Notes under the pieces: generated by a model
Databases searched by the model: none
Seen by the model: only the letters and a program-made list of their open reading frames with translations
Told to the model about the DNA's origin: nothing
Program-made: the position numbers and the translations under genes
Assembly: GCA_021432635.1 (NCBI GenBank)
Contig: MU270106.1
Location: 66,087-130,086 of the forward strand
Length of the DNA stretch: 64,000 bases
Reading direction: 5' to 3'
Source of the DNA: Thozetella sp. PMI_491
Taxonomy: Eukaryota > Ascomycota > Sordariomycetes > Chaetosphaeriales > Chaetosphaeriaceae
Shown here: piece after piece, positions 1-64,000 of the stretch
Layout: every line of letters begins with the position of its first letter
Numbering within the stretch: position 1 is the first letter of the stretch

Positions 1-1
1 A

Positions 2-163
2 CAGCTCGAGGAGAATGAGAAATCCGGCGCTGCTATGCAGTTAGAATACCGCGAACAGCATCGGTTGGCCCAATCGCAATACGACCTGGATGAAGCCGAG
101 CCACCAAACATCCTCGCTCCCGACCCATTCATACTTCCACGAACCAGAGTAGTATTGGTATAG
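2..163 (+). CDS. 3' end of a protein-coding gene (unidentified)
   Basis: An open frame enters from the left edge and ends with TAG at 161-163, giving about 53 C-terminal residues. The peptide is hydrophilic and rich in Gln, Glu and Pro, with a possible short helix (EENEKSGAAMQLEYREQH) and a tail ending in LPRTRVVLV. I do not recognise the family. The codons look coding-like, with no RIP-type stops, in contrast to the AT-rich repeat DNA that follows. It could be the last exon of a normal gene or the tail of a transposon protein. Confidence 0.4.
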   Translation, partial: QLEENEKSGAAMQLEYREQHRLAQSQYDLDEAEPPNILAPDPFILPRTRVVLV

Positions 164-445
164 AGTTATCTTTGTTGCTCTGGCCATATGCGGCCATATG
201 ATAGTCTGGGCCGTATGACAGTCATTGCGACCGACTCGGGTTAAAGATTGAAGTTATGACTAAAATATAATTAGAATAAACTCCTACTCTCCATGTTATT
301 TCTGATCCATAGAGCACCTAGTAGAGCTGTATACGCGCAGGCGGAGGTAGTACCTGGGCTCTACACTAGATGGGGTAGAACCACTTCTTCTACCGGGACA
401 TAGTGGCTAGTAGACCGGCGTGGGTCGCGCTTATTTCTATCATAT

Positions 446-737
446 TGTCACAAAGGAAGCAGGGGTATAGCTCTCAGCTGAGCGCCAGCCTCACCAGCTG
501 GAAGCAGGGAAAGCTTATGAACTGGCTCGGCAAGCAGCTGATCCATAAGCAGGGGATCCAGCTAAGCAAACAGTCTGTGATAGTCATAAGAGTATTCTGG
601 TCTATTTAGGTAGTGGTTAAGTAAGTATAGGAAATGTATATATAATAAGTGTAAGCTTCTCTAGTATAGATGGGAAGTAAGTAAGTCTTTAACTGTTTAT
701 TTTATAAGAGTTATTATATCTCTACTTTATTGTAACA
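446..737 (+). mobile_element. RIP-degraded solo LTR (copy A)
   Basis: A 292-bp block begins TGTCACAA and ends TTGTAACA, so its ends form the short inverted repeat expected of LTRs (TG...CA). It aligns along its whole length with 40864-41156 in the same orientation. Most differences are C/T or G/A, and this copy is the AT-richer one, as RIP would produce. I see no flanking target-site duplication (CATAT before, GTTAT after). A 68-codon open frame inside it is not a gene. Confidence 0.7.
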
Positions 738-1082
738 GTTATATACCTGGTGATTAGCTAAGTTATATATTGTATAAGCTTAAAACTAATATAATGGATT
801 TATATATATAATTGTTTTAATCTTTTACCCCTTTAAATAATTATCTAGATAGTTACTGTAATACCACGCACCTAGTATTACTGCGCTACACTGCCAGTAC
901 GAGTTTTGCACTCGTTTGGCGCTGCCAACTAAAGGAATATATCGTATATAACTGTAGGTTTGGTAACAGAGGTTGATCCGTGCAGGAGCAAGATCGCGAA
1001 CCGTTCGGCTGCGAGTCGCTTACTCCCTATATGTAGGGCCCCCACAGCTGAGCCAGCCACTACACCGCACATATCATTACAT
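738..1082. other. AT-rich repeat-derived spacer
   Basis: No coding signal. This stretch lies between LTR copy A and a second LTR end at 1083-1130 and may be internal element sequence. It contains a small hairpin (ACGAG, 7-nt loop, CTCGT) near 899-915. Confidence 0.4.
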
Positions 1083-1130
1083 TAACTGTTTACTTCATAA
1101 GAGCTACTGTGTCCCTACTCTGTTGTGACA
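1083..1130 (+). repeat. 3' end fragment of the same LTR family (copy C)
   Basis: This 48-bp stretch matches the last part of the LTRs at 446-737 and 40864-41156 and keeps the undamaged terminus TTGTGACA at 1123-1130. It shows fewer transitions than copy A. It may be the end of a second, truncated element. Confidence 0.55.
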
Positions 1131-2289
1131 CATATCAGCCTAATATATAAGATGAATCTTGTTATTAAAGGTTTCTTATTTTGTGGGTCGGACGGTGCTG
1201 CTGCTTCGCTTTAACCTATGCCTAGATGCAACTAAACGGACTAAATTATTTTGTATTACTCTATAGGAAGTAAAAAGAGATAGTAAAATAAAGCCTAAAG
1301 ATATACTAGAATGAAAGAAGTAATCAGTAGCTTATAGATTATTAAAGCATGTGAAAGAAAGTACTAGCTTTTATAATAGGACAAGCTATACTCCCTAGGG
1401 ACTATAGGCTTTTAAAATATATATATCCTTGGCACTAGCAACTTCAAATTCCTTTATTCAGTGGCTGCTACTAGTTACCAATCCTACATCTAAGACTAAG
1501 ACAGCGCACTACCGGCCCCGCTGTGGCTAATGTTCTACGGCCCCTAAGCGGCACTACTAGGCTTGGGGTGGCGGGCATGTTGCTGCTAGCATTATACACT
1601 TAGGTAGTCAAGACTAGCGCACAACCCTCTTGCCTAGGTCTCTAGCACGAAGCCTAATCTTATAAATTTCACTACCTTCTGCAAGGATAGGACAGAAACG
1701 AACCTACCGGCCCGGGGGGGGGGGGGGGCTTACACATCCTCCCAGCTACAGTTGATACGAGACCGAGACTACCACCAACATAAAGCTAGGTGGGTCGCAT
1801 GGCTCGCTTGGAATTTGAGCACATACCGCCGTTTCTGCTCGTTCTATATCGACGCATGTGATACGCAAGTCCATATCATCTTTCTGCACAAATTCCTCCC
1901 TCTGCATGACTGATTGAACCGCGGCGTTCCCGCCCACTAAAGGGCAGCCGCCCCGGGTCGATACACCAAAGGTGCCTGCCTAAGATAGGTAGTTAGGTGC
2001 CTACGCAAAGTAACGCGACGGAATAAACCATCACAAAGCATCAATCTAGGCGGTTTCCTATACAGGAGTACAAACAATATTCCCTATGAATATGTTAAAC
2101 AATAATTAAACAGCCACTACAGTTCTACTAAGGCACATTTCTTTCCTCTCCGACAACGGTGATACCAATTACCCAAGCCCAACAACCGCCATTTTACAGC
2201 TGCCTTGCAGCGAATTTAACCCAGACTAGAGACAGGAGTTGTCGTGCCTGATTTGCTTCCATCTATATGAAAAAAGTGTTAGTATTGTT
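1131..2289. other. Non-coding, RIP-like AT-rich tract
   Basis: No supportable gene. The tract is AT-rich with many TAG/TAA triplets. It contains a run of about 16 G at 1714-1730, a likely place for assembly length error. Confidence 0.45.
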
Positions 2290-2598
2290 CTAAATCTTGC
2301 AACACCTGTAGGGTTCCATACACTCGATAAACTGATATCGCACACCACCATAGTCTCCGAAGGCCCCAACCCCATTGTTTGCGAGATTCGTTAAGAAGCG
2401 TACCAGTCCCGGCATCCTCATGTGGACAAGCTTGGATTGGTCCTCGAGACTCTGGGCGTATAAGCAGACAGCTAGAACACCAACGTCTTCGAGAACTCTG
2501 CCAGGGGTCGGGTCGACGTTGACATATTCGGAACCAGCCTTGTATGTACTCGGCAGGACCTGTTCAACGAGCGCTTTGCAATCTGAGATATGGGACAT
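2290..2598 (-). CDS. Small hypothetical protein (102 aa)
   Basis: An ATG-started frame of 102 residues begins MSHISDCKALVEQV and ends with TAG at the 2290 side. It has no signal peptide, membrane segment or recognisable motif. Composition is protein-like, with balanced hydrophobic and charged residues, and it contains several Cys. An overlapping 80-codon frame on the other strand is less convincing. No nearby partner gene suggests a role. It may be a gene remnant or a chance ORF. Confidence 0.3.
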   Translation of the reverse strand: MSHISDCKALVEQVLPSTYKAGSEYVNVDPTPGRVLEDVGVLAVCLYAQSLEDQSKLVHMRMPGLVRFLTNLANNGVGAFGDYGGVRYQFIECMEPYRCCKI

Positions 2599-3202
2599 GT
2601 TTGGTGATCTCAGTTAAGGACGATGAAAATTGATTCGTTGAAAGAGATGCTTGGCTAGGAATGCTGGGATAGTTCTAGAGCTTGTGGGTATGGGCGTGGT
2701 AGGTCTATTATTTATCTACAATACGAGCTAATGACATACTATCTTCACGGTAGTATATAAATAGCCATTGTGAAACCAACTGCGTATTTGCGTCTTGTTG
2801 GTACGAGAACTTCTTGAGCAATGTATCTCTATTGGTTAAGCATCACCGGAGAGAGTCGCGCGCTAATTAATCACGTAGAAGATGTTGGTGGGTCGTAATC
2901 GAGGCGATGCTTGACTTCCCATTGGGCAACTGGTTGTTGACGTTGGTAGAAGCTGAGGAGGCCGAAACCAACAAACCACCCCCCACCCCCAACTGTCCGG
3001 CAACGGCCATGCAAGGCCTACAACCCTGGACTTTAAAGCCGTATTTTTACTCTGGAAATTGGGAGAGAGGGATTCCCAGCTGATCAAGACAGACTATAAT
3101 GAACTAACCAGGGGGCTAGGGGGGTGCCTACTATTTGCGACTCACACTGCATGAGAGGAAGACAACCAGGTACCCGTTTGCTACTCGCGGTCTGAGAGAC
3201 AT
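2599..3202. other. Intergenic, including distal promoter of the phosphatase gene
   Basis: No coding region was found. A TATA-like TATATAAATAG stands at about 2753-2764 but leads only to a 25-codon frame at 2821. C/T-rich sequence just upstream of 3332 probably belongs to the 5' untranslated region of the next gene. Confidence 0.35.
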
Positions 3203-3224
3203 CACGTGGTTAGCTGATCACGTG
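3203..3224. promoter_or_regulatory. Twin CACGTG E-boxes upstream of phosphatase gene
   Basis: Two perfect CACGTG hexamers lie at 3203-3208 and 3219-3224, with centres 16 bp apart, about 108 bp before the ATG at 3332. CACGTG is the core site of fungal bHLH regulators. Function here is inferred from position only. Confidence 0.4.
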
Positions 3225-3331
3225 CAACGTGGCCAAAGAATAAGAAAGCCACCCCCTCCTCCCAACTCAACCCCAACCCCTCTCGAGCTTTCTCGTCTTT
3301 CCTCTCTCGCTCTTCAACCCCAGATTCCTTA

Positions 3332-4021
3332 ATGTCTTCACCAAAGCAGCGCCCAGTGCTGCAGCCAACTGTCTCAGAGATCGAGCCCGGCCTTTTGCTC
3401 GGCGACAGCAAGAGTTCATACGACCTTCCCACACTTGAGAAGCACAACATTAAAGCCATTCTCTCGCTCAGCGATGTAAAGAGTCTGCTCTGGAATCGGG
3501 AGGTCAACAGAAAAATCGTACCGCAAGAACGCCACATGTTTGTTGAATGCCTGGACAGCTCAACACAGGATATACTACAACATTTTGCTAAGATGTCTGA
3601 CTTTATCGAGGACCAGAGAGCAGCGGCTCCGGATTTCCTGCCAACTTCCTCCGCTGTCCTCGTCCACTGCACTTTCGGAATTTCTCGTTCAGCTACAGCT
3701 GTTATCGCCTATTTGATGAGGAAAAATCGCGAAGAGCTAGAAGTTGTTTTGGCACGTATTAAGGAGAAGCGTAAGGTGAAACCCAACGCAAATTTTATGG
3801 AGCAGCTGAAAATATGGGGCGACGTGGAATACAATATTTGGGAGGATGCAGAGCAAAAAATCCCAAAAGAGGCATACCGTGCCTACCTGGAAAGAAGAGC
3901 AGCCGCTTTAAAGGCAAAGGGCTTGACTGGTAACGAGCCTGCATTTTCTTTCTCCGACAGAGAAATGGTTTATGACGACCCGGATCAAAACGCCCAGGAG
4001 GAATCGGCCGTTGTCGTATAG
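3332..4021 (+). CDS. Dual-specificity protein phosphatase (229 aa)
   Basis: The protein removes phosphate from Ser/Thr/Tyr residues by a cysteinyl-phosphate mechanism. The P-loop HCTFGISRS (residues 112-120) carries the catalytic Cys113 and Arg119. Asp75 in VECLDSS, about 38 residues upstream, is the expected general acid. The N-terminal part (EIEPGLLLGD) matches the usual start of DSP domains, so the domain spans roughly residues 12-165. The last 60 residues are charged, without a second domain. The gene is intronless. The ATG at 3332 directly follows a pyrimidine-rich leader and two CACGTG boxes. The substrate is unknown. Confidence 0.88.
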   Translation: MSSPKQRPVLQPTVSEIEPGLLLGDSKSSYDLPTLEKHNIKAILSLSDVKSLLWNREVNRKIVPQERHMFVECLDSSTQDILQHFAKMSDFIEDQRAAAPDFLPTSSAVLVHCTFGISRSATAVIAYLMRKNREELEVVLARIKEKRKVKPNANFMEQLKIWGDVEYNIWEDAEQKIPKEAYRAYLERRAAALKAKGLTGNEPAFSFSDREMVYDDPDQNAQEESAVVV

Positions 4022-4147
4022 ATGCAGCTCACAGTCACACATACATTTTCCATTTGTTGTTAGCGCTCTGCTATAAAGCCCCTTAGGGAGTATGGGTACA
4101 GTCAGAGCAATGCATGCTTTTGTGTATTGTGCTCTGTGCTACTTATC

Positions 4148-4570
4148 ATGGATGCCTTAGCTACGATCGGCTTTGATTGGCAACATTCTACAGTTCATAG
4201 ACTTTGCCAGCAAGACCGTCGCCGCTGCCAAGCAAATTCGGCGCTCAAGCTCAGGCTCCACCCTTGAGGATGTTTCCATCACCGCCTCCGCTAATGGCCT
4301 CGGAGTAATGGTCAATCAACTTATTAGCACTCGCCCGATAGGCGCGATAAGCGCTGAAGACCAGGAGCTCGATGCTCTAGTATCCTAAATCAACGATATA
4401 TCAACAGACCTTCTCACCCTGGTTGGTGGATTCAGGACTAAGAGGCCAACTTCGAAACTAAACAGCATGCTAGCGGCTTTGAACTCTGCCTGAAGGACCG
4501 AGGAGAAGGATAGGTTGGAGCACAGGCTAGAGCTAGAAAGTGTCAAACTCCAACTAAGTGCTAGGATATA
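4148..4570 (+). pseudogene. Decayed N-terminal domain of a STAND/NLR protein
   Basis: The block starts with ATG at 4148 (MDALATIG). After one extra T at 4172-4174 it continues in the next frame as IGNILQFIDFASK, the typical opening of the fungal N-terminal domain of STAND proteins. An in-frame TAA at about 4386-4388 replaces a position where CAA would fit, and a TGA further on (after LAALNSA) replaces a likely TGG. Both changes are the C-to-T/G-to-A type made by RIP. Homology continues to about 4570 as a coiled, charged stretch (EEKDRLEHRLELESVKL). No NACHT or repeat domain follows, so only the N-terminal piece survives. Confidence 0.7.
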
Positions 4571-4757
4571 CAGCACTGGCACCAGGGTGTGTAAGGCCGG
4601 TGCTTGGCCCCCAAAAGCAGCAAGGGGCCACCGGGGGCCAGAATGACGAGATTCGTCTTTATAACATGCATTTCGTCATTAACTACCTCGGCTATTATCT
4701 ACGAGGCGTTTCCCTCTCAATATCTAGCAAAGGATATTTGCCACTCCACATAACTAC

Positions 4758-6318
4758 CTAGTCTTGGTCAACAAACTGCACCGCGTGGCTCTTGTATAGG
4801 ACACTGGTATCCAGAACCTGCCCGGTGCTGGACCGGATGAAGTCCACCTGGAGATTGTTCGCGTCGAGGAAAGAGATCTTGGAAAAGCTAAAGTCATCGG
4901 CGTACGCGAACCGGTTGTAGGTCACATTGCTCCCCACAGACGACAGCCCTTCGATGTTTCCGGCGCCGCCCGCGACAATGTACATGGGCGCTTTGGGGTC
5001 GTGCATGCCTGCCGGGTCCGCCACGCTGTTGTTGACGGGCGTGAAGCGCTGAGAGTTGTGCACGTGGCCGAAGATGGCCAGGTCCACTCCGTACTTGTAG
5101 AAGAGCGGCTCAAAGGCGGCCTGGCACGGCGCGCAGCCGGAGCCACCGGTGGTGTACCACGGGCGGTGGCCGGCTACGACCACCCAGGGCGTCACGGTAC
5201 GGTCGACTGACGCCAGATCGGCGGCTAGGAAAGCGAGTTGCTGACCGTCGTAGCCGAACGGCCCGCTGTTCAAGTCGGCTGAGCCACCCGGCTGGTCCGG
5301 TGCGTTGGGGAAGTCAGTCTCGGTGTTGAACATGACGATGTGCGCCATGCCGTACTCGAACGAGTACCAGAAAGGCGGGTTCGCCAGGCTCTGCGCCTTC
5401 TGGGCGGCAGCCTTGGCCAGGGCATCGGACGATGCGGACGCGAAAGCCGTAGGCATGGTCTTTCCGAACCTGTTCATGAAGTCGGTGAAGTTCTTCTGGC
5501 CTAGAGGGCAGAGGCCCGTGGTGTAGTTGATCTCCTCGCACGCGGCCTCGTGGTTTCCTGGGCTGGCCATGTAGGCGCGGCGGCCCGAGATGGGAGCAAG
5601 CTGGTTGTAGAACTGCTCCAGAATGGCCTCGTACGCGTTGGAGCCATCGAGAAGGTTCTTCAGCTTCAGGTACCAGTCATCGGCATACGCGAAATCGCCA
5701 GGGTGGAGGATGAACTCGTAGTCACCGACCGTGTCCGCCAGGCGGCCGATGGTCGAGTGGTTGAGTGCAGGGTCGATGGTGGGGATGATCTCACGCTTGG
5801 TCGTAGTGAAGCCATCCGCACCGTAAACGCCTAGGTCGATAACCACATCTAGCGCAAAGGGTGTCTTGTCTCCAGCGGCGCGGGGGCTTAGGAAATGGTC
5901 CACCGTGGAGTTGGTCGACACAATCTTGTAGTAGTAGGTGGTTGCCGAGCTGAGCCCGGTCAGGGTGACCGAGTTGGCCCATGTCCGAGACGTGGGATAA
6001 GTCACGGACGACGTCGAGCATGCCTGCGATGTCAGGGCGGAGCTGGATAGCCCATACTGGACGCAGGGCTGGCTCAGCTGCTCGTACGTGTTCCAGCCCA
6101 CCGTGACCGCTGGGGATCTCTTTAGTAACAAGACAACATACAAAGTTGCACATGGCACCTGAGGAATGCATGAAGAACGCACCATTGGGGCCGTTGAAAG
6201 CGAGCCTCTGCTGGGTCGGTGTGGTCAGATCGGTCGGGATCTGGGGGTATGTGGCCGATGCCGAGGCACAAGCCACCAGGAACGGCGCGATCTTGATCGC
6301 AGCGGCGAGGGCGGCCAT
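4758..6318 (-). CDS. Secreted purple acid phosphatase (metallophosphoesterase, 495 aa)
   Basis: The model is complement(join(4758..6109, 6183..6318)), with a 73-nt intron (GTGCGT...CCCCAG, TTACTAA branch) that restores frame at NGPN-AVTVGWNTY. The N-terminus (MAALAAAIKIAPFLVACASASA) is a signal peptide. A fibronectin-like N-terminal domain is followed by the catalytic domain with the metal ligand blocks DLGVYGADG, GDFAYADDW, GNHEA, VVVAGHRPWY and GHVHNSQR, so the dinuclear site looks intact. Several Asn-X-Ser/Thr sites fit secretion. The product should release inorganic phosphate from extracellular phosphoesters. A Pho4-like site lies upstream (6484-6489). The long frame running to 6871 in the 5' region is not coding. 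Confidence 0.9.
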
Positions 6319-6483
6319 TGTGTAGCGACCCAGAGCGAGAGTGCAAGGCGGGCGATACCGTGAGGGAGACGGTTGCTACACCACGAGTCCTCCATGATGG
6401 GCGGGCACACCCGGTGATGCAGGTGTTAAATATCCATTGCCTACACCGGCGCGCGTCCATGAGCTTGATCGGTAAATGCGGCC

Positions 6484-6489
6484 CACGTG
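6484..6489. promoter_or_regulatory. Pho4/NUC-1-type site upstream of acid phosphatase
   Basis: CACGTG lies about 166 bp upstream of the phosphatase ATG. Read on the gene's strand it is GCACGTGGG, which matches the preferred high-affinity Pho4 sequence context. Phosphate-starvation control of a secreted phosphatase is the expected biology. Binding is inferred. Confidence 0.5.
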
Positions 6490-8049
6490 CATCGTGAAGT
6501 CCTGCGAATATACAAAGATCTTCGGTGCAATTGCCAAGTCTGGGCTCGGTCGATCGCCCGAGCCGGGCCCCACCTGTTTCCCGCGGGAGGTTGCATCGGC
6601 ACTGAGCGCGACCCGAGCTCGTGGGCCAACGATTGGCGGCGGGAGTTTGACATAGGCGGCTAGTCTCGCTGTGGCTCTCCAATCCCCGTTTCCTACGCAA
6701 TGCTGCCGCGGAGGCGCACCACGGACACGACGCCATAGAATGCAGACAGGGCAGTTTTTTTGCGGGCGCTGCGAAATTGCATTTGTAGAGTGCCTGGGTT
6801 GGTAGGTGACACACGCACATTTGGGACTGTTCGGGAGATCGGCTTGCAGTAGACCCCGACGAATCCATCATAAACGCAGCTCCAAGTTCACCGAGGCAAG
6901 TACTCGATGGGATTTAAGGTACTGGATCGCCAAGGGATTGACTACCCGCGGGTAGCATGTGGAGGGCGCCGTACCTTGTATGGCCGTCGCGTTTGAACCT
7001 GGCCCAATTCAACCAACGGCGTCCACGACGGCGGCTATATACCTCCGAACTTATGACCGTTCCTGTCCTCACGACGTAATGACCCCGATCCTACCACCTA
7101 CCAATCATGGCCAATACCACCATATGGCACCGATAGCTATTTATCAACGGATGAATTAGGACGCCAGACAGTAGCATGTCAATAGTTACAGCCCGTTCAT
7201 CCCAAAACCCCTTTGGCTGGTTGCCTTTTGGGCAACTTCGAGGCATTCGATTTCGAAGAGCTGTCGTATTTTAGCCAATGCACTGACTGTAGTGTATGGT
7301 AATTTGAGTCTCTCGCAACGCGATACCACTAGATGTTGGTCAACCTTCTATGCAGTACAAGACTGCCGCAATCCATGGAGCCTGACCCACCCGAGATCGG
7401 GACCTCGCTAATACACAACACTGCAATTTTAGTCTCGCACGACAAGTCCGTCAATCTCAGACTTGCCACTGGACTCTAGCCTATGGCACATTCTCCATAG
7501 CACGAAGTTCCCCATCTACGTTAAACTAAAAGAGTAACCCTTTTACGAAGTCATAAATATGGCCACAGACACAGGCAAATTGCTGGGGAAAAAACTCTCC
7601 CACGCTTATAGCCCCATTCTTCCCAGCGCAACTGTTTGCTGCCATTTCTGTCGAAAGCGTTGCTTGAGATCTGCAAGACCCTACTCAGCACTTGCACCGC
7701 GCATTAAGCATCTCCGGCACAAGTTTGTAATTAAAGGACAACCACATTAAGACAGTAATCACATATTACAGCGTACCACCCAAGGTGCGAGTAGGTATTT
7801 GTAGCGAAAGATGTAGGATAAACAGTATGACCTAAGGATAGATTCATTAAAACGATCAAGATCCACTGGGATCGAACGGGCACAGAAATTTAAACTGATC
7901 TAATACCTTATAGTAGGTAAGGGAGTAGGAGCGGCAACTTATTATAGCTCATTGGTCGTGACGTCTCCTAACGTGTTTGAATACCATTGCGAATGATTTT
8001 AAGGCTGACGATGAGGGCAGCGACTTCCAAGGCAGACCGTAGGGCACGA

Positions 8050-8270
8050 CACTGCACTTTTAGCCTATCGCAAGAAGAAATCGATCTATAGTTAGTAAGC
8101 GTGTACGAGGTGACGTTATTGTCGGACACTGCACTTTTAGGCTGTCGCAATAAGAAGTCGGTCCGTGGCTAGTAAGCCCCCATGAGGTGACGATTCTAGG
8201 TTAGGACCACATCGGGGGACAAAGTCGTCACCGCGCCTCACTTTTGGCATCTTACGGAACGGAATCGGAC
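8050..8270 (+). repeat. Degenerate tandem repeat with CACTGCACTTTTAG core
   Basis: Units starting at 8050 and 8127 (77-bp period) share CACTGCACTTTTAG, TCGCAA-AAGAA, TAGTAAGC and GAGGTGACG. A third, weaker unit starts near 8237 (CTCACTTTTGGCATC). The core also occurs singly elsewhere in the window. Confidence 0.5.
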
Positions 8271-8659
8271 TATGGTGGTCAGGTTCTATTGTCTTTATTC
8301 GACACTAGACTGCCGTTTTAAGGATGGATATCCAACAAAACTCATATGGCCCTTTCCAAGCCCGAAGAGAAACCGGTGTGTTATAATAATAGTTGCCAAT
8401 GCACCCAAGCAACTCGCTCTCGATAGTGCAAATGATTACGTCCATATATGTCAGGAGCACTGTTGATGGCTCGCAAGGGCCCAATCGAGCCGGCGGAGCT
8501 CGAAATGGCGGTCTCCTGCACGGGGTTGCACTAACTAGACACACCATGGACAGTTATCACATATTTTCGACAGACAATTCAAAGTGTAAATGGAGAATTT
8601 CTACATCAGCTTCAATATAAATAGCCGTAACTCTTCTAATAGAGGATCAAGTCTACTTG

Positions 8660-9736
8660 CTAGCTAACGATAGGATCAAGTCGCCGTAAGAACTTGATAT
8701 CTAAGTGATCTAATGCTTTGTAGTAGGGAAAGTGAGAGCGCCATCCCTGCCTAATTTCCTCCACCAGATAGTGTATGGGAAAACAGTCTGTCCGCTCGTC
8801 CCACGCAACGCACCACCTGTCAATGTCAGACACTCTAATGATCGGCCACTTGTGTTTGGGCTCCCCGCTTCTCGGCTCAGGTTCACAGTGGCAGGTAGCA
8901 TCCTCTTCCCGTGTCCAGTCATACATCGACTGATCGCCAGCGTCTACCGTGTCACTAGACACACGGGCAAGATAAAAGGTTTTGAGTGACGGAAAGCATG
9001 CCAGAAAGCGAGGCAGGGGCTCAAGTCGACATGCGTCGCTGCAAGCAGGAGTAGAGCACATGCACTCAGCCGGGTTTACTCCGTAGCAGAGATCCCAGTA
9101 GTTATCTCTGTCGGCGTGCCCCCGCTCCAACGAACGAACTGTCAATCCAATGTGCTGCATTCGCGTAAACGGAATTGGGGGCCCACGGAGCTCCGAGATT
9201 TTCACCACTGCCTCCTGATCCTCCCAATCGGCGTGGAATAGGACTATATCCCGGGCGCCGTTGAAACGCAGCACGTATTCTGGGCACCCCGATCCATCGG
9301 CCGGCTCGTCCAGCCAGTCTCCCTCCTCAGTCCAGCAGTGTGGAAGCATTCGGAACGGAAGCGAGTCGGGGAGGAGGCCGACCGCTAGCTGACGCGATTC
9401 CGAGCAAGTTGCGAGGGCGGCCCGGCTTGCGAAAGTACAGGCTGCGAGTTGTCGTCGGTGTGGCTCGGCTTCGTCTTGATCATAACGACCCTCTATACCT
9501 GGGTCCAGGATCACGACATCATCCGGCTGCGCGTTGTAGTGGTATATAGGCAAGCCCAAGCGTGAACCGCGTACTAGGGAGCGACGATTGTACTGGATCA
9601 TCATTTTGTATACGAGTGGGGTAGCATCTCGAAGGAGCTCCCTCCAAATTTGAGCGCGGAGCTCGTAGGGTAATAAGGGGAAATAGTGAAAGTTCTGGTT
9701 GCTATTAGCCACTTGCGCTGCTGCCTTCGCCACCAT
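8660..9736 (-). CDS. 2EXR-domain (F-box-like) protein (358 aa)
   Basis: The N-terminal segment FHYFPLLPYELRAQIWRELL (about residues 16-35) is the characteristic opening of fungal 2EXR proteins: a proline-led helix resembling an F-box, followed by a variable body. No catalytic motif is seen. Cys-rich patches (CMCSTPACSDAC, CHCEPEP) lie in the second half. The gene is intronless and intact, starting at the ATG at 9736. The family is expanded in filamentous ascomycetes and its molecular function is unknown. Confidence 0.78.
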   Translation of the reverse strand: MVAKAAAQVANSNQNFHYFPLLPYELRAQIWRELLRDATPLVYKMMIQYNRRSLVRGSRLGLPIYHYNAQPDDVVILDPGIEGRYDQDEAEPHRRQLAACTFASRAALATCSESRQLAVGLLPDSLPFRMLPHCWTEEGDWLDEPADGSGCPEYVLRFNGARDIVLFHADWEDQEAVVKISELRGPPIPFTRMQHIGLTVRSLERGHADRDNYWDLCYGVNPAECMCSTPACSDACRLEPLPRFLACFPSLKTFYLARVSSDTVDAGDQSMYDWTREEDATCHCEPEPRSGEPKHKWPIIRVSDIDRWCVAWDERTDCFPIHYLVEEIRQGWRSHFPYYKALDHLDIKFLRRLDPIVS

Positions 9737-10045
9737 AGCATTAATCGCCTAGGTGATGTCTCGCGGGTTGAGGAGAAAAGATGAAGACTGGTCTTGCTAA
9801 ATGCTGTGGCGGTGTCGGACAAAGTCAAATGAGGGAAGGAGGTGGGGATGGGGTAGGCCACTCTAGGTCTAACTAAAACCGTTAGCCCCTGATCAGCCAT
9901 GAAGCTCCTGGCTGCAGCACAGTGACACGGGATTTGATGGTACTGTACCCATAGGGACAACAAATTTGCTTCTGTAGCTGCAATCACGGTACTGAAATAA
10001 TATCATTAACCGCTTGCTCGAGGGCGATGAGCGTCGAAGTTGTGT

Positions 10046-11797
10046 CTAGTCTATTTTAGAGAACCGCAATTCTGCAGACGCACCCGATCCCCTGCCAGCG
10101 TACAGTGCCATTGGATCGATTTCCACGAGAGCATCTTTCTCGGCAGATGTTCCTGCGTGGCGGATACCATCGGCGTTCGCTCCCTTGTCTCCCCAGCGGA
10201 TCTTCTGGTCTGGTTCGGGCCATTCATCAACCAGATCGGCCAGTGTCTGAAGATGGCCCCAGGCGGCCGGCTGGTATCCCTTCCTAGGCCACAAAGCAAG
10301 ACAAGTCGTAATTACCGCCGCAAGAACCGCCCCAATAGCATAGGCCAACAGCCGGGCCGGGGACATATAGAATGCCATCGTTGGCCGCACGCCGAAATCC
10401 TCGAAGCTCAGCGTCTCATAGGGCGATGGCTGCTTTTTCGAGAAAAATTCAAACCCGGTTCGGAAAGATACAGCCTGTCCTGCAAGCCAGTGAAGTCCTG
10501 TCTTGAGCACAACAAGAAGAATGGCTAGCCAGGAAGTAGAGGCCGCGATACCCGGACTTAGAGACAGTGGAGAACTGCCTCTTGCAGAGGCGGAACGTCT
10601 CCAGACATGCTCGTCCCGGCTCATGTTGATGATGAGCTCGATACAGTGCAGTCCTACTGCAGAGAACGCCTGGATGGCGAAGAGAAATAGGATGGCTATT
10701 ATGCACTGGACGCCGCCCGAGTACGACACATTGCTTTTGGCGTTGTTGTAGACTGGTTGCAGGTACCAATAGACTCCGTAAGTAGTTCCCTCTTCCCATG
10801 TGAAAACGAGGTCCTGCCGCGAGCTGCTTCTCAAACCCTTTGCCACCAAGTAGATGATGACGGCCCAGATGGTTGGGAGAATGCATATTGACCATACGGC
10901 AATCAGAACCCTTGGCACGCCTTTAATTTTCCATAAACTCGGCTGCTGTTTACGGGGCGCATGAGGCATGCTGGGCTCATTCTTTTCGGCGACCGAAAGC
11001 ATACAGCGGCCGGGGCGGTGCTGGACAGTTTCGGACTGCAGACAGGCGAGCGTGGTAACCAACGGGTTTGAGCTCCACGTCGGGATCAGTTCCCTTGAGC
11101 CCCTCATGCAGAGAATTGCCATTAATGCTTGTCCCAGCAGTCCCACGCCGAGAAAGCACATCGCAAACGGGTTGAGATAGGTAGCAACGATCCCTTCGGT
11201 GCCAACGGCTTGATTGCCCTTCATGAACAACATCGAGCTCGACGCGTAGCATAGAACCAGACAGGCTGCCGACAAGAGGTTCATGAACCAGCGGTTAGGG
11301 AGGGACATCCTCGCGCTTTGGAACAACCGGAAGTTGGTATTGTACTCGAGCCTGTTTTCGCGATAGAGCGCCCATCGCAAGGAGATCGCATGGACAAACC
11401 CAAGGGCATCGCTGCACTGCGTTATGACCAAGTTGACGAAGAAAGCCAGGATCTCGGCCGGTACGTCGGGTAGCGATGTTGGAAAGTTTATTTGCGACTC
11501 TTGGGCGGAAATAGGGCCGCTGACGCCCGTCCCTTGGACAAAGTCTGATAGCTCGTAGGTCTGGCTAGACGAGAAGATGACGCCTGTCCCGATGAAACAA
11601 CCGAGCGCGGAAAGAATGGCGAAGACAATGGCGGCCCAGGAATAGGCTTGTGTCCCGGAGCATGTCGGGTATATCGCTTCTTGCGCTTGCCCCGACGGTA
11701 CACTCTGGTACTCCCCGTCCTTGGGAAAGCGTGCCTTCATCGTCGCGTGTCCACAGGTGCCTCGTGTTTTTGCAACTAGCCATTGCGCAAGGCGCAT
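10046..11797 (-). CDS. Multi-pass membrane protein, fungal hypothetical (583 aa)
   Basis: The frame is open from 11878, but the first ATG is at 11797 (MRLAQWLVAK), so I start there. About seven to eight hydrophobic segments are visible: WAAIVFAILSALGCFIGTG, the AFFVNLVITQCSDALGF stretch, LLSAACLVLCYASS, FAMCFLGVGLLGQALMAIL, VLIAVWSICILPTIWAVII, CIIAILFLFAIQAFSAVGL, WLAILLVVLKTGLHWLAG and AIGAVLAAVITTCLALW. The C-terminal 70 residues are soluble. No transporter or enzyme motif is recognised. It looks like the membrane-anchored hypothetical proteins common in Pezizomycotina. Confidence 0.75.
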   Translation of the reverse strand: MRLAQWLVAKTRGTCGHATMKARFPKDGEYQSVPSGQAQEAIYPTCSGTQAYSWAAIVFAILSALGCFIGTGVIFSSSQTYELSDFVQGTGVSGPISAQESQINFPTSLPDVPAEILAFFVNLVITQCSDALGFVHAISLRWALYRENRLEYNTNFRLFQSARMSLPNRWFMNLLSAACLVLCYASSSMLFMKGNQAVGTEGIVATYLNPFAMCFLGVGLLGQALMAILCMRGSRELIPTWSSNPLVTTLACLQSETVQHRPGRCMLSVAEKNEPSMPHAPRKQQPSLWKIKGVPRVLIAVWSICILPTIWAVIIYLVAKGLRSSSRQDLVFTWEEGTTYGVYWYLQPVYNNAKSNVSYSGGVQCIIAILFLFAIQAFSAVGLHCIELIINMSRDEHVWRRSASARGSSPLSLSPGIAASTSWLAILLVVLKTGLHWLAGQAVSFRTGFEFFSKKQPSPYETLSFEDFGVRPTMAFYMSPARLLAYAIGAVLAAVITTCLALWPRKGYQPAAWGHLQTLADLVDEWPEPDQKIRWGDKGANADGIRHAGTSAEKDALVEIDPMALYAGRGSGASAELRFSKID

Positions 11798-12178
11798 TGT
11801 GGTGTTTATAATGCTTGCGATATGCGTGGCTGTGGCACAAAGAGCTGATAAATGAAAAAGGGGTATGCTTTGAAACACAGGGGTCCCTGGTTCGAGCAGG
11901 CACCAGCTACCACCTAGACGATCTCAATTCAGGCCTAGTGCACTGCCCAAGACGGCCTGGGGCACATTCACGCAAAAGTCTCCAACCAAGAATGGCAGCC
12001 ACATTGAAACCCTTGGGCAGCTATGAAATTGACCTGCAACTCGAACGACACAAACGACTGAATCGAGCTAATTAATCACGGCCATAAACTCACGACACTC
12101 GAGTGGCGACTGGATCATATCTTAGCCCATCAAACTACAGCTACGTGGCAGTTATGAAACCTACGGAGCCCATGGCGA

Positions 12179-12221
12179 GACAGTTGGGACAGTTGGGACA
12201 GTTGGACAGTTGGACAGTTGG
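12179..12221 (+). repeat. GACAGTTG(G) microsatellite, five units
   Basis: Five consecutive units of GACAGTTGG or GACAGTTG (9, 9, 8, 8 and 9 bp) stand in non-coding DNA. Alternation of 8- and 9-bp units suggests slippage at the terminal G. Confidence 0.85.
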
Positions 12222-14192
12222 CACTCCATCTTTAGCCTCAGGCGACGAATGGTCAGCCAATCTCTCCAGCAGCTTGCGCTGTCTCTACAAAAAATTACAT
12301 AATTGACGGCAGTAGTTGATTTATTGAACTTCCTACTTGTACTTCACCTCAAAGGCACCTTATAAGTCTAGCTTTTACGAATACAGGGCAGTTGACCTGG
12401 GATGATTAGGGTTACTTTTAGGCTTCTTATTCCTGCTTCTCGCCTACTAGCGCGCCATATGTCTCTTGACATCTCTTCCCCGGCTTTTTAAGTATAATTT
12501 CCTCGCCCTACCTCACCTTGCTATTACAGTCGACCATCTCCGTGAGGCGTAGGCCCTGCTCTGGACGCCCCCACCGGACCTCCTTCGGGCGCGTCCGATC
12601 AGCACACCATCACACCACCACCAGTACCAGGATACCGCCGTAAAACCTATGTTTTTAGCTGGATAGTATTTATATTCGTCATTAATGGTCTTTATGAGAC
12701 ATGCCAGTCCAGTTAATTATATAGCAGCTACTCTCTTATCCTCTTAAGCTTAGCTTATCAGAGAAAGATAGTCACGGACTATAGACTTCATTTATCTCTC
12801 AGGCCCTTCCTACAACCTCACACAGACCATCCCAACTACCAAAGTTATCTCCAAAAACCAAGTATTATATATACTACTTTTGATTTCTTCCAAAAAACGC
12901 ATTTCTTTGTCGTTTGTTCTCTTATTAAGCCTTATTGTTAAGTTTTCCAGCCTTTTCTCTTGTACTTAGAGGAATATCCGGTCGTCTCTAGTGTTATCAA
13001 GGTCTTGAGTAAGGAGGAGGCAGCCAAATCTTAACAGTGGTCAGGCTTATTAAACCCTAATAAAGAAGATAAAGCTGACAATGGCTAGCCAATCGGTCGC
13101 GGCTCTCTAGCGGGGGATATACCTATGTAGCCTAGGCCGAGCTCTTGGAGCTTAGTTGTCAACCAATCTCTGTTATACTCCAGGATCTGGATATAGTCGG
13201 GGCTGGCGTTGTGGCGATAATACTAGCTAGTGTCGAAGGCTTTTTCACTACCCTTGAGAATGCAGCGTTTAGCCGGTAAGTGGCTCCTCCCGAACTAGAA
13301 TGCCAAAAAGGAACTTATGATTGATATCTAATGCTAATAGTTGTGGTTTCTGGTATGCCAGATATTGTGGGCATGGATGAGTAGTCTTTAGGATGAATGG
13401 GAGGAACACTCTGAAAAGGGAGGACTGCTCGTGATTTATAGGTAACAGGACCAACCTGATATTACGTACTTATATCTAAGCTTTGTTACAAGCTAGAAGC
13501 CGTGAAAACTCTGGTGCGATAGAGTTTAGCTGGTTCCTGGTATACGCTACAGTTTAAATCTAGTCTATCTGATGGTTAAGGTGGAGGTTAAGGTTTGAGT
13601 GCACAACATCTACTGCAAGTAGGTCGTCAGTCACCTCATAACCCTCCAACTAAGTAGTGATGCTGAATCTATATTTCTCCCTAAGCTCGCATGTGGGCAA
13701 GCCACTTTGGTGTTAAAATATTGCTGATTTATAGTTATTGTGCAGACGCGTTGGGTACAGCGTTTCTACTGAGCTTTTTTCTTTTGCTGTGTATCTACTA
13801 CTTGGTTGCTTTGATCTACCTCACGGTATGGAATAAGAGCTTTGTCTACCCAATGATAAATTGTGGTACCCCACAAAACCAAAACTTTGGCCTAACCCTC
13901 ACTTCTTGCGACTGTAATCTACGACCAATTGTCGGGCCGCTTTGGGACTAGGGCCCGGAGGTGCCTCGGTCTTCAGGTCTATTGTCTCCGAGAAGGGAGA
14001 AAGTGTTACAAGCCCCGGTTATAAGGGGGACCGGCTAGCGCAAAGCCTCATCCCAGACCTACTTCCCTTATATGTAGAGCTTATTAGGGTTAACGACCTA
14101 TGACCTTTCGGTCGAGCGTAGCTAGCTAGGTAGGTAGCTTACCGTTACGTGTAGCGCCCATTAAGGTTGATTACTACCAGCCAAGAGAGTGA

Positions 14193-14204
14193 CGACACGT
14201 GTCG
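14193..14204. promoter_or_regulatory. 12-bp palindrome CGACACGTGTCG
   Basis: A perfect palindrome with a CACGTG core lies about 357 bp upstream of the ATG at 14561. The inner ten bases GACACGTGTC recur at 33651-33660. A bHLH-type site is possible; role unproven. Confidence 0.3.
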
Positions 14205-14560
14205 CAAGGTGCAAAAATAAAGAATCTGTTAGCGCCTCTACGCCCGCTTCCCTTTGCCAGAGCAGCATATTTTTCTGTAACGCCTTGGTTGGCTCAGATC
14301 GTTCTACGTGGCACCACCAATTGTACCAAAGCCAGCCACCTTGACGTTTCCGGTGCGGCAGACGACGGCTGAGAAAATCCGTTCAATCTGTCTGTCTAGC
14401 AAAGCTGCACTTTCATCGCCTACTTAAAAGCTAGGCTAGCATAAGTGGTTGCTATTTAACCTTGCTCTTTTGGCACAACGTCCCCGGCTTTCCCGTATCA
14501 GTAAGCTCTACCACCTGGTTTCATAGCTGTTACCAAGGCACACTACCAACTTCCTTCGAA

Positions 14561-15124
14561 ATGCCGGTGAGCCCCAATACGGTTTACGAGTATATCACCA
14601 AGTCCATTGGCCAGCTGAAGGATGCAAGACAAAAAGGCTCGAATTTTAAAAAGGAAGGCCTGTTTGTAAAAAACCTTATAAAGGCGACCTCACTTTTCCC
14701 TGAAGGTACCTTCGTGGACCTAGAATCAGATATCAGTTTCTTTCAAAAGAACTCGCTGCGCCTCCAGACAGAACTCTGCTGGGCGTTGAGCAAGCTTCCG
14801 GCCACTGATGACTTCGACTCGGCGCAAATGGGGCAAATGGCGTATGAGGGATTGCTGCACGAGTATTACCAAAAGCGGCTTAGCGACGACAATGGTGGTC
14901 TCGAGTTTATGTTTATGTGCAAGCATGTTACCAACAACGAAGCGAACTGGGAGCTGATAACAGAAGATACCACGAAGCGGCCCAACATGGTAATCGGCCC
15001 GAGAGCGGGTATAGGAAGAATCGCATTTATGTTCAGCAATGCGATAAACTTCGGAGGCGGGGAGGATTTTGGGGCAAAGGTACTCTGGGTACAAAGGTGC
15101 GGGGATTTTCCCGTGTTCATTTAG
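14561..15124 (+). CDS. Hypothetical protein (187 aa)
   Basis: The first ATG in the open frame is at 14561 (MPVSPNTVYEYITKSIGQLKD). The frame opens earlier at 14462 without an ATG. The product is soluble and mixed helical, with no signal peptide. The C-terminal part is hydrophobic and glycine-rich (GIGRIAFMFSNAINFGGGEDFG). I recognise no domain. Codon use is coding-like and the frame has no RIP-type stops, so it is likely a real gene or a recent fragment. It stands alone between degenerate tracts. Confidence 0.5.
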   Translation: MPVSPNTVYEYITKSIGQLKDARQKGSNFKKEGLFVKNLIKATSLFPEGTFVDLESDISFFQKNSLRLQTELCWALSKLPATDDFDSAQMGQMAYEGLLHEYYQKRLSDDNGGLEFMFMCKHVTNNEANWELITEDTTKRPNMVIGPRAGIGRIAFMFSNAINFGGGEDFGAKVLWVQRCGDFPVFI

Positions 15125-16441
15125 GCCAATGCCAGGGACACGAAAGCTAGTTGGAGCTGGTCGGCCCACAATCCGTGTCATATAGTTGTGCAGAATAGTG
15201 GAATCCAAATAGCTTTTCGGAATCCTCTCGAGAAATGCTCCGCGCTCCCACGACCATAAATCTGCAGCCTCCTTGCTGCCAATCTAATCACTAGAGGAGC
15301 TCAGATGTCTCAGGCAGTGTGGCTGGTATAACGGTCGAATCCAAATCCAATATACACCTTAGGTTTCCCTCTTAGGCATCCTCCAGGCACATCAAAGGCA
15401 GCTTTGCACTTCCAATCACGCAGGCTTTATGAGGGTGGGTTAGCCTACATTCTTGGTTGATAACTTTACCGATAGCCAAGCTCTTACCTTATAGGGTTAT
15501 CGCAGGCCACTGTCTCGTTTATAATCACCCACGCAACGTCTAAACCGGTTGAAAGATACATATAAAAGTTAAAGTCACTCGTCACGCCCTTAATACGGCA
15601 GTAACCATCTCCGAATAGACCATCCTTTTAAATGTTATTCTTTGCTCAGAACCCTTGGATGACCGATATCTCGCGCCTATGGGTATGGGTTGTGCTAACA
15701 ATACTATCAACGGGATTGGTGTTTATGGTCTACGCCTACTGAAACCGCCGAAGTGAAAGGCGGTCCAAGAAGTTGCTCGGTAGCACTGAAGATGGATTGC
15801 GGCAACCGATTCTACCAAATAATGACCTTATTTAAGTGCTTATTTATATGGGGCCCGGTTATGGACTAGCCCCTAGCTGTCTGTGACGCGTCTATAGCCA
15901 ACCCTGTAAAAGACTTCATACCCTCAGACATTATTCTATAGATAGGATGTATCGAAAATACTAGAGTATATTATAACTAGTTACTTCTTCTGTGTTCTAA
16001 CTATTTTGTATGTAGCCCCCTGATGTTAAGGCTGCTAAGAACCGTAGCCCCTCACCATCCATTTTCAATGGCCTAAACACTAGGTTTGAGGCTGTCGTTC
16101 ATTGGTGCAACTAGGTCTGCTAGCCTGGAGTTGGGATGGGGCAGCCGCAACCCCGGCTGGGGTATATAATACCAACATGCTACCTCGGTGTTGGGGCTGC
16201 CGAAAACGACAGCCCCGCAGCTAAAAACGATGGGCTCAACATCAGGTTTTAGTGTTTATCTGTACTCCGTAAATTTGAGTTAAGACTGGGCATAGTTCAT
16301 CAAAACTTTAATGGTGAGTCAGATTTGGCGGTTTCCGCGCTCCCTACAATTGGACAGGAGATTCCGGCCTGCTCGCCATCATTGTCTCATCAGCACTTCT
16401 GCCCATCCCATTCTTTTCTTTTTCAGCTGCACCTTTGCGCC
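15125..16441. other. Intergenic, AT-rich; contains a MITE-like element
   Basis: No coding region found. From 15230 to 16020 the sequence is AT-rich with stops in all frames. An inverted-repeat element lies at 16076-16256. The last 180 bases, with pyrimidine-rich stretches, precede the ATG at 16442. Confidence 0.4.
16076..16256. mobile_element. MITE-like inverted-repeat element with TA duplication
   Basis: The 181-bp block starts AACACTAGGTTT and ends GGTTTTAGTGTT. Its outer 7 bp are perfectly inverted (AACACTA/TAGTGTT) and further arm similarity continues inward (TTGAG...TCGTT). It is flanked by TA on both sides (16074-16075 and 16257-16258), as for Tc1/mariner-type insertions. Inside is a stem GGGGCTG/CAGCCCC. 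There is no transposase frame. Confidence 0.4.
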
Positions 16442-17916
16442 ATGTCGGCCGACTCATTCTTCAGCCTACCCGGCGAAGTGCGCAATGCGATTTACAGCGC
16501 CTACCTCACATTGGAGAGGGGCTACTTTTTCGACTTCCACACGAACAAGTTAGCAACGGCGGACCATCAATCCATCGAGCTGGCTCTCCTCTCTACGGGC
16601 AAACTCGTAGCGCAGGAGACTAAGGGCCTCGCTTTTCGCTTGAATACTGTTACATTCTCTACGATATACTCTAAGGATTTTGAATCGGAAAGCAAGTCTC
16701 TTCGGATACTTCATTACGAGACTAGAAGAGACCAAAACTGAGATGCTCGTTGTCACTACCATCAACCACAAAATAAGCGATGAAATCGCTGCTAAGTACC
16801 CTCAGTTTGCCCCTCTGCTGAGCGATCTGAATCGTCTTAGAGATCCCAGGGAAGGTGATCAAGGCCTGTCTGCTGTGAACAACCACAGGGGTGAGACGCC
16901 ATCGTTGCATCGTGATTTCATCCATGATACAGTATTTCTCGCGGCAAAAACTGGATGCGATTTCCAGTACTCGGATGAATACTGGTGGACTTCTTCAGGA
17001 CCCCCGGATCCACATTCGATTTTGTCCCTCCAGGATGCACCATGGGCCATTCCGACGGACAAGGAACTTGACGACATAGAGAGTGTTTTCAAGCACCTAG
17101 GGGGGTGGGAGTATCGGCATGAATACGACCAGTCAATAGACTCCCTCGGCGGCTGCTTCTGCTATCCAGTTTCTACGCTACCTGCCAAGCAGCACGCGGG
17201 TGCAGATACGAAGCACTATATTACAGGAAGACCACCATGCCGTGGCCTTTCCGGAATGCCGCGCGCGTGGTCTCATTCCTTTCTGCCAGGAAAACCCGTA
17301 TCTTCGAGTCGAGCGTCGCCTTGACATTTGGCGAAATGTGTTTCAGGTAGGCCCAGGCTACGACATTACTCACAGTATCTCCGAATCCCGGGCCCGATAT
17401 AACAGGGATGAACTAGGGTCATGCATTATCAGTGCTGCGGTAGGATATTGGCTCATCGAAGCCTTGGCTCTCTTTCCCGCCGGAATGCCTGTCGGTTCCT
17501 TTTCCTTGTTGCTAGATGGCGGCCTTGGCGCCAGCAGATGCTCCGAGCTATTCCAAATTGTACAGCGCGACGTGGCTTGGCAAATAGCCCTGCAGGAGTC
17601 CTATAAGCGTGGGCTTCTACCCAGAGATGAGTCTTGGGACGAGAGGTTCAGAACAAGAACAACGCCGGTTTTGAAGTTTAAGGATTTCCCACGAGCTGTC
17701 GACAGTCTCGTTCAAGGCACCTCGTTCATACGTTGCAACTTTGATCCAGGCGCGTTGTGGGATGTTGAGGATATGATAGCGGCGCACCGTGGATGGTCTT
17801 GGGAACAATGGCACCTTAACTGGTACGACCAGAGTCCCCTAAGCTTTGAGACGGCCTCGCCTCTATTGCCATGGAAAGAGCTGCGGGGAGAGCCTAGGAT
17901 GGAAGAGCGAGCTTAA
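16442..17916 (+). pseudogene. 2EXR/F-box-like protein gene with two frameshifts
   Basis: The ATG at 16442 begins MSADSFFSLPGEVRNAIYSAY, a typical fungal F-box-like opening. Coding continues in three successive frames: 16442-~16690, ~16690-~17198 (FITRLEETKTEMLVV...KYPQFAPLL) and ~17198-17916 (to TAA). Each change is a +1 shift. The second is an extra G in GCGGGTG near 17195-17200; the first lies between about 16680 and 16700. Neither junction has a usable intron. The frames together read as one protein of about 490 residues. Either the gene is broken or the assembly has two single-base insertions. Function of the family is unknown. Confidence 0.7.
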
Positions 17917-18445
17917 AGCTGCTACGGAAACTAAGGCAGGTAGTCCTAGAATATGCAAAAGGGTTTACGAGATGCAGCCACCGAAAAGTGTACAAAGTTG
18001 CAGCGTCACGGCCCAGCCTTTCCATTCTTTTAACGAAGGATTTCTTCGCGAGCATCCTGACATGGATTCTCAGAGGTGTGGATGAGCGAAAGTCCCCTAA
18101 CTACCTAAGCCAGAAAACGATGTACGTGCCTATGATAGCAAGGCTACAAGATATAAGTCGCATCCAAGCATATCAAATGACCCCTACATTAGGAGCATCT
18201 ACCTGCCAAAAAAGGCGGCATTTCCGTACACACACAGATAATAATAGTTATACAGGGTAATTTCTCTTTAGCAAGCTACCACCTCTTTTACATCTTCACC
18301 CACAGAACACTACGTCACCAATTGTGACCCTATCTCGTACAAATACGAAACCCAAGCAGTCACAACCTGCTGGAGTGGTTGCCGAAGTGGTTCCTAATAC
18401 ATACTACACAGACAGACTTGAAATTTCGCCACGCTAAGAGTGCGG
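17917..18445. other. Intergenic
   Basis: No gene or recognisable element; short open frames here are not supported. Confidence 0.4.
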
Positions 18446-18775
18446 ATGAACGTATGTGAGACTCGGCGCACCATAACGGACCTCAATGTCGCCTATTCTA
18501 AGACTATTCCCCTGACTTCCGTTGAAAACTCGGCTGCCCCGATACATCTGCCATCATGGATGGATCTGCACGATAGGGGAGCCACGGATCGACGGCTCTT
18601 GCTGAAGGGCCAAACCACTTTGAAGAGAGTCTTCTCGCATGGAAGCTTAGATGACAGATACGGGTTTGTCGCCTTGGCTATTCCTGAGATATGCGATACC
18701 TTTGAGAAGGAAGACGAATTGCGGGCCTATGAGAGTCTGGTGGATTTGGTGTCATCCAATAGAGCAGTCGCATGA
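18446..18775 (+). CDS. Small hypothetical protein (109 aa)
   Basis: The ATG at 18446 (MNVCETRRTITDLN) opens a frame of 109 codons ending at 18775. The C-terminal half (DDRYGFVALAIPEICDTFEKEDELRAYESLVDL, described rather than matched) is a regular amphipathic pattern typical of a folded protein. No motif is recognised. It could be a fragment of a larger protein. A dispersed CACTGCAGTTTTAG motif follows at 18845. Confidence 0.3.
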   Translation: MNVCETRRTITDLNVAYSKTIPLTSVENSAAPIHLPSWMDLHDRGATDRRLLLKGQTTLKRVFSHGSLDDRYGFVALAIPEICDTFEKEDELRAYESLVDLVSSNRAVA

Positions 18776-19057
18776 GCAACCCAGCCCTGTGGAACTCGCC
18801 AAATGACTAACGTTGGGCACCGACGTTAGACGTATGTACAACTGCACTGCAGTTTTAGCCTCGAACGACGAGTGGTCGGCTCTTGCACCCCACCACTCCC
18901 AGTCTTCCCACACAATTGAAGGCACCAAACGACCCAGTCAAATTGCTAACGCAGACGTTATTTTCGCAGGCCCTCTCTAGCCTGAGGATTACAAGATCGT
19001 GATTATTGAATGAGTTATGAGGACCAGGGCTGCTTCTGGACTACCTAGAATCACTTC

Positions 19058-22000
19058 TCATCCTCCACTGCGCCTCACATGTGTCTTGTGATGCCTCCTC
19101 ATATCATTAGAGCGTGTAAACGCCTTACCGCACGCTCCGCACTCATAATTCTTGATCTGGTAGTGGTTGTCTACATGGGCCTTCAGGTTCATCCTCCGCG
19201 TAAAGCGCTTCGGACAAATGGTGCACTGATGTTTGGCCTCGGTCGTCTGCGGCCGGGCCACCACCGCATCAAACGGACATCCCTTGTCAGACTGGTCTGG
19301 ATGTGTCTGTCGGACGTGCCGATCGAGGTCGCGGTTGCTAGAAAACCCGAAAGGCACCAGCGAGCAGGACGCCACAGGGCACTGGAACGGCCGGTCATGG
19401 CGGTTGAGGTGCTTCTCGGCCATCTTGTCGCTGTTGAAGCCCCGGTGAAAGAAGTCGCACTTGACGCGCGGGCACTTGTGCAGCCACCGGCCGTAATATT
19501 CATGGAGGCGATCTAGCGCGGCGCCGCGATTGCTCTGGGCCGCTAGTTCCTTGATTGCCTTCCGCGACTTCTCGATGGACTCACGAAGTCTCTTTGGGCT
19601 CACTTCTCCGCGCTCCTTCGGGGGCAGCTTGGTTTCGTCGCTGATGTGCTGGCACAGCCGCAGCAGCTGCGGGTAGAAGCGCCGATTGGCGAGCTTTTGA
19701 CAGTATTCCGCAGGATCGACTTCCCTGTTCCGCTCGCCTTGTGACGACCGCTGAGAGCTAGATGCCTGTGACAATCGTATCGGGGCCGTCTCTTCCACTC
19801 GCTCGCCTTCACTATCGGAATCATCAATATAGAGTGCGACGAAATCTTCCATGGCTTGTTCCAGTTTGCTCTCGTAAGTTGGTCCTTTGACAGGATCCTC
19901 GAAGAGCTCAGACACGTCTTCGACGAGGCACTTGACGTGTCGCTTCCAGTGCGATACCGCATAGTCTTGGAACCCGTAGAGACCATCTGTGGCGAATTGC
20001 TCGCGTTCATCATCTTCCAGTTCAGGAAGGAAGCATTCGAAGGTGAGATAGCGGAGCGATAAATCGAGCAGATCGCACTCGATCGTTTGAGCGTTCAGGT
20101 CCTCATTTTGAACTAGGTAACTGTACTCGTGTTAGTATAGCATGGGCCTCATTATCAATATGCTATTTTACCTTTTGGTTGAGCTGTGGGTGAATTCAAT
20201 GCGGCTATTATCGAAAACGTGGATTAAGGACCCGCATATCTTCCGGGGGTCGTCGCGCAGCTTCCTGTTGTGATAGTCGACTTCTTTGTTATCGAGATCG
20301 ATGGACAGCGCGGCCTGGAGCTCATGCCACGCGAGATGGCGCTTTGCTCCAATGAGAAGCGCGAAGATTTTTCTTGCTTGCTCCCAGGCGTTAGGGTGGA
20401 GATGCTCCTTCATGCGCGTTATAATCTTGGCGTAACTGTCCCAGAGGTTAGCCCATGCCCAACTCGCCGTTACCATGCAACTTACGCCTCTTCCAGGGTC
20501 TTCGGGAACTTCTTCTCCTCCAGTTCCATCTTTAAACACTGTATCGTCGGCTGTTCTTGCAAGTTGTCCATGACCACTGACGCGAAGAGAAACATATCTG
20601 CGTGATGTATTAGAATCCAATACCCAAGTCCCTCCCTTGGTAGTAGCTCACCTTCCGCCCGCAAGCAGACCATTTTTTGTATTCGTTCAATTTCCTCTGG
20701 CGTCAAAGGAAACTTTTCGCGCAAGTCCATTGCATTCCTCTCTACGAATCTTCCGATGTCGGCTTTGGTGAACCCGGTCTCGAGATCTAGGATCTCGGTA
20801 TAATCGGCATCCTCCATCATCTTCCGGAAATCAGCCAGATCCTGGCTGATTAGGAGCACTCGTATTCTCCCAGATTCGTATTGCCGCTCGCATCGGTCAA
20901 TCACCTCCTCCCAAAACTTGAAAACCTTCCTCCGCTCGCTCTCTCCACATTCGTCCAGCCCGTCGATGATAATGAAGTGTTTTTGCGGGTAGTTACAATA
21001 CACGCGGAGGAGCGAGTCGACATCATGTTCGTCTTTGAGTATATCGTGACGACTTTCCTGTCTTTCACTGGCGTAGGGTAGGAGTTCTTCAATGGAGAGG
21101 GTCATCTGCAGTAGAATCTCCTTGAGGATCGCCAGGCTTGTGTTCTGGTGCTGGTCCCCTTCTCGGCAATAAAAGTAGCTCGTGTTAAATTCGGGGATTT
21201 TCTTGCACTGTTCAATGATTACAGATGCGAGAATAGTCTTGCCTGTTGCTCAAAACCTTTAGTATAGACGTTGAAACAAGTCTACTGCAATTGGCCCTTC
21301 TTACCGGCACCTTTTTTTCCATTGAGCCAAACAATGGACTCAGCGGGGGTCTCTTCGTTTATCCAATTAAAGATGGTCGGGCGGTTCAATATCCAGGTTC
21401 CAGTATTGGGAAAGTCACGTCTCAGCTCTGTGTGCTTTTTATGGTACTTGTCCTGGCGGACTCCAGGATTTAGCATCCACTTCAACGCCCGTTTCTTTTG
21501 TTCTTCCTTTCGCTGCTTTCTCTCCTCCTCGGAACGACGTAGTCGCTCCGCTCTATCCTCCTCATAGCGCATCATGAACTGGCGTAGAGCCTGCCTATCA
21601 TCTTCGTACCGTATAGTATGGTCGGTCAGATGGCGGTTGATATCTTGGATGCCGTTCACAATGACACCTCTGGCTCGTTGGGATTGATGGTAATGGTCTT
21701 GGCTACGGACAATGTGGCCGATGAGTTGCCGATTTTCGTCTCTGTCCTCTTGCAATCTCGTGACCATGAAGGCGTTTTCTAAAAGTTTCGCGTGGCTATC
21801 GAAATTGTCCAACAGCGTCTCAAACTCTTTCTCGTAGTCTTTCCAGCTAGAGTGGAATGTTTTTTTCCAATCTGTCTGAGTTAGCGTCTTCTAGGATTTG
21901 GTGACACATTGGAGAGCTCGGAGTCTATTACCTCGATAACTTAAAAGCTGGATGATTCTGCCATGAAAGTGGGCCAAGTCGTGGTACATGAACGCAAGAC

Positions 22001-22540
22001 ATTTCATCAGCTCTGGTTCCTCTTTGATGAGAGAGATATAGGGCTCTAGCGTCGGCGTCCGGCTCCCAAACTGTCGATAGGCATCGAGGATCTCGTTCAA
22101 GATGCCACTGTCAGTTTGAGCAGTCTAATGGATGTGGATTAGCGTGAACTCTCTAACGTTAGTAGACCTGGTGACCCCAGATGGAGCTAGACCTGTATGA
22201 TGTAGTGTGGGGGACCCCAGATGTACGGGGAGAGCTCCAGAGGCTCCTGGTCTCCGAGTTCAAGGGCCTTGCACGCCCCGTCGAACTGCGCAAATCTCTC
22301 AATGAAGAATTGGATCCTGGCAAAATTCATCATTGTCTTGTGCCTCTCCTGGTCCTGTTGGATAGACAGGATCCTGTGCTTCAAGTCGCGAAGCTTTCTC
22401 TCAGGGAACGTCTCTTGTTGCTGCGGCGTTAACAGTGCTTTGAGCCAGTCGCGGGCTTCGATGAAAACTCTCTCTGCGGAGTCCGCAAGAGGGTCCTCCG
22501 TGCCGATGTCTTGAGGCGGTGGGCTGCAGGCTTCGTCCAT
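19058..22540 (-). CDS. NACHT STAND receptor with C-terminal C2H2 zinc fingers (1045 aa)
   Basis: The hand-spliced model is complement(join(19058..20120, 20172..20435, 20486..20597, 20652..21242, 21305..21871, 21932..22124, 22193..22540)). All six introns are 50-68 nt and every junction keeps frame. Order of domains: an N-terminal helical domain of the type found before fungal NACHT modules (FIEARDWLKALL...FHGRIIQLLSYR, about 25-180), a charged coiled stretch, and NACHT with Walker A GKKGAGKT, created exactly by the intron-3 splice, and Walker B HFIIIDGLDECGE. A winged-helix-like region follows (ARKIFALLIGAKRHLAWHEL). The C-terminus carries four C2H2 fingers (about 900-1040), the last two canonical. 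Such proteins are nucleotide-switch receptors; zinc fingers replace the usual ankyrin/WD/TPR sensors. It is divergent to the SNF2 gene with 702 bp between starts. Confidence 0.87.
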
Positions 22541-23242
22541 GGCTTCAGATCACAGCTCGGCCATTGACGTCTAGGTCAGTCTCGTGGGAAGACCCGCATT
22601 ACGAGTCCGACTGTGTTTAAGATTAGGTCTCGATTCAAGTAACATGCTCTAGAGCCTCGCTCTACAATTCTGCAGCAATTTCTTGCCAACAAGGTCCAAT
22701 GTAGTGTGGCGCGGGCTGCACAGAGCTTGGCCACCGCCAATCTGCCTCGCCAGATTGCGATTGGTTCCCCGGCTGAGAGAACTTTCTTTTGAGGCAGCCA
22801 ACGCCCCTTTTTGCAGCGAGCTGCGGTGGCCCAATGTGCATTTCTGCCTGCTAGCGTCACAGCGCAATGCGGTGCAGGTCAACATCAGCCTCCTCTGAGG
22901 TTGATTGGTTCGGATAACACCAATCAATGTAGCCATAAGCTGCAGTACGACAAGGCAAAAGGCAACGAGGGGTATTTTTCCTGCCCATGGCGAACAGCGC
23001 GAGGCTCCGCGTCGGACCATGGTTGCACATTTGTTTGTAGGACGACATGGGGAGCCGACAGCAGTGCCACGCGCCTCAATCCAGCGCTAATTATCTCCTG
23101 TATGAACCAATCTAGAGGTTGTCGGGGTAGAAACGAGAGTTTAACTACGTAAGCTTGCACAACGTGTTAGTATTTGGAAACTCTCAGCGGAACTGCATCG
23201 TGTTGGCGTGCATCTCACGGCTTTGGGCCGTGTCATTGAGTC
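22541..23242. promoter_or_regulatory. Divergent promoter region between NACHT and SNF2 genes
   Basis: The 702 bp separate two ATGs facing away from each other. Several 60-120-codon frames here lack homology and overlap one another, so I treat the region as regulatory. It contains a CCAAT inverted repeat (22901-22927) and additional CCAAT pentamers. Confidence 0.5.
22901..22927. promoter_or_regulatory. CCAAT inverted repeat TTGATTGGT-N9-ACCAATCAA
   Basis: Perfect 9-bp arms flank a 9-bp spacer. Each arm holds a CCAAT box, one per strand, which suits a HAP/CBC-type factor. The site is 361 bp from the NACHT ATG and 316 bp from the SNF2 ATG, roughly central. Confidence 0.45.
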
Positions 23243-26200
23243 ATGCCCGGCTACCAGTCTGTCTTGGAGAGTCTAGACGCCGACAACGTTCTCCCCGCCA
23301 TCGAATTTTCCTGGCCCCAGAATGGACAGCAGGATGAAGAACTGCCTCGGTTCCAGGATCTACTGGAAGCGCTTGAAACTTCACCGATCCCGGGCCTAGA
23401 TATCGATGGCTTAGACTCAGTAGCCCTAGAAAATGTGCAGAACGGTGTCAGCCAGTGGGCCCATGGGTTTTCGACAGGGGATAATGTCGAAGAATCCGAC
23501 GCGGACGCTCCATCAAGCCAGTCTCCGCAAGGGAATAATTCTTCAACTCCAAGCAGCGCTAGTCAGGGTACTCCAGGGGCAGAATCGACGCCTGATCTTG
23601 GGGCACCTGAGACTTCTGGAGAAGCGGACACCGTGATGACGGATCGCGATGACATCGTCTGTTACGGCATGGTGCGTCGTCCTGCCACTGACCCCAGTTC
23701 TCTCTCCTCGTATCTTTGCGGGACTTCCGTTCCCTAGCCCAAAGACTGACCGACTTCACCTAGCTTTTTTCTCATGATATTCGGCTACAGCGGCAAGACA
23801 TGGCAACCTTAGACGCGAAGCTCACGTCATATGCAGGCGACGATCCGCATTATATTCAGAAGTTTTACCTGCCAACGTCGGTCTCGCGCGTCTTGTGTTT
23901 TCAAGACAAAACCCAATTCGGCAGTCCGCGCACTAACGTCATCGAGATGCTTCAACTACTCTTGAAAGACTTTAGCGGAGTCGAGGCAGAGGCCATCGGG
24001 TCGACCGCAGCGATTCGCGAGCGGGTCCACCGGGCGACGAAGCCAGAAGAGGCCATTGTGCAAATGAACATCAACATTTACGGCCCTAGGCGATTCGCAG
24101 AACAAGTCGGGGAGGTCCTGTCCGACAGGAAGTTCTGCCTCCAGCGCCCAGACTCCCGACGTGCTGAGGCGCCGTACGAGAACCCACACTTTGTGACGTT
24201 CCCAGGGTTGGATCTTGATACTGTCGTTCAAGAAACGACGAAAGAAGCAACAGTTTCCAAGAAAAAAGCGCATGACGAGAGATTAAGAGAGCTAGTCGAT
24301 GAAGTCCACAACTCATTAAGTCGGCCCAATGCTCTGGAAACCGTCGAGGCCGACCAGAGGATAAAAACCCCGCTGCTTGAGTAGGCGATGCAATGTAGAC
24401 GGTTGTCATAAAAGATAGGACTAATGTGTGGAAAATAGACACCAGAAGAGTGCGTTGGCATACATGTTGCAAAGAGAGTCTGGCGACATTCCCGAGCCCT
24501 ACCGCCTGTGGCAGAAGGGTGTGTACGGTGGCCAGGAGATGTACGTTCACATCTCACAAGGTAACTACGTGAGACCAACGATTTGCTAACGTATGGGTAG
24601 GTTTATCCATCGTATTACCAGGAACCGCTCTTCAACCCAGCCTGATGAGAGCGGAGGTGGCATCCTTGCCGACGAGATGGGCATGGGCAAGACCCTCTGC
24701 TCGTTAGCATTGCTCGTCCAGACTCTGGAGGACGCCCGTGGATGGGCAGAGAAGAAGAACTCGGACGAGCACAAGACTGGTCTAGTGCAACGTTACTCGC
24801 GTTCGACCTTGGTAGTCCTTCCATCGGCGCGTAAGACAATCCTCGCCAGATCACGTTGCCATAGAAACTAAACCTAGCAGTACTCATTAACAATTGGACT
24901 AAGGAGATTAACATGTAAGTTTGACAATTAACATTCAGTTTGAATACTAACAGTCACAGGCATATCGGCGAAACTGCCAACGTTATCCGATACCACGGGC
25001 GCACTCGAGTGCGACGACTAGACACGCTAGCTGACTCGGATATCGTGTTGACAACGTATCACACGCTAGCAACAGAATTAGGGAAGAAGAAATCAGCTCT
25101 ACATCGCGTTGGTTGGTACCGGATCATTCTCGACGAAGGTTTGCCTCCCGTAAAGCATTTTTGAGGATATAGATACCCAGGCTAACCTCGCAAGCTCACA
25201 TCATCCGCCGCCCGGCCACGAAGCTCTACCGCGCATGTGCAGAGTTGGAGGCCAGGTCTCGTTGGTGTTTGACCGGAACTCCCATCCAGAACCGGCTCGA
25301 AGACATCGGTGCCCTGTTCTCATTTCTGCAAGTCAAGCCATTCCAGAAAATCTCCCAGTTTCGACGCTACATCTCCATCCCCTTCGAGTACGGCCAGACC
25401 GTGGCCCGCGACCGCCTGATCCTCCTCTACGAGTCCCTCTGCCTGCGCCGGACAAAAGACATTCTCGGCCTGCCCGGCCAGCAAGAAGAGACTCACTTTC
25501 TCGAGCTCACGGAGCAAGAACGAGATCAGTACAATCGCACCGTCAATATCCTCAACCGTTGCATGCGGACCCAGGTCGGACGGGATGCCCACGGCCCCAG
25601 CCAGATCCAGCTGCATCATAGCTATCAAACGTGGGAGAAGACGAACAATATGAAGTTCGGCCTCTTCCAGGCGCACATGCAGCTCCGCATCCTCTGCAAC
25701 CACGGCACGTACCAGAAGCTTTTCTCGTGGATGAAGCGGGACCTGAAGGACGAGCACGAGGCCTACATCGGCGAGGTCGGCTTCGGGTCTGACGCTATGT
25801 GCGATGGCTGTAAAGGGCCCTCTCCAGTTCTAGGGCTGATGGGGAGGTACCGGTTCGTCGAGCAGTGCCCGCACACCATCTGCCAAGAGTGCCTGGAGCA
25901 AAGCGTTCCCGACCACAGGTCCGACACTCCAGTTCACTGCCCGTTATGCGCCCGTCTGCGGCGGGAGTTCGAACCGACCGCATCGCGTCCGGGCAACGAG
26001 GAAGACATAGAGATGGGGGATGCGGAGGAGCCTGCTATGATTACAGACGGGAAACAGCACATCTCTGAAGCCTACTTTAAGGGAGAAGGGTTTTCATCCA
26101 AGATGAAAGCCCTTATCGACGATATAAAGAAGGGTATGGTGGATAGCAAGGGGTGAGTTTGAATTTGTCAATTTGATATCGCTTCACTCGATCGATCGTC

Positions 26201-26820
26201 AGCATCTAACCAAGACTCTAGCATCGTCTTTTCTTGCTGGACGCGGACTTTAGATCTCGTTGCTAGGCATCTCAAGTCGGAAAGGATCAAGTATCTACGC
26301 ATAGACGGTGAGATTCTTCAGTCGAGGAGGCAGCCTGTCATCGACAGCTTCGCGACGGATGATCGCTACAGGGTGCTTCTCATGACGACCGGAACGGGCG
26401 CCTTCGGGTAAGACTCCTTAATCACATCATTACACTGCTGCTTTGTCAATCACCCTTGCTTACGCGCAGTCTCCTAGGCTCAACCTCACTGTGGCCAACC
26501 GGATATTTATCGTTGAACCTCAGTGGAATCCGAGTACAGAACAGCAGGCCATTGCGAGAGCGATCCGTCTAGGCCAGGAGGACAGAGTCGAGGTCATCCG
26601 ATATGTCATCAAAGACACAGTCGAAGTGGTAAGATGAGATAGCATACCCAAATAGGTTTGGGACTTTGCTGACTATCGCTAGGAAATGAGATCCCAGCAG
26701 GTCAAGAAGCGGTTCGTGGCACGGGCGGGGTTCGAGACGGAGAAGCCCGACGCTGCAGCCGCCAGCCGAGATACCACGCCGACGACAGATGACACGATGG
26801 ATGTTGAGACCGATGGTTAA
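23243..26820 (+). CDS. SNF2-family helicase with RING finger (Rad5/HLTF-like, 1007 aa)
   Basis: The model is join(23243..23671, 23764..24380, 24439..24540, 24601..24830, 24881..24914, 24960..25138, 25195..26152, 26222..26407, 26478..26628, 26683..26820). Nine introns of 45-92 nt all keep frame. Motifs: Walker A ADEMGMGKT, DEAH box (ILDEAHIIR, restored by intron 6), TGTPIQNRLEDI, a RING-type finger inserted between the helicase lobes (CDGC...CPHTICQECLE...CPLC), motif V TTGTGAFGLNL and the motif VI-like AIARAIRLGQ. The first 350 residues are acidic and unconserved. The protein should use ATP to move on double-stranded DNA, with a RING able to act as an E3. No HIRAN domain is evident. The exon 2 start (23764 rather than 23791) is chosen because it keeps LFSHDIRLQ, and both are in frame. 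Confidence 0.87.
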
Positions 26821-26915
26821 ACTCGTGCATCATACATATTATTCAAACGATAAAAATTCAGTGATATAAGAAGGACTCTTGGCAGATCATTCTCAGATAG
26901 CGTGGAGTTTCCAGT

Positions 26916-29166
26916 CTAGATAATCTCGCATTCTGTTATCCCAACGTCTCCCACCTCGTTCATAGCGCCGTCATTGTGGTGCTGTATGGAGACCCCAATC
27001 CTGCTATATAGAGACGGGACTGGGCCAAGTGACAGTAAAATCAAGCCCGTTATGGCTACTTCAGTGCCCTGGCATAGTTTCCGCAACGGCAGGTACCAAA
27101 CTGGCATCCTCCCGGTCGGGTGGCCACGGGAGTCGAGAGTCAAGTCGCTCGAGGACATTGCACCCAACTCCAAATAAGCTTCGACGCTGGCATCAATGGA
27201 CGCGTCCCCGATAATCATTTCTAGGTTTTCTGTGTCCAACAGAGCTGCCGAGAACCGCGGATGGATACGCCGAGTAGGAATGAAGGAATACTCTGCATCT
27301 ACTCCATGGGAAATAGCGCCTAGTGTTTGACGCGTCCGCCAGTCTGAATACTTGCTGCTGAACTCGATAGTGGCTCTTCTTAGGGAACCACGGAGTGTCA
27401 GCCCCCACCGTGGTCTCTGTACAGTATCCTTCAGCGGATCGTCCGAAGAGCAAACGGCCTCAACAACCTCGGCAAGGTCAGTCTTGTCTGTATCGTCGAT
27501 GTCCGGCTGTGAGATGTACCGAATCCGGACCTTTCCAACCGATGCCCAAGACCACGATGGCGCCTTCTGGCGGTCTTTTGGGCAAAGTACTTCTCGAGGA
27601 TCGTTGTACGCAACATACCACTCCAGACCGCGCAGAAGATCCTCTTTCCACAGTCCCGCAAGGTACGTTGTTCCGTGGCCGCGACTGAACATTGAAGCAA
27701 GGCCGGATAGAGCCCGTATAGTATCACTGACGAAGCTCAAGTTCTTATCGCTGTACTGCTCCACCGTAGCATACCAAGTATCGAAGTGGTTGGAGCGGGG
27801 CCGAAAGTGGCGAGCACAGGCAGCCATGCGATCTGCGGCGTATAACCACATGCGCATCCTGTCAATCTCATCCGCGTACCCGTCTTGGAACGGATCCGCT
27901 ATAGCTTGAGGAACTGGTCGCGTCTCTTGCGCTTTGCTTGACGTGCATCTCCATCCCATCTGCTCGCCGAAGGTGAGGCAGCGCGAGCTGAGCACTTCTT
28001 CTTGCAGGATCCAGCCGCGGTCTTTGAGATAGTTCTTGCCGTTGAAGCTACCCGCAAGCGTTACGTCGCGCGCAATCTCACCGTCAGAATTCTCACTGGT
28101 AGCAAAAGTCATGCGGATTTTGCATGGCCGGTATTCTCGCCAATCCCTTTGTCGAAGCACGCCGGCGTTGGAGCTGGACGAGCCCTCGGTCGATATAGTG
28201 AAGAGTGCTTGCCGGTAAATGTCGCCCATGTGTGCCATCTCTAGGCTCATTTCTCCGTCATCATCCTGAACCATGCATAGCGCGTCAATCCAAAGGTACT
28301 TGTACCCAAGCCCATTCGTCACGTAGATCGCATCTCGGAAGGTCTTCGGAAGGTTGGCGATTCTAAGATCGTACGAGTGTGCCGATAGTGTTGACTTCAG
28401 TGTCAATACTCGCTTGCCGCGTCCCCAGCAGTAGCTGAGAGCAACATAGGCGTTTGGGGAAAGGGCCCCTCGCGTTTCGCGGAGATAAGGCCGTTTGAGG
28501 TCGCTGACATCTATCACGCGGGTGGGAAGAGAGTCGCGGCCCGTTGTAGTTCTTCCTAGCGCGCACATCGGATGGTTTTCCATGCAGTTGGCTATCCATA
28601 GTTGAGCTAGAGAGAGATTGGCAAGAGAAGTAATGCCCGTATCGGGCATTAGTTGCCTCTCCTGAGAAGATGATGAGCCGGTTTGATGCAAGGCTCTGGG
28701 CAGACCCCGAGTGTAAATTAAGCCGTTCATGACAGCGTCGTAAGCAGCTGGAGTAGTGTTAGGTTCTTCAAGCTCGCCAACCAGCGCCTGGAGCCTGGGG
28801 AATATTGGCGGTACCTGGAAGCTCGTCGATCTCATCTAAAACTGCGACACCTAGTTTGCCAATCACAGTGGCAGATATTCCCTGGAAGCCGTGCGACTTA
28901 ATGGTAGGGTCCACAGAGGTGAGCCGTAGGACAATATAGCCGCCTACTCTCTCGCAAAGAGGAGGATTGACGCGCTCGGCTGTGCCGAGCTGCCCTCTCA
29001 GGAGGAGGCAAAAACGACATCCAGCAGCCACGGACTGCTGAAATGAAGCTCGGCTTGCATGGAGAACATAGACCTGCGAAGTTGATGTTCCAAATTGGAG
29101 CCCATGTGCGCCCAGCTCGCCGAACCGAATTGCTTGGCATTTGTCGCAGAGCACGTCTCTTGCCAT
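26916..29166 (-). CDS. HET-domain (heterokaryon incompatibility) protein
   Basis: The large exon 26916..28835 carries the HET domain in order: YVALSYCWG, LPKTFRDAIYVTNGLGYKYLWIDALCMVQ (as separate blocks), YRQALFTISTEG and RGWILQEEVLSSRCLTFG. The C-terminus is the usual variable region. The N-terminal part is in another frame (ATG at 29166, MARDVLCDKCQAIRF, with a Cys-rich AAGCRFCLLL block), typical of HET proteins. A plausible join is complement(join(26916..28835, 28915..29166)) using a 79-nt intron GTGGAC...TTTTAG, giving 723 aa. That boundary is uncertain, and a simple frameshift is the alternative. HET proteins trigger cell death after fusion of incompatible hyphae. Confidence 0.82.
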
Positions 29167-29902
29167 TTGGCTTCGCGACTGAGCACCCAACCCTTTCGGA
29201 ATTGCTTCGATGAACGATTATTTCTTTTCGACGCACGGCCTGTAATTGATCAGAGTTTGACAAATTGGGAGGAAGCCATCCGTTCATCAAGCGCACACCG
29301 CGAGTCGAGAATGGTGTGAGAAAGTGAACACTTGTTGGAATAGCTGTTCGCAGCGCTGGCGAGCTGTGGAGGATCTGTAGTATTAGGATCCCATGGATCA
29401 CGTGGATTCTCATTAGGTGATCAATGGGAGCATATAAAAGTCGTTCCTGAGCTTATTGGCTCTTAGGAGCGAAATACAGAAGATAGATACTAATACACGA
29501 TACGGATTTACACAGTTTGTTTGCTTTATTGCTTTACGAGATCTCGTACGCTTACCAAACAACACTGCAATTTTAGTCTAGATGCAAAGCGTGACGAGAG
29601 GGGAGACACTCCCACCTGCGTAGGTTGGTAGGCACCCTAAAAATGCAGTGCAGTGTAGCCTCAGCAAAGTGTGAGGCTGTACAGTATGGCAAAAAGCGGA
29701 CTTGTGAGATGCTAAAACTGCAGTATTCTTCCTTTGTGTTTCTCGCCAGTTTTCGCCGAAGTCTTTTACTGCACATACTGTGCAGGGACATGATCCACCG
29801 ACTTTCGGGGAACAGGCTCCCTGTATCCTTCCTAGAACTTCTTAACCCTCCGCCCGAACTGCTCCGACCTCATTGCCTTTTAGATTCTGCCGAGAAGGAG
29901 GT
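29167..29902. other. Intergenic with dispersed repeat motif
   Basis: No gene. Contains the HET promoter (CACGTG at 29399-29404) and a copy of the dispersed CACTGCAATTTTAGTCTAG motif at 29563. The 94-codon frame at 29625 is not supported. Confidence 0.4.
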
Positions 29903-30001
29903 ATTTTAAAGCTGCCGTAAAAGACTACATGCACATAAAGATATTCCCGTGAGCGCAAGCGAAGCAGCACCGACACAGGCCTAATTTACCTCCCTTACTA
30001 T
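29903..30001 (+). repeat. Coding-like dispersed repeat, copy 1
   Basis: About 100 bp match 37167-37266 at roughly 85 percent by eye. In copy 2 the sequence reads as the end of a protein; here the same frame carries a TGA after KIFP. Similarity ends sharply at ACTATC (30001), exactly where the homoaconitase fragment begins. Confidence 0.6.
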
Positions 30002-31124
30002 CGCGCGCGTACGTTGCACCGACGGAGCCGCCAACTATAGTTAAGGCTTATCCCCTTGGCCAAGATCGACGTGGCAGCCTGCTCTCTTGAGCTGCCACAT
30101 CCAAAGCCAAAGCCTGTAACGAGGATATCTCCAGATTTTGCCGTGCTGTCGAAAGCGGGATCATAATTGCTCATACAAACCTCTGCCATTTTCTCTGGAG
30201 ACACGTCGTCCCAGTACTGATTTGTTAGACATTAGCATGATACGCTATGTAGGGGATTCTTGCCGTGTATTTTCCTGGATATACAGCGTCTGTACTGATA
30301 TTGTCAGTGCTGTAGAAGGTAATCTGGCCAGAAGGTTTCTCGGGGAAGCCAGGCAGGATCTCTGTTAGTTGCTCCTTTTTATCTGAATCAGCTTCTTCCC
30401 CCTGATTAGCAGGCCCAACGTCGATGATGCCATCCAGCTTGATAATCAACGCCTCAAGCGTTTCGGCCACGCTTTTCTTTGAAAAGGGCTCGCCTTCTGA
30501 GTACTCAACACCGGTCCAGTCCACAGGTTGTGAGTACCCGCCTGGACTAGTAATATACCCAGCAAGAGCCGAGGCGGCCACGACGGCTGGGCTGGCTAGA
30601 AATGTCTTCGTATCAGGGGACCCCATGCGCCCCTAGCTCTCTGACTGTAAGTGCGTGCAGCTATGTTGATCGTGTAAAGCCGTGTCAACGCACCTCGAAA
30701 TTCCGATTACTCTCAGATATACCCTTCATGCCAGGCTCAAGTAATCCAGTTCCCTTGGAGCTTTTTAGTCATATATTGCTACTTTTAGAGTGTTTCTGGA
30801 GGTATTGGCCGTGTTTTGGGACTAAAGTTTAGAGAGCCACTCCTGGGAGCCCTCAAATTGGAAACAAAGAACACAGGAAGTATTTGCCAGGCCAATGCAA
30901 GGTCCACAGCATGAAGGGAGAGCTTTTGCACCGGCATCAAGTAGGACTAGCCAATCTCCTTGCTCTTCAGCCGCCCGCTGCTCTGGTAGCGACGTTGCCG
31001 CCCTGTAGAATGTCACATGGTCTGCAATTCTTGGGACAACTCCTCCATTAGCAGCAGCCTTATCTCTGATGTCCGAGCTTCGGGAATTCGTGCAAGAAAC
31101 AAGATAGGCACGCTGTTCAGCCCG
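30002..31124 (-). pseudogene. Truncated homoaconitase (LYS4-type) gene fragment
   Basis: Four exons read on the minus strand: 31124-30888 (AYLVSCTNSRSSDI...FYRAATSLPEQ...CGPCIGL), 30753-30694 (GTGLLEPGMKGISESNRNFE), 30632-30264 (GRMGSPDTKTFLASPAVVAASALAG...IYxPGKYT-like end) and 30216-~30045 ([10 protein letters not shown]...[19 protein letters not shown]). These are consecutive blocks of homoaconitase, including two iron-sulphur cluster cysteine motifs (SCTNSR, CGPCIG) and the swivel domain. Introns 1 and 3 have GC donors (GCAAAT, GCAAGA); intron 2 has GTGCGT. A frameshift follows ILAKGIS. Both ends of the gene are missing, so it cannot encode the lysine-pathway enzyme. Confidence 0.75.
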
Positions 31125-31453
31125 TTCTCATAAATGAGCCCCCTAGTAATGCCCTTCTGAACGAAGGGCTTTGCCAGCGTAGCCAGTATGACAGGAAACT
31201 CCACAAGCCCCCCCCCCCCAATACGATCCGTACGATCCGAACGATCAATACTGACCACCCCATACAAGCTCCCATGCACTGGCACCAGGCCAGCATCTAA
31301 CAACGGCCCAGGCAGGGACCGGTCTCTGATGGGCGCGGCCCAACATGCGAACGCTGATACATTTGGGTCTTGATGCACGTCCACGGATTTTGCGCTAACG
31401 CCGGCCGAAAACGAGGGTCGGAGGCTAGCTAGAAACTCCCAACTGATCCACAC
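31125..31453 (-). pseudogene. Unidentified coding fragment fused to homoaconitase debris
   Basis: An open frame without ATG contains protein-like sequence (SLRPSFSAGVSAKSVDV, LLDAGLVPVHGSLYGVVSID, VEFPVILATLAKPFVQKG) up to about 31130, where homoaconitase coding starts in a different frame. A TAG lies just before its first codon. The composition and regular pattern suggest a real ancestral gene, but I do not recognise it. It includes a C run (31206-31217) that may hide length error. Confidence 0.4.
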
Positions 31454-31727
31454 TACCTAGAACTAAGTTCTAGAGTTTGCTCAATGAACTGTTCGACCGA
31501 TGGCATCCCGAAACTTTCATGGGACAATAGAGGGGCTGCACTCAGCATAGATGCATTGCTTAATCATTATTTCCTGTATCCGGGATGGAGGTGCAAACCG
31601 GATCCTGGCACCATCGGCAGAGATTATGTATATTATGGCCACTGACGCCGGCCCAACTTCACTCATCTCAACATTGACTATACAAACAACTCGGTCTTTC
31701 TAGAAATCTCACTTTGAAATCTCGACA

Positions 31728-32807
31728 ATGCTCTCGACTCGTCCTCTTGGAAAAAATGGACCTCTGGTCACCAGGGTTGGACTCGGGCTCATGGGAATTA
31801 GCACCCTGTACGGCCTGCCGGCGCCTGACGAGGAGCGCCTGGCGTTTCTTGATAAGGCTCATGAGATGGGAGAGATCTTCTGGGACTCTGGTACGAGTAA
31901 ATCCACTCCACGCACTCGAAGTCCCCGTGAACTGAAACTCCTCCCTCGTCCAATAGCCGATATGTACGGTGACTCAGAGGATCTCTTGGGCAAATGGTTT
32001 GCTCGGAATCCCGAGAAACGCAAGGATATTTTCTTAGCTACCAAGTTCGGCAACCGCCTCGACGTGCGAGGCAAGATTGACTCCACCCCGGAATACTGCC
32101 TGCAAGCCATCGAGAGCTCGCTCCGGAGGCTCGGTCTGCCGTATGTGGACCTATACTATGTCCACCGCATTGATCAAGTGACGCCCATAGAGAAGACGAT
32201 GCGGGCACTGGTACAGCTTAAGGAGGCCGGCAAGATTAAGCACATTGGACTCAGCGAGTGCAGCGCCGCGACCTTGCGCCGCGCGCACGCGGTCCATCCG
32301 ATCGCCTGCATCCAGATGGAATACAGCCCGGTCTGCCTCGAAATCGAGTCGCCACAGTTTAACTTGCTGCAGACGGCCAGAGAGCTCGGGGTTGCCATCG
32401 TGGCCTATAGCCCGCTTGGCAAGGGTCTGCTATCCGGCGCAATCCGATCGCGGGAGGACTTCGAGAAGCCCGGGGACTTCCGCGGTATAATGCCCTGGCT
32501 CAGCGCGGACAACTTTGACAACAACCTGTCCGTGGCGGACAGCATCGCTACCATAGCCAACGCAAAAGCCGTTACCCCGGGGCAGCTGATCCTCGCCTGG
32601 GTTCTTCACCAGGGTGATGACTTCTTTCCCATCCCTGGCACGACCAAAGTGGACAGGCTGCGGGAGAACCTGAAGAGCCTCGACATTTCCATCACGCGAG
32701 GTGAAGACAAAGCAATTCGAGCGGCAGGCGAGAAAATGAAGGGCGCACGACTCCCGGAGTCTTATCTGGGGGGCACCTTTGCTGACACGCCGCTCCTGGA
32801 GGAGTAG
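31728..32807 (+). CDS. Aldo-keto reductase (337 aa)
   Basis: A single frame spans the gene, but residues between FWDSG and DMYGDSE do not fit the family. They are a 66-nt in-frame intron (31891..31956; GTACGA...CCAATAG). The CDS is join(31728..31890, 31957..32807). After splicing the catalytic tetrad is visible: Asp in WDSADMYG, Tyr in MYGDS, Lys in ATKFGNR and His in YYVHRID. The cofactor-binding part is VAYSPLGKGLLSG and IPGTTKVDRLRENL. The protein should reduce aldehydes or ketones with NADPH; substrate unknown. Closest in style to the yeast/fungal YakC-like (AKR8/AKR13) group. Intact, with a short pyrimidine-rich leader. Confidence 0.88.
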   Translation: MLSTRPLGKNGPLVTRVGLGLMGISTLYGLPAPDEERLAFLDKAHEMGEIFWDSGTSKSTPRTRSPRELKLLPRPIADMYGDSEDLLGKWFARNPEKRKDIFLATKFGNRLDVRGKIDSTPEYCLQAIESSLRRLGLPYVDLYYVHRIDQVTPIEKTMRALVQLKEAGKIKHIGLSECSAATLRRAHAVHPIACIQMEYSPVCLEIESPQFNLLQTARELGVAIVAYSPLGKGLLSGAIRSREDFEKPGDFRGIMPWLSADNFDNNLSVADSIATIANAKAVTPGQLILAWVLHQGDDFFPIPGTTKVDRLRENLKSLDISITRGEDKAIRAAGEKMKGARLPESYLGGTFADTPLLEE

Positions 32808-34082
32808 AGCAAGACATGCCTCGAGCCGTATTTCGTTTACTATAAAATCGTGTAGGCCCCAGTATCTAGCAGAAAGTGCCCCTGGAGCGATCGCACAGGT
32901 CTTGTAGAAAGACGAAATATGAACTGCGCCTATGCAATATGGAGACAGCTCCGTGACTTTCTTCATTCACTACGCGTCTCGTTACACCTTGCACCAGTGT
33001 AGTTGTTGTGGATATACGCCTTGCCAATTACAGTAGCCGCGCTTGCGTAGAGTCGGTACGAGTACCGTAATCAATATATAATGCCTTCAGCTGGCCAGCG
33101 CCAGCGTAGTCAGTATATCCAGCGTGGCTCTACTACACTCAATCGACCATCGCGGCTCCGACGCCCTCAACCGACCAGCATGGTCAGTGTGGCCAGCACG
33201 GCTCTGATAGCCTCCCCGGCTAGCACAGCTTATTTTGCCAGTGTGGTAAGGATAATCTGACCGAGAGGCATATATACAGGTTCGATCATTATCTAAGAGA
33301 TAAGAAACTAGCCCCCAAATTAGTCGCCTCAGTTGAGTAAATCAGTGCACTATTAGATGGCACTTGTTACGGCTGCAAATCTCGCGCTTTGATCATTATC
33401 TGCTCAGTTTCTGCTCGCTCGTTCTATTTTTCTTTTCTTCGTCTTTTTATCTTCCTTTTTGACTTAAATGACTATCTAGCTAAAGTAGCTATAAGTGGTA
33501 TAAACCCAGCCAGTATACGTCAGCTCCTCAAGTAGGTAGCAAGACAGCTTTTTCTAGCGAGCCTGGTTTTACTGGCTAGCTTTAATAAGCAACCTCGCCA
33601 GCCGTCTGCTGCGCTCCGGGAGCTTCGTACATTCGTATAACCTTCAGCCAGACACGTGTCAATAAGCCCCGTAGAGCTATGATATAGGTATGGTGCGAAG
33701 CCCATTTAAGCTTAGGTGGCCGTGCTGGCCGTGCTAACCCATGCCGTATGATTGATGGATCGGAGCTGCGCTGGCCAGTCAAGGGAATCATAAGTTGTCA
33801 TTTTGTATCTCTAGTTTTTGGAGGGGTACGGATGAGCTACTCTCGGGCAAAGGTGGCTTCGATAACATTAGCTGGGACTCTCGCTGAAAGCGTGAAGTAC
33901 TTGCTGGGTAGTCACCGTAGCTGACAATTTGCTGCGTGAGATTCTTTCATGTTTTGCGGCCCTTTGTGCGTCTCATAGGCTTGCGTGATATCGATCAAGA
34001 AAGACTGAGTTGTCAGACTAGAAAGTGTAGCACTGTAACGCTCCATTGACATGGTCCGTCTCAATGCTGCAATGCTGCCAAA
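32808..34082. other. Intergenic; possible DNA-transposon relic
   Basis: No gene in 1.3 kb. GC-rich ends with CTGGCCAGCGC at 33091 and its inverse at 33768-33778 enclose an AT-rich centre, with multiple GGCCAGCACGG-like words near both ends. GACACGTGTC occurs at 33651-33660. The 3' region of the Zn2Cys6 gene lies at the right end. Confidence 0.35.
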
Positions 34083-36419
34083 TTAATCTGCCGGGTTTGG
34101 CGTGTCTAACCGAGATCCCGTAAAACGTTGACTTCTTGGCCACTGCGTACACGATGGCTCGTGAAAAGTCTCAACGGCGCCATAAGCTAGGTCTGACAGT
34201 GACGAAATGCTAGCCATACAGGCGTTGCTGGAGACGGTCTCGACGGCATGAGCAATCATCGAAGGATTAGGCACCGAGTTTCTCTGCGTCAGACGAACGC
34301 TGCCGAAATAAGGCGCCATGAAAGCAAATTCTGTTCCGTCGTCGATAAGCGGGCAGCACACTGCCCCAGGAGATGGCCCCGTAATTTCAATGCGATATTC
34401 CACCCCAGCGGCCGAGTCAGCCTCGATCTCCAGCATGCGCCGCAGCAGCCGCGCGCTCGGCTCTGTCTGCAGCTCAGCGTCAGAGCAAAGGTTCTCGATA
34501 CTGTCTGCCGTGATGCGGACCATTGCCACATCCTGGAGTCGTTGGTGCACCAGCGCCCCGGCGCAACCCAGTTGGCGCGAATCGATGTGGGCGATGAGGA
34601 GAAGCAGCGCGGCCGTCAATGCCTTGTAGTCGATGGCACGGCAGGGCAGAGGAACTTGCTGTGTCTTGCGATAGAGCGTGAAGCGCGAGAGGAAGGCTCG
34701 ACTGGAAGTGACAGCCGCTAGCGCATGAGGCGTTAAATCCAGAGCCGGCCCGATCCGCGGCATGGCGAGGGCCCGTAAGGCGTACGGGAAGTGAAGCAGG
34801 AGAACAATGTGGTGGTGATTCGCTTGGGTGAGCAGCCGGGAAATCTCCCCGAAGGCTCCTGACTGGTCCTCCTGGGTATCTGCTGATCGGGGTTCTGCGG
34901 ATCCAAGCTCGGGAAGAAGCCACCAGCGCGGCGGGAACAGTCCCATGGCGCGAGCTAGCCGCTGGTCCGCAGCCCTGGTCTCGTCCACATCTCTGCAGAG
35001 AGCTAAATCCCCTGGTGGGCCGTCGAGATGTAATCTTTGGTTTCTTTTTGTGATCCGTCCCATGACGACGGCGTGCAGACGCTCAAGCCTCCCGAGCGGA
35101 ACGTCGGCTTCCATGGCCTCATCACGCGCATAGTTGTCATCCACGGGGGCACAAGGGAGTCCAAGCACTAGAGAGAGAAAGCGATCTCCATAAAGAAGGC
35201 GAAACCATGTGAATGCAGAAGCCGGGCAGGTGTTGCCGGTGGCCGAGTCCAAACCTAGGAGCTGGCCAATCCCAATGGCCCGTCGGAAGGTAAGCCACCC
35301 ACGGTACAGATTTCCCCCGATGACATGGAAAAGACCCTCCAGCATCAGAGTCTCGAGCCCGGGGAGCGACGCCATCATGCCGTCATGCGAAGTGACGTAG
35401 GCGGTCGCCATTTCGAAGTAGCGGCGCGCCGCACTTCGAGCTGTTTGCACCGCCTGGGACTTTTCCCGCCCGGAGCCGCGCGCCACTTGCTGAATACACA
35501 CGGCGAGGTGAATCAGCCTGTGCGCCAAGAATACCGGGTGGGCCGTGGGCAACATGCTATCGGTGGGTCGTGGGACTGCATCGTGTACCGCAGACTCGCC
35601 ATAGGGCCGCAAGAGCTGGCGCAGGGGCAAGCTGAGATGCTCGGCTCTCTTGATGATTGCAAGGGATGTTTTGGACGATGGCATCAGCTCAAATAGCTGG
35701 CTGCTGAGGGTGTGAAAGCCTTCCAAGTCCGGGCTCGGAGTCTGACCTCCGCCGGATGATAGCAGCCTGGTAGCGGTTCCTGGGGTTGCGGCCAGCGCTG
35801 GGCTGTCACCATTTCCCTGGAAAGTTTCGAGGCCCCTCGGGGGCATCGCCGTAGAGCCAGACCTGCTTCTCGTTCCGACAGATGCCACAGAGCTGAACGA
35901 TATGGTCTGGCTCGGATGGTCTATGTGTGGGGAAGGCGGCGTAGTGTGAGCCGGAGCCAGGGGTGAAGTTGGTTCGTCTTCCCGACCCCCATCTGGAGGA
36001 GCATTCGGTTGCCCGGTCAGGTGACTGACAAGGGTCTCCAGCCGATCGAGCCTGTCTCTCAGCTGGCGCTTTTGGGTACCCAACTGTTCGCTGAGCGGGT
36101 CGTCATACAGCATCTGGCTGTTGCAAATCTGTCGCCGTTGGCGGCAAGCATTGCAAACCGACGACGTCTTGTCGTAAACGCACTTGATCTTGCTGTGTCG
36201 GCATTCCCAGCAGCTGGAGGTACCTCGCCTCACCTTCCGCCTCCGCGGCGCTATGAGCAGGCTCTGTGCCACCGCCGAGGTCGCCATGATAAGAAATTCT
36301 CGATGAAGTAGATTTCCCCTGTCGCGCGAATGGGCAAAGGCAGTAAGCGAGGGGATTGATTCATGTGGCCTCGGTCGGTCAGTTGAAGCGGGTGGGGTTG
36401 CATAGCGCCGCGCTTGCAT
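34083..36419 (-). CDS. Zn2Cys6 transcription factor with fungal-specific domain (778 aa)
   Basis: The zinc cluster CWECRHSKIKC...CNACRQRRQIC has the six cysteines in C-x2-C-x6-C-x8-C-x2-C-x6-C spacing near residues 70-99. A short basic/coiled segment (QKRQLRDRLDRLETLVSHL) follows. A disordered Pro/Ser linker leads to a fungal transcription-factor middle homology region (LIHLAVCIQQV...YRGWLTFRRAIGIGQLLGLD...FTWFRLLYGDRFLSLVLGLP). The frame is uninterrupted. The first ATG (36419) is taken. A second at 36287 (MATSAVAQ) would also keep all domains and may be the true start. It is probably a pathway-specific regulator. The neighbouring aldo-keto reductase is a possible target but no cluster is evident. 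Confidence 0.9.
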   Translation of the reverse strand: MQARRYATPPASTDRPRPHESIPSLTAFAHSRDRGNLLHREFLIMATSAVAQSLLIAPRRRKVRRGTSSCWECRHSKIKCVYDKTSSVCNACRQRRQICNSQMLYDDPLSEQLGTQKRQLRDRLDRLETLVSHLTGQPNAPPDGGREDEPTSPLAPAHTTPPSPHIDHPSQTISFSSVASVGTRSRSGSTAMPPRGLETFQGNGDSPALAATPGTATRLLSSGGGQTPSPDLEGFHTLSSQLFELMPSSKTSLAIIKRAEHLSLPLRQLLRPYGESAVHDAVPRPTDSMLPTAHPVFLAHRLIHLAVCIQQVARGSGREKSQAVQTARSAARRYFEMATAYVTSHDGMMASLPGLETLMLEGLFHVIGGNLYRGWLTFRRAIGIGQLLGLDSATGNTCPASAFTWFRLLYGDRFLSLVLGLPCAPVDDNYARDEAMEADVPLGRLERLHAVVMGRITKRNQRLHLDGPPGDLALCRDVDETRAADQRLARAMGLFPPRWWLLPELGSAEPRSADTQEDQSGAFGEISRLLTQANHHHIVLLLHFPYALRALAMPRIGPALDLTPHALAAVTSSRAFLSRFTLYRKTQQVPLPCRAIDYKALTAALLLLIAHIDSRQLGCAGALVHQRLQDVAMVRITADSIENLCSDAELQTEPSARLLRRMLEIEADSAAGVEYRIEITGPSPGAVCCPLIDDGTEFAFMAPYFGSVRLTQRNSVPNPSMIAHAVETVSSNACMASISSLSDLAYGAVETFHEPSCTQWPRSQRFTGSRLDTPNPAD

Positions 36420-37166
36420 GGCAGTCAGGTGCAGGCAGGATGGGAGGTCTCAATGGCTCTCGGGCATATGGTCGGAGGAAACCAACTAGGTGTCCGTGGG
36501 TGCCGGAGCTGTTGTCCGCGAATAGGAGCACTTCGACCGATACTTCCGTAGATTTTAGGCTTTCGGAATCCTTAGCTCCATGCTAGCCATATCTGAAAGG
36601 ACGACGCCACGTGCCACTGTGTCTTCCAAACGAATCTTGAGCGGGTCCAAATTTTGAGAGGACTGCCACCACCACTAGGCAGTTTTGCAAAATTTTGCCA
36701 TAATATATACACATTTTGTAAACGCGCAACTACAGCTACAACCATAAAAAATAGATCAGTAGATTAACCAAATCGTAGGCTATATGCACATATATAATAT
36801 ATATACACGTATCTACTTGCGCGTGCGCGCGCACGCTAGAAGTCGATGAACAACGGCTTCTCGACTTTAACCCGTCGTCTTGCTAGAGTTCCAACCCCTC
36901 TACCCTTCCCTTGCGCTGCTGTCCCGAAGGAATACTCCGAAGCTTGATGACCATGCGGAAGGCATATCAGCATTATTTTCTAGTCCTCTGCTTCGAATGA
37001 ATATTTGAGATGCTACTCGTTTAGTCTGATAGACGGCTATGAGAAATACCGGAACAGAAAATTGGTAACGATTTTAGCAAGGTACTCGGCCATCAAAGCG
37101 AAATTCGAGTCAAGTAGATAGGGTTAAAGAATAAGTGCCGCAGGTTTCAGCCGGATGAGAGGAAGT
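36420..37166. other. Intergenic, partly AT-rich
   Basis: No gene. TATATA-rich sequence lies around 36700-36830 next to a GC dinucleotide stretch (GCGTGCGCGCGCACGC, 36821-36836). The right end leads into the coding-like repeat. Confidence 0.4.
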
Positions 37167-37266
37167 ATTTCAAATCTGCTGTAAAAGACCATATGCACAT
37201 GAAGATATTTCCGGGGGCACAAGCCAAGCAGCACCGACACAGGCCCAATTTACTTCCCTTACTATC
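37167..37266 (+). repeat. Coding-like dispersed repeat, copy 2
   Basis: Copy 2 of the block at 29903-30001. Here one frame is open and ends with TGA at about 37266-37268, reading like a protein C-terminus (YFKSAVKDHMHMKIFPGAQ, then a basic HRHRP stretch). It lies downstream of the minus-strand protease gene and cannot be part of it. Confidence 0.6.
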
Positions 37267-37324
37267 ATGACTGCAGCTCTTATGGTTCATGCATATGAAT
37301 TGTATCTAGATGTCTAATCATTCA

Positions 37325-38146
37325 TCAAGAATCCACCACCGTTATCACATTGTTAGCCACAGAAGCTGAACACAAAGTCTTCTTATTCTGTACGATTTCG
37401 ATGAGGCCGGCCCCGCTGGCGGTGATAGAAGTGCCGTTAGTGAAGATGACCTCGTTGTTGGTGAAGGTGGACTTGGGAAACGCAGCGAAGGGCACGAGGG
37501 ATCCAGAGGTGATATCCTCCATAATCCACTCGGCGCTGGTGCCGCAGAGGGTAGATCCGCCGCTCACGGTACCGACGACAGACTTTCCTGTGCTGAGGTT
37601 ATGGATGGCGACGGTCCCGCTTGTCTTGGAGGTCATGGTGACATTGGTTGTGATAGAGTCGCCGGTGTTAACAGTGAGTGAGATGGACTTCAGAGCAGCC
37701 GGGAGCATCTCTGTCCACGCGATATTCGTCTGCCTGCCGTTCCTTCCGATCTGAGAGAGCGTGCCACCCTGGATGAGCGCACCGCTGGCGCAGCCATCGC
37801 CGTCGATGCCCACCCACTGCGCGGCCGAAGGCTCGTCAGAGTTGGACTGCCCGCTGCGTAGTGAGATTGTTGGGACAGTCCATGTTCCCGATACAGACTG
37901 GTAGGTTCCTGACGTCGTCTGCGCAACAGATCCACACCAGTTAGATGACGTTGCCACCGTAGTGGCACGTTTCGCTTTGGCGTCTTGGATGCGCTGATTC
38001 AGCCTGCTACCAACGTCGCCTAGAATCATGATGTCGTCGTGGTATGGGACCTCCACGCCGTTATCGTACGCCTTCATGCTCCATGTTACTGCGGCCGAGG
38101 CGAGCGTAGGAGTAGTAGCCAGAAAGAGAGCGGTGATGGACTTCAT
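37325..38146 (-). CDS. Secreted G1-family glutamic endopeptidase (eqolisin, 273 aa)
   Basis: A signal peptide (MKSITALFLATTPTLASAA) is followed by a propeptide ending in a Lys-Arg site (AKAKR, about residue 60) and a mature domain of about 213 residues. The catalytic dyad is present: Gln110 in AAQWVGIDGDG and Glu206 in SAEWIMED. The SSNWCGSV, SGTWTVP and WTEMLP blocks are family hallmarks. These enzymes are active at strongly acid pH and are secreted to digest protein. The gene is intronless. Three GCCAAG hexamers in the promoter suggest ambient-pH control by PacC. The mature chain has about five Cys. Confidence 0.92.
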   Translation of the reverse strand: MKSITALFLATTPTLASAAVTWSMKAYDNGVEVPYHDDIMILGDVGSRLNQRIQDAKAKRATTVATSSNWCGSVAQTTSGTYQSVSGTWTVPTISLRSGQSNSDEPSAAQWVGIDGDGCASGALIQGGTLSQIGRNGRQTNIAWTEMLPAALKSISLTVNTGDSITTNVTMTSKTSGTVAIHNLSTGKSVVGTVSGGSTLCGTSAEWIMEDITSGSLVPFAAFPKSTFTNNEVIFTNGTSITASGAGLIEIVQNKKTLCSASVANNVITVVDS

Positions 38147-38189
38147 AGTTCAGGGTCAGCGGCTTTCGCGGAGGGTTCAACTGCGTGAT

Positions 38190-38257
38190 GCCAAGCTGTG
38201 CGATGGCAGGCTGAATGGTGCCAAGCTTTGCGATATGGAAGCTCCTGCGGAGCCAAG
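38190..38257. promoter_or_regulatory. Three GCCAAG (PacC-type) repeats upstream of G1 protease
   Basis: GCCAAGCTGTGCG, GCCAAGCTTTGCG and GCCAAGCTTTGCG start at 38190, 38220 and 38252, with 30- and 32-bp spacing, 44-112 bp before the protease ATG. GCCARG is the PacC consensus. The repeated unit is longer than the hexamer, so it is also a small tandem duplication. Confidence 0.55.
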
Positions 38258-39293
38258 CTTTGCGTGCCTGCCATGTTTTTATTGATCTATAGCATCTTGG
38301 ATTAGGTTACGCAAGCTTGTACAAACACACGTTTCAGGGGGCCACCGGGATTTTGAGTCTTGAGACGCCCAGGAGATTGCGATATATGCTGGACTATCCC
38401 TAAAGGAGTGGTCAGTGCCCCACTAAGGGGGCTCTTTTGAGGCATCAGCTAGGAGCCACCGCGTGTGCTGTGCCGAGCCAAAACTCATATTTACCAGATT
38501 TATGAGATCTATGAGATCCATGCTGCCATGTCAGCATCTGGATTAGTCCGCAATGAAGAAAATATATTCATTCTGACTCCGTTTTTTGGCCAACACGTCT
38601 CTCTCGTGTTGCAGGGTTGCTTTCCGAGTGCTATTCTTTATTCATTTCGCGACACGTTTTAGCTCCTGTCAGCGGGAATGACAGGGGTTTGTTCCATTGA
38701 CATACACCGCCACAGCTGCCACAGCTGTCCTGCCGGCGTCCCATTGCGGCTCCTTCCAGCGGGAATGAGAAGTTCAGATGGTAGTTATAGTTGTCGATGC
38801 GGCACGAGCCTGTCTAGGGCGCTCCTCCTGTTCGCCAAGATTTTATTGCTTCAGCCCAAAGCACGCGTACGTACGAGTGATGACGCGCGACGCTCGGGTT
38901 TTTGTCTCGACCCTGCGCCAGCTGCTAGCTGGGCCTTGCTCTCCATCGCCCCACCAACACGACGCTGTTTTGGGCCCCGGGCCAAAGTCCCGGGATTGCG
39001 GCGCAGCACTTTTCTAGTTTGGCAGTAAGGGGCCAACTATACGAGTTGTTCTATCCAACAGCAGACCCGATATATGCATTCTTATGCCTTGCAACCTGTG
39101 TCGCCCAGCCAGAGCTTCCTATTGGTGCACAGACCCTTGATTCTCCATGTTCGATCCTCGTGGCAGCAGCCTGTCTTGGGCTAGCTTGATCATTGATCAA
39201 GATACCTACCTTAATTCGTACTAGGAGATGCTAGTTGGCCGGGCTTAAGCAACATAAGGGTTAAATATCGGCCAAGATTGCTAATACATAACA
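38258..39293. other. Intergenic
   Basis: No supportable gene. The 60-116-codon frames here overlap each other without homology. A GCTAATACATAACACTACTGCAG stretch, split as GCTAATACATAACACT and ACTGCAG, lies at 39277-39300 and resembles the dispersed CACTGCA motif family. Confidence 0.4.
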
Positions 39294-40612
39294 CTACTGC
39301 AGTATCAATAGAGCTTGCTGACCCCTTCGGGGCTTCCATTTAGAGTGATTGTCCCAATAGAGAAAATCTACTAGGAGAGTTACGTAGTCAAACTTAAATA
39401 CCGGTTTCCTCCTGGCATCGATATCTAGCGTACAACCTAGTTTATTGTGACCCATTGAGTCTCGCCCATATCCTGCTGCCTTTATAGCATCTCTAACGGC
39501 CTCCTTAGCCAGTACTACTTGAATATCAACCCCTTCACAGTCAATTATGAATTGGCGAAATCGTGTCAACTCATCCCAGAGTGCCGCTCGTTTTGCTAGG
39601 GCCTCTTTGAAAACTATCCAGTCACAGGAGGCTTCACCGGAATGCCTGCTCCTCGACTCCGGGCCGAAGCCGATATCATTGTTCTCCATTCACTGACGAG
39701 CGATTCTCCTCATCATGAAACTGCTGTGCCAGCCGTCCCAGGACGGATTCTTGTGGCAAACAATGTTGGCCACTCCTAAATGGTACTCACACATACCCAT
39801 AGCTGCAATGGGAAGTTCTCTGTGGACAGCCTTGGGCAGTATAGACATATATGAATTGGGGCAGAAGACATATTTTTGAAGCAAGGGGAACCCGTCTTTT
39901 CGCTGAATATCTCCATTTAGGACGGCGATTTCATCCGAGGGGAGAGGTCCCAAAGAGGGGTAAGACTCTCGTACACCCACAGAGCCACGACGTTGTCGTC
40001 TGCCAAAATCTGTCAATAGAAGCCCCTCATCTTCGTGCTCTACGTCTAGATGGAGAGCATGGTAATATGATGGAGCCATTAGAAGAGCCCGGAGGTACTT
40101 GCGAGGTCTTCGTTCCCATAGAACCTTAGAACTTATCGTTGACATGTAGCCTTCACGGGTGCGCATTATCGCGTGCGATCCGTCGAAATAGAGACCCGCG
40201 GCCTCTGGTGGTAAGGTATCTGATATTGAGCGAAGAGTTTACTCCCGACTGATAGCTCAGCTGATGCATCTAGTCCGCGATAGTTTGGTTGCATAGCATG
40301 GCTGGAGATCCCGTTGGTAATTTTTCGGATTCCACCGGGTCTGAGTTGTTCCAAAGAGGGATCCGAGATACCGCTTTTGTCGAGCCTTGTCCAATCTGGA
40401 ACCCAAGTTGGAAGATAGCCACCTACACCCCATATTAGAAAACGGTTCGTTGGACTGTTCCGGACTGCAAGCTCCAATACTACTATCACTCTATACTTAG
40501 TTCTGGATACAAAATGCAACAACCTCAGTGTGAACTTACTGTACAGAGAGTGTGTAATCCGAGCAAACTTGTGCTCAGTTCCGGGTTCTGAGGTCCCAAT
40601 CACTCCAAACAC
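39294..40612 (-). pseudogene. Decayed, 5'-truncated HET-type gene
   Basis: Three adjacent frames on the minus strand read like the C-terminal half of a HET-family protein. 40612-40166 has MFGVIGTS, a possible intron with GTAAGT donor after LYS, then YLPTWVPDWTRL and MQPNYRGLDAS. 40166-39690 has GVRESYPSLGPLPSDEIAVL, and 39689-39294 has WIVFKEALAKRAALWDEL. LPxWVPDWT and the following variable block are typical of regions downstream of the HET domain. No HET domain lies upstream, and the solo LTR sits 252 bp away. The frame changes suggest decay, although introns could explain some. Confidence 0.5.
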
Positions 40613-40863
40613 TGTGTCTCGTGGATCTGAGCACTAACATGCCACGGTAGCTAGCAGAAAAGAAAGAATATCGGATGGGGCTGTTGAATGGTGCAGGCGG
40701 AAATGTTAAGGTCACGTAGGAACGTAATCCTGACGCGCGACTAGCTCAAATCTAGAGGTAGAGAATGAGTTGAGGAAGACGTCTTGTGAAGCTAAGAACA
40801 ACTTCTACAATACTTACCCAGAATCGTAGTTGGCCGCTAAACAGCAGGTATATTGTTGATACT

Positions 40864-41156
40864 TGTCACAAAGGAAGCAGGAGTATAGCACGCAGCTGAG
40901 CGCCAGCCCTACCAGCTGGAATCAGGGGAAGCTGGTGAACTAGCTCTGCAGGCAGCCGATCCATGAACAAGGGATCCAGCTAAGCGAGCAGTCTTTGATG
41001 GTCACGAGAACACCTCTGTTTACTAGAGCAGCGGTCAAGCAAGCTTGGGAAATGTGTATATAACAAGGTGCGAGCTTCCCTAGTATAGATTGGAGGCAAG
41101 CGATTCGTCAACCGTTTACTTCATGAGAGCTACTGGGTCTCCGTTTTGTTGTGAAA
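40864..41156 (+). mobile_element. Solo LTR (copy B) with 5-bp target-site duplication
   Basis: The 293-bp element begins TGTCACAAAGG and ends TTGTGAAA. It is flanked by ATACT at 40859-40863 and ATACT at 41157-41161, a perfect 5-bp target duplication. It is the less mutated full-length relative of 446-737. No internal retrotransposon region remains, so it arose by LTR-LTR recombination. Confidence 0.82.
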
Positions 41157-42817
41157 ATACTGTATACTCAGTGCTCCTGTTTATCCATTCGGTCCTCGCG
41201 CGTCAGATCTCTTAGAACGTTTACATCCCGTATGGAGTCTTCTACTCAATTGACACTACTCCCCGAGCGACAATAATCACTTCTGCTATCTTTGCTCATA
41301 AATCTCAAAATTTTATGAGGCGTGCCGTAGACTCATAGACATTCCTGCGACGAGAATTTTGTTGCTGATAGGCCCAGCTATTATGCGCCGTAAACGAACC
41401 CAATGCAGTTTGGTACTGCTTTCAAACTATCACAAGTACACTTCTTAGCGTCCTTCGGCTCTTGTCCCGGGCCGTTCTATGCTTTGAGGCCAGCGTAGAC
41501 CTAGGGTCCTCCATGTCTTTTGAGTCTTAAGGCTGTCTAGGGTTAAGTGCTGGATGAAATTATGGAGCATAGGTACTTCCTCAAGAAAGCTCTTTCATCC
41601 GCGACACACTTCCTACTCGCTCCACGACAACTTTCGGAAATTAAAATAGGACCAAACTAGGCAAACCGCTGGAGTCCTCTGCTATTTTCTCTTAGCCTCA
41701 ATTTGCGGATCCTCTTTCAGTATCTATCTCAACGCGGGTGGCTTCCATACTAAGGCGGCTATGGAGATAGCAACATCGACTGCGTGCGTCCTTCGCTGCG
41801 AAGGCATCAATACGATTTCAGAGAGTCCTGAGCGTCTGCGTCGCGAGAGCGTCGCTTTTCGTGGGAGCCGCTACGTACCAAGAAATGGGCAAAATTCCGC
41901 CTCTCGCATCATTATATATCAATTGCCGGTCCACAGTAAAGTTCTGCCCCCGGCTAAGAATAGCGTCCGTTTGGACGGTCCACATCCCGCAGCCCAAAAT
42001 ACGCCGCATTGGCAAAGGTCCACCCGTGACGTCCACCGTGCTGAAACCCGGTCGTCGTAATCCTCAACCCGCAGGCCCGGCCACCCCTTTTGTTTGGTTT
42101 CCGCGCCAGTAGCCAATCGCAGGCCGTCTTGGCCAGCCGCCCTGCCCTACCGGTAGTGGTGAGCATTAAGGCTATAATAGGAATAGCAAGCTTAAGTCTT
42201 ATGCGACAAGCTTAAGAGTTTCACCGCTGGGGCTCCAACTGCCGATATCGAGCTAGCCCGTGGGGCATCGCGTGCGCGGGGAGTGCCATCGGACGAGCTG
42301 ATTGACGGACACCTTGATGGGACGAAGGCGATCGCATCACACTGCTGCAGGCCATGGCCTAGCAGCAGGCCCTCTGGCAACACTTCTAGAATGCACCGAC
42401 CCTCTTCGACGCACTGGCCCGCGGAGCTCTTGAAACCCCCCCTTTCCAGGTTCTGGCGGGAAGGAGGGAGAAACGTCACCGATGATCGCTCTCGCATCAT
42501 GGCGTGGGACCATGTCGCCTAGCCGATTCGACCCAGTCAGGCGGAGCTACGCGCTGGTTTCCCTCCTGCGCGTCGCCGGCAATGATTCGTGTTCCTGGTC
42601 GTCGATCAGACTCGAGGTCCGCGTGGTGGAGAATCTCGTGATATTTGCTGCCCACGCCTTCACTTGGGCCAAGGTTGACCGCTCCGCGCGAGCGCCAAGC
42701 GCCCCGTATGGGATATACTCGTGGCTATGCGGAAAGTGGGCAGCAGCTGTTGGAGTCCTCCGCCGTGTCGGTTAGGTAATTGGCAATGCCCAATATCACC
42801 GAGAACTCTCGAGGTTG
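41157..42817. other. Intergenic
   Basis: No gene can be supported. GC-rich sequence at 41750-42770 has overlapping short frames on both strands without recognisable motifs. Decayed coding sequence is possible but unproven. Confidence 0.35.
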
Positions 42818-42827
42818 TGTATTTAAG
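42818..42827 (+). promoter_or_regulatory. TATA-like element of the repeat-protein gene
   Basis: TGTATTTAAG stands about 225 bp before the ATG at 43051. A long C/T-rich leader (42850-43050) typical of highly expressed fungal genes follows. Confidence 0.4.
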
Positions 42828-43050
42828 TCGGCAGACCATCGCCTCGAGGAACGTCTCATTCTCCTCACCAGCAGCCTTCAGCGCTACTTTCCTTTCCCTT
42901 TACTCTCTTCCTCTCAATCGAGATCGACTCTCTTTCTCTCTGCCGAGCAGAACCTGTTTTTACCAACCAAACATCTTTACTACGCTTCTTTACTTCACTC
43001 ACTCTACCACTTAATTGTGTCAGTCTCTAAACCCAAACTCAACCATCACA

Positions 43051-44491
43051 ATGAAGTTCTCGGTTGCTCTCGTTGGCGCTCTCGCCATTGGAGCCTCTTC
43101 GCTCGCGATCGACCGTTCCATCGCGGAGCGTGAAATGGCTGTAAGTAATCTCCTGCGATTCATCAGCACCTAAGGAGCGCCTCTATTATTCAGTTACACT
43201 TGCTAACTGGCTTCAGGATGCTATCATTGACTTCGTCAACAAGCGTGTGCCTCAGAACAATCAGGTTCCGCCGCCCCCGCGCACCACCACCCCTCCTCCT
43301 CCGCTGCCTACTCCGGTCAACGGCCAGCCTGCCAACGGCCAGAACGGCCAGCAGGGACAGAACGGTCAGCAGCAGGGACAGAATGGTCAGCAGCAGGGAC
43401 AGAATGGTCAACAGCAAGGACAAAACGGCCAACAGCAAGGCCAGGCCGGTGGTCAGGGCCAGGTCGGCGGACAGGGCCAGGGCTTTAAGCGCCAGAACAA
43501 CCAGGCCCCTCCGCCGCCGAGGACAACCACCCCGCCGCCTCCCCTTCCCACTCCTGCCCCGGTTAATGGACAGAATGGTCAGAACCCTCAGCAGGGCCAG
43601 AACGGCCAGCAGCAGGGCCAGAACGGCCAGCAGCAGGGTCAGAACGGCCAGCAGGGTCAACAGCAGGGACAGCAGGGTCAAAACGGCCAGCAGCAGGGTC
43701 AGGCTGGTGATCAGGGTCAGGGTCAAGGCTTTAAGCGCCAGAACAACCAGGTCCCTCCTCCCCCGCGCACCACCACCCCTCCGCCCCCTCTTCCTACTCC
43801 TGCCCCGGTGAACGGTCAGAACGGTCAGCAGGGCCAGAACGGCCAGCAGCAGGGCCAGAACGGCCAGCAGCAGGGCCAGAACGGCCAACAGCAGGGTCAG
43901 AACGGCCAGCAGGGTCAACAGCAGGGACAACAGGGTCAGCAGGGTCAGCAGCAGGGCCAACAGGTTCAGCAGCAGGGTCAGGTTGGCGGCCAGGGCCAGG
44001 GATTTAAGCGCCAGAACAACCAGGTCCCTCCTCCCCCACGCACCACCACCCCTCCGCCCCCTCTTCCTACTCCTGCCCCGGTGAACGGTCAGAACGGTCA
44101 GCAGCAGGGCCAGAACGGGCAGCAGCAGGGCCAGAACGGTCAGCAGCAGGGACAAAACGGCCAGCAGCAGGCTCAGAACGGTCAGCAGCAAGGTCAGGCT
44201 GGTGGTCAGGGTCAGGGTCAAGGCTTTAAGCGCCAGAACAACCAGGCTCCTCCTCCCCCGCGCACCACCACCCCTCCGCCCCCGCTTCCTACTCCCGCTC
44301 CGGTGAACGGTCAGAACGGCCAGCAGGGACAGAACGGTCAGCAGCAGGGACAGAACGGCCAGCAGCAAGGACAGAACGGCCAGCAGCAGGGCCAGAACGG
44401 TCAGCAGCAGGGACAGAATGGTCAGCAGCAGCAGGGCCAACAGGGCCAGCAGCAGCAGGGCCAGGCCGGCGCTCAGGGTCAGGGCTTTTAG
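43051..44491 (+). CDS. Secreted Kex2-type repeat precursor, Pro/Gln/Gly/Asn-rich (454 aa)
   Basis: The CDS is join(43051..43140, 43217..44491); the 76-nt intron (GTAAGT...TGCTAACTGGCTTCAG) separates the leader from the repeats. A signal peptide (MKFSVALVGALAIGASSLA) is followed by a short acidic pro-segment ending FVNKR. Five tandem units follow, each preceded by Lys-Arg (codons at 43241, 43487, 43733, 44006, 44228). Each unit has QNNQ or VPQNNQ, then the block PPPPRTTTPPPPLPTP, then heptads of NGQQQGQ type, ending GQGF. The last unit ends GQGF and stop, without KR. Cleavage would give five peptides of 80, 80, 89, 72 and 85 residues. It has the layout of KEX2-processed repeat proteins (pheromone, repellent or RiPP-precursor types), but the units are long and low-complexity. 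A wall or matrix role is an alternative. Confidence 0.85.
43247..44488 (+). repeat. Five-unit coding tandem repeat with nested 21-bp minisatellite
   Basis: Units: 43247-43486, 43493-43732, 43739-44005, 44012-44227 and 44234-44488, separated by the six-base KR codons. Within each, CAG-AAC-GGT-CAG-CAG-CAG-GG(N) style 21-bp heptad repeats vary in number and cause the length differences. The complement gives a long Leu/Val-rich open frame that is an artefact. Confidence 0.9.
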
Positions 44492-46195
44492 AGCAGAGGC
44501 TAGTCGGTGACAGACTCCTCGCTGAGTGCTGTGTGAAGCAGCCTCGGGTAGGCAGGCAACGGGTGAGCGTGCTAGATCGGTCTCCTCGGTCTAGATGGCT
44601 GGAGGAGTTTAGGGTGCTCGCCATGAAAACATGTACCTAAGTGTCTCCCTGGAGGGACACAGAGGTCTATAATTTTTATCTCTGGGAGAATAGCTGGACT
44701 GCATATTGCTATTGTAATAAACATGTTCTGCGGGTCTGGTGTTGAATTCCTCGCCTATGAAAACTGTTAATCAGTAGACACCAATCTACCACAGGCTCTA
44801 TCGCTCGGAATGATCTGAGCGGTGAAGATCGATTAGGCGGAACTGACCATTGAGCTCTGGGGTATCGGCGCTACTATAGGGCTTGGTGAGCATGGGTGAA
44901 CCCAGCACCCCGACGGCTGACTACACCCACTGAGCAGGGATCCGGGTAACTCTTGCCGAGAGCACGAGAGAAACCCGGAAGCTTGCGCTAGATCGCTTGG
45001 GATCAGTGTATGGAGTCACGGTACTTGTGTTATCTCGCGCCGGCAGGATGCCATCGACACAGACCTAGGCGCCCTACTTTCGTCGGGCTAACCGCAACAA
45101 CCGGTTTGTCTTGCCAACGTGCATGCCATGGCACACTCGTGAATGTCACTTACCCCTCAAGATCTTCCCTTCTTGGGCTTAGGGGTGGAGCTGGAAGATT
45201 CGCGTAGTGGCTCTATTGTATCGTTTAATTGCGTTCCAGGCGTTCGGTAGCAGCGTCACATTGGCACCCCCGATCTGGTTGCGTCTCTGAGTTGGAATCC
45301 CCCAGAGCCCCCCCATATCCGCCTGAGAGAATTGTCGCTGAGTCGTCACGAGCGAAGTGGGACATGCAGCTGTTGGCTGTTGGTCGCGAAAATTGTCCCA
45401 ACCAACATACGATTTAGGCATGCGCTTTGCAGATGTTTTGATGCGCTGGTCGCGAGGAGCCACCCACACCTCGCAACGGCAAATGCATCGATTGCCTTTC
45501 TTCCCCGACCATACATGCGACGTGCGAATACTTTGATACCACCCAAATACAGAGGGACCGCAAGAGGCGTCGCTCTGGGCAAACAATGGCAAGAATAAAC
45601 CCAATAAAACAAGTTTGGCTAATCGGAACTCCGCACATGCGCTGCAGTTACCCGTTCTGTGTAGCCAACTAGGGCGAAAAGCAAACATCGTAACACCAGC
45701 GGCGCCATCTCAGAACGATGAGAGGAGCTGAGCAAAGGGGGTGTGGAGACAGCGCCAGTCGAACTGGGATTGTTGCTGGGATGCTATGCACGTTGGTATG
45801 TACGCACCCGTCTCGCCGAACCAACTAAAGCAACAATTGAGGGGCACCCTGGCAAAATGTAGACTTGTGCTTTGTTCAAACCGCGTCTGCAGCCCAGGTC
45901 ACCACATATCGGCCCTAATCTAAGTCTCTTGGTGACGCCTCTGGCTTTTTTAATTGGGCTCTCTGAAGAAATGCAAGGGGGGGTTGTTCATCTGCCCCTC
46001 TCATAATCTTGCGCTTCGGCTCAGAACCATCTTGACCTCTCTTCCCCCCCACACAATTGCCGTTGTTACTTTGTCGTTTGGACTTACACCCTCTCCCCTG
46101 CGGCAGTGACATGGTACTCATCAGCCCTTGGTCCAACCCGATCTTGTTCGTTGTTGGGACCGGTACAACCGGGGCCACGCATTCGCAGTACTACC
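44492..46195. other. Intergenic: 3' region of repeat-protein gene and promoter of orphan gene
   Basis: No gene in 1.7 kb. A small stem (GTGTCTCCCT/AGGGACAC, 44640-44660) and an AATAAA-like word at about 44716 probably belong to the 3' untranslated region of the preceding gene. The frames at 45179-45688 on both strands lack support. The last 200 bases are C/T-rich leader. Confidence 0.4.
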
Positions 46196-49100
46196 ATGGC
46201 GCTCGCATCCGTCATCAGCTCATTCTGCCAGCAGCTCGAGACCGCCATTGCAGAGGACGCGGAGTGTCAAACCAAGCTTCAGAGGGAACAGTCTGAGCTC
46301 CTCCAGAAGAAGGAGGCGTGTACCCGGAACGCGGCCTTGCTTGAAGCCGGCGCTTCCAACCGGCAGCAAGAAGCACGGGACAACCATCTCAAGAGGAGGG
46401 CGGAGCTACTGGCGACGCTTAAGGAGGAAGATAAGTCGTGGGAGGACCAGAACAACAGATTCAGCTCCGAAATCGAGCAGATTCGACGCGACCACGACGA
46501 GGCACTCAGCGGGCTCGATCAGAAGATCTCAGCGGCCAAAGATGAAGTCAAGGCTCGAGCGGCGTCGCAGGCGGAGATGTTCCAAAAGATGCAAGTAGCC
46601 TACCAAAAGCTGGTAAGAGTATCCCGCGGTTTCCTTTCGAAGCGAGGGCCACAGGATGGTACGGGTCCAGCTTTGATGTGCGACGCACTCTAACGCTTTG
46701 AGTCGATAGGCGGCCCGCGTGGACAACCAGGACGTTGAAAATTCGATCAATCTGGTTTCATCAGATATAAGTGCCACCGGTGCCCTCGGAGACCCAGAGC
46801 CGTTGATGGAAGAGCTGGCAGCCGCCCAAGACGCTACTGCTTCGCAGCTTGCTGGAGGAAACGAGAGCTCGAGCGGGAGCGATAGCGGGAGCGGCGTCCC
46901 GGACTCTACTCCGGGGCAGCCGCGCGAGGACGAATCGTCTGCAAGGCTTGAGCCGAGCGAGAGCACAGCACATCCGACGGTCACGGCCCAGAGCGAAAGC
47001 ACTTCGCTTCCTTCTAACATCACTCCACCCCCGACTCAACCGAGTGCTCCGATCCAGATCCAGTCTCCTTGCCCTCCCTCGGCGTCACCTATCACCCCCA
47101 ATGCTGCCCTCTCCCAGCCTAACAGCCCGGTGGATGCGCCGAATCGGCAGAACTGTGGTAGCCGTCCTTGCTCACCGGGCGTCATTTCCCCCACATCTCC
47201 GACACCGACACCAAGACAAAATGGACCAGACGTATTCGCGGCCTCTCCGCCGCGGGAGAGTCACCAGACCCCGTCTTCCCCCGCGAGGAAGACCATCACC
47301 TTGGACCAGCTTGAAAAATTTGATGAAGCGACGAGGGTCAAGCACCGAATTTTTGTGAGGCCCAGCCAGGGTCTTAAGGAGCAGCCGTCGTTCTCCGTCC
47401 TGCGATGCGACGTTCACCGCCTATGCTTTGCTAAGCTCAGCATGGATGGAGCCATGAACCACCTCTCTGAGCACGGAGGGTGTCCGGAATCGCGCAACGA
47501 GGCGGAGGCGAAGGTCTTTGAGTTATTTGGGGTGCAAGTGCTGGATTGCAAGCAATCGACGATGGACCACTACAATGACGAGTTGAATACGTCCGAGAGG
47601 GAGACCTCCCAGCCGAGAGCGACACAAGTCGACAATAGCAGGGGAGCTACCTTGTCTCCACCAAAAGATGGCGCAAACAAGTGAGAATATCCCTGTCCAT
47701 CGCATTTGCATCGTGCCACGACGTACCACTGACTATAGAGGAGTAGGACCAAGGCCACCTTCCTTGGCGTCACCAACCCCACCGCCAACGGCCTCTATCG
47801 CGCTCGGGCTCCAGGGAAGTCTTCACGCTGGGAAGCAGTGCTGATGCTGTCGTGGCAGGCGGCAGAAAGCACGTGTCTCTTCGACGAAAAGCAGATCCCA
47901 CAATGCCTCTTTTACGACCGCTCGACAAGGACTCTGGCGTGGCGCTCCGCCTTCGACGCCGGCGGCGGTCTAGAGACACTCCGCAGTTTCCCTGTGCTGT
48001 ACTTCAGCGAGGGGGTGCGCATCCCAGAAACGCTGCTAGAGACTCCCTTTGCGCTTCCCAAGGTCTCTCCCGGCTGTGTTGGCTGGGTTTCCGCGAGGGA
48101 TCTACGTCTCTCGCAGCCCGGCAATCCCGCCGAGGCGCTGGACGCCGGGAGGTCCGTGGCAGAGGCTTTTGTCCGCTGGCGACAAAGGAGGGCTTCTGAG
48201 AGCCCTGAAGAGCATTTATTTGCTGTCGGTAAGTGTTCAACAGGCTTGTATTACCCTCGCGTTCACGGATCAGCCTTCTAATTTGACGCTGCAGCTGGAC
48301 ATGTCATGCAGCTGCCGCTCGTCCTGGATGGCCCTGACCCCACGCTCCAAGCCAACAGCCTCGCAGCCAGCGCGAAGGGCCGTGAGGAGGACCAGGGTGC
48401 CAGCAGTCCAGTCCCAGATCCCGCTTCGAGAATAATGAAACCACCCTCTTGGAAACCGCCACTTCCATCTCCACCCATAGCTCCCCGAGGGGCCAATGCA
48501 CCCGCCTCGGACGATCAGCCGCGACAACCTAGCCCTCGGCTTCAAGGCGAGCCGAGGACGCCGCTCTCTCCGCCGTCCCCGAGCCCCTGTCAGGATGGAG
48601 CCTCCGATTTGGGGCATTCAACCATCGTCGTTGCGCCCCTCTCCGCCTCGGTCCGAGACCAGAGCAGTGGCAATTCCCGCAGTGTCAACGGGGCATTCAC
48701 GTCTTCACCTACGATCATTCGTGATGTTTACGACCCAGATAACATCGGCGATGACGACGATTTAGCTCCAGGCAAACGCCGCAGCGACCATCTAGGCAAC
48801 AATGGCGCGTTTGTTTCGCAACCCCGGGGCAAGAGGCTGAAAACAGCCCAAGGTGGGGGACGCGCCGTCGAATACGAAATAGTGTACGCCAACGGCCAGC
48901 CACAGCACAGAATCGTTCGGGTACCGCGTGATCAACACGAGGGAGAGTGGTACATCTTTATATGCCTCAAGCACCATCGCCACTTCAGCCGTGAGAACAC
49001 GTATAGGCAAGTATACAGTCACCTGTTGACTTGTAAAAGCGGTGCGACCCACCGACCGCGCGAGAGCTGCTGGAACGCATTCGTCGCCCACTTTGGCATA

Positions 49101-49856
49101 CGGGTTCTAGGCTGCGACGCGCGAAAGGAAGCCGAGAGCAACCGGCTCTTGGACCAGGCGGTGGCGAGAGAGGGCTATGCCTTCCTGGACCCCGCGGTAG
49201 ATACCTTTATTCTCAAGCACTTCAAGTCCATGCAGGTTTATGAAAACCTAGCGCGGGACGGTAGTCTACATGAGTCGCAAGGTAGCACGGGGGGCAATGT
49301 GCTGCATACTGTACCAAACAGGGATGGCGGGCATGGTGTACCGGCAACCTGGGCCCAGCCACTACCCACCGTCGCGACGGCTCAGCCCGCTGTACGAGCT
49401 GTCAGGACACCACAGCCGGGCGACTTATACCGCGTCATGGGCTGCGTAATTGGGAGGGAGAGGCTCCCGTGCGTTGTTCTCGTGCTCCCCATCGGAGATT
49501 TTGGCCAAATTGGCATCGCCGGCCGCCTCGCTGACACCGGACTTCTCAACTCGCCGCAGCACGTCCCGAGCTGCTTCAGGCTGAATCAGTCAACCCGCAG
49601 CATTGAGGGCTGGGCGCCCGACTACCAGGACGGCGGGCCGCGCGTTGAAGAGCGGTTCTACCCGGTCATGTGCTTCATAAGCTCCGCGTCGTTTGCTAAG
49701 AATGGGCCCGCGGGCGGCACTCCGATGGCTCAGGTGCAACCCTACAACTGGGCCCACGCTCGCGATCTCCTGCCGGTTGACTTGGACAACGAAAACAGCT
49801 TGGCGCTTTGGGGTTTTGAGGCGGCGCGGCAGTTCAGGCAGAAGCGTTTGTGCTGA
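46196..49856 (+). CDS. Fungal orphan protein with coiled coil and duplicated Cys/His module (1145 aa)
   Basis: The model is join(46196..46612, 46710..47680, 47741..48228, 48295..49856); introns of 97, 60 and 66 nt keep frame. Residues 1-140 are a long charged coiled coil. A Ser/Pro-rich disordered region follows, then a first module (CDVHRLCF...MNHLSEHGGC...FELFGVQVLDC, about 370-415). Next come FAVAGHVMQLPLVLDGPDP, a second disordered region with a KRRSDH/GKRLK basic stretch suggesting nuclear import, and a second copy of the module (CLKHHRHF...YSHLLTC...FVAHFGIRVLGC, about 849-895). The C-terminus (LYRVMGCVIGRERLPCVVL...RDLLPVDLDN) resembles a small chromatin-reader or SH3-like fold common in fungal hypotheticals. 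Function unknown. Confidence 0.8.
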
Positions 49857-50885
49857 CGGCTTGCTGAAAGCGGCGTTGGAGAGCCGGATCTCGCTTGCGG
49901 GGCCGGGTGGTCGGCTCGACGGCCCAGCATCGTGGCCAATTCTAACAAGAATTTTGCCCTTTCAGGAGGAGCGCGTTGCGGCTAAGCAACAGGGGCAGGA
50001 GTTTAACGTATACCTTGGCTTAGGTTACCCCACCCAAAGGGCTGTTCGGCAGCCTCGGGTGGGACGTGAGTTCAAAGTTGATGCGCATGGCTCATCTCGC
50101 CGAGTTCAGGCAAGGACGTATCCTTTCTGCCTTGCACTGCTTGTTGGGTTTGCGTAGATACTTCTGCAAACCATTGAGCACCCAGTAAGGCGCTCCCCCG
50201 GAAAAGGTGGGAGAGAGTGGTGATCTTCTTGCGCGCGCTGCCACGCCAAGTGGACCCTATCGATCGAGATTTGGTGATGCGGCTCTTATGCATAGTGAAG
50301 CTCTAGATTAGAGGCCAACCTTGCGCCAACGACAGCCGGAGTGAGCAGCGGGCTGGTACTGTCCACGTAGAGCATCCCCTCTTGCGACGCCTACCAGTCG
50401 AATCCTCCCGCCATACCTATGACCAGCGGCTGCCGATCAGTATAGATCCTGGCCTCAAATGGCCCGTCGGGGTCCTGCATCATTCAGCTGAGCGTGCTTG
50501 CGCACGGCCGGGTCAGGGTCTCGATGGGTGAGAGGATCCATTTCCCCGGTCCTAGCTTTAGTTAGCATTGCTCAGACTGCTGTTTGCCGTGAGCCCGGAG
50601 CGTCGGTATGGCGCACAATAGGTTCCCAATGCTAGCGCTACAATGTCGTCACGGCACTGCGCCTCAACATCGCTAGTGGCCGGAAATTGCCCTTACTACC
50701 TTGGCAACGCATCAATCGCCGCGGCATCTATAGCAAACGTATAGTGGCCGATGGCCTCCAGAGGTACAAATACGACAATGTCCACAGGCGGGAGGGAATG
50801 GTCTTAGCTCTACCTCACTATCGGTTTGCTTGAGCGACACACTCATTCTTTTCTAGACATAGCTCTTTTCTGGGTGAATCTCAAC
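49857..50885. other. Intergenic
   Basis: No supportable gene. The first 300 bases are probably the 3' region of the orphan gene. The 154-codon frame at 49693-50157 overlaps its last exon in another frame and is a shadow. Confidence 0.4.
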
Positions 50886-52221
50886 ATGAAGAGCTCTTCT
50901 CTCGCGGCGCTTGCTCTTCTCGGGCAAATTCAGAATGCTGCCTCGTCCCCGCTGATACTCGCAGGAGGGAGTGGCGCTGGAATCCATACTCTGCGGGTAG
51001 CGCACCAAGAAAAGGGCATCCTCACGCTCACCTTTGACCCCAACGCATCTCCTGAAACCAGCCTTCAGGTCATCGACACAACTCCTGCGGGTGCCAGGCC
51101 CGGGTGGCTATCCACCCATGGCAACCTGCTGTGCTCCATCTCTAGGACAAATTTCCCGGACAATTCATCCACGTCTGGGGGCATCTTCATCTTCAAAAAG
51201 ACCGATGGTAGCTCAGCTTCGCCGGGTGGCCTCGTGCCCCTAAGCAGCACCAGCTCTAACGGGCTAGGGGGGGTCTACTGCGAGATTAGCAATAACGGGC
51301 AGTTCTTAGCCGCAGCAAACATGTTCGTAAATCCCCAGCCCCAGCGGAAGTTCTTTCGAGACACAAACGCTCACCGGTGCCGCATATAGTGACGGGTCTA
51401 CGGTCTCAATCCATCCGCTTTCCAACGATGGGATCGTAGGAGAGCCTACCTACGTCTTCAAGTACAACCTGACCACTCCCGGCCCGGGAGAGGGCGACAG
51501 TCAGATCCAGGCCAACCCGCATCAATCCATCTTCGACCCCAGTGGGCAGTTTATCGTCGTGCCGGATCGTGGCGCCGATCTCCTCTACGTATATCGCGCC
51601 CGGGGTGCTCGTGACGTCGAAAAAATACAAGAAATCACGCTGGAGCCCGGGACCGGGCCGCGTCACGTGGAGTTCGCGCAATATGGTAACGAGACCTTCA
51701 TGTACCTGGTCAGTGAGATCGACAACACGATCCGCGTCTTCACATTCGACATCCACGGCGGCACGTGCAAAGGCGGTCAAGTAGCCACTCCCGACATCAC
51801 TCTCCTGCAACGAGCGTCGACGCTGGGACCCGGTAGTAACCGGACGGAGCCAAACAACAAGGACCTTGCTTCGGAGGTGGCCTTCTCAAACGACGGCCGG
51901 TTTGCCTATGTCGCGAACCGTAACACAGTCTCGTTCGACTCGGACACGCTTGCCATCTACGCCATCAACCCGGTGCGGTCGGACCAGCATCTCACCTACC
52001 TCGGGCAGAACAAGACGGACGGCAAGATACCGCGGCACTTCTCGCTGTCTCCCGACCAGAAGAGCAGCTATGTCTCTGTCGCGAACGAAGTCACGAATGA
52101 CCTCGAGTTATTTGCTAGGGATTCAGAAACAGGGTTCCTAGGCAACGTCGTGGGCAACCTGTCACTGGGAGCACTCGATTTGAACCAGACGAGCGGCCCC
52201 ATGGCGGTCATTTGGTGGTGA
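50886..52221 (+). CDS. Secreted lactonase-fold (seven-bladed propeller) protein (422 aa)
   Basis: The CDS is join(50886..51322, 51390..52221). A 67-nt intron GTTCGT...CATATAG explains an apparent frameshift and restores AAN-IDGSTVSIHPL. The protein has a signal peptide (MKSSSLAALALLGQIQNAASS) and then the blades typical of the 6-phosphogluconolactonase / carboxy-cis,cis-muconate cyclase family: NPHQSIFDPSGQFIVVPDRGADLLYVY, GPRHVEF, YLVSEIDNTIRVF, ASEVAFSNDGRFAYVANR and IPRHFSLSPDQ (blocks). Asn-X-Ser/Thr sites agree with secretion. It probably hydrolyses or isomerises a lactone outside the cell; the substrate is not deducible. Confidence 0.85.
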
Positions 52222-53249
52222 AACTGGAAGAAAGGTATACTATTATCTTTAATGAACATGGCACAATAATGAAATAATACATACTTCCATTCATCACAGT
52301 CAATAGAACTTCATGTTGAGGTAAGAGGTCACTGGTTCCTCGCCTATTTGCACCTCACCAGCGAAAGCTTGAAAATCTATCCGTCGACTCGTGAACAACC
52401 AAATAAATGCTCACCTTAGATCCTATTTTTCACCTTTTTTTTGGGGGGGGGGGGGAATATGGTACTAGAACTAACTGCGCGTCGTAGCAGCTGTGGGCCC
52501 CCTTTGCTCTTGCCTCGTCGAGTAAACACATACTGTCAGATGGGATGGAACAGGTCCTCAAAAGCGCGTGCTGCCAATACACCCTCAGCTGCTTCTTAGG
52601 AGTACAGAATGTAAGATAATAGATTATTACAGTCCTAGTTACGGTTCAGCCTAATAATTCAGAGTCTTAACACTCAACTAGGTAGAATATTAGTGAGATC
52701 TATAAAATGATGTGACGGCCTTTTTGCCGCCGGATTTGGCAGGTTATGCTACCTAATCTAGCGGTAAAACAGCAGGTTAGTGGGGCTACTAGGAGCCTTT
52801 TTTTCCCCGGCACCTAGCAATGTTCTGTTCTAGCATTTCGCAAGTGTCTGTCCTAGCACCTAGCAATCGTTTGTCCTAGCATCTGGCAATTGTCTATCCT
52901 TGCACCATACTCCCTATATTAATATCCGCACTCCTCTATCCTGATAGGTATACCAGGGCGCAAGACATATCTAGTAAGCAGCGATTCTCACTTTGAGGAT
53001 ATTTTTATCGAAGATCTCAAATAACTCCACACGATATCAAAAACGAAGTGCATGCTGTGGTTGTATTAAGTTCCCAAGTCTACTCGTTTTTATTGAAAGT
53101 CCCTAAAACCTAGCTCAACAGCTCCATAGCCTCTCCTCCACGCAAGAAGCGGACTTTCATGAGCCTATCATAATCTCTACAGCCATGTTTCTCTAGTGAT
53201 ACCAGACCTAAACTTCCCCTAGCTCTTCAATATTATACTAAACCAAAGT
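52222..53249. other. Intergenic with hairpin repeat
   Basis: No gene. Includes a T8-G14 homopolymer junction at about 52435-52456 and the hairpin repeat at 52690-52930. The remainder is AT-rich. Confidence 0.4.
52690..52930 (+). repeat. Hairpin-containing dispersed repeat, left copy
   Basis: Contains TATAAAATGATG, then an imperfect inverted repeat (TTTTTGCCGCCGGATTTGG ... CTAATCTAGCGGTAAAA, 52729-52769), then several TGTCCTAGCACCTAGCAAT-like words. The same order occurs at 60260-60500 in the same orientation. Confidence 0.55.
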
Positions 53250-55016
53250 TTACGGTATACCTCCTAGCTGCTGGCTAGCTTCGAGGTGGGGTAAAACGAG
53301 GGCCCGCAGCTCATCCACGACTAAACTTCTAAATTTAGATCCAAGACATCTGCGGGCTTCGTAACTATCGTCGGCAGGCGCGTTAACTTCAAAGTCGCTC
53401 CGGAGGCATCGCAGAACAATATCACGGTAGGCTACGCCAGCTGTGTAGCTGAGATGGTTGGTTGCGCGTCGAAGCAGCTTGTTACGGACGTGAACGGGAT
53501 CGAGCTGCCGTGCCCCGTCCATGTCGATAAATGACGTCGCACGGCGCCACATCCCCAGTTCAAGTAGGACCACACCGAGCGCGTACATGTCGTGAACGGC
53601 CCCAAAATTGTCGGTCGGCACACCCCATCGCTGCGGATGGCGGTAAACGTTGCGATACGGGTCATCGTCCAACCGGCTAGACGTGGCCGCGTCCATCTTG
53701 CGGGCGTACTCGAAGCCGTATAAGAACCATTGGGGTGGCAGGGCCTCCGGCTCCTCATCATTGCTGCCCTGAATGCTCGCGACGGCGTCCTTCTTGTAGT
53801 AAAAGAGAATATTCTCGCTCCGAATACTCTTGTGAATCCATGATACCGAATGAAGTCTATCCAAGGCTGAGGCTAGCCGATAGGCCACGCGGAGCCGCTC
53901 GTCGAGCGATGGACCGGAGGAGAGTGACGTGTTTGGTAGCGCATAGAAGAGCGATTGAGGCTCCGGGTAGACGTCTTCCGGCATAGCGAAGAGTAGCGAG
54001 ATCGCCAAACCCTTGTCCGGCCTCTCTACCCAGCCAAGGCACTCGGGAACTGATGGTTCGAGTGGCCGTAGGTGCAGCAGGACCGATGTGAGCTGATTTA
54101 GACGGTCCTTACGGATAATAGCCCCGCCGTCTTTCAGCGACTCACGGGGCCCTCGGTCATAAATTTTTGAGTCGACCACAACGCTGCGATTATCAAACTG
54201 TCCGATTTCGAACTTGGAAGATCCGTCACGCTTCCTAACGTTCTGCAGTTCTTTGTAGGGCCTCTCAAATTCCCCAGTTACTTCCTCGTTGTTAAACCCA
54301 TCAACCAAAGCGCCTTCTGGCGGCGAGGAAGGCAGTCTCAGCGCCACCGCTTGTGCGGCCAGGGCGTCTTCGATACCGAGTTGCTCGGCCTCGCGAGTCG
54401 AAAATATCTCCAGCATTGACCGGTGGTCCTCTCCCGTTCGGTAGAATCGAACCTGGTGATCCAAAACGTGGAGCTCGATCACTTGGGTAATCTTCTTGTT
54501 CCAGAACTCGAACTCATCGATCAGTTTCGACACTCTCCTCTTATCCCAGGCCGCCCAACGAGCAGTCATTGCTATGGCTGAGAGAGGGCTGTTGCGTAAA
54601 TTTTTCGCGTCACCTGTCGCTCTCCTTTCGGCAGAGCCATGACTGGTGGCAACAGTGGGGCCACGGGGCGGTGAAGGAGTGTCGACAGTGGCCTTTTCGA
54701 GAAGCAGGTAGCGCTCATCAAGCGGCAGATAGCGATCAATAGCTTTGGCGAATTGGTTGAAAATGGCGTGCAAGCCCTCCTGGGCGACTGGATCGAGCTG
54801 GGAAAAGAGGCGCGAGTGACTGTTGAGCGGTTCCGAGAATAGGAGCGTCTTTAGCTGGAGAGTGATGCCTTTCTCGCTCGTGACTCTGGCGATAACGTGC
54901 TCTCGGTCACCCCCAAAATTCCGAACGTTGAGTACAAGTTCAGCCACTGCACCATAGGCGTTAACCAAAGTATCTATCAGTGACAGCGTGGCGAAGAGCA
55001 GGCCAGCGATATCCAT
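53250..55016 (-). CDS. HeLo-like domain / pseudokinase fusion (588 aa)
   Basis: The frame opens upstream, but the first ATG is at 55016 (MDIAGLLFATLSLIDTLVNAY). Residues 1 to about 230 resemble the HeLo/HeLo-like cell-death helical domain (LIDTLVNAYGAVAELVL, LFSQLDPVAQEGLHAIFNQF, RRVSKLIDEFEFWNKKI). The C-terminal half has a kinase fold pattern (LRVAYRLASALDRLHSVSWIHKSIRSENILFYY, as blocks; YRHPQRWG; DMYALGVVLLELGMW). Catalytic residues are lost: HKS replaces HRD at about 395-397, YGFEYARK takes the place of DFG, and no clear glycine-rich loop is seen. It is therefore a likely pseudokinase. Intronless. It is divergent from the kinase-ankyrin gene 287 bp away. HeLo domains permeabilise membranes when activated. 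Confidence 0.8.
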   Translation of the reverse strand: MDIAGLLFATLSLIDTLVNAYGAVAELVLNVRNFGGDREHVIARVTSEKGITLQLKTLLFSEPLNSHSRLFSQLDPVAQEGLHAIFNQFAKAIDRYLPLDERYLLLEKATVDTPSPPRGPTVATSHGSAERRATGDAKNLRNSPLSAIAMTARWAAWDKRRVSKLIDEFEFWNKKITQVIELHVLDHQVRFYRTGEDHRSMLEIFSTREAEQLGIEDALAAQAVALRLPSSPPEGALVDGFNNEEVTGEFERPYKELQNVRKRDGSSKFEIGQFDNRSVVVDSKIYDRGPRESLKDGGAIIRKDRLNQLTSVLLHLRPLEPSVPECLGWVERPDKGLAISLLFAMPEDVYPEPQSLFYALPNTSLSSGPSLDERLRVAYRLASALDRLHSVSWIHKSIRSENILFYYKKDAVASIQGSNDEEPEALPPQWFLYGFEYARKMDAATSSRLDDDPYRNVYRHPQRWGVPTDNFGAVHDMYALGVVLLELGMWRRATSFIDMDGARQLDPVHVRNKLLRRATNHLSYTAGVAYRDIVLRCLRSDFEVNAPADDSYEARRCLGSKFRSLVVDELRALVLPHLEASQQLGGIP

Positions 55017-55303
55017 ATTGATAGTGCTGATTGTGGTGGGTGTTTGGATCTCGATGAATGTTTCAACGGATCTGCACATTCGATTTGCGGCCCAACTTAA
55101 GGCACGAATCCTGATAGGTCTTGTCACCTGACTCACAGCCCGCTCTACCAGGCGTTCTACGGAACTTGACTCTACCAAAGAAACTTAACAGTCTCACTGT
55201 GTGGGTGGCTACGCCTTCACGCCCGAGTCCCCGCTCCTTACGCACGCTGTGGAAGTCAGCAGTTCTGTTTGCCCCGCGCTATCGCCGAAATTAATCGAGA
55301 AAC
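55017..55303. promoter_or_regulatory. Shared 287-bp bidirectional promoter
   Basis: Only 287 bp lie between the ATGs of two divergent genes, so they must share promoter elements and may be co-regulated. No classic TATA box is obvious on either strand. Confidence 0.5.
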
Positions 55304-58300
55304 ATGGGCCATAAGTCGGTCATCATGTCGGCGACAAGCGGAGGTCGGGATAACCATGCTTGGGAGGAATCAGCCTGGCCGGTCTCGCTGACTTATGCCT
55401 TCGTCTCAACAACTATTGACAACGACCTAGGGGCCTTTTCAGCCGATGAAATCGGCAACACACGCATTCTCCTTGGCGAGGGTGCGACCGCCAGCGTCTA
55501 TAAGGCGGCTCTCAGACCGAAGGGCAAAAGCCTCGAGGCCGCTCAGGCTGTAGCCATCAAGCAGAAGCGGCGAGGCTCGTGGCCAGACGAAGAAGGATCG
55601 CTGCAGTCTTGGCTCCGCACTGCCTTCCTAGACATGCGAATTACATCGTTTCCGCCTTTCCAATATGCGCGAAACGTCGCTACTATCATTGGCTACTTCT
55701 GGGAGACAGCTACTGTCGACGGCCGGGAATGCTTGTCTCCCTGTCTGATCATGCCGTTAGCAAGCTCGGAGGTGCCGACGCTCGAGGACCTCTTTCGGAG
55801 GCTTCAGCTCTGCATACGCGACAGGATGCACTTCTGCCATGCCGTCGCTAACGGTCTCGCCGAGCTGCATAACGCTGGCGTCGTCCACGGCGACCTCAAG
55901 CTCGGCAACGTCCTGCTATTTGGCGACCCAGGTGATCCGGGTCGGCTCACACCCAAGCTTTCCGATTTTAGCCACTCTTTCGTCATGAACGATATGCGCG
56001 ACGAAGACGTTAGCTCTGACAAACAACCTCTTTACACCGGTACACGGCCTTTCGCGATCCCAGAAGTCCGCCAAAAAGATCAATCAATAACAAGTGCATC
56101 CAATAAAGACGATGGCACAGCTGCAAAGCCGGGTGAGACGTTCTTTGCGAATCGGGATGACTTCTACCGGTGCGACGTCTTCGGGCTTGGCCTCTTGCTT
56201 AGCGCCATATTGACCAATGGCTTGGATATAGCAGCGCGGGCGGCACGTTACCTACGGGAGCGTGGGCTCCCGCCAGACGACGGACTTCTCGTCGAAGATC
56301 TAATCGGCTCGCTCTGCAACGATCCCTTGGGCGTGCTCACAGAGTGCCGGGAGGCCTTCTCGCGTTGGGGCGCGAATTCCACCGAGCTGGGCGTGACGAA
56401 TCAGGAATTGGTGTCCTCCATAGATGACTCTCTCGAGATGTGCCTGAGACACATCCCAAAGCTGCGAGCATCGGCTACGGATGTGACGGCAAGGATCAGT
56501 GACTGGCTCAGGCATGATGATAGCGCCTTTCTGGAGAGGTAAGTATCTTTCTCCCCCACGACCAGGGCCGCTCACCGCTGCGTTTTCAGGCTGACGATTA
56601 CGCAAAGCGTTTCTTCTCCCAGTACCGTTCCTAAGCGTCAAGCCTATGTGCAGAACGATGGGAAAGTACCGCCTCTTTGTGGCTCTATCTACGAGGTTCG
56701 CAAGTATTTCGCATTATTTGATCATACCCGCAACGCCCTAACTTTATCTCACAGCGAATGGCCATCCTCTCGATGAATAGCGACCCACAAGAGGCCTCGG
56801 CAATCCAGTCCCAGATATTTAATGAGGCGAGAAGCAAGTCTAGGAGGGCTACGGCCGCGTCGGAGCATTTCCTCGCGAGCTGCTTCGCGCTAGGAGTCGG
56901 GACGGATGCGGACATGAAAGAGTCCGTGGCACATCTTGAGCAGGCCTACCAGCTAGGGCACATGGCTTCATTTCTCATCCTCGATCGCCTCACCGTTGCT
57001 ACGGGGTACTATACCGACCAACAGGTGCAGCTGCGCCTGCCGGGTTCGTGGGCCGTCCCCAGCCTCGACTATGACAAACGAGTCCGGCAGACAAAGGCTA
57101 TGCATTTCCGCGACGGCCATTTCATGGGTACCATGATGTCCAAGAGGAAGCCGCAGTTGTTTGGATTTCGTCGCCCCAGAGCTCGAACCGCCACGGATGA
57201 ACTTAAGGGGATTGATGACGGCACCGTTTCCGAGCTCCTACGAAACTTCGCAAGCCTAGAGTCAAATAACGATACCACCGTGACAACTGTGCCTATGGAA
57301 GCACTAGACCCGGCTTTGGTAGACTTTGGTATTACGTTTGCCAAGTTTGCCCTCGAGCATGCTCGGCTACAGGAGACTTCAGGGGCAAGTGCATGCGATC
57401 AACCGCTCCTTGACGCTGTTAACTCGTCCGCTTGCCTTGATTCTTCATCGGACTCGCAGCACAAAACGCTCCAGCTCATTGAGGCAGCACTGCAGGCCGA
57501 GGGACATGACAAGGCGCAACTCGAGAGAACAACACCGTACGGTGACACGCCACTCCTGCTTGCTTGTCGCAACGGCCAGACGCTTGGTGTGCGCCACCTA
57601 CTTTCTGTCGGCGCGGATGCATCTGCGGTGAACACGCGAGGGCTGACACCTCTCCACTGGCTCGGATTCTTTGGTGATGACGCCCTAGATATTGCGCTGC
57701 TCCTCGCCAGCTCCGGCGCTCCGCTGAACGCCCGGACGAGCCATCACGTGGACTTGGAGGAGCACTGCTTCTATTTGCCCCCTGGTTGTACCCCGCTGCA
57801 TTTTGCCGTGGGCATGCGAAATCTCGGTGCAGTCCAAGCACTTGTCAGACTTGGCGCTGACCTGTCTGTCACCGTGCCGGTCGTGTTGGCGTTCCACCAC
57901 TACTACATGACACCCCTACACTTTGCCATTTGTCTCCACTTCCACGAAATAGTCGAGGGCATTCTTATTACGATGGCCCAGGTCCCTTCGGTCGACGTCG
58001 TCCTGTTCCGAAAACGTATTGATGCTGTAGATCAGATTCGCCCTATTTCGGCGTTTCATCTAGTCGGTGTGCCCTTGTTCATGCAATCCTCGATGGCGCC
58101 CTTCGCCCGCTGGATACTGCATGGAAGCCATTCCGAGAAAGCTGCCGAGAAGACCATCAGTTGCCTCTTGGAGGCGTTCCCTAGGAAAGATGTCTTAGAG
58201 CTGCTCCGCCACCCACTCTCCAACGTCGCATGGCCCGTGACGGACCGATACATCTGGCGCGCTTTCAAAAAGTTTCGAATAGGCCCGAAACGGATAGCTC

Positions 58301-59820
58301 CGGGGGGGGTAGAAGGAGATGGCCAGCTACCAGAAGCTGCCATTGCTTTCTGTGTCAATCCATCCCACCCTGTTGAGTCTTGGGTTGTTGCCGCCCTCCT
58401 GGGGAGCACCTTGGCCGTGTCTTCGACTGTCGCCATGGAGATGGCCATTTCGGAATTCGGCGAGCCCGAACTTCGCTTTGAACCCGGGTTCTTGCTACAA
58501 GCTGTCGGGTACTGTGCTGCCACCGATCTCGTCGGGTCATTCTCCGTCCTGATCAAGATACGGCGAGTCCGAGAGGCGCTCACGAACACTATGCCGTTGG
58601 TTTTCTGGCTGGCAGCGTGCCACAACGCCGTCGGAATTATGCAGATTATCTGGGACGTCTTTGTCAGGGGCGCCGGCATATCCCGAGACAGACATGTATG
58701 GGCCAGTGCCTGCCATCAGTGCGGTTTCATGCGTCGTAACAAGGGTATGCTAACGTCTTCCGACACACAGCGCAAAGTGTACCTCGACTTCGTGCACAAG
58801 AATATGACTCCGCTCCACGGCGCCGCACAACGCAACGCGGCCTCCGCTGTAAGATTCCTGATAAAGAATGGCGCCAGCTTGGACTTCGACATAAGACAGA
58901 ATGGAACGCCACTGTACATGGCTGCATCCTCATCGGCCAAGGAAAGCGCCTTGCTCCTTCTCGACAGCGGCGCAAAGATAAACTGCTGCCGGGCTCGCGG
59001 GGATAGCTACAATGTATTACACGCTTCAGTTGCAGCCCCAGATATGGTAATCAAGAGAAGTCGTGAACTACCGCTAGCTCGCTCACACCTTCAAACTCAT
59101 CACGCGGGACTCGTCAGCGATCTACGCAACACCCTTAGCTCCCGAGACATAGACGGGCAGACGCCTTTGCACACTGCTGTCGTTTACTGTGATGTAGCCA
59201 CAGTTACGCTGCTCTTAGAGCTCATTGTCGAGTCTGGGAACACCAACCTCCTCGCCCTCGCCAGTGAAACTGGCGTGACGCCGCTGATGTCTGCACTACT
59301 CCGGCAGCATTTCAACAGCCTGCTAGGGGGGGTCGCTGATTTAGAGAAGAATGTCGCCACCGCCGCCCGCGAACAGGACACAGGCGATCATATTTGGCTA
59401 GGAAAGCAAGCCGGCTTGATCGCCCGCATGCTAATAGATGCTGGATCGCCACTACCCGAGGAGGAGGAGATGACCGGCGCCCCGATGTTTATACTCAACG
59501 CCGTGGTAGATGCCTTGTTCACAGTGTCACCTTCAACCCTCGACTTTGGCATCATCTGTGCATCTGCCTTTGGCAAATTCAGTTTTATGCAGCGACCGAG
59601 CCCACGGACCGGGCTACCAGCTCGGGTTTTAGTGGCACCAGGGCCCCCTCGGAGAATTATCGTTTACCCCGACGGGTTCTTTCAAGGGGCACCAGTTATT
59701 GTTTTTACTAACAATCGTCAGCATAATATATGGTCTAGATGGATCTTCAGCTGCGTGTGCCAGTTTGACGCATGTTCGTGGTTTGCAAATATTAGACATA
59801 TTTTTAACAATAGTGCTTAG
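55304..59820 (+). CDS. Protein kinase with C-terminal ankyrin repeats (1468 aa)
   Basis: The model is join(55304..56538, 56590..56695, 56755..59820); introns of 51 and 59 nt keep frame and link what look like two ORFs. The kinase domain (about 55-420) has a glycine loop LGEGATASVYKA, Lys86 in VAIK, catalytic loop HGDLKLGN (His195, Asp197, Lys199, Asn202), DFS in place of DFG (Asp221 kept) and a TGTRPFAIPEV activation segment, so it is probably active. A Sel1-like stretch (ASEHFLASCFALGVGTDADM) follows. Ankyrin repeats run from about 709 to 1330: GDTPLLLACRNG, GLTPLHWLGF, CTPLHFAVGM, MTPLHGAAQRN, GTPLYMAASSS, GQTPLHTAVVY and GVTPLMSALL. The architecture parallels animal RIPK4/ANKK1. Its HeLo-pseudokinase neighbour suggests a sensor-effector pair. 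Confidence 0.85.
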
Positions 59821-60907
59821 CAATTCTTGATAGCATTTTATCTTGAAATAAAACTTACGAACTGAGCAGGAGTACTTACGTACTAGCGATATTTATATCA
59901 GACTCTCGATGATCAAGGTGAATCAAGATGCATTTGCTTGGAAAGGAGAGTTGAGATTAGTGCTTTTATGTTTTATTGCCTATAATGGCCTTGCTGTGTC
60001 TAGGGATTCCACCACTTGCCTAAGTAGCTAATATGAGGCCGGTTTGCTATTAGGGCTTTCTTGGAGCTGTTAACTAAGCATATAGGGATAAATAACACGT
60101 AAAGTGAATTGAGAGTTAAGACCGATTTCGGCTATGTTCGCATGTAACCAGCTTTAATTGAGCACTGTATAAAGCCGCCAAAAAGTTTCCTGAAATGGAA
60201 GCTACTAAAAAGAGTAAATCAATGCCGCAATTTCTAAAGGAAGTAGGGCAGTCTTATAAAATACTTTATAAAATAATGAGGCGGCCCTTTTGCTGCCGAA
60301 TTTGGTAGGTTGTTCCCCCTAATCTGGCGGCGAAAAGCCTACAAATTTGTCGCTATAATAACTGACTAGAATAGACACTAATAGCAGCCCTATTATTTTA
60401 GAATATGTAGAATATAAACTTTGTCCAGTATATATAAGGCCCTCTGTCTCAGCACATAACCCTTCGTCCCGGCACAAAAGCTTACATGTCTTCGTCCTAG
60501 CACATGGCATTCCAATCTAGGCCAACTGATAATACATGCAGCAATGAGATGGACTTTGTGCCGCCAGATTTCGCATACTTACTGGCAAAATTGTTCACTG
60601 ACTCATCTACATAGCGTCTGGGAACTGCCTGTTTATCTGTTGCTAGGTAGATGAACTTCTATAGTTCTTAAAAACACTTCCTATCCTTCAGTCTACAAGT
60701 CGCAGTGGCCGGTGAAGCTTCGAGGAGTTTTCAGGAGATATTTTAGGATCTAAAACTCAGGATAATAGCAGCACCAGTTGTGCCTACCAGCAAGCATCAA
60801 TTCATTGTTGGTTTAAGTACTAAACTCTTGTCTTTGTATCTGTGCTCTCCTTGTCTTTATACCTGAGCACTCTCATCAGAGCCCAGTACCCTTGCTGCAG
60901 ACCTATG
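59821..60907. other. Intergenic, AT-rich, with hairpin repeat
   Basis: No gene. Holds the right copy of the hairpin repeat (60260-60500) and a partial related word TGCCGCCAGATTT at about 60560. The right end is the 3' region of the exonuclease-like gene. Confidence 0.4.
60260..60500 (+). repeat. Hairpin-containing dispersed repeat, right copy
   Basis: Contains TATAAAATAATGAGGCGGCC, an inverted repeat (TTTTGCTGCCGAATTTGG ... CTAATCTGGCGGCGAAAA, 60289-60336), and TCGTCCTAGCACATGGCA-like words. It is collinear with 52690-52930 and on the other side of the HeLo/kinase pair. Confidence 0.55.
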
Positions 60908-61765
60908 CTACTTTTTAAAAGTGTCGCTAGACAAGCCCCCGTTAATCGCCTCAGACACTACAAGGCGAAGGACTTCCAGACTTCCCGACTCACTTTCACT
61001 AAGCTCAGCTAGCCGTGACTCTCCTCTTCTGATAGCGAGAAGGAGCATAGTATACAAAGTATACACAGCGTCATTCCCAGCATTGTGAAAGCTAGAGGGA
61101 TGTGGGTTGTAACCGAGCTCAGCAAATACACCTGCTAAAGAAAAACTTTGTTTGGGCTCTGGGATAAGGGTTGGATGATAAGGGGGAAAAATAAACCGAG
61201 AGATTGCATGTGTATCGACAATAGTCAAGATGGACGTGATTTTAGAGACGTCTATCTCTAGTAGTCGTAAAATCTTCAGATCTTTTCTAATGGAATGTCC
61301 AACTAGAACAATATCTCTCAGACGTTGGGTTTTAGGAGTTTCTGACTTGTCCTTGATAACCAGACTCTGATTGATTATGGTTGATAGCTTGTCATCGGTG
61401 AAGTATTGTGTCTGGGCGAAAACACATAGCCGTTCTTTCTTTCTGAATTTCGGTAATTTCTGCCGTTCAAAGAGAGAAATGGATATGAATCTTTTCAAGT
61501 CGCTTAACTTCGAAAGAGAATGTATATCTCGTGTGTCGAGTTTGGCGAAGGCAAGCTGTTTGATAACAGGCTTTTCGGAAGACAGATGTAGTCTCCGCCG
61601 ATCCGAGGCTACTTCAAGATCAAGAGACACAAAAACAGCATCTCTTGATAAAACAGCATCTTGGCGTAGCCCTAGAAGACGTTCGAGATGATTCAGACCG
61701 CCAAGTTTTGAAGGTTTGAGCTTTGGAGGTGCGGCAACGGGATTAGATGATCCCATGGTCGACAT
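60908..61765 (-). CDS. DEDDh exonuclease-like protein (Gfd2/YDR514C-like, 285 aa)
   Basis: The first ATG in the frame is at 61765 (MSTMGSSNP). An RNase H-like exonuclease fold is suggested by three spaced motifs: FVSLDLEV (Exo I, Asp and Glu), DIVLVGHSIRKDLKIL (Exo II, Asp) and FHNAGNDAVYTL (Exo III, His and Asp). The VDTHAISRF strand and FSLAGVFAELGYNP helix lie between them, as in fungal Gfd2/YDR514C-type proteins. All acidic residues of the DEDDh set appear present, so nuclease activity is plausible. Intronless. Role unknown; possibly RNA or DNA end trimming. Confidence 0.78.
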   Translation of the reverse strand: MSTMGSSNPVAAPPKLKPSKLGGLNHLERLLGLRQDAVLSRDAVFVSLDLEVASDRRRLHLSSEKPVIKQLAFAKLDTRDIHSLSKLSDLKRFISISLFERQKLPKFRKKERLCVFAQTQYFTDDKLSTIINQSLVIKDKSETPKTQRLRDIVLVGHSIRKDLKILRLLEIDVSKITSILTIVDTHAISRFIFPPYHPTLIPEPKQSFSLAGVFAELGYNPHPSSFHNAGNDAVYTLYTMLLLAIRRGESRLAELSESESGSLEVLRLVVSEAINGGLSSDTFKK

Positions 61766-63222
61766 GGCGCGATTTGGTGGATCGCCGGATTTTGGTCGGC
61801 GGCCGAGGATTTGTCGTTGTGTAGCGACCCGCAAAATCCACCAGAATAAATCACCACTTTACCTGACCTTACTAGATCTTTGCGTTGCCTGGCGAACGCC
61901 ACGACACCTGACTAGAAAGTTACTTGGGAAATTCTGAGGAGGATAAAAGGGTGATCGGGATAGGTATAGAGATAGCGTTGGGTAGACGTAGTTTGGAATG
62001 GGGAGGTGAGTTTGGTATTCTGCAAGCCCAAATGATGATTAGAAGTCAAGCCTGGCCTCTCCCCAAAGGGAAGAGGGAGAAAAAAGAGAAGAACTCACAG
62101 TCGCTCGATTACATAATGACCTAAGATCTATACCTTTCTCCGTCAGTTGTGGGACGGGCGCTCAAACTTTAACGAACTGTATAAATCGTATAAATCAGCA
62201 GCTCATACACATCACATCACCTGTCGATTCCCAACTCGGCATCCCGCTTTATGGGGACTTCTACCCTCCTGCGAATCAACTTTTTTGGTCCTGGATTGAT
62301 GCCGCTAATTTTCGGAGCTTGATCTCGACAGCCCTGAAGCTTCCGCCCTCAACGGCATCCGCGTTGCTCAACAGTTCCGGGAGCTACTTAATCAACTGCG
62401 CGGTCAATCTCGAGAGTAACTAATCGATGCCGCAGCATGCCGGGGCGTTCTTCTCATAATGTGTGAGTACTACGAGACCTCTCAATCTTCCCATTCACCT
62501 ACAAGAACTAACACATGTGTTTGTTAGGGAAGATGGAATATTCGCCATTACGACTACAAGGGTATTGAAGGGCAGCAAGTAGCCAAGATTGGACGCGGTG
62601 AGCCAACCAATGAAGTAATACCATCACGATACTCTCGTGAAGAAGAGGGGGGGAAGGGCATTTGTATTGAATCCGAGGAGCGATCTACTTCGACGGCACT
62701 TATCTATGCGGGGAAACCGTCGACATCTGCAACAGTCGGCATCTGCGACATCCGGGAGACCTTCGTTGCTTCATCGGTTCTTAGGTAGGGTTTGTAATGC
62801 CAGCGCCTCCTCTGTGCTGTTAATCAAGTCTTTTCCACCATTTCTGCTCTTCCAGTAAGACTGTCCACCGCAAGCCAGTTGGTCCATTTCGGTTGATTGC
62901 TTCGGCTACCTAGGAACGGTGCAACTGCGGCCCTTTTCGGCGGAAACGGATACCTCTGCCCAGTGTCTCAGTTAAGTTGCCGTGATTGACTACGGCTTGC
63001 TGCGAGCCGCGCTTACGCACGACTAGATGATCAGCCTTTGAGACGACCATGGGCTCTGTCTCACCGCAAATCGCCGAGTCATGCTCCTGTAAGTTTAGCA
63101 ACGGCGCAACTCAAACGCACAAAATGTCGCGTGGTGCACAAGGTGTGGAATTTACTTCACCAAAACAACAAATGCCATGTGCACTTATCACCAAAGGACG
63201 ACTATCCTGTGTAATCATCGTT
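61766..63222. other. Intergenic with an isolated intron-like sequence
   Basis: No gene is supported. A well-formed intron pattern (GTGAGT at 62463, ACTAAC near 62510, TTGTTAG ending about 62527) lies in sequence with only short frames, so a small or non-coding transcript may exist. The last 200 bases are the promoter of the transporter. Confidence 0.35.
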
Positions 63223-64000
63223 ATGGCAAACACAACATCCATTCAGAGCGAGGAGCCTTCGGTGCCGAGCCGTCCGACACGGACGTTTCGTGACCGCATC
63301 CTCGGGGAACTGGGCCTGGTGGCGCTGTACCGTAGCCCCCGCGACGTCAAGCTGCTGTGCCTTCAGCGGTTTTTCCGCCTGCTTGCCTACGGCGCCTCGA
63401 CTCTCGTGCTGGTTGCTTTTATGGAAGCTCTTGGCTTCTCCAAGACCTCGATTGGCCTTTTCATGACGCTCACCCTTGTCGGAGACGTGTGTATCAGCTT
63501 TGGCCTCACCCTCTTCGCGGACTACCTCGGCCGCAAGACTATTCTCATGCTTGGTGCGGCCTTGATGTCGGCTGCGGGTATGGCATTTGCCCTCAGCAGC
63601 AATTACTGGGTGCTCTTGATAGCCGCCATCGTCGGCGTCATCAGTCCCAGCGGCAACGAGATCGGTCCTTTCCGCGCGGTCGAGGAGAGCGTGATCGCGC
63701 ATATCACTCAGCCTGAGACAAGATCCGACATCTATGCTTGGTACACGCTGTTCGGCCCCGCTGGTACCTCGCTCGGCTTGATGATTTGCGGATGGATGAC
63801 TCGCAGGCTGACTGAGGGTCTCCACTGGGGGGTTGTGGATGCCTACCGGGTGGTCTTTGTCGGCTATGCTGTCCTCGGGGGCGTTAAATTTGCGCTGGCG
63901 ATGATGCTAAGCCGCAGCGTTGAGTTGGAGAAGAGGAGCGCGAGGGGACGCGCTGCTGCGGACGAGAATCAGGAAAATGAGCCATTCCTCGAGGAGAACG
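63223..64000 (+). CDS. MFS transporter, N-terminal part (runs off window)
   Basis: The ATG at 63223 (MANTTSIQSEEPS) opens a frame of 259 codons that has no stop before the window end. After a 50-residue cytosolic N-terminus come transmembrane segments 1-6: LLAYGASTLVLVAF, SIGLFMTLTLVGDVCISFGLTL, ILMLGAALMSAAGMAFAL, VLLIAAIVGVI, WYTLFGPAGTSLGLMICGW and VVFVGYAVLGGVKFALAMML. Motif A is seen as GDVCISFGLTLFADYLGRK between TM2 and TM3. The charged stretch after TM6 (VELEKRSARGRAAADENQ) is the start of the central loop. Substrate unknown. Confidence 0.85.
   Translation, partial: MANTTSIQSEEPSVPSRPTRTFRDRILGELGLVALYRSPRDVKLLCLQRFFRLLAYGASTLVLVAFMEALGFSKTSIGLFMTLTLVGDVCISFGLTLFADYLGRKTILMLGAALMSAAGMAFALSSNYWVLLIAAIVGVISPSGNEIGPFRAVEESVIAHITQPETRSDIYAWYTLFGPAGTSLGLMICGWMTRRLTEGLHWGVVDAYRVVFVGYAVLGGVKFALAMMLSRSVELEKRSARGRAAADENQENEPFLEEN

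Follow-up and report, generated by a model that had tools for sequence, protein, structure and literature searches.

A recurrent head-to-head gene pair in Thozetella sp. PMI_491 suggestive of a kinase-driven cell-death switch

Analysis of a 64,000-nucleotide stretch of the genome of Thozetella sp. PMI_491 (here, the window) revealed two divergent genes, one encoding a HeLo domain followed by a pseudokinase and the other a kinase followed by a weak Sel1-like segment and ankyrin repeats. Eight further divergent pairs of this type were found in the same 72.3-Mb assembly, in which each partner was sought separately, the nine pairs being located on nine different contigs. Sequence comparisons suggest that this recurrent head-to-head pair is a kinase-driven cell-death switch. 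The reading that we favor, with moderate confidence, is that of a module operating independently of NLRs, in which a kinase-repeat sensor would act on a pseudokinase latch and thereby free a swappable death effector.

Domain organization of the gene pair

The two window genes are arranged head to head with a gap of 287 bp between their ATG codons, and the coordinates, spacing, and divergent orientation given in a preliminary description of this DNA were correct. The features of the locus are as follows.

53250..55016, minus strand: HeLo-pseudokinase gene, single exon, 588 aa (open frame and start, Pfam, 17 further loci in the genome)
54462..55016, minus strand: HeLo domain, residues 1-185 (PF14479 E 5e-4, below the cut-off; family profile against HET-s HeLo)
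53337..54179, minus strand: pseudokinase domain, residues ~280-560 (DUF7580, family alignment, and PDB profile with MLKL chains first)
53811..53834, minus strand: degenerate catalytic loop HKSIRSEN in place of HRDLKxxN, the HRD aspartate being lost
53709..53717, minus strand: GFE replacing DFG
53676..53687, minus strand: ATSS (residues 444-447) at the activation-loop position, a candidate phospho-acceptor
55017..55303, no strand: divergent intergenic region of 287 bp (287-711 bp in the nine pairs), presumed to be the shared promoter of both genes
55304..59820, plus strand: kinase-Sel1-like-ankyrin gene, ATG at 55304, exons 55304-56538, 56590-56695, and 56755-59820, 1468 aa
55451..56263, plus strand: protein kinase domain (Pkinase E 1.6e-10), with VAIK at 55550-55561, HGDLKLGN at 55886-55909, and DFS at 55964-55972
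56857..56961, plus strand: Sel1-like segment (PF08238 E 0.03 for the whole piece and E 4e-4 for the segment alone, both below the cut-off)
57541..59361, plus strand: ankyrin-repeat region (Ank_2 E 7e-33), limits approximate

The minus-strand protein begins with a hydrophobic helix-like segment, MDIAGLLFATLSLIDTLV, which opens the HeLo domain. Against a Pfam cut-off of 23.2 bits for HeLo (PF14479), the whole protein scored 17.9 bits (E 0.003) and residues 1-185 alone scored 20.3 bits (E 5e-4), both values being below the cut-off. PF14479 was matched at E<=0.01 by all eight HeLo segments of the paired family, and the three best PDB matches of the paired-family HeLo profile were 2wvn, 2wvo, and 2wvq (E 1.5e-13 to 5.6e-12), which are HET-s/HET-S HeLo structures; the fourth was 6dm9 (E 0.003). 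The HeLo-like N terminus claimed in the preliminary description is thus supported at the profile level, by similarity of the family to HET-S/HET-s. Single-sequence structure prediction of the window HeLo-pseudokinase gave a mean pLDDT of 34.5 and a pTM of 0.22.

The kinase fold lacking HRD and DFG that had been noted in the same protein was recovered, with HKS standing for HRD and GFE for DFG. In Pfam, DUF7580 was matched over residues 369-566 (E 8e-7) and Pkinase fell below the cut-off. DFG was replaced in all nine paired pseudokinases (GFE in seven, GWE in two), and the HRD aspartate was missing in eight of them, HKD being kept in C76. A Ser or Thr residue was present 8-11 residues past the G[FW]E motif in 9/9 paired members, and the activation loops of two unpaired members, C8 and C70, also contain Ser or Thr. 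MLKL also has GFE, together with HGK, according to the accessible portions of PMC6013482 and PMC5104457. Two MLKL-type traits were therefore found in the window protein, namely, a four-helix/HeLo domain N-terminal to the pseudokinase and the combination of GFE for DFG with loss of the HRD aspartate. Searching the PDB with the pseudokinase family profile ranked MLKL first with the motif present and 13th with G[FW]E masked. The MLKL likeness put forward earlier consequently holds for the architecture and for the GFE motif, but the PDB rank of MLKL hangs on that motif, and MLKL homology was rejected as proof of common descent of the pseudokinases after the masking.

In the plus-strand gene, VAIK, HGDLKxxN (as HGDLKLGN), and the ankyrin tail were found as initially described. 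The splice model, which contains introns 56539-56589 and 56696-56754 and a stop at 59820, is one of 10 open two-intron models and was chosen for its short GT..AG introns. The two introns, the Sel1-like segment, and DFS in the place of DFG are additions to the preliminary description. The presence of DFS, and not DFG, in the window kinase counts against the module reading. PADLOC returned kinase- and ankyrin-type matches only.

Recurrence of the pair and exchange of the effector

Besides HeLo similarity, the preliminary description had made conserved adjacency in related genomes a test of the module. Run within the genome of the window, this test returned the nine divergent pairs, in which both adjacency and orientation recur with a start-codon spacing of 287-711 bp. 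Nine of the 11 kinase loci detected at E<1e-8 were paired, having a pseudokinase locus no more than 3 kb away, and 9 of the 18 pseudokinase loci were likewise paired (the four weakest extra genome-search matches, C19 twice, C6:1049495, and C27:172416, were left out). Random placement would lead to an expectation of 0.016 for such proximity, a figure that overstates the case because the nine pairs are not independent, C22 and C45 being co-duplicated with 54% identity in both proteins. The pairs may be linked simply through joint duplication. Most paralogues share only about 25-35% identity. Mirror-tree analysis gave a correlation for all nine pairs (r 0.74, p 0.017) that was not significant without C22 (r 0.32, p 0.08).

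In the window pair and in 8/8 other pairs, it is the kinase gene that encodes ankyrin repeats. The aspartates of HxD and of DF[GSA]/DLA were present in 9/9 alignment rows of the paired kinases, and the beta-3 lysine in eight; the ninth, C71, has VVVK in its first exon, where the splice model is uncertain. On the pseudokinase side, the N-terminal domain was HeLo in eight of the nine proteins and caspase-like in the ninth, C20. The latter assignment was made by way of a homologue, a direct Pfam search and a PDB phmmer search of this N terminus both returning no convincing match, and a stop breaks the pseudokinase frame of C20.

Three unpaired pseudokinases were fused to an active-type kinase with HHDL[KR]PxN and DFGLS. 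Plant tandem kinase-pseudokinase resistance proteins are also fusions of this sort, to which these fused members are likened by description. Six of the 18 pseudokinase loci were neither paired nor fused, as judged from the ~0.5-1.5 kb of upstream flank that was examined. Among HeLo loci devoid of a pseudokinase, none of the six examined had such a kinase within 1.5 kb, and pairing therefore follows the pseudokinase. Upstream of one kinase-Sel1-like-ankyrin gene (C2:840074), the 5.5 kb that were examined contained no partner. Such lone loci count against the module reading, as do the MLKL rank after masking, the mirror-tree result without C22, and the stop in C20. Two ordinary kinases that appeared by eye to be IRE1-like (C82:122917) and GCN2-like (C6:1488070) were set aside, and C9:1200773 is a degenerate kinase-like match on a contig without a pseudokinase.

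Proposed mechanism and alternative explanations

In the proposed mechanism, the kinase-Sel1-ankyrin protein would be the sensor, its repeats binding a non-self or danger cue and thereby turning the kinase on. The kinase would then act on the pseudokinase of the neighboring gene product, probably by phosphorylating the Ser or Thr residues located 8-11 residues past GFE; in the accessible parts of PMC6013482, PMC5104457, and a review, MLKL is switched by RIPK3 via its activation loop. The pseudokinase would be a latch holding the N-terminal HeLo domain until release, and the freed domain may enter the plasma membrane by way of its first helix, killing the cell or the hyphal compartment. As in the preliminary description, we infer that the kinase is the trigger of the HeLo protein and that death is the outcome. 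The part that stays constant would be the pseudokinase, as the coupling element, and the effector at the N terminus would be the one exchanged, HeLo in eight pairs and caspase-like in one. This swap suggests a general design rule of one latch and several weapons.

The signal might also flow in the opposite direction, as in pseudokinase-kinase pairs of general signalling, so that the kinase-ankyrin protein would be the output and the HeLo-pseudokinase its scaffold or an allosteric regulator. Pseudokinases commonly regulate active kinases, and the kinase-pseudokinase fusions suit allosteric control as well as phosphorylation. However, the variable part is the N terminus of the pseudokinase protein, where both the HeLo and the caspase-like domains belong to known death-effector types, and the repeats are located on the kinase; we regard the reverse flow as unlikely. 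Slightly less probable again is a linkage in which ancestral neighbors were copied as one block without any joint function, as the co-duplication of C22 and C45 and the use of a single genome would allow. Paralogues that are ~25-35% identical are nevertheless still divergent and 287-711 bp apart on nine contigs, and we judged a functionless linkage unlikely because the divergent spacing outlasted such sequence divergence. The fusions and the effector swap also favor a working partnership.

A pair working in concert could still be an ordinary signalling cassette if its HeLo domain were a prion-inhibiting or membrane-anchoring module and not a killer. HET-s bears a HeLo domain without killing, unlike HET-S; sequence cannot separate killing from non-killing HeLo domains, and the window HeLo is below the Pfam cut-off. 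This explanation appears quite improbable to us, as one pair has a caspase-like domain in the place of HeLo and HeLo domains assayed in fungi and yeast were largely cytotoxic according to the accessible text of a review. Finally, the pseudokinase might be a bait for an outside kinase-targeting effector, with the neighboring kinase not its activator, by analogy with fungal NLRs whose integrated kinase domains are read as decoys in the available part of PMC12258605. Such a guard or decoy function would leave unexplained the active-type kinase neighbor in 9/9 pairs, and we give it very little credence.

Relation to known cell-death systems

The proposed kinase-driven switch is similar to RIPK3-MLKL in combining a four-helix/HeLo domain, a pseudokinase with GFE and a lost HRD aspartate, and a separate active-type kinase. 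In contrast to the RIPK3-MLKL system, the window genes are adjacent and divergent. A simple regular expression for the RHIM-type core [VIL]Q[VIL]G gave no match in either window protein. The resemblance of the pseudokinase to MLKL outside the motif appears to be no higher than to other kinases. The window kinase, which carries ankyrin and Sel1-like repeats, is not specifically RIPK-like: in a PDB search with a profile of 7 of the 9 paired kinases, LRRK2 ranked first, followed by other kinases, and no RIPK was present among the best 60 of 2718 matches. Membership of the RIPK family was therefore rejected, and the RIPK likeness previously suggested is restricted to the layout, kinase plus ankyrin.

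According to the accessible portions of reviews, the HeLo executioners known from fungi are triggered by NLRs, in most cases via amyloid templating. In NWD2/HET-S and HELLP-type pairs, as far as the available sources describe them, a HeLo or HELL executioner adjoins the sensor gene and the repeats are on the sensor, as in the window. In contrast to these pairs, the sensor proposed here is a kinase, Pfam detecting no NACHT or NB-ARC domain in either window protein at E<=1, and the executioner would be held by a pseudokinase and not by a prion-forming tail. A figure legend of a 2025 review (PMC12881547) places some HELL domains in kinase or pseudokinase proteins that are reminiscent of MLKL, and the minus-strand gene of the window is of that kind. 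The accessible portion of PMC12881547 makes no mention of a divergent kinase-ankyrin partner, a conserved G[FW]E, fusions, or a caspase-like swap, and we found no report of a paired kinase-ankyrin partner in the literature searched, parts of which were accessible. HeLo-pseudokinase proteins themselves have already been published.

More broadly, filamentous fungi may possess an NLR-independent necroptosis-like pathway based on head-to-head kinase-ankyrin sensors, a universal pseudokinase latch, and an interchangeable effector, either a HeLo pore former or a caspase-like protease, a generalization about which we are somewhat more doubtful than confident. If it were true, the kinase-driven route would be the fungal counterpart of the RIPK3-MLKL step, and the kinase-pseudokinase-killer logic would be either an ancient trait common to fungi and animals or the outcome of two separate origins, GFE included. 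The origin of necroptosis would then be testable in genetically tractable fungi, and a role would be found for many HeLo-pseudokinase genes. The architecture of the window protein is also akin to that of plant MLKL, which combines a HeLo-type domain with a pseudokinase, the likeness being drawn from the description in the part of the source that was available.

The divergent gene pair and its recurrence in the genome

The pair consists of two genes arranged head to head in the window.

55016..53250, minus strand: HeLo-pseudokinase gene, 588 aa, no intron
287 bp from the minus-strand gene, plus strand: kinase-ankyrin gene, 1468 aa, two short introns

Pfam analysis of the whole minus-strand protein assigned residues 369-566 to DUF7580 (E = 8e-7), with Pkinase and HeLo both under the cut-off. 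The plus-strand protein matched kinase (E = 1.6e-10) and ankyrin repeats (E = 7e-33), with an additional weak Sel1-like segment. The HeLo-like N-terminus proposed in the preliminary description was marginal for the single sequence, since residues 1-185 matched PF14479 below the cut-off (E = 5e-4), and was borne out at the profile level. All eight aligned HeLo segments, from eight pairs, matched PF14479 at E ≤ 0.01, and a PDB search with their profile placed HET-s/HET-S HeLo structures in the top three ranks (1.5e-13 to 5.6e-12), the fourth match reaching only 0.003. By sequence comparison, the N-terminus of these eight paired proteins, taken as a family, is a HeLo domain.

Each partner was used separately as a query over the whole 72.3-Mb genome (157 contigs, designated by C numbers). 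The window is part of contig C92, and the presence of HET, NACHT-type, and HeLo genes suggests a filamentous ascomycete. The pseudokinase protein gave 18 matches at 18 loci and the kinase gave 11 matches. Both partners occurred together at six loci besides the window, in divergent orientation every time, and two further kinase queries recovered the pairs of C22 and C45.

ATG-to-ATG gaps of the nine divergent pairs
Window: 287 bp
C75: 434 bp
C76: 356 bp
C20: 711 bp
C10: 410 bp
C3: 640 bp
C71: 380 bp
C22: 501 bp
C45: 557 bp

The divergent arrangement at 287 bp and the conserved adjacency expected from the preliminary description were thus both confirmed, the latter within this one genome. One of these two additional queries detected 11 loci at E < 1e-8; for nine of them, a pseudokinase locus was no more than 3 kb away, the remaining two being C2 and C9:1200773. 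Random placement predicts 0.016 such proximities versus the nine observed, a figure limited by the fact that the pairs are not independent trials because the copies are related. Ankyrin repeats follow the kinase in all eight other pairs, in six of them as a same-strand downstream open frame. Pkinase was matched by the seven aligned kinase domains and by those of C22 and C45; Sel1-like matches, all below the cut-off, were obtained for six of seven segments picked by eye, the C20 segment giving none. The family kinase was not found within 1.5 kb on each side of six HeLo loci lacking the family pseudokinase (L001-L005 and L008), indicating that pairing goes with the pseudokinase rather than with HeLo as such.

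Kinase motifs and comparison with MLKL and RIPK

On the kinase side, the HxD aspartate (HGD; HSD in C76) and the DFG-position aspartate (DFG, DFS, DFA, or DLA) are present in 9/9 rows and the beta-3 lysine in 8/9, C71 having VVVK in an exon of tentative splicing. The minus-strand protein had been described as a kinase fold lacking HRD and DFG, and its paired family fits that description: DFG is replaced by GFE (7/9) or GWE (2/9), and HRD by HKS, HKG, HKA, or HQG in 8/9 (HKD in C76). The beta-3 lysine is kept in 8/9, with Thr in C22 and the C20 lysine in an upstream piece. Glu is the third motif residue in only two of nine unpaired members (C8 and C10:746; paired versus unpaired, post hoc hypergeometric p 0.001). 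A Ser/Thr located 8-11 residues past the motif in 9/9 paired and 9/9 unpaired members is suggestive only, against a background of 9-19% Ser/Thr.

Passages of PMC6013482 and PMC5104457 describe GFE in place of DFG and HGK in place of HRD in MLKL, and phosphorylation of the MLKL activation loop by RIPK3. In PDB searches, the profile of seven paired pseudokinases ranked MLKL chains first and second (E = 1.5e-7 and 3.4e-7), followed by LIMK1 (2.7e-6), and that of nine ranked MLKL 1 to 8 (best 1.5e-8). Masking the three residues of the motif put LIMK1 on top (5.5e-8) and MLKL in 13th place (1.1e-6). The proposed MLKL likeness of the pseudokinase domain therefore rests on this motif; it may reflect either shared descent or convergence. 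The suggested RIPK likeness was not retained for the kinase domain: the profile of seven of the nine kinases had LRRK2 as its top PDB match, and RIPK was absent among the best 60 of 2718 matches.

Modularity, proposed mechanism, and co-duplication

The pseudokinase protein of the C20 pair (L042/L061) starts with a non-HeLo domain displaying 32% identity (E = 1.9e-11) to a C96 frame, which itself matches Peptidase_C14, the caspase domain, above the cut-off (E = 7.7e-9). The HYGGHG/YYAGHG and LLDCC motifs line up, and by way of this homologue the HeLo domain of the C20 pair is assigned as replaced by a caspase-like domain. The C20 copy may be decayed because its pseudokinase contains an in-frame stop. 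Three unpaired members (L044, L052, and L053) are one-frame fusions of an active-type kinase and a DUF7580 pseudokinase, alike in layout to plant tandem kinase-pseudokinase proteins.

C47:496918-499176: fusion, Pkinase E = 1.7e-32
C70:11098-13236: fusion, Pkinase E = 1e-16
C21:824036-826228: fusion, Pkinase E = 5.4e-19

Weaker kinase-family matches at C47:490659 and C70:4267, 7-8 kb from two fusion genes, are possible further partners of these genes. An active-type kinase is adjacent or fused in 12/18 family members, the other six being on C103, C8, C30, C27, and C10 (two). In C8 (L007), the neighbor of the HeLo-pseudokinase gene (250-2214, minus) is a divergent patatin-like gene (3025-3651, plus; E = 2.2e-9) in place of the kinase-ankyrin gene.

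The architecture of the module and its recurrence are observed in the genome; sensing, phosphorylation, direction, and death are what we infer. A cue would probably be sensed by the repeats of the kinase protein, which would then probably act on the pseudokinase of its neighbor, a latch, thereby probably freeing the HeLo domain to permeabilize the membrane. The intergenic region common to both genes could allow joint expression. The main rival explanation, a duller one, would be that linkage results from co-duplication alone: the C22 and C45 pairs clearly arose by copying of a single pair, with 54% identity for both proteins, and the mirror-tree signal is not significant once C22 is left out.

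In our searches of the open-licence literature, the pairing of a HeLo-pseudokinase gene with one for a kinase-ankyrin protein was not described, and no paper on DUF7580, or kinase-ankyrin, in fungal cell death was retrieved. A passage of PMC12881547 attributes some HELL domains to kinase/pseudokinase proteins, and another calls for a broader study of HeLo proteins.

Surroundings of the pair

Other features were noted in the window.

26916-28835, minus strand: HET-domain gene of the heterokaryon-incompatibility type (PF06985, E = 3e-28), ~25 kb from the pair
20482-21890, minus strand: NACHT-type gene (NPHP3_N, E = 1e-19), two open frames
19058-20131: frame next to the NACHT-type gene, zinc-finger look by eye
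43145-44491, plus strand: open frame built of repeated PPPPRTTTPPPPLPTP and GQNGQQQ units
52810-52914: 23-bp unit, four tandem copies, beside the pair
52640-53000 and 60220-60600: related sequences on either side of the pair, same orientation

The sequences flanking the pair, which have a partial other copy on C1 (81% over 97 bases), could be mobile-element remnants.
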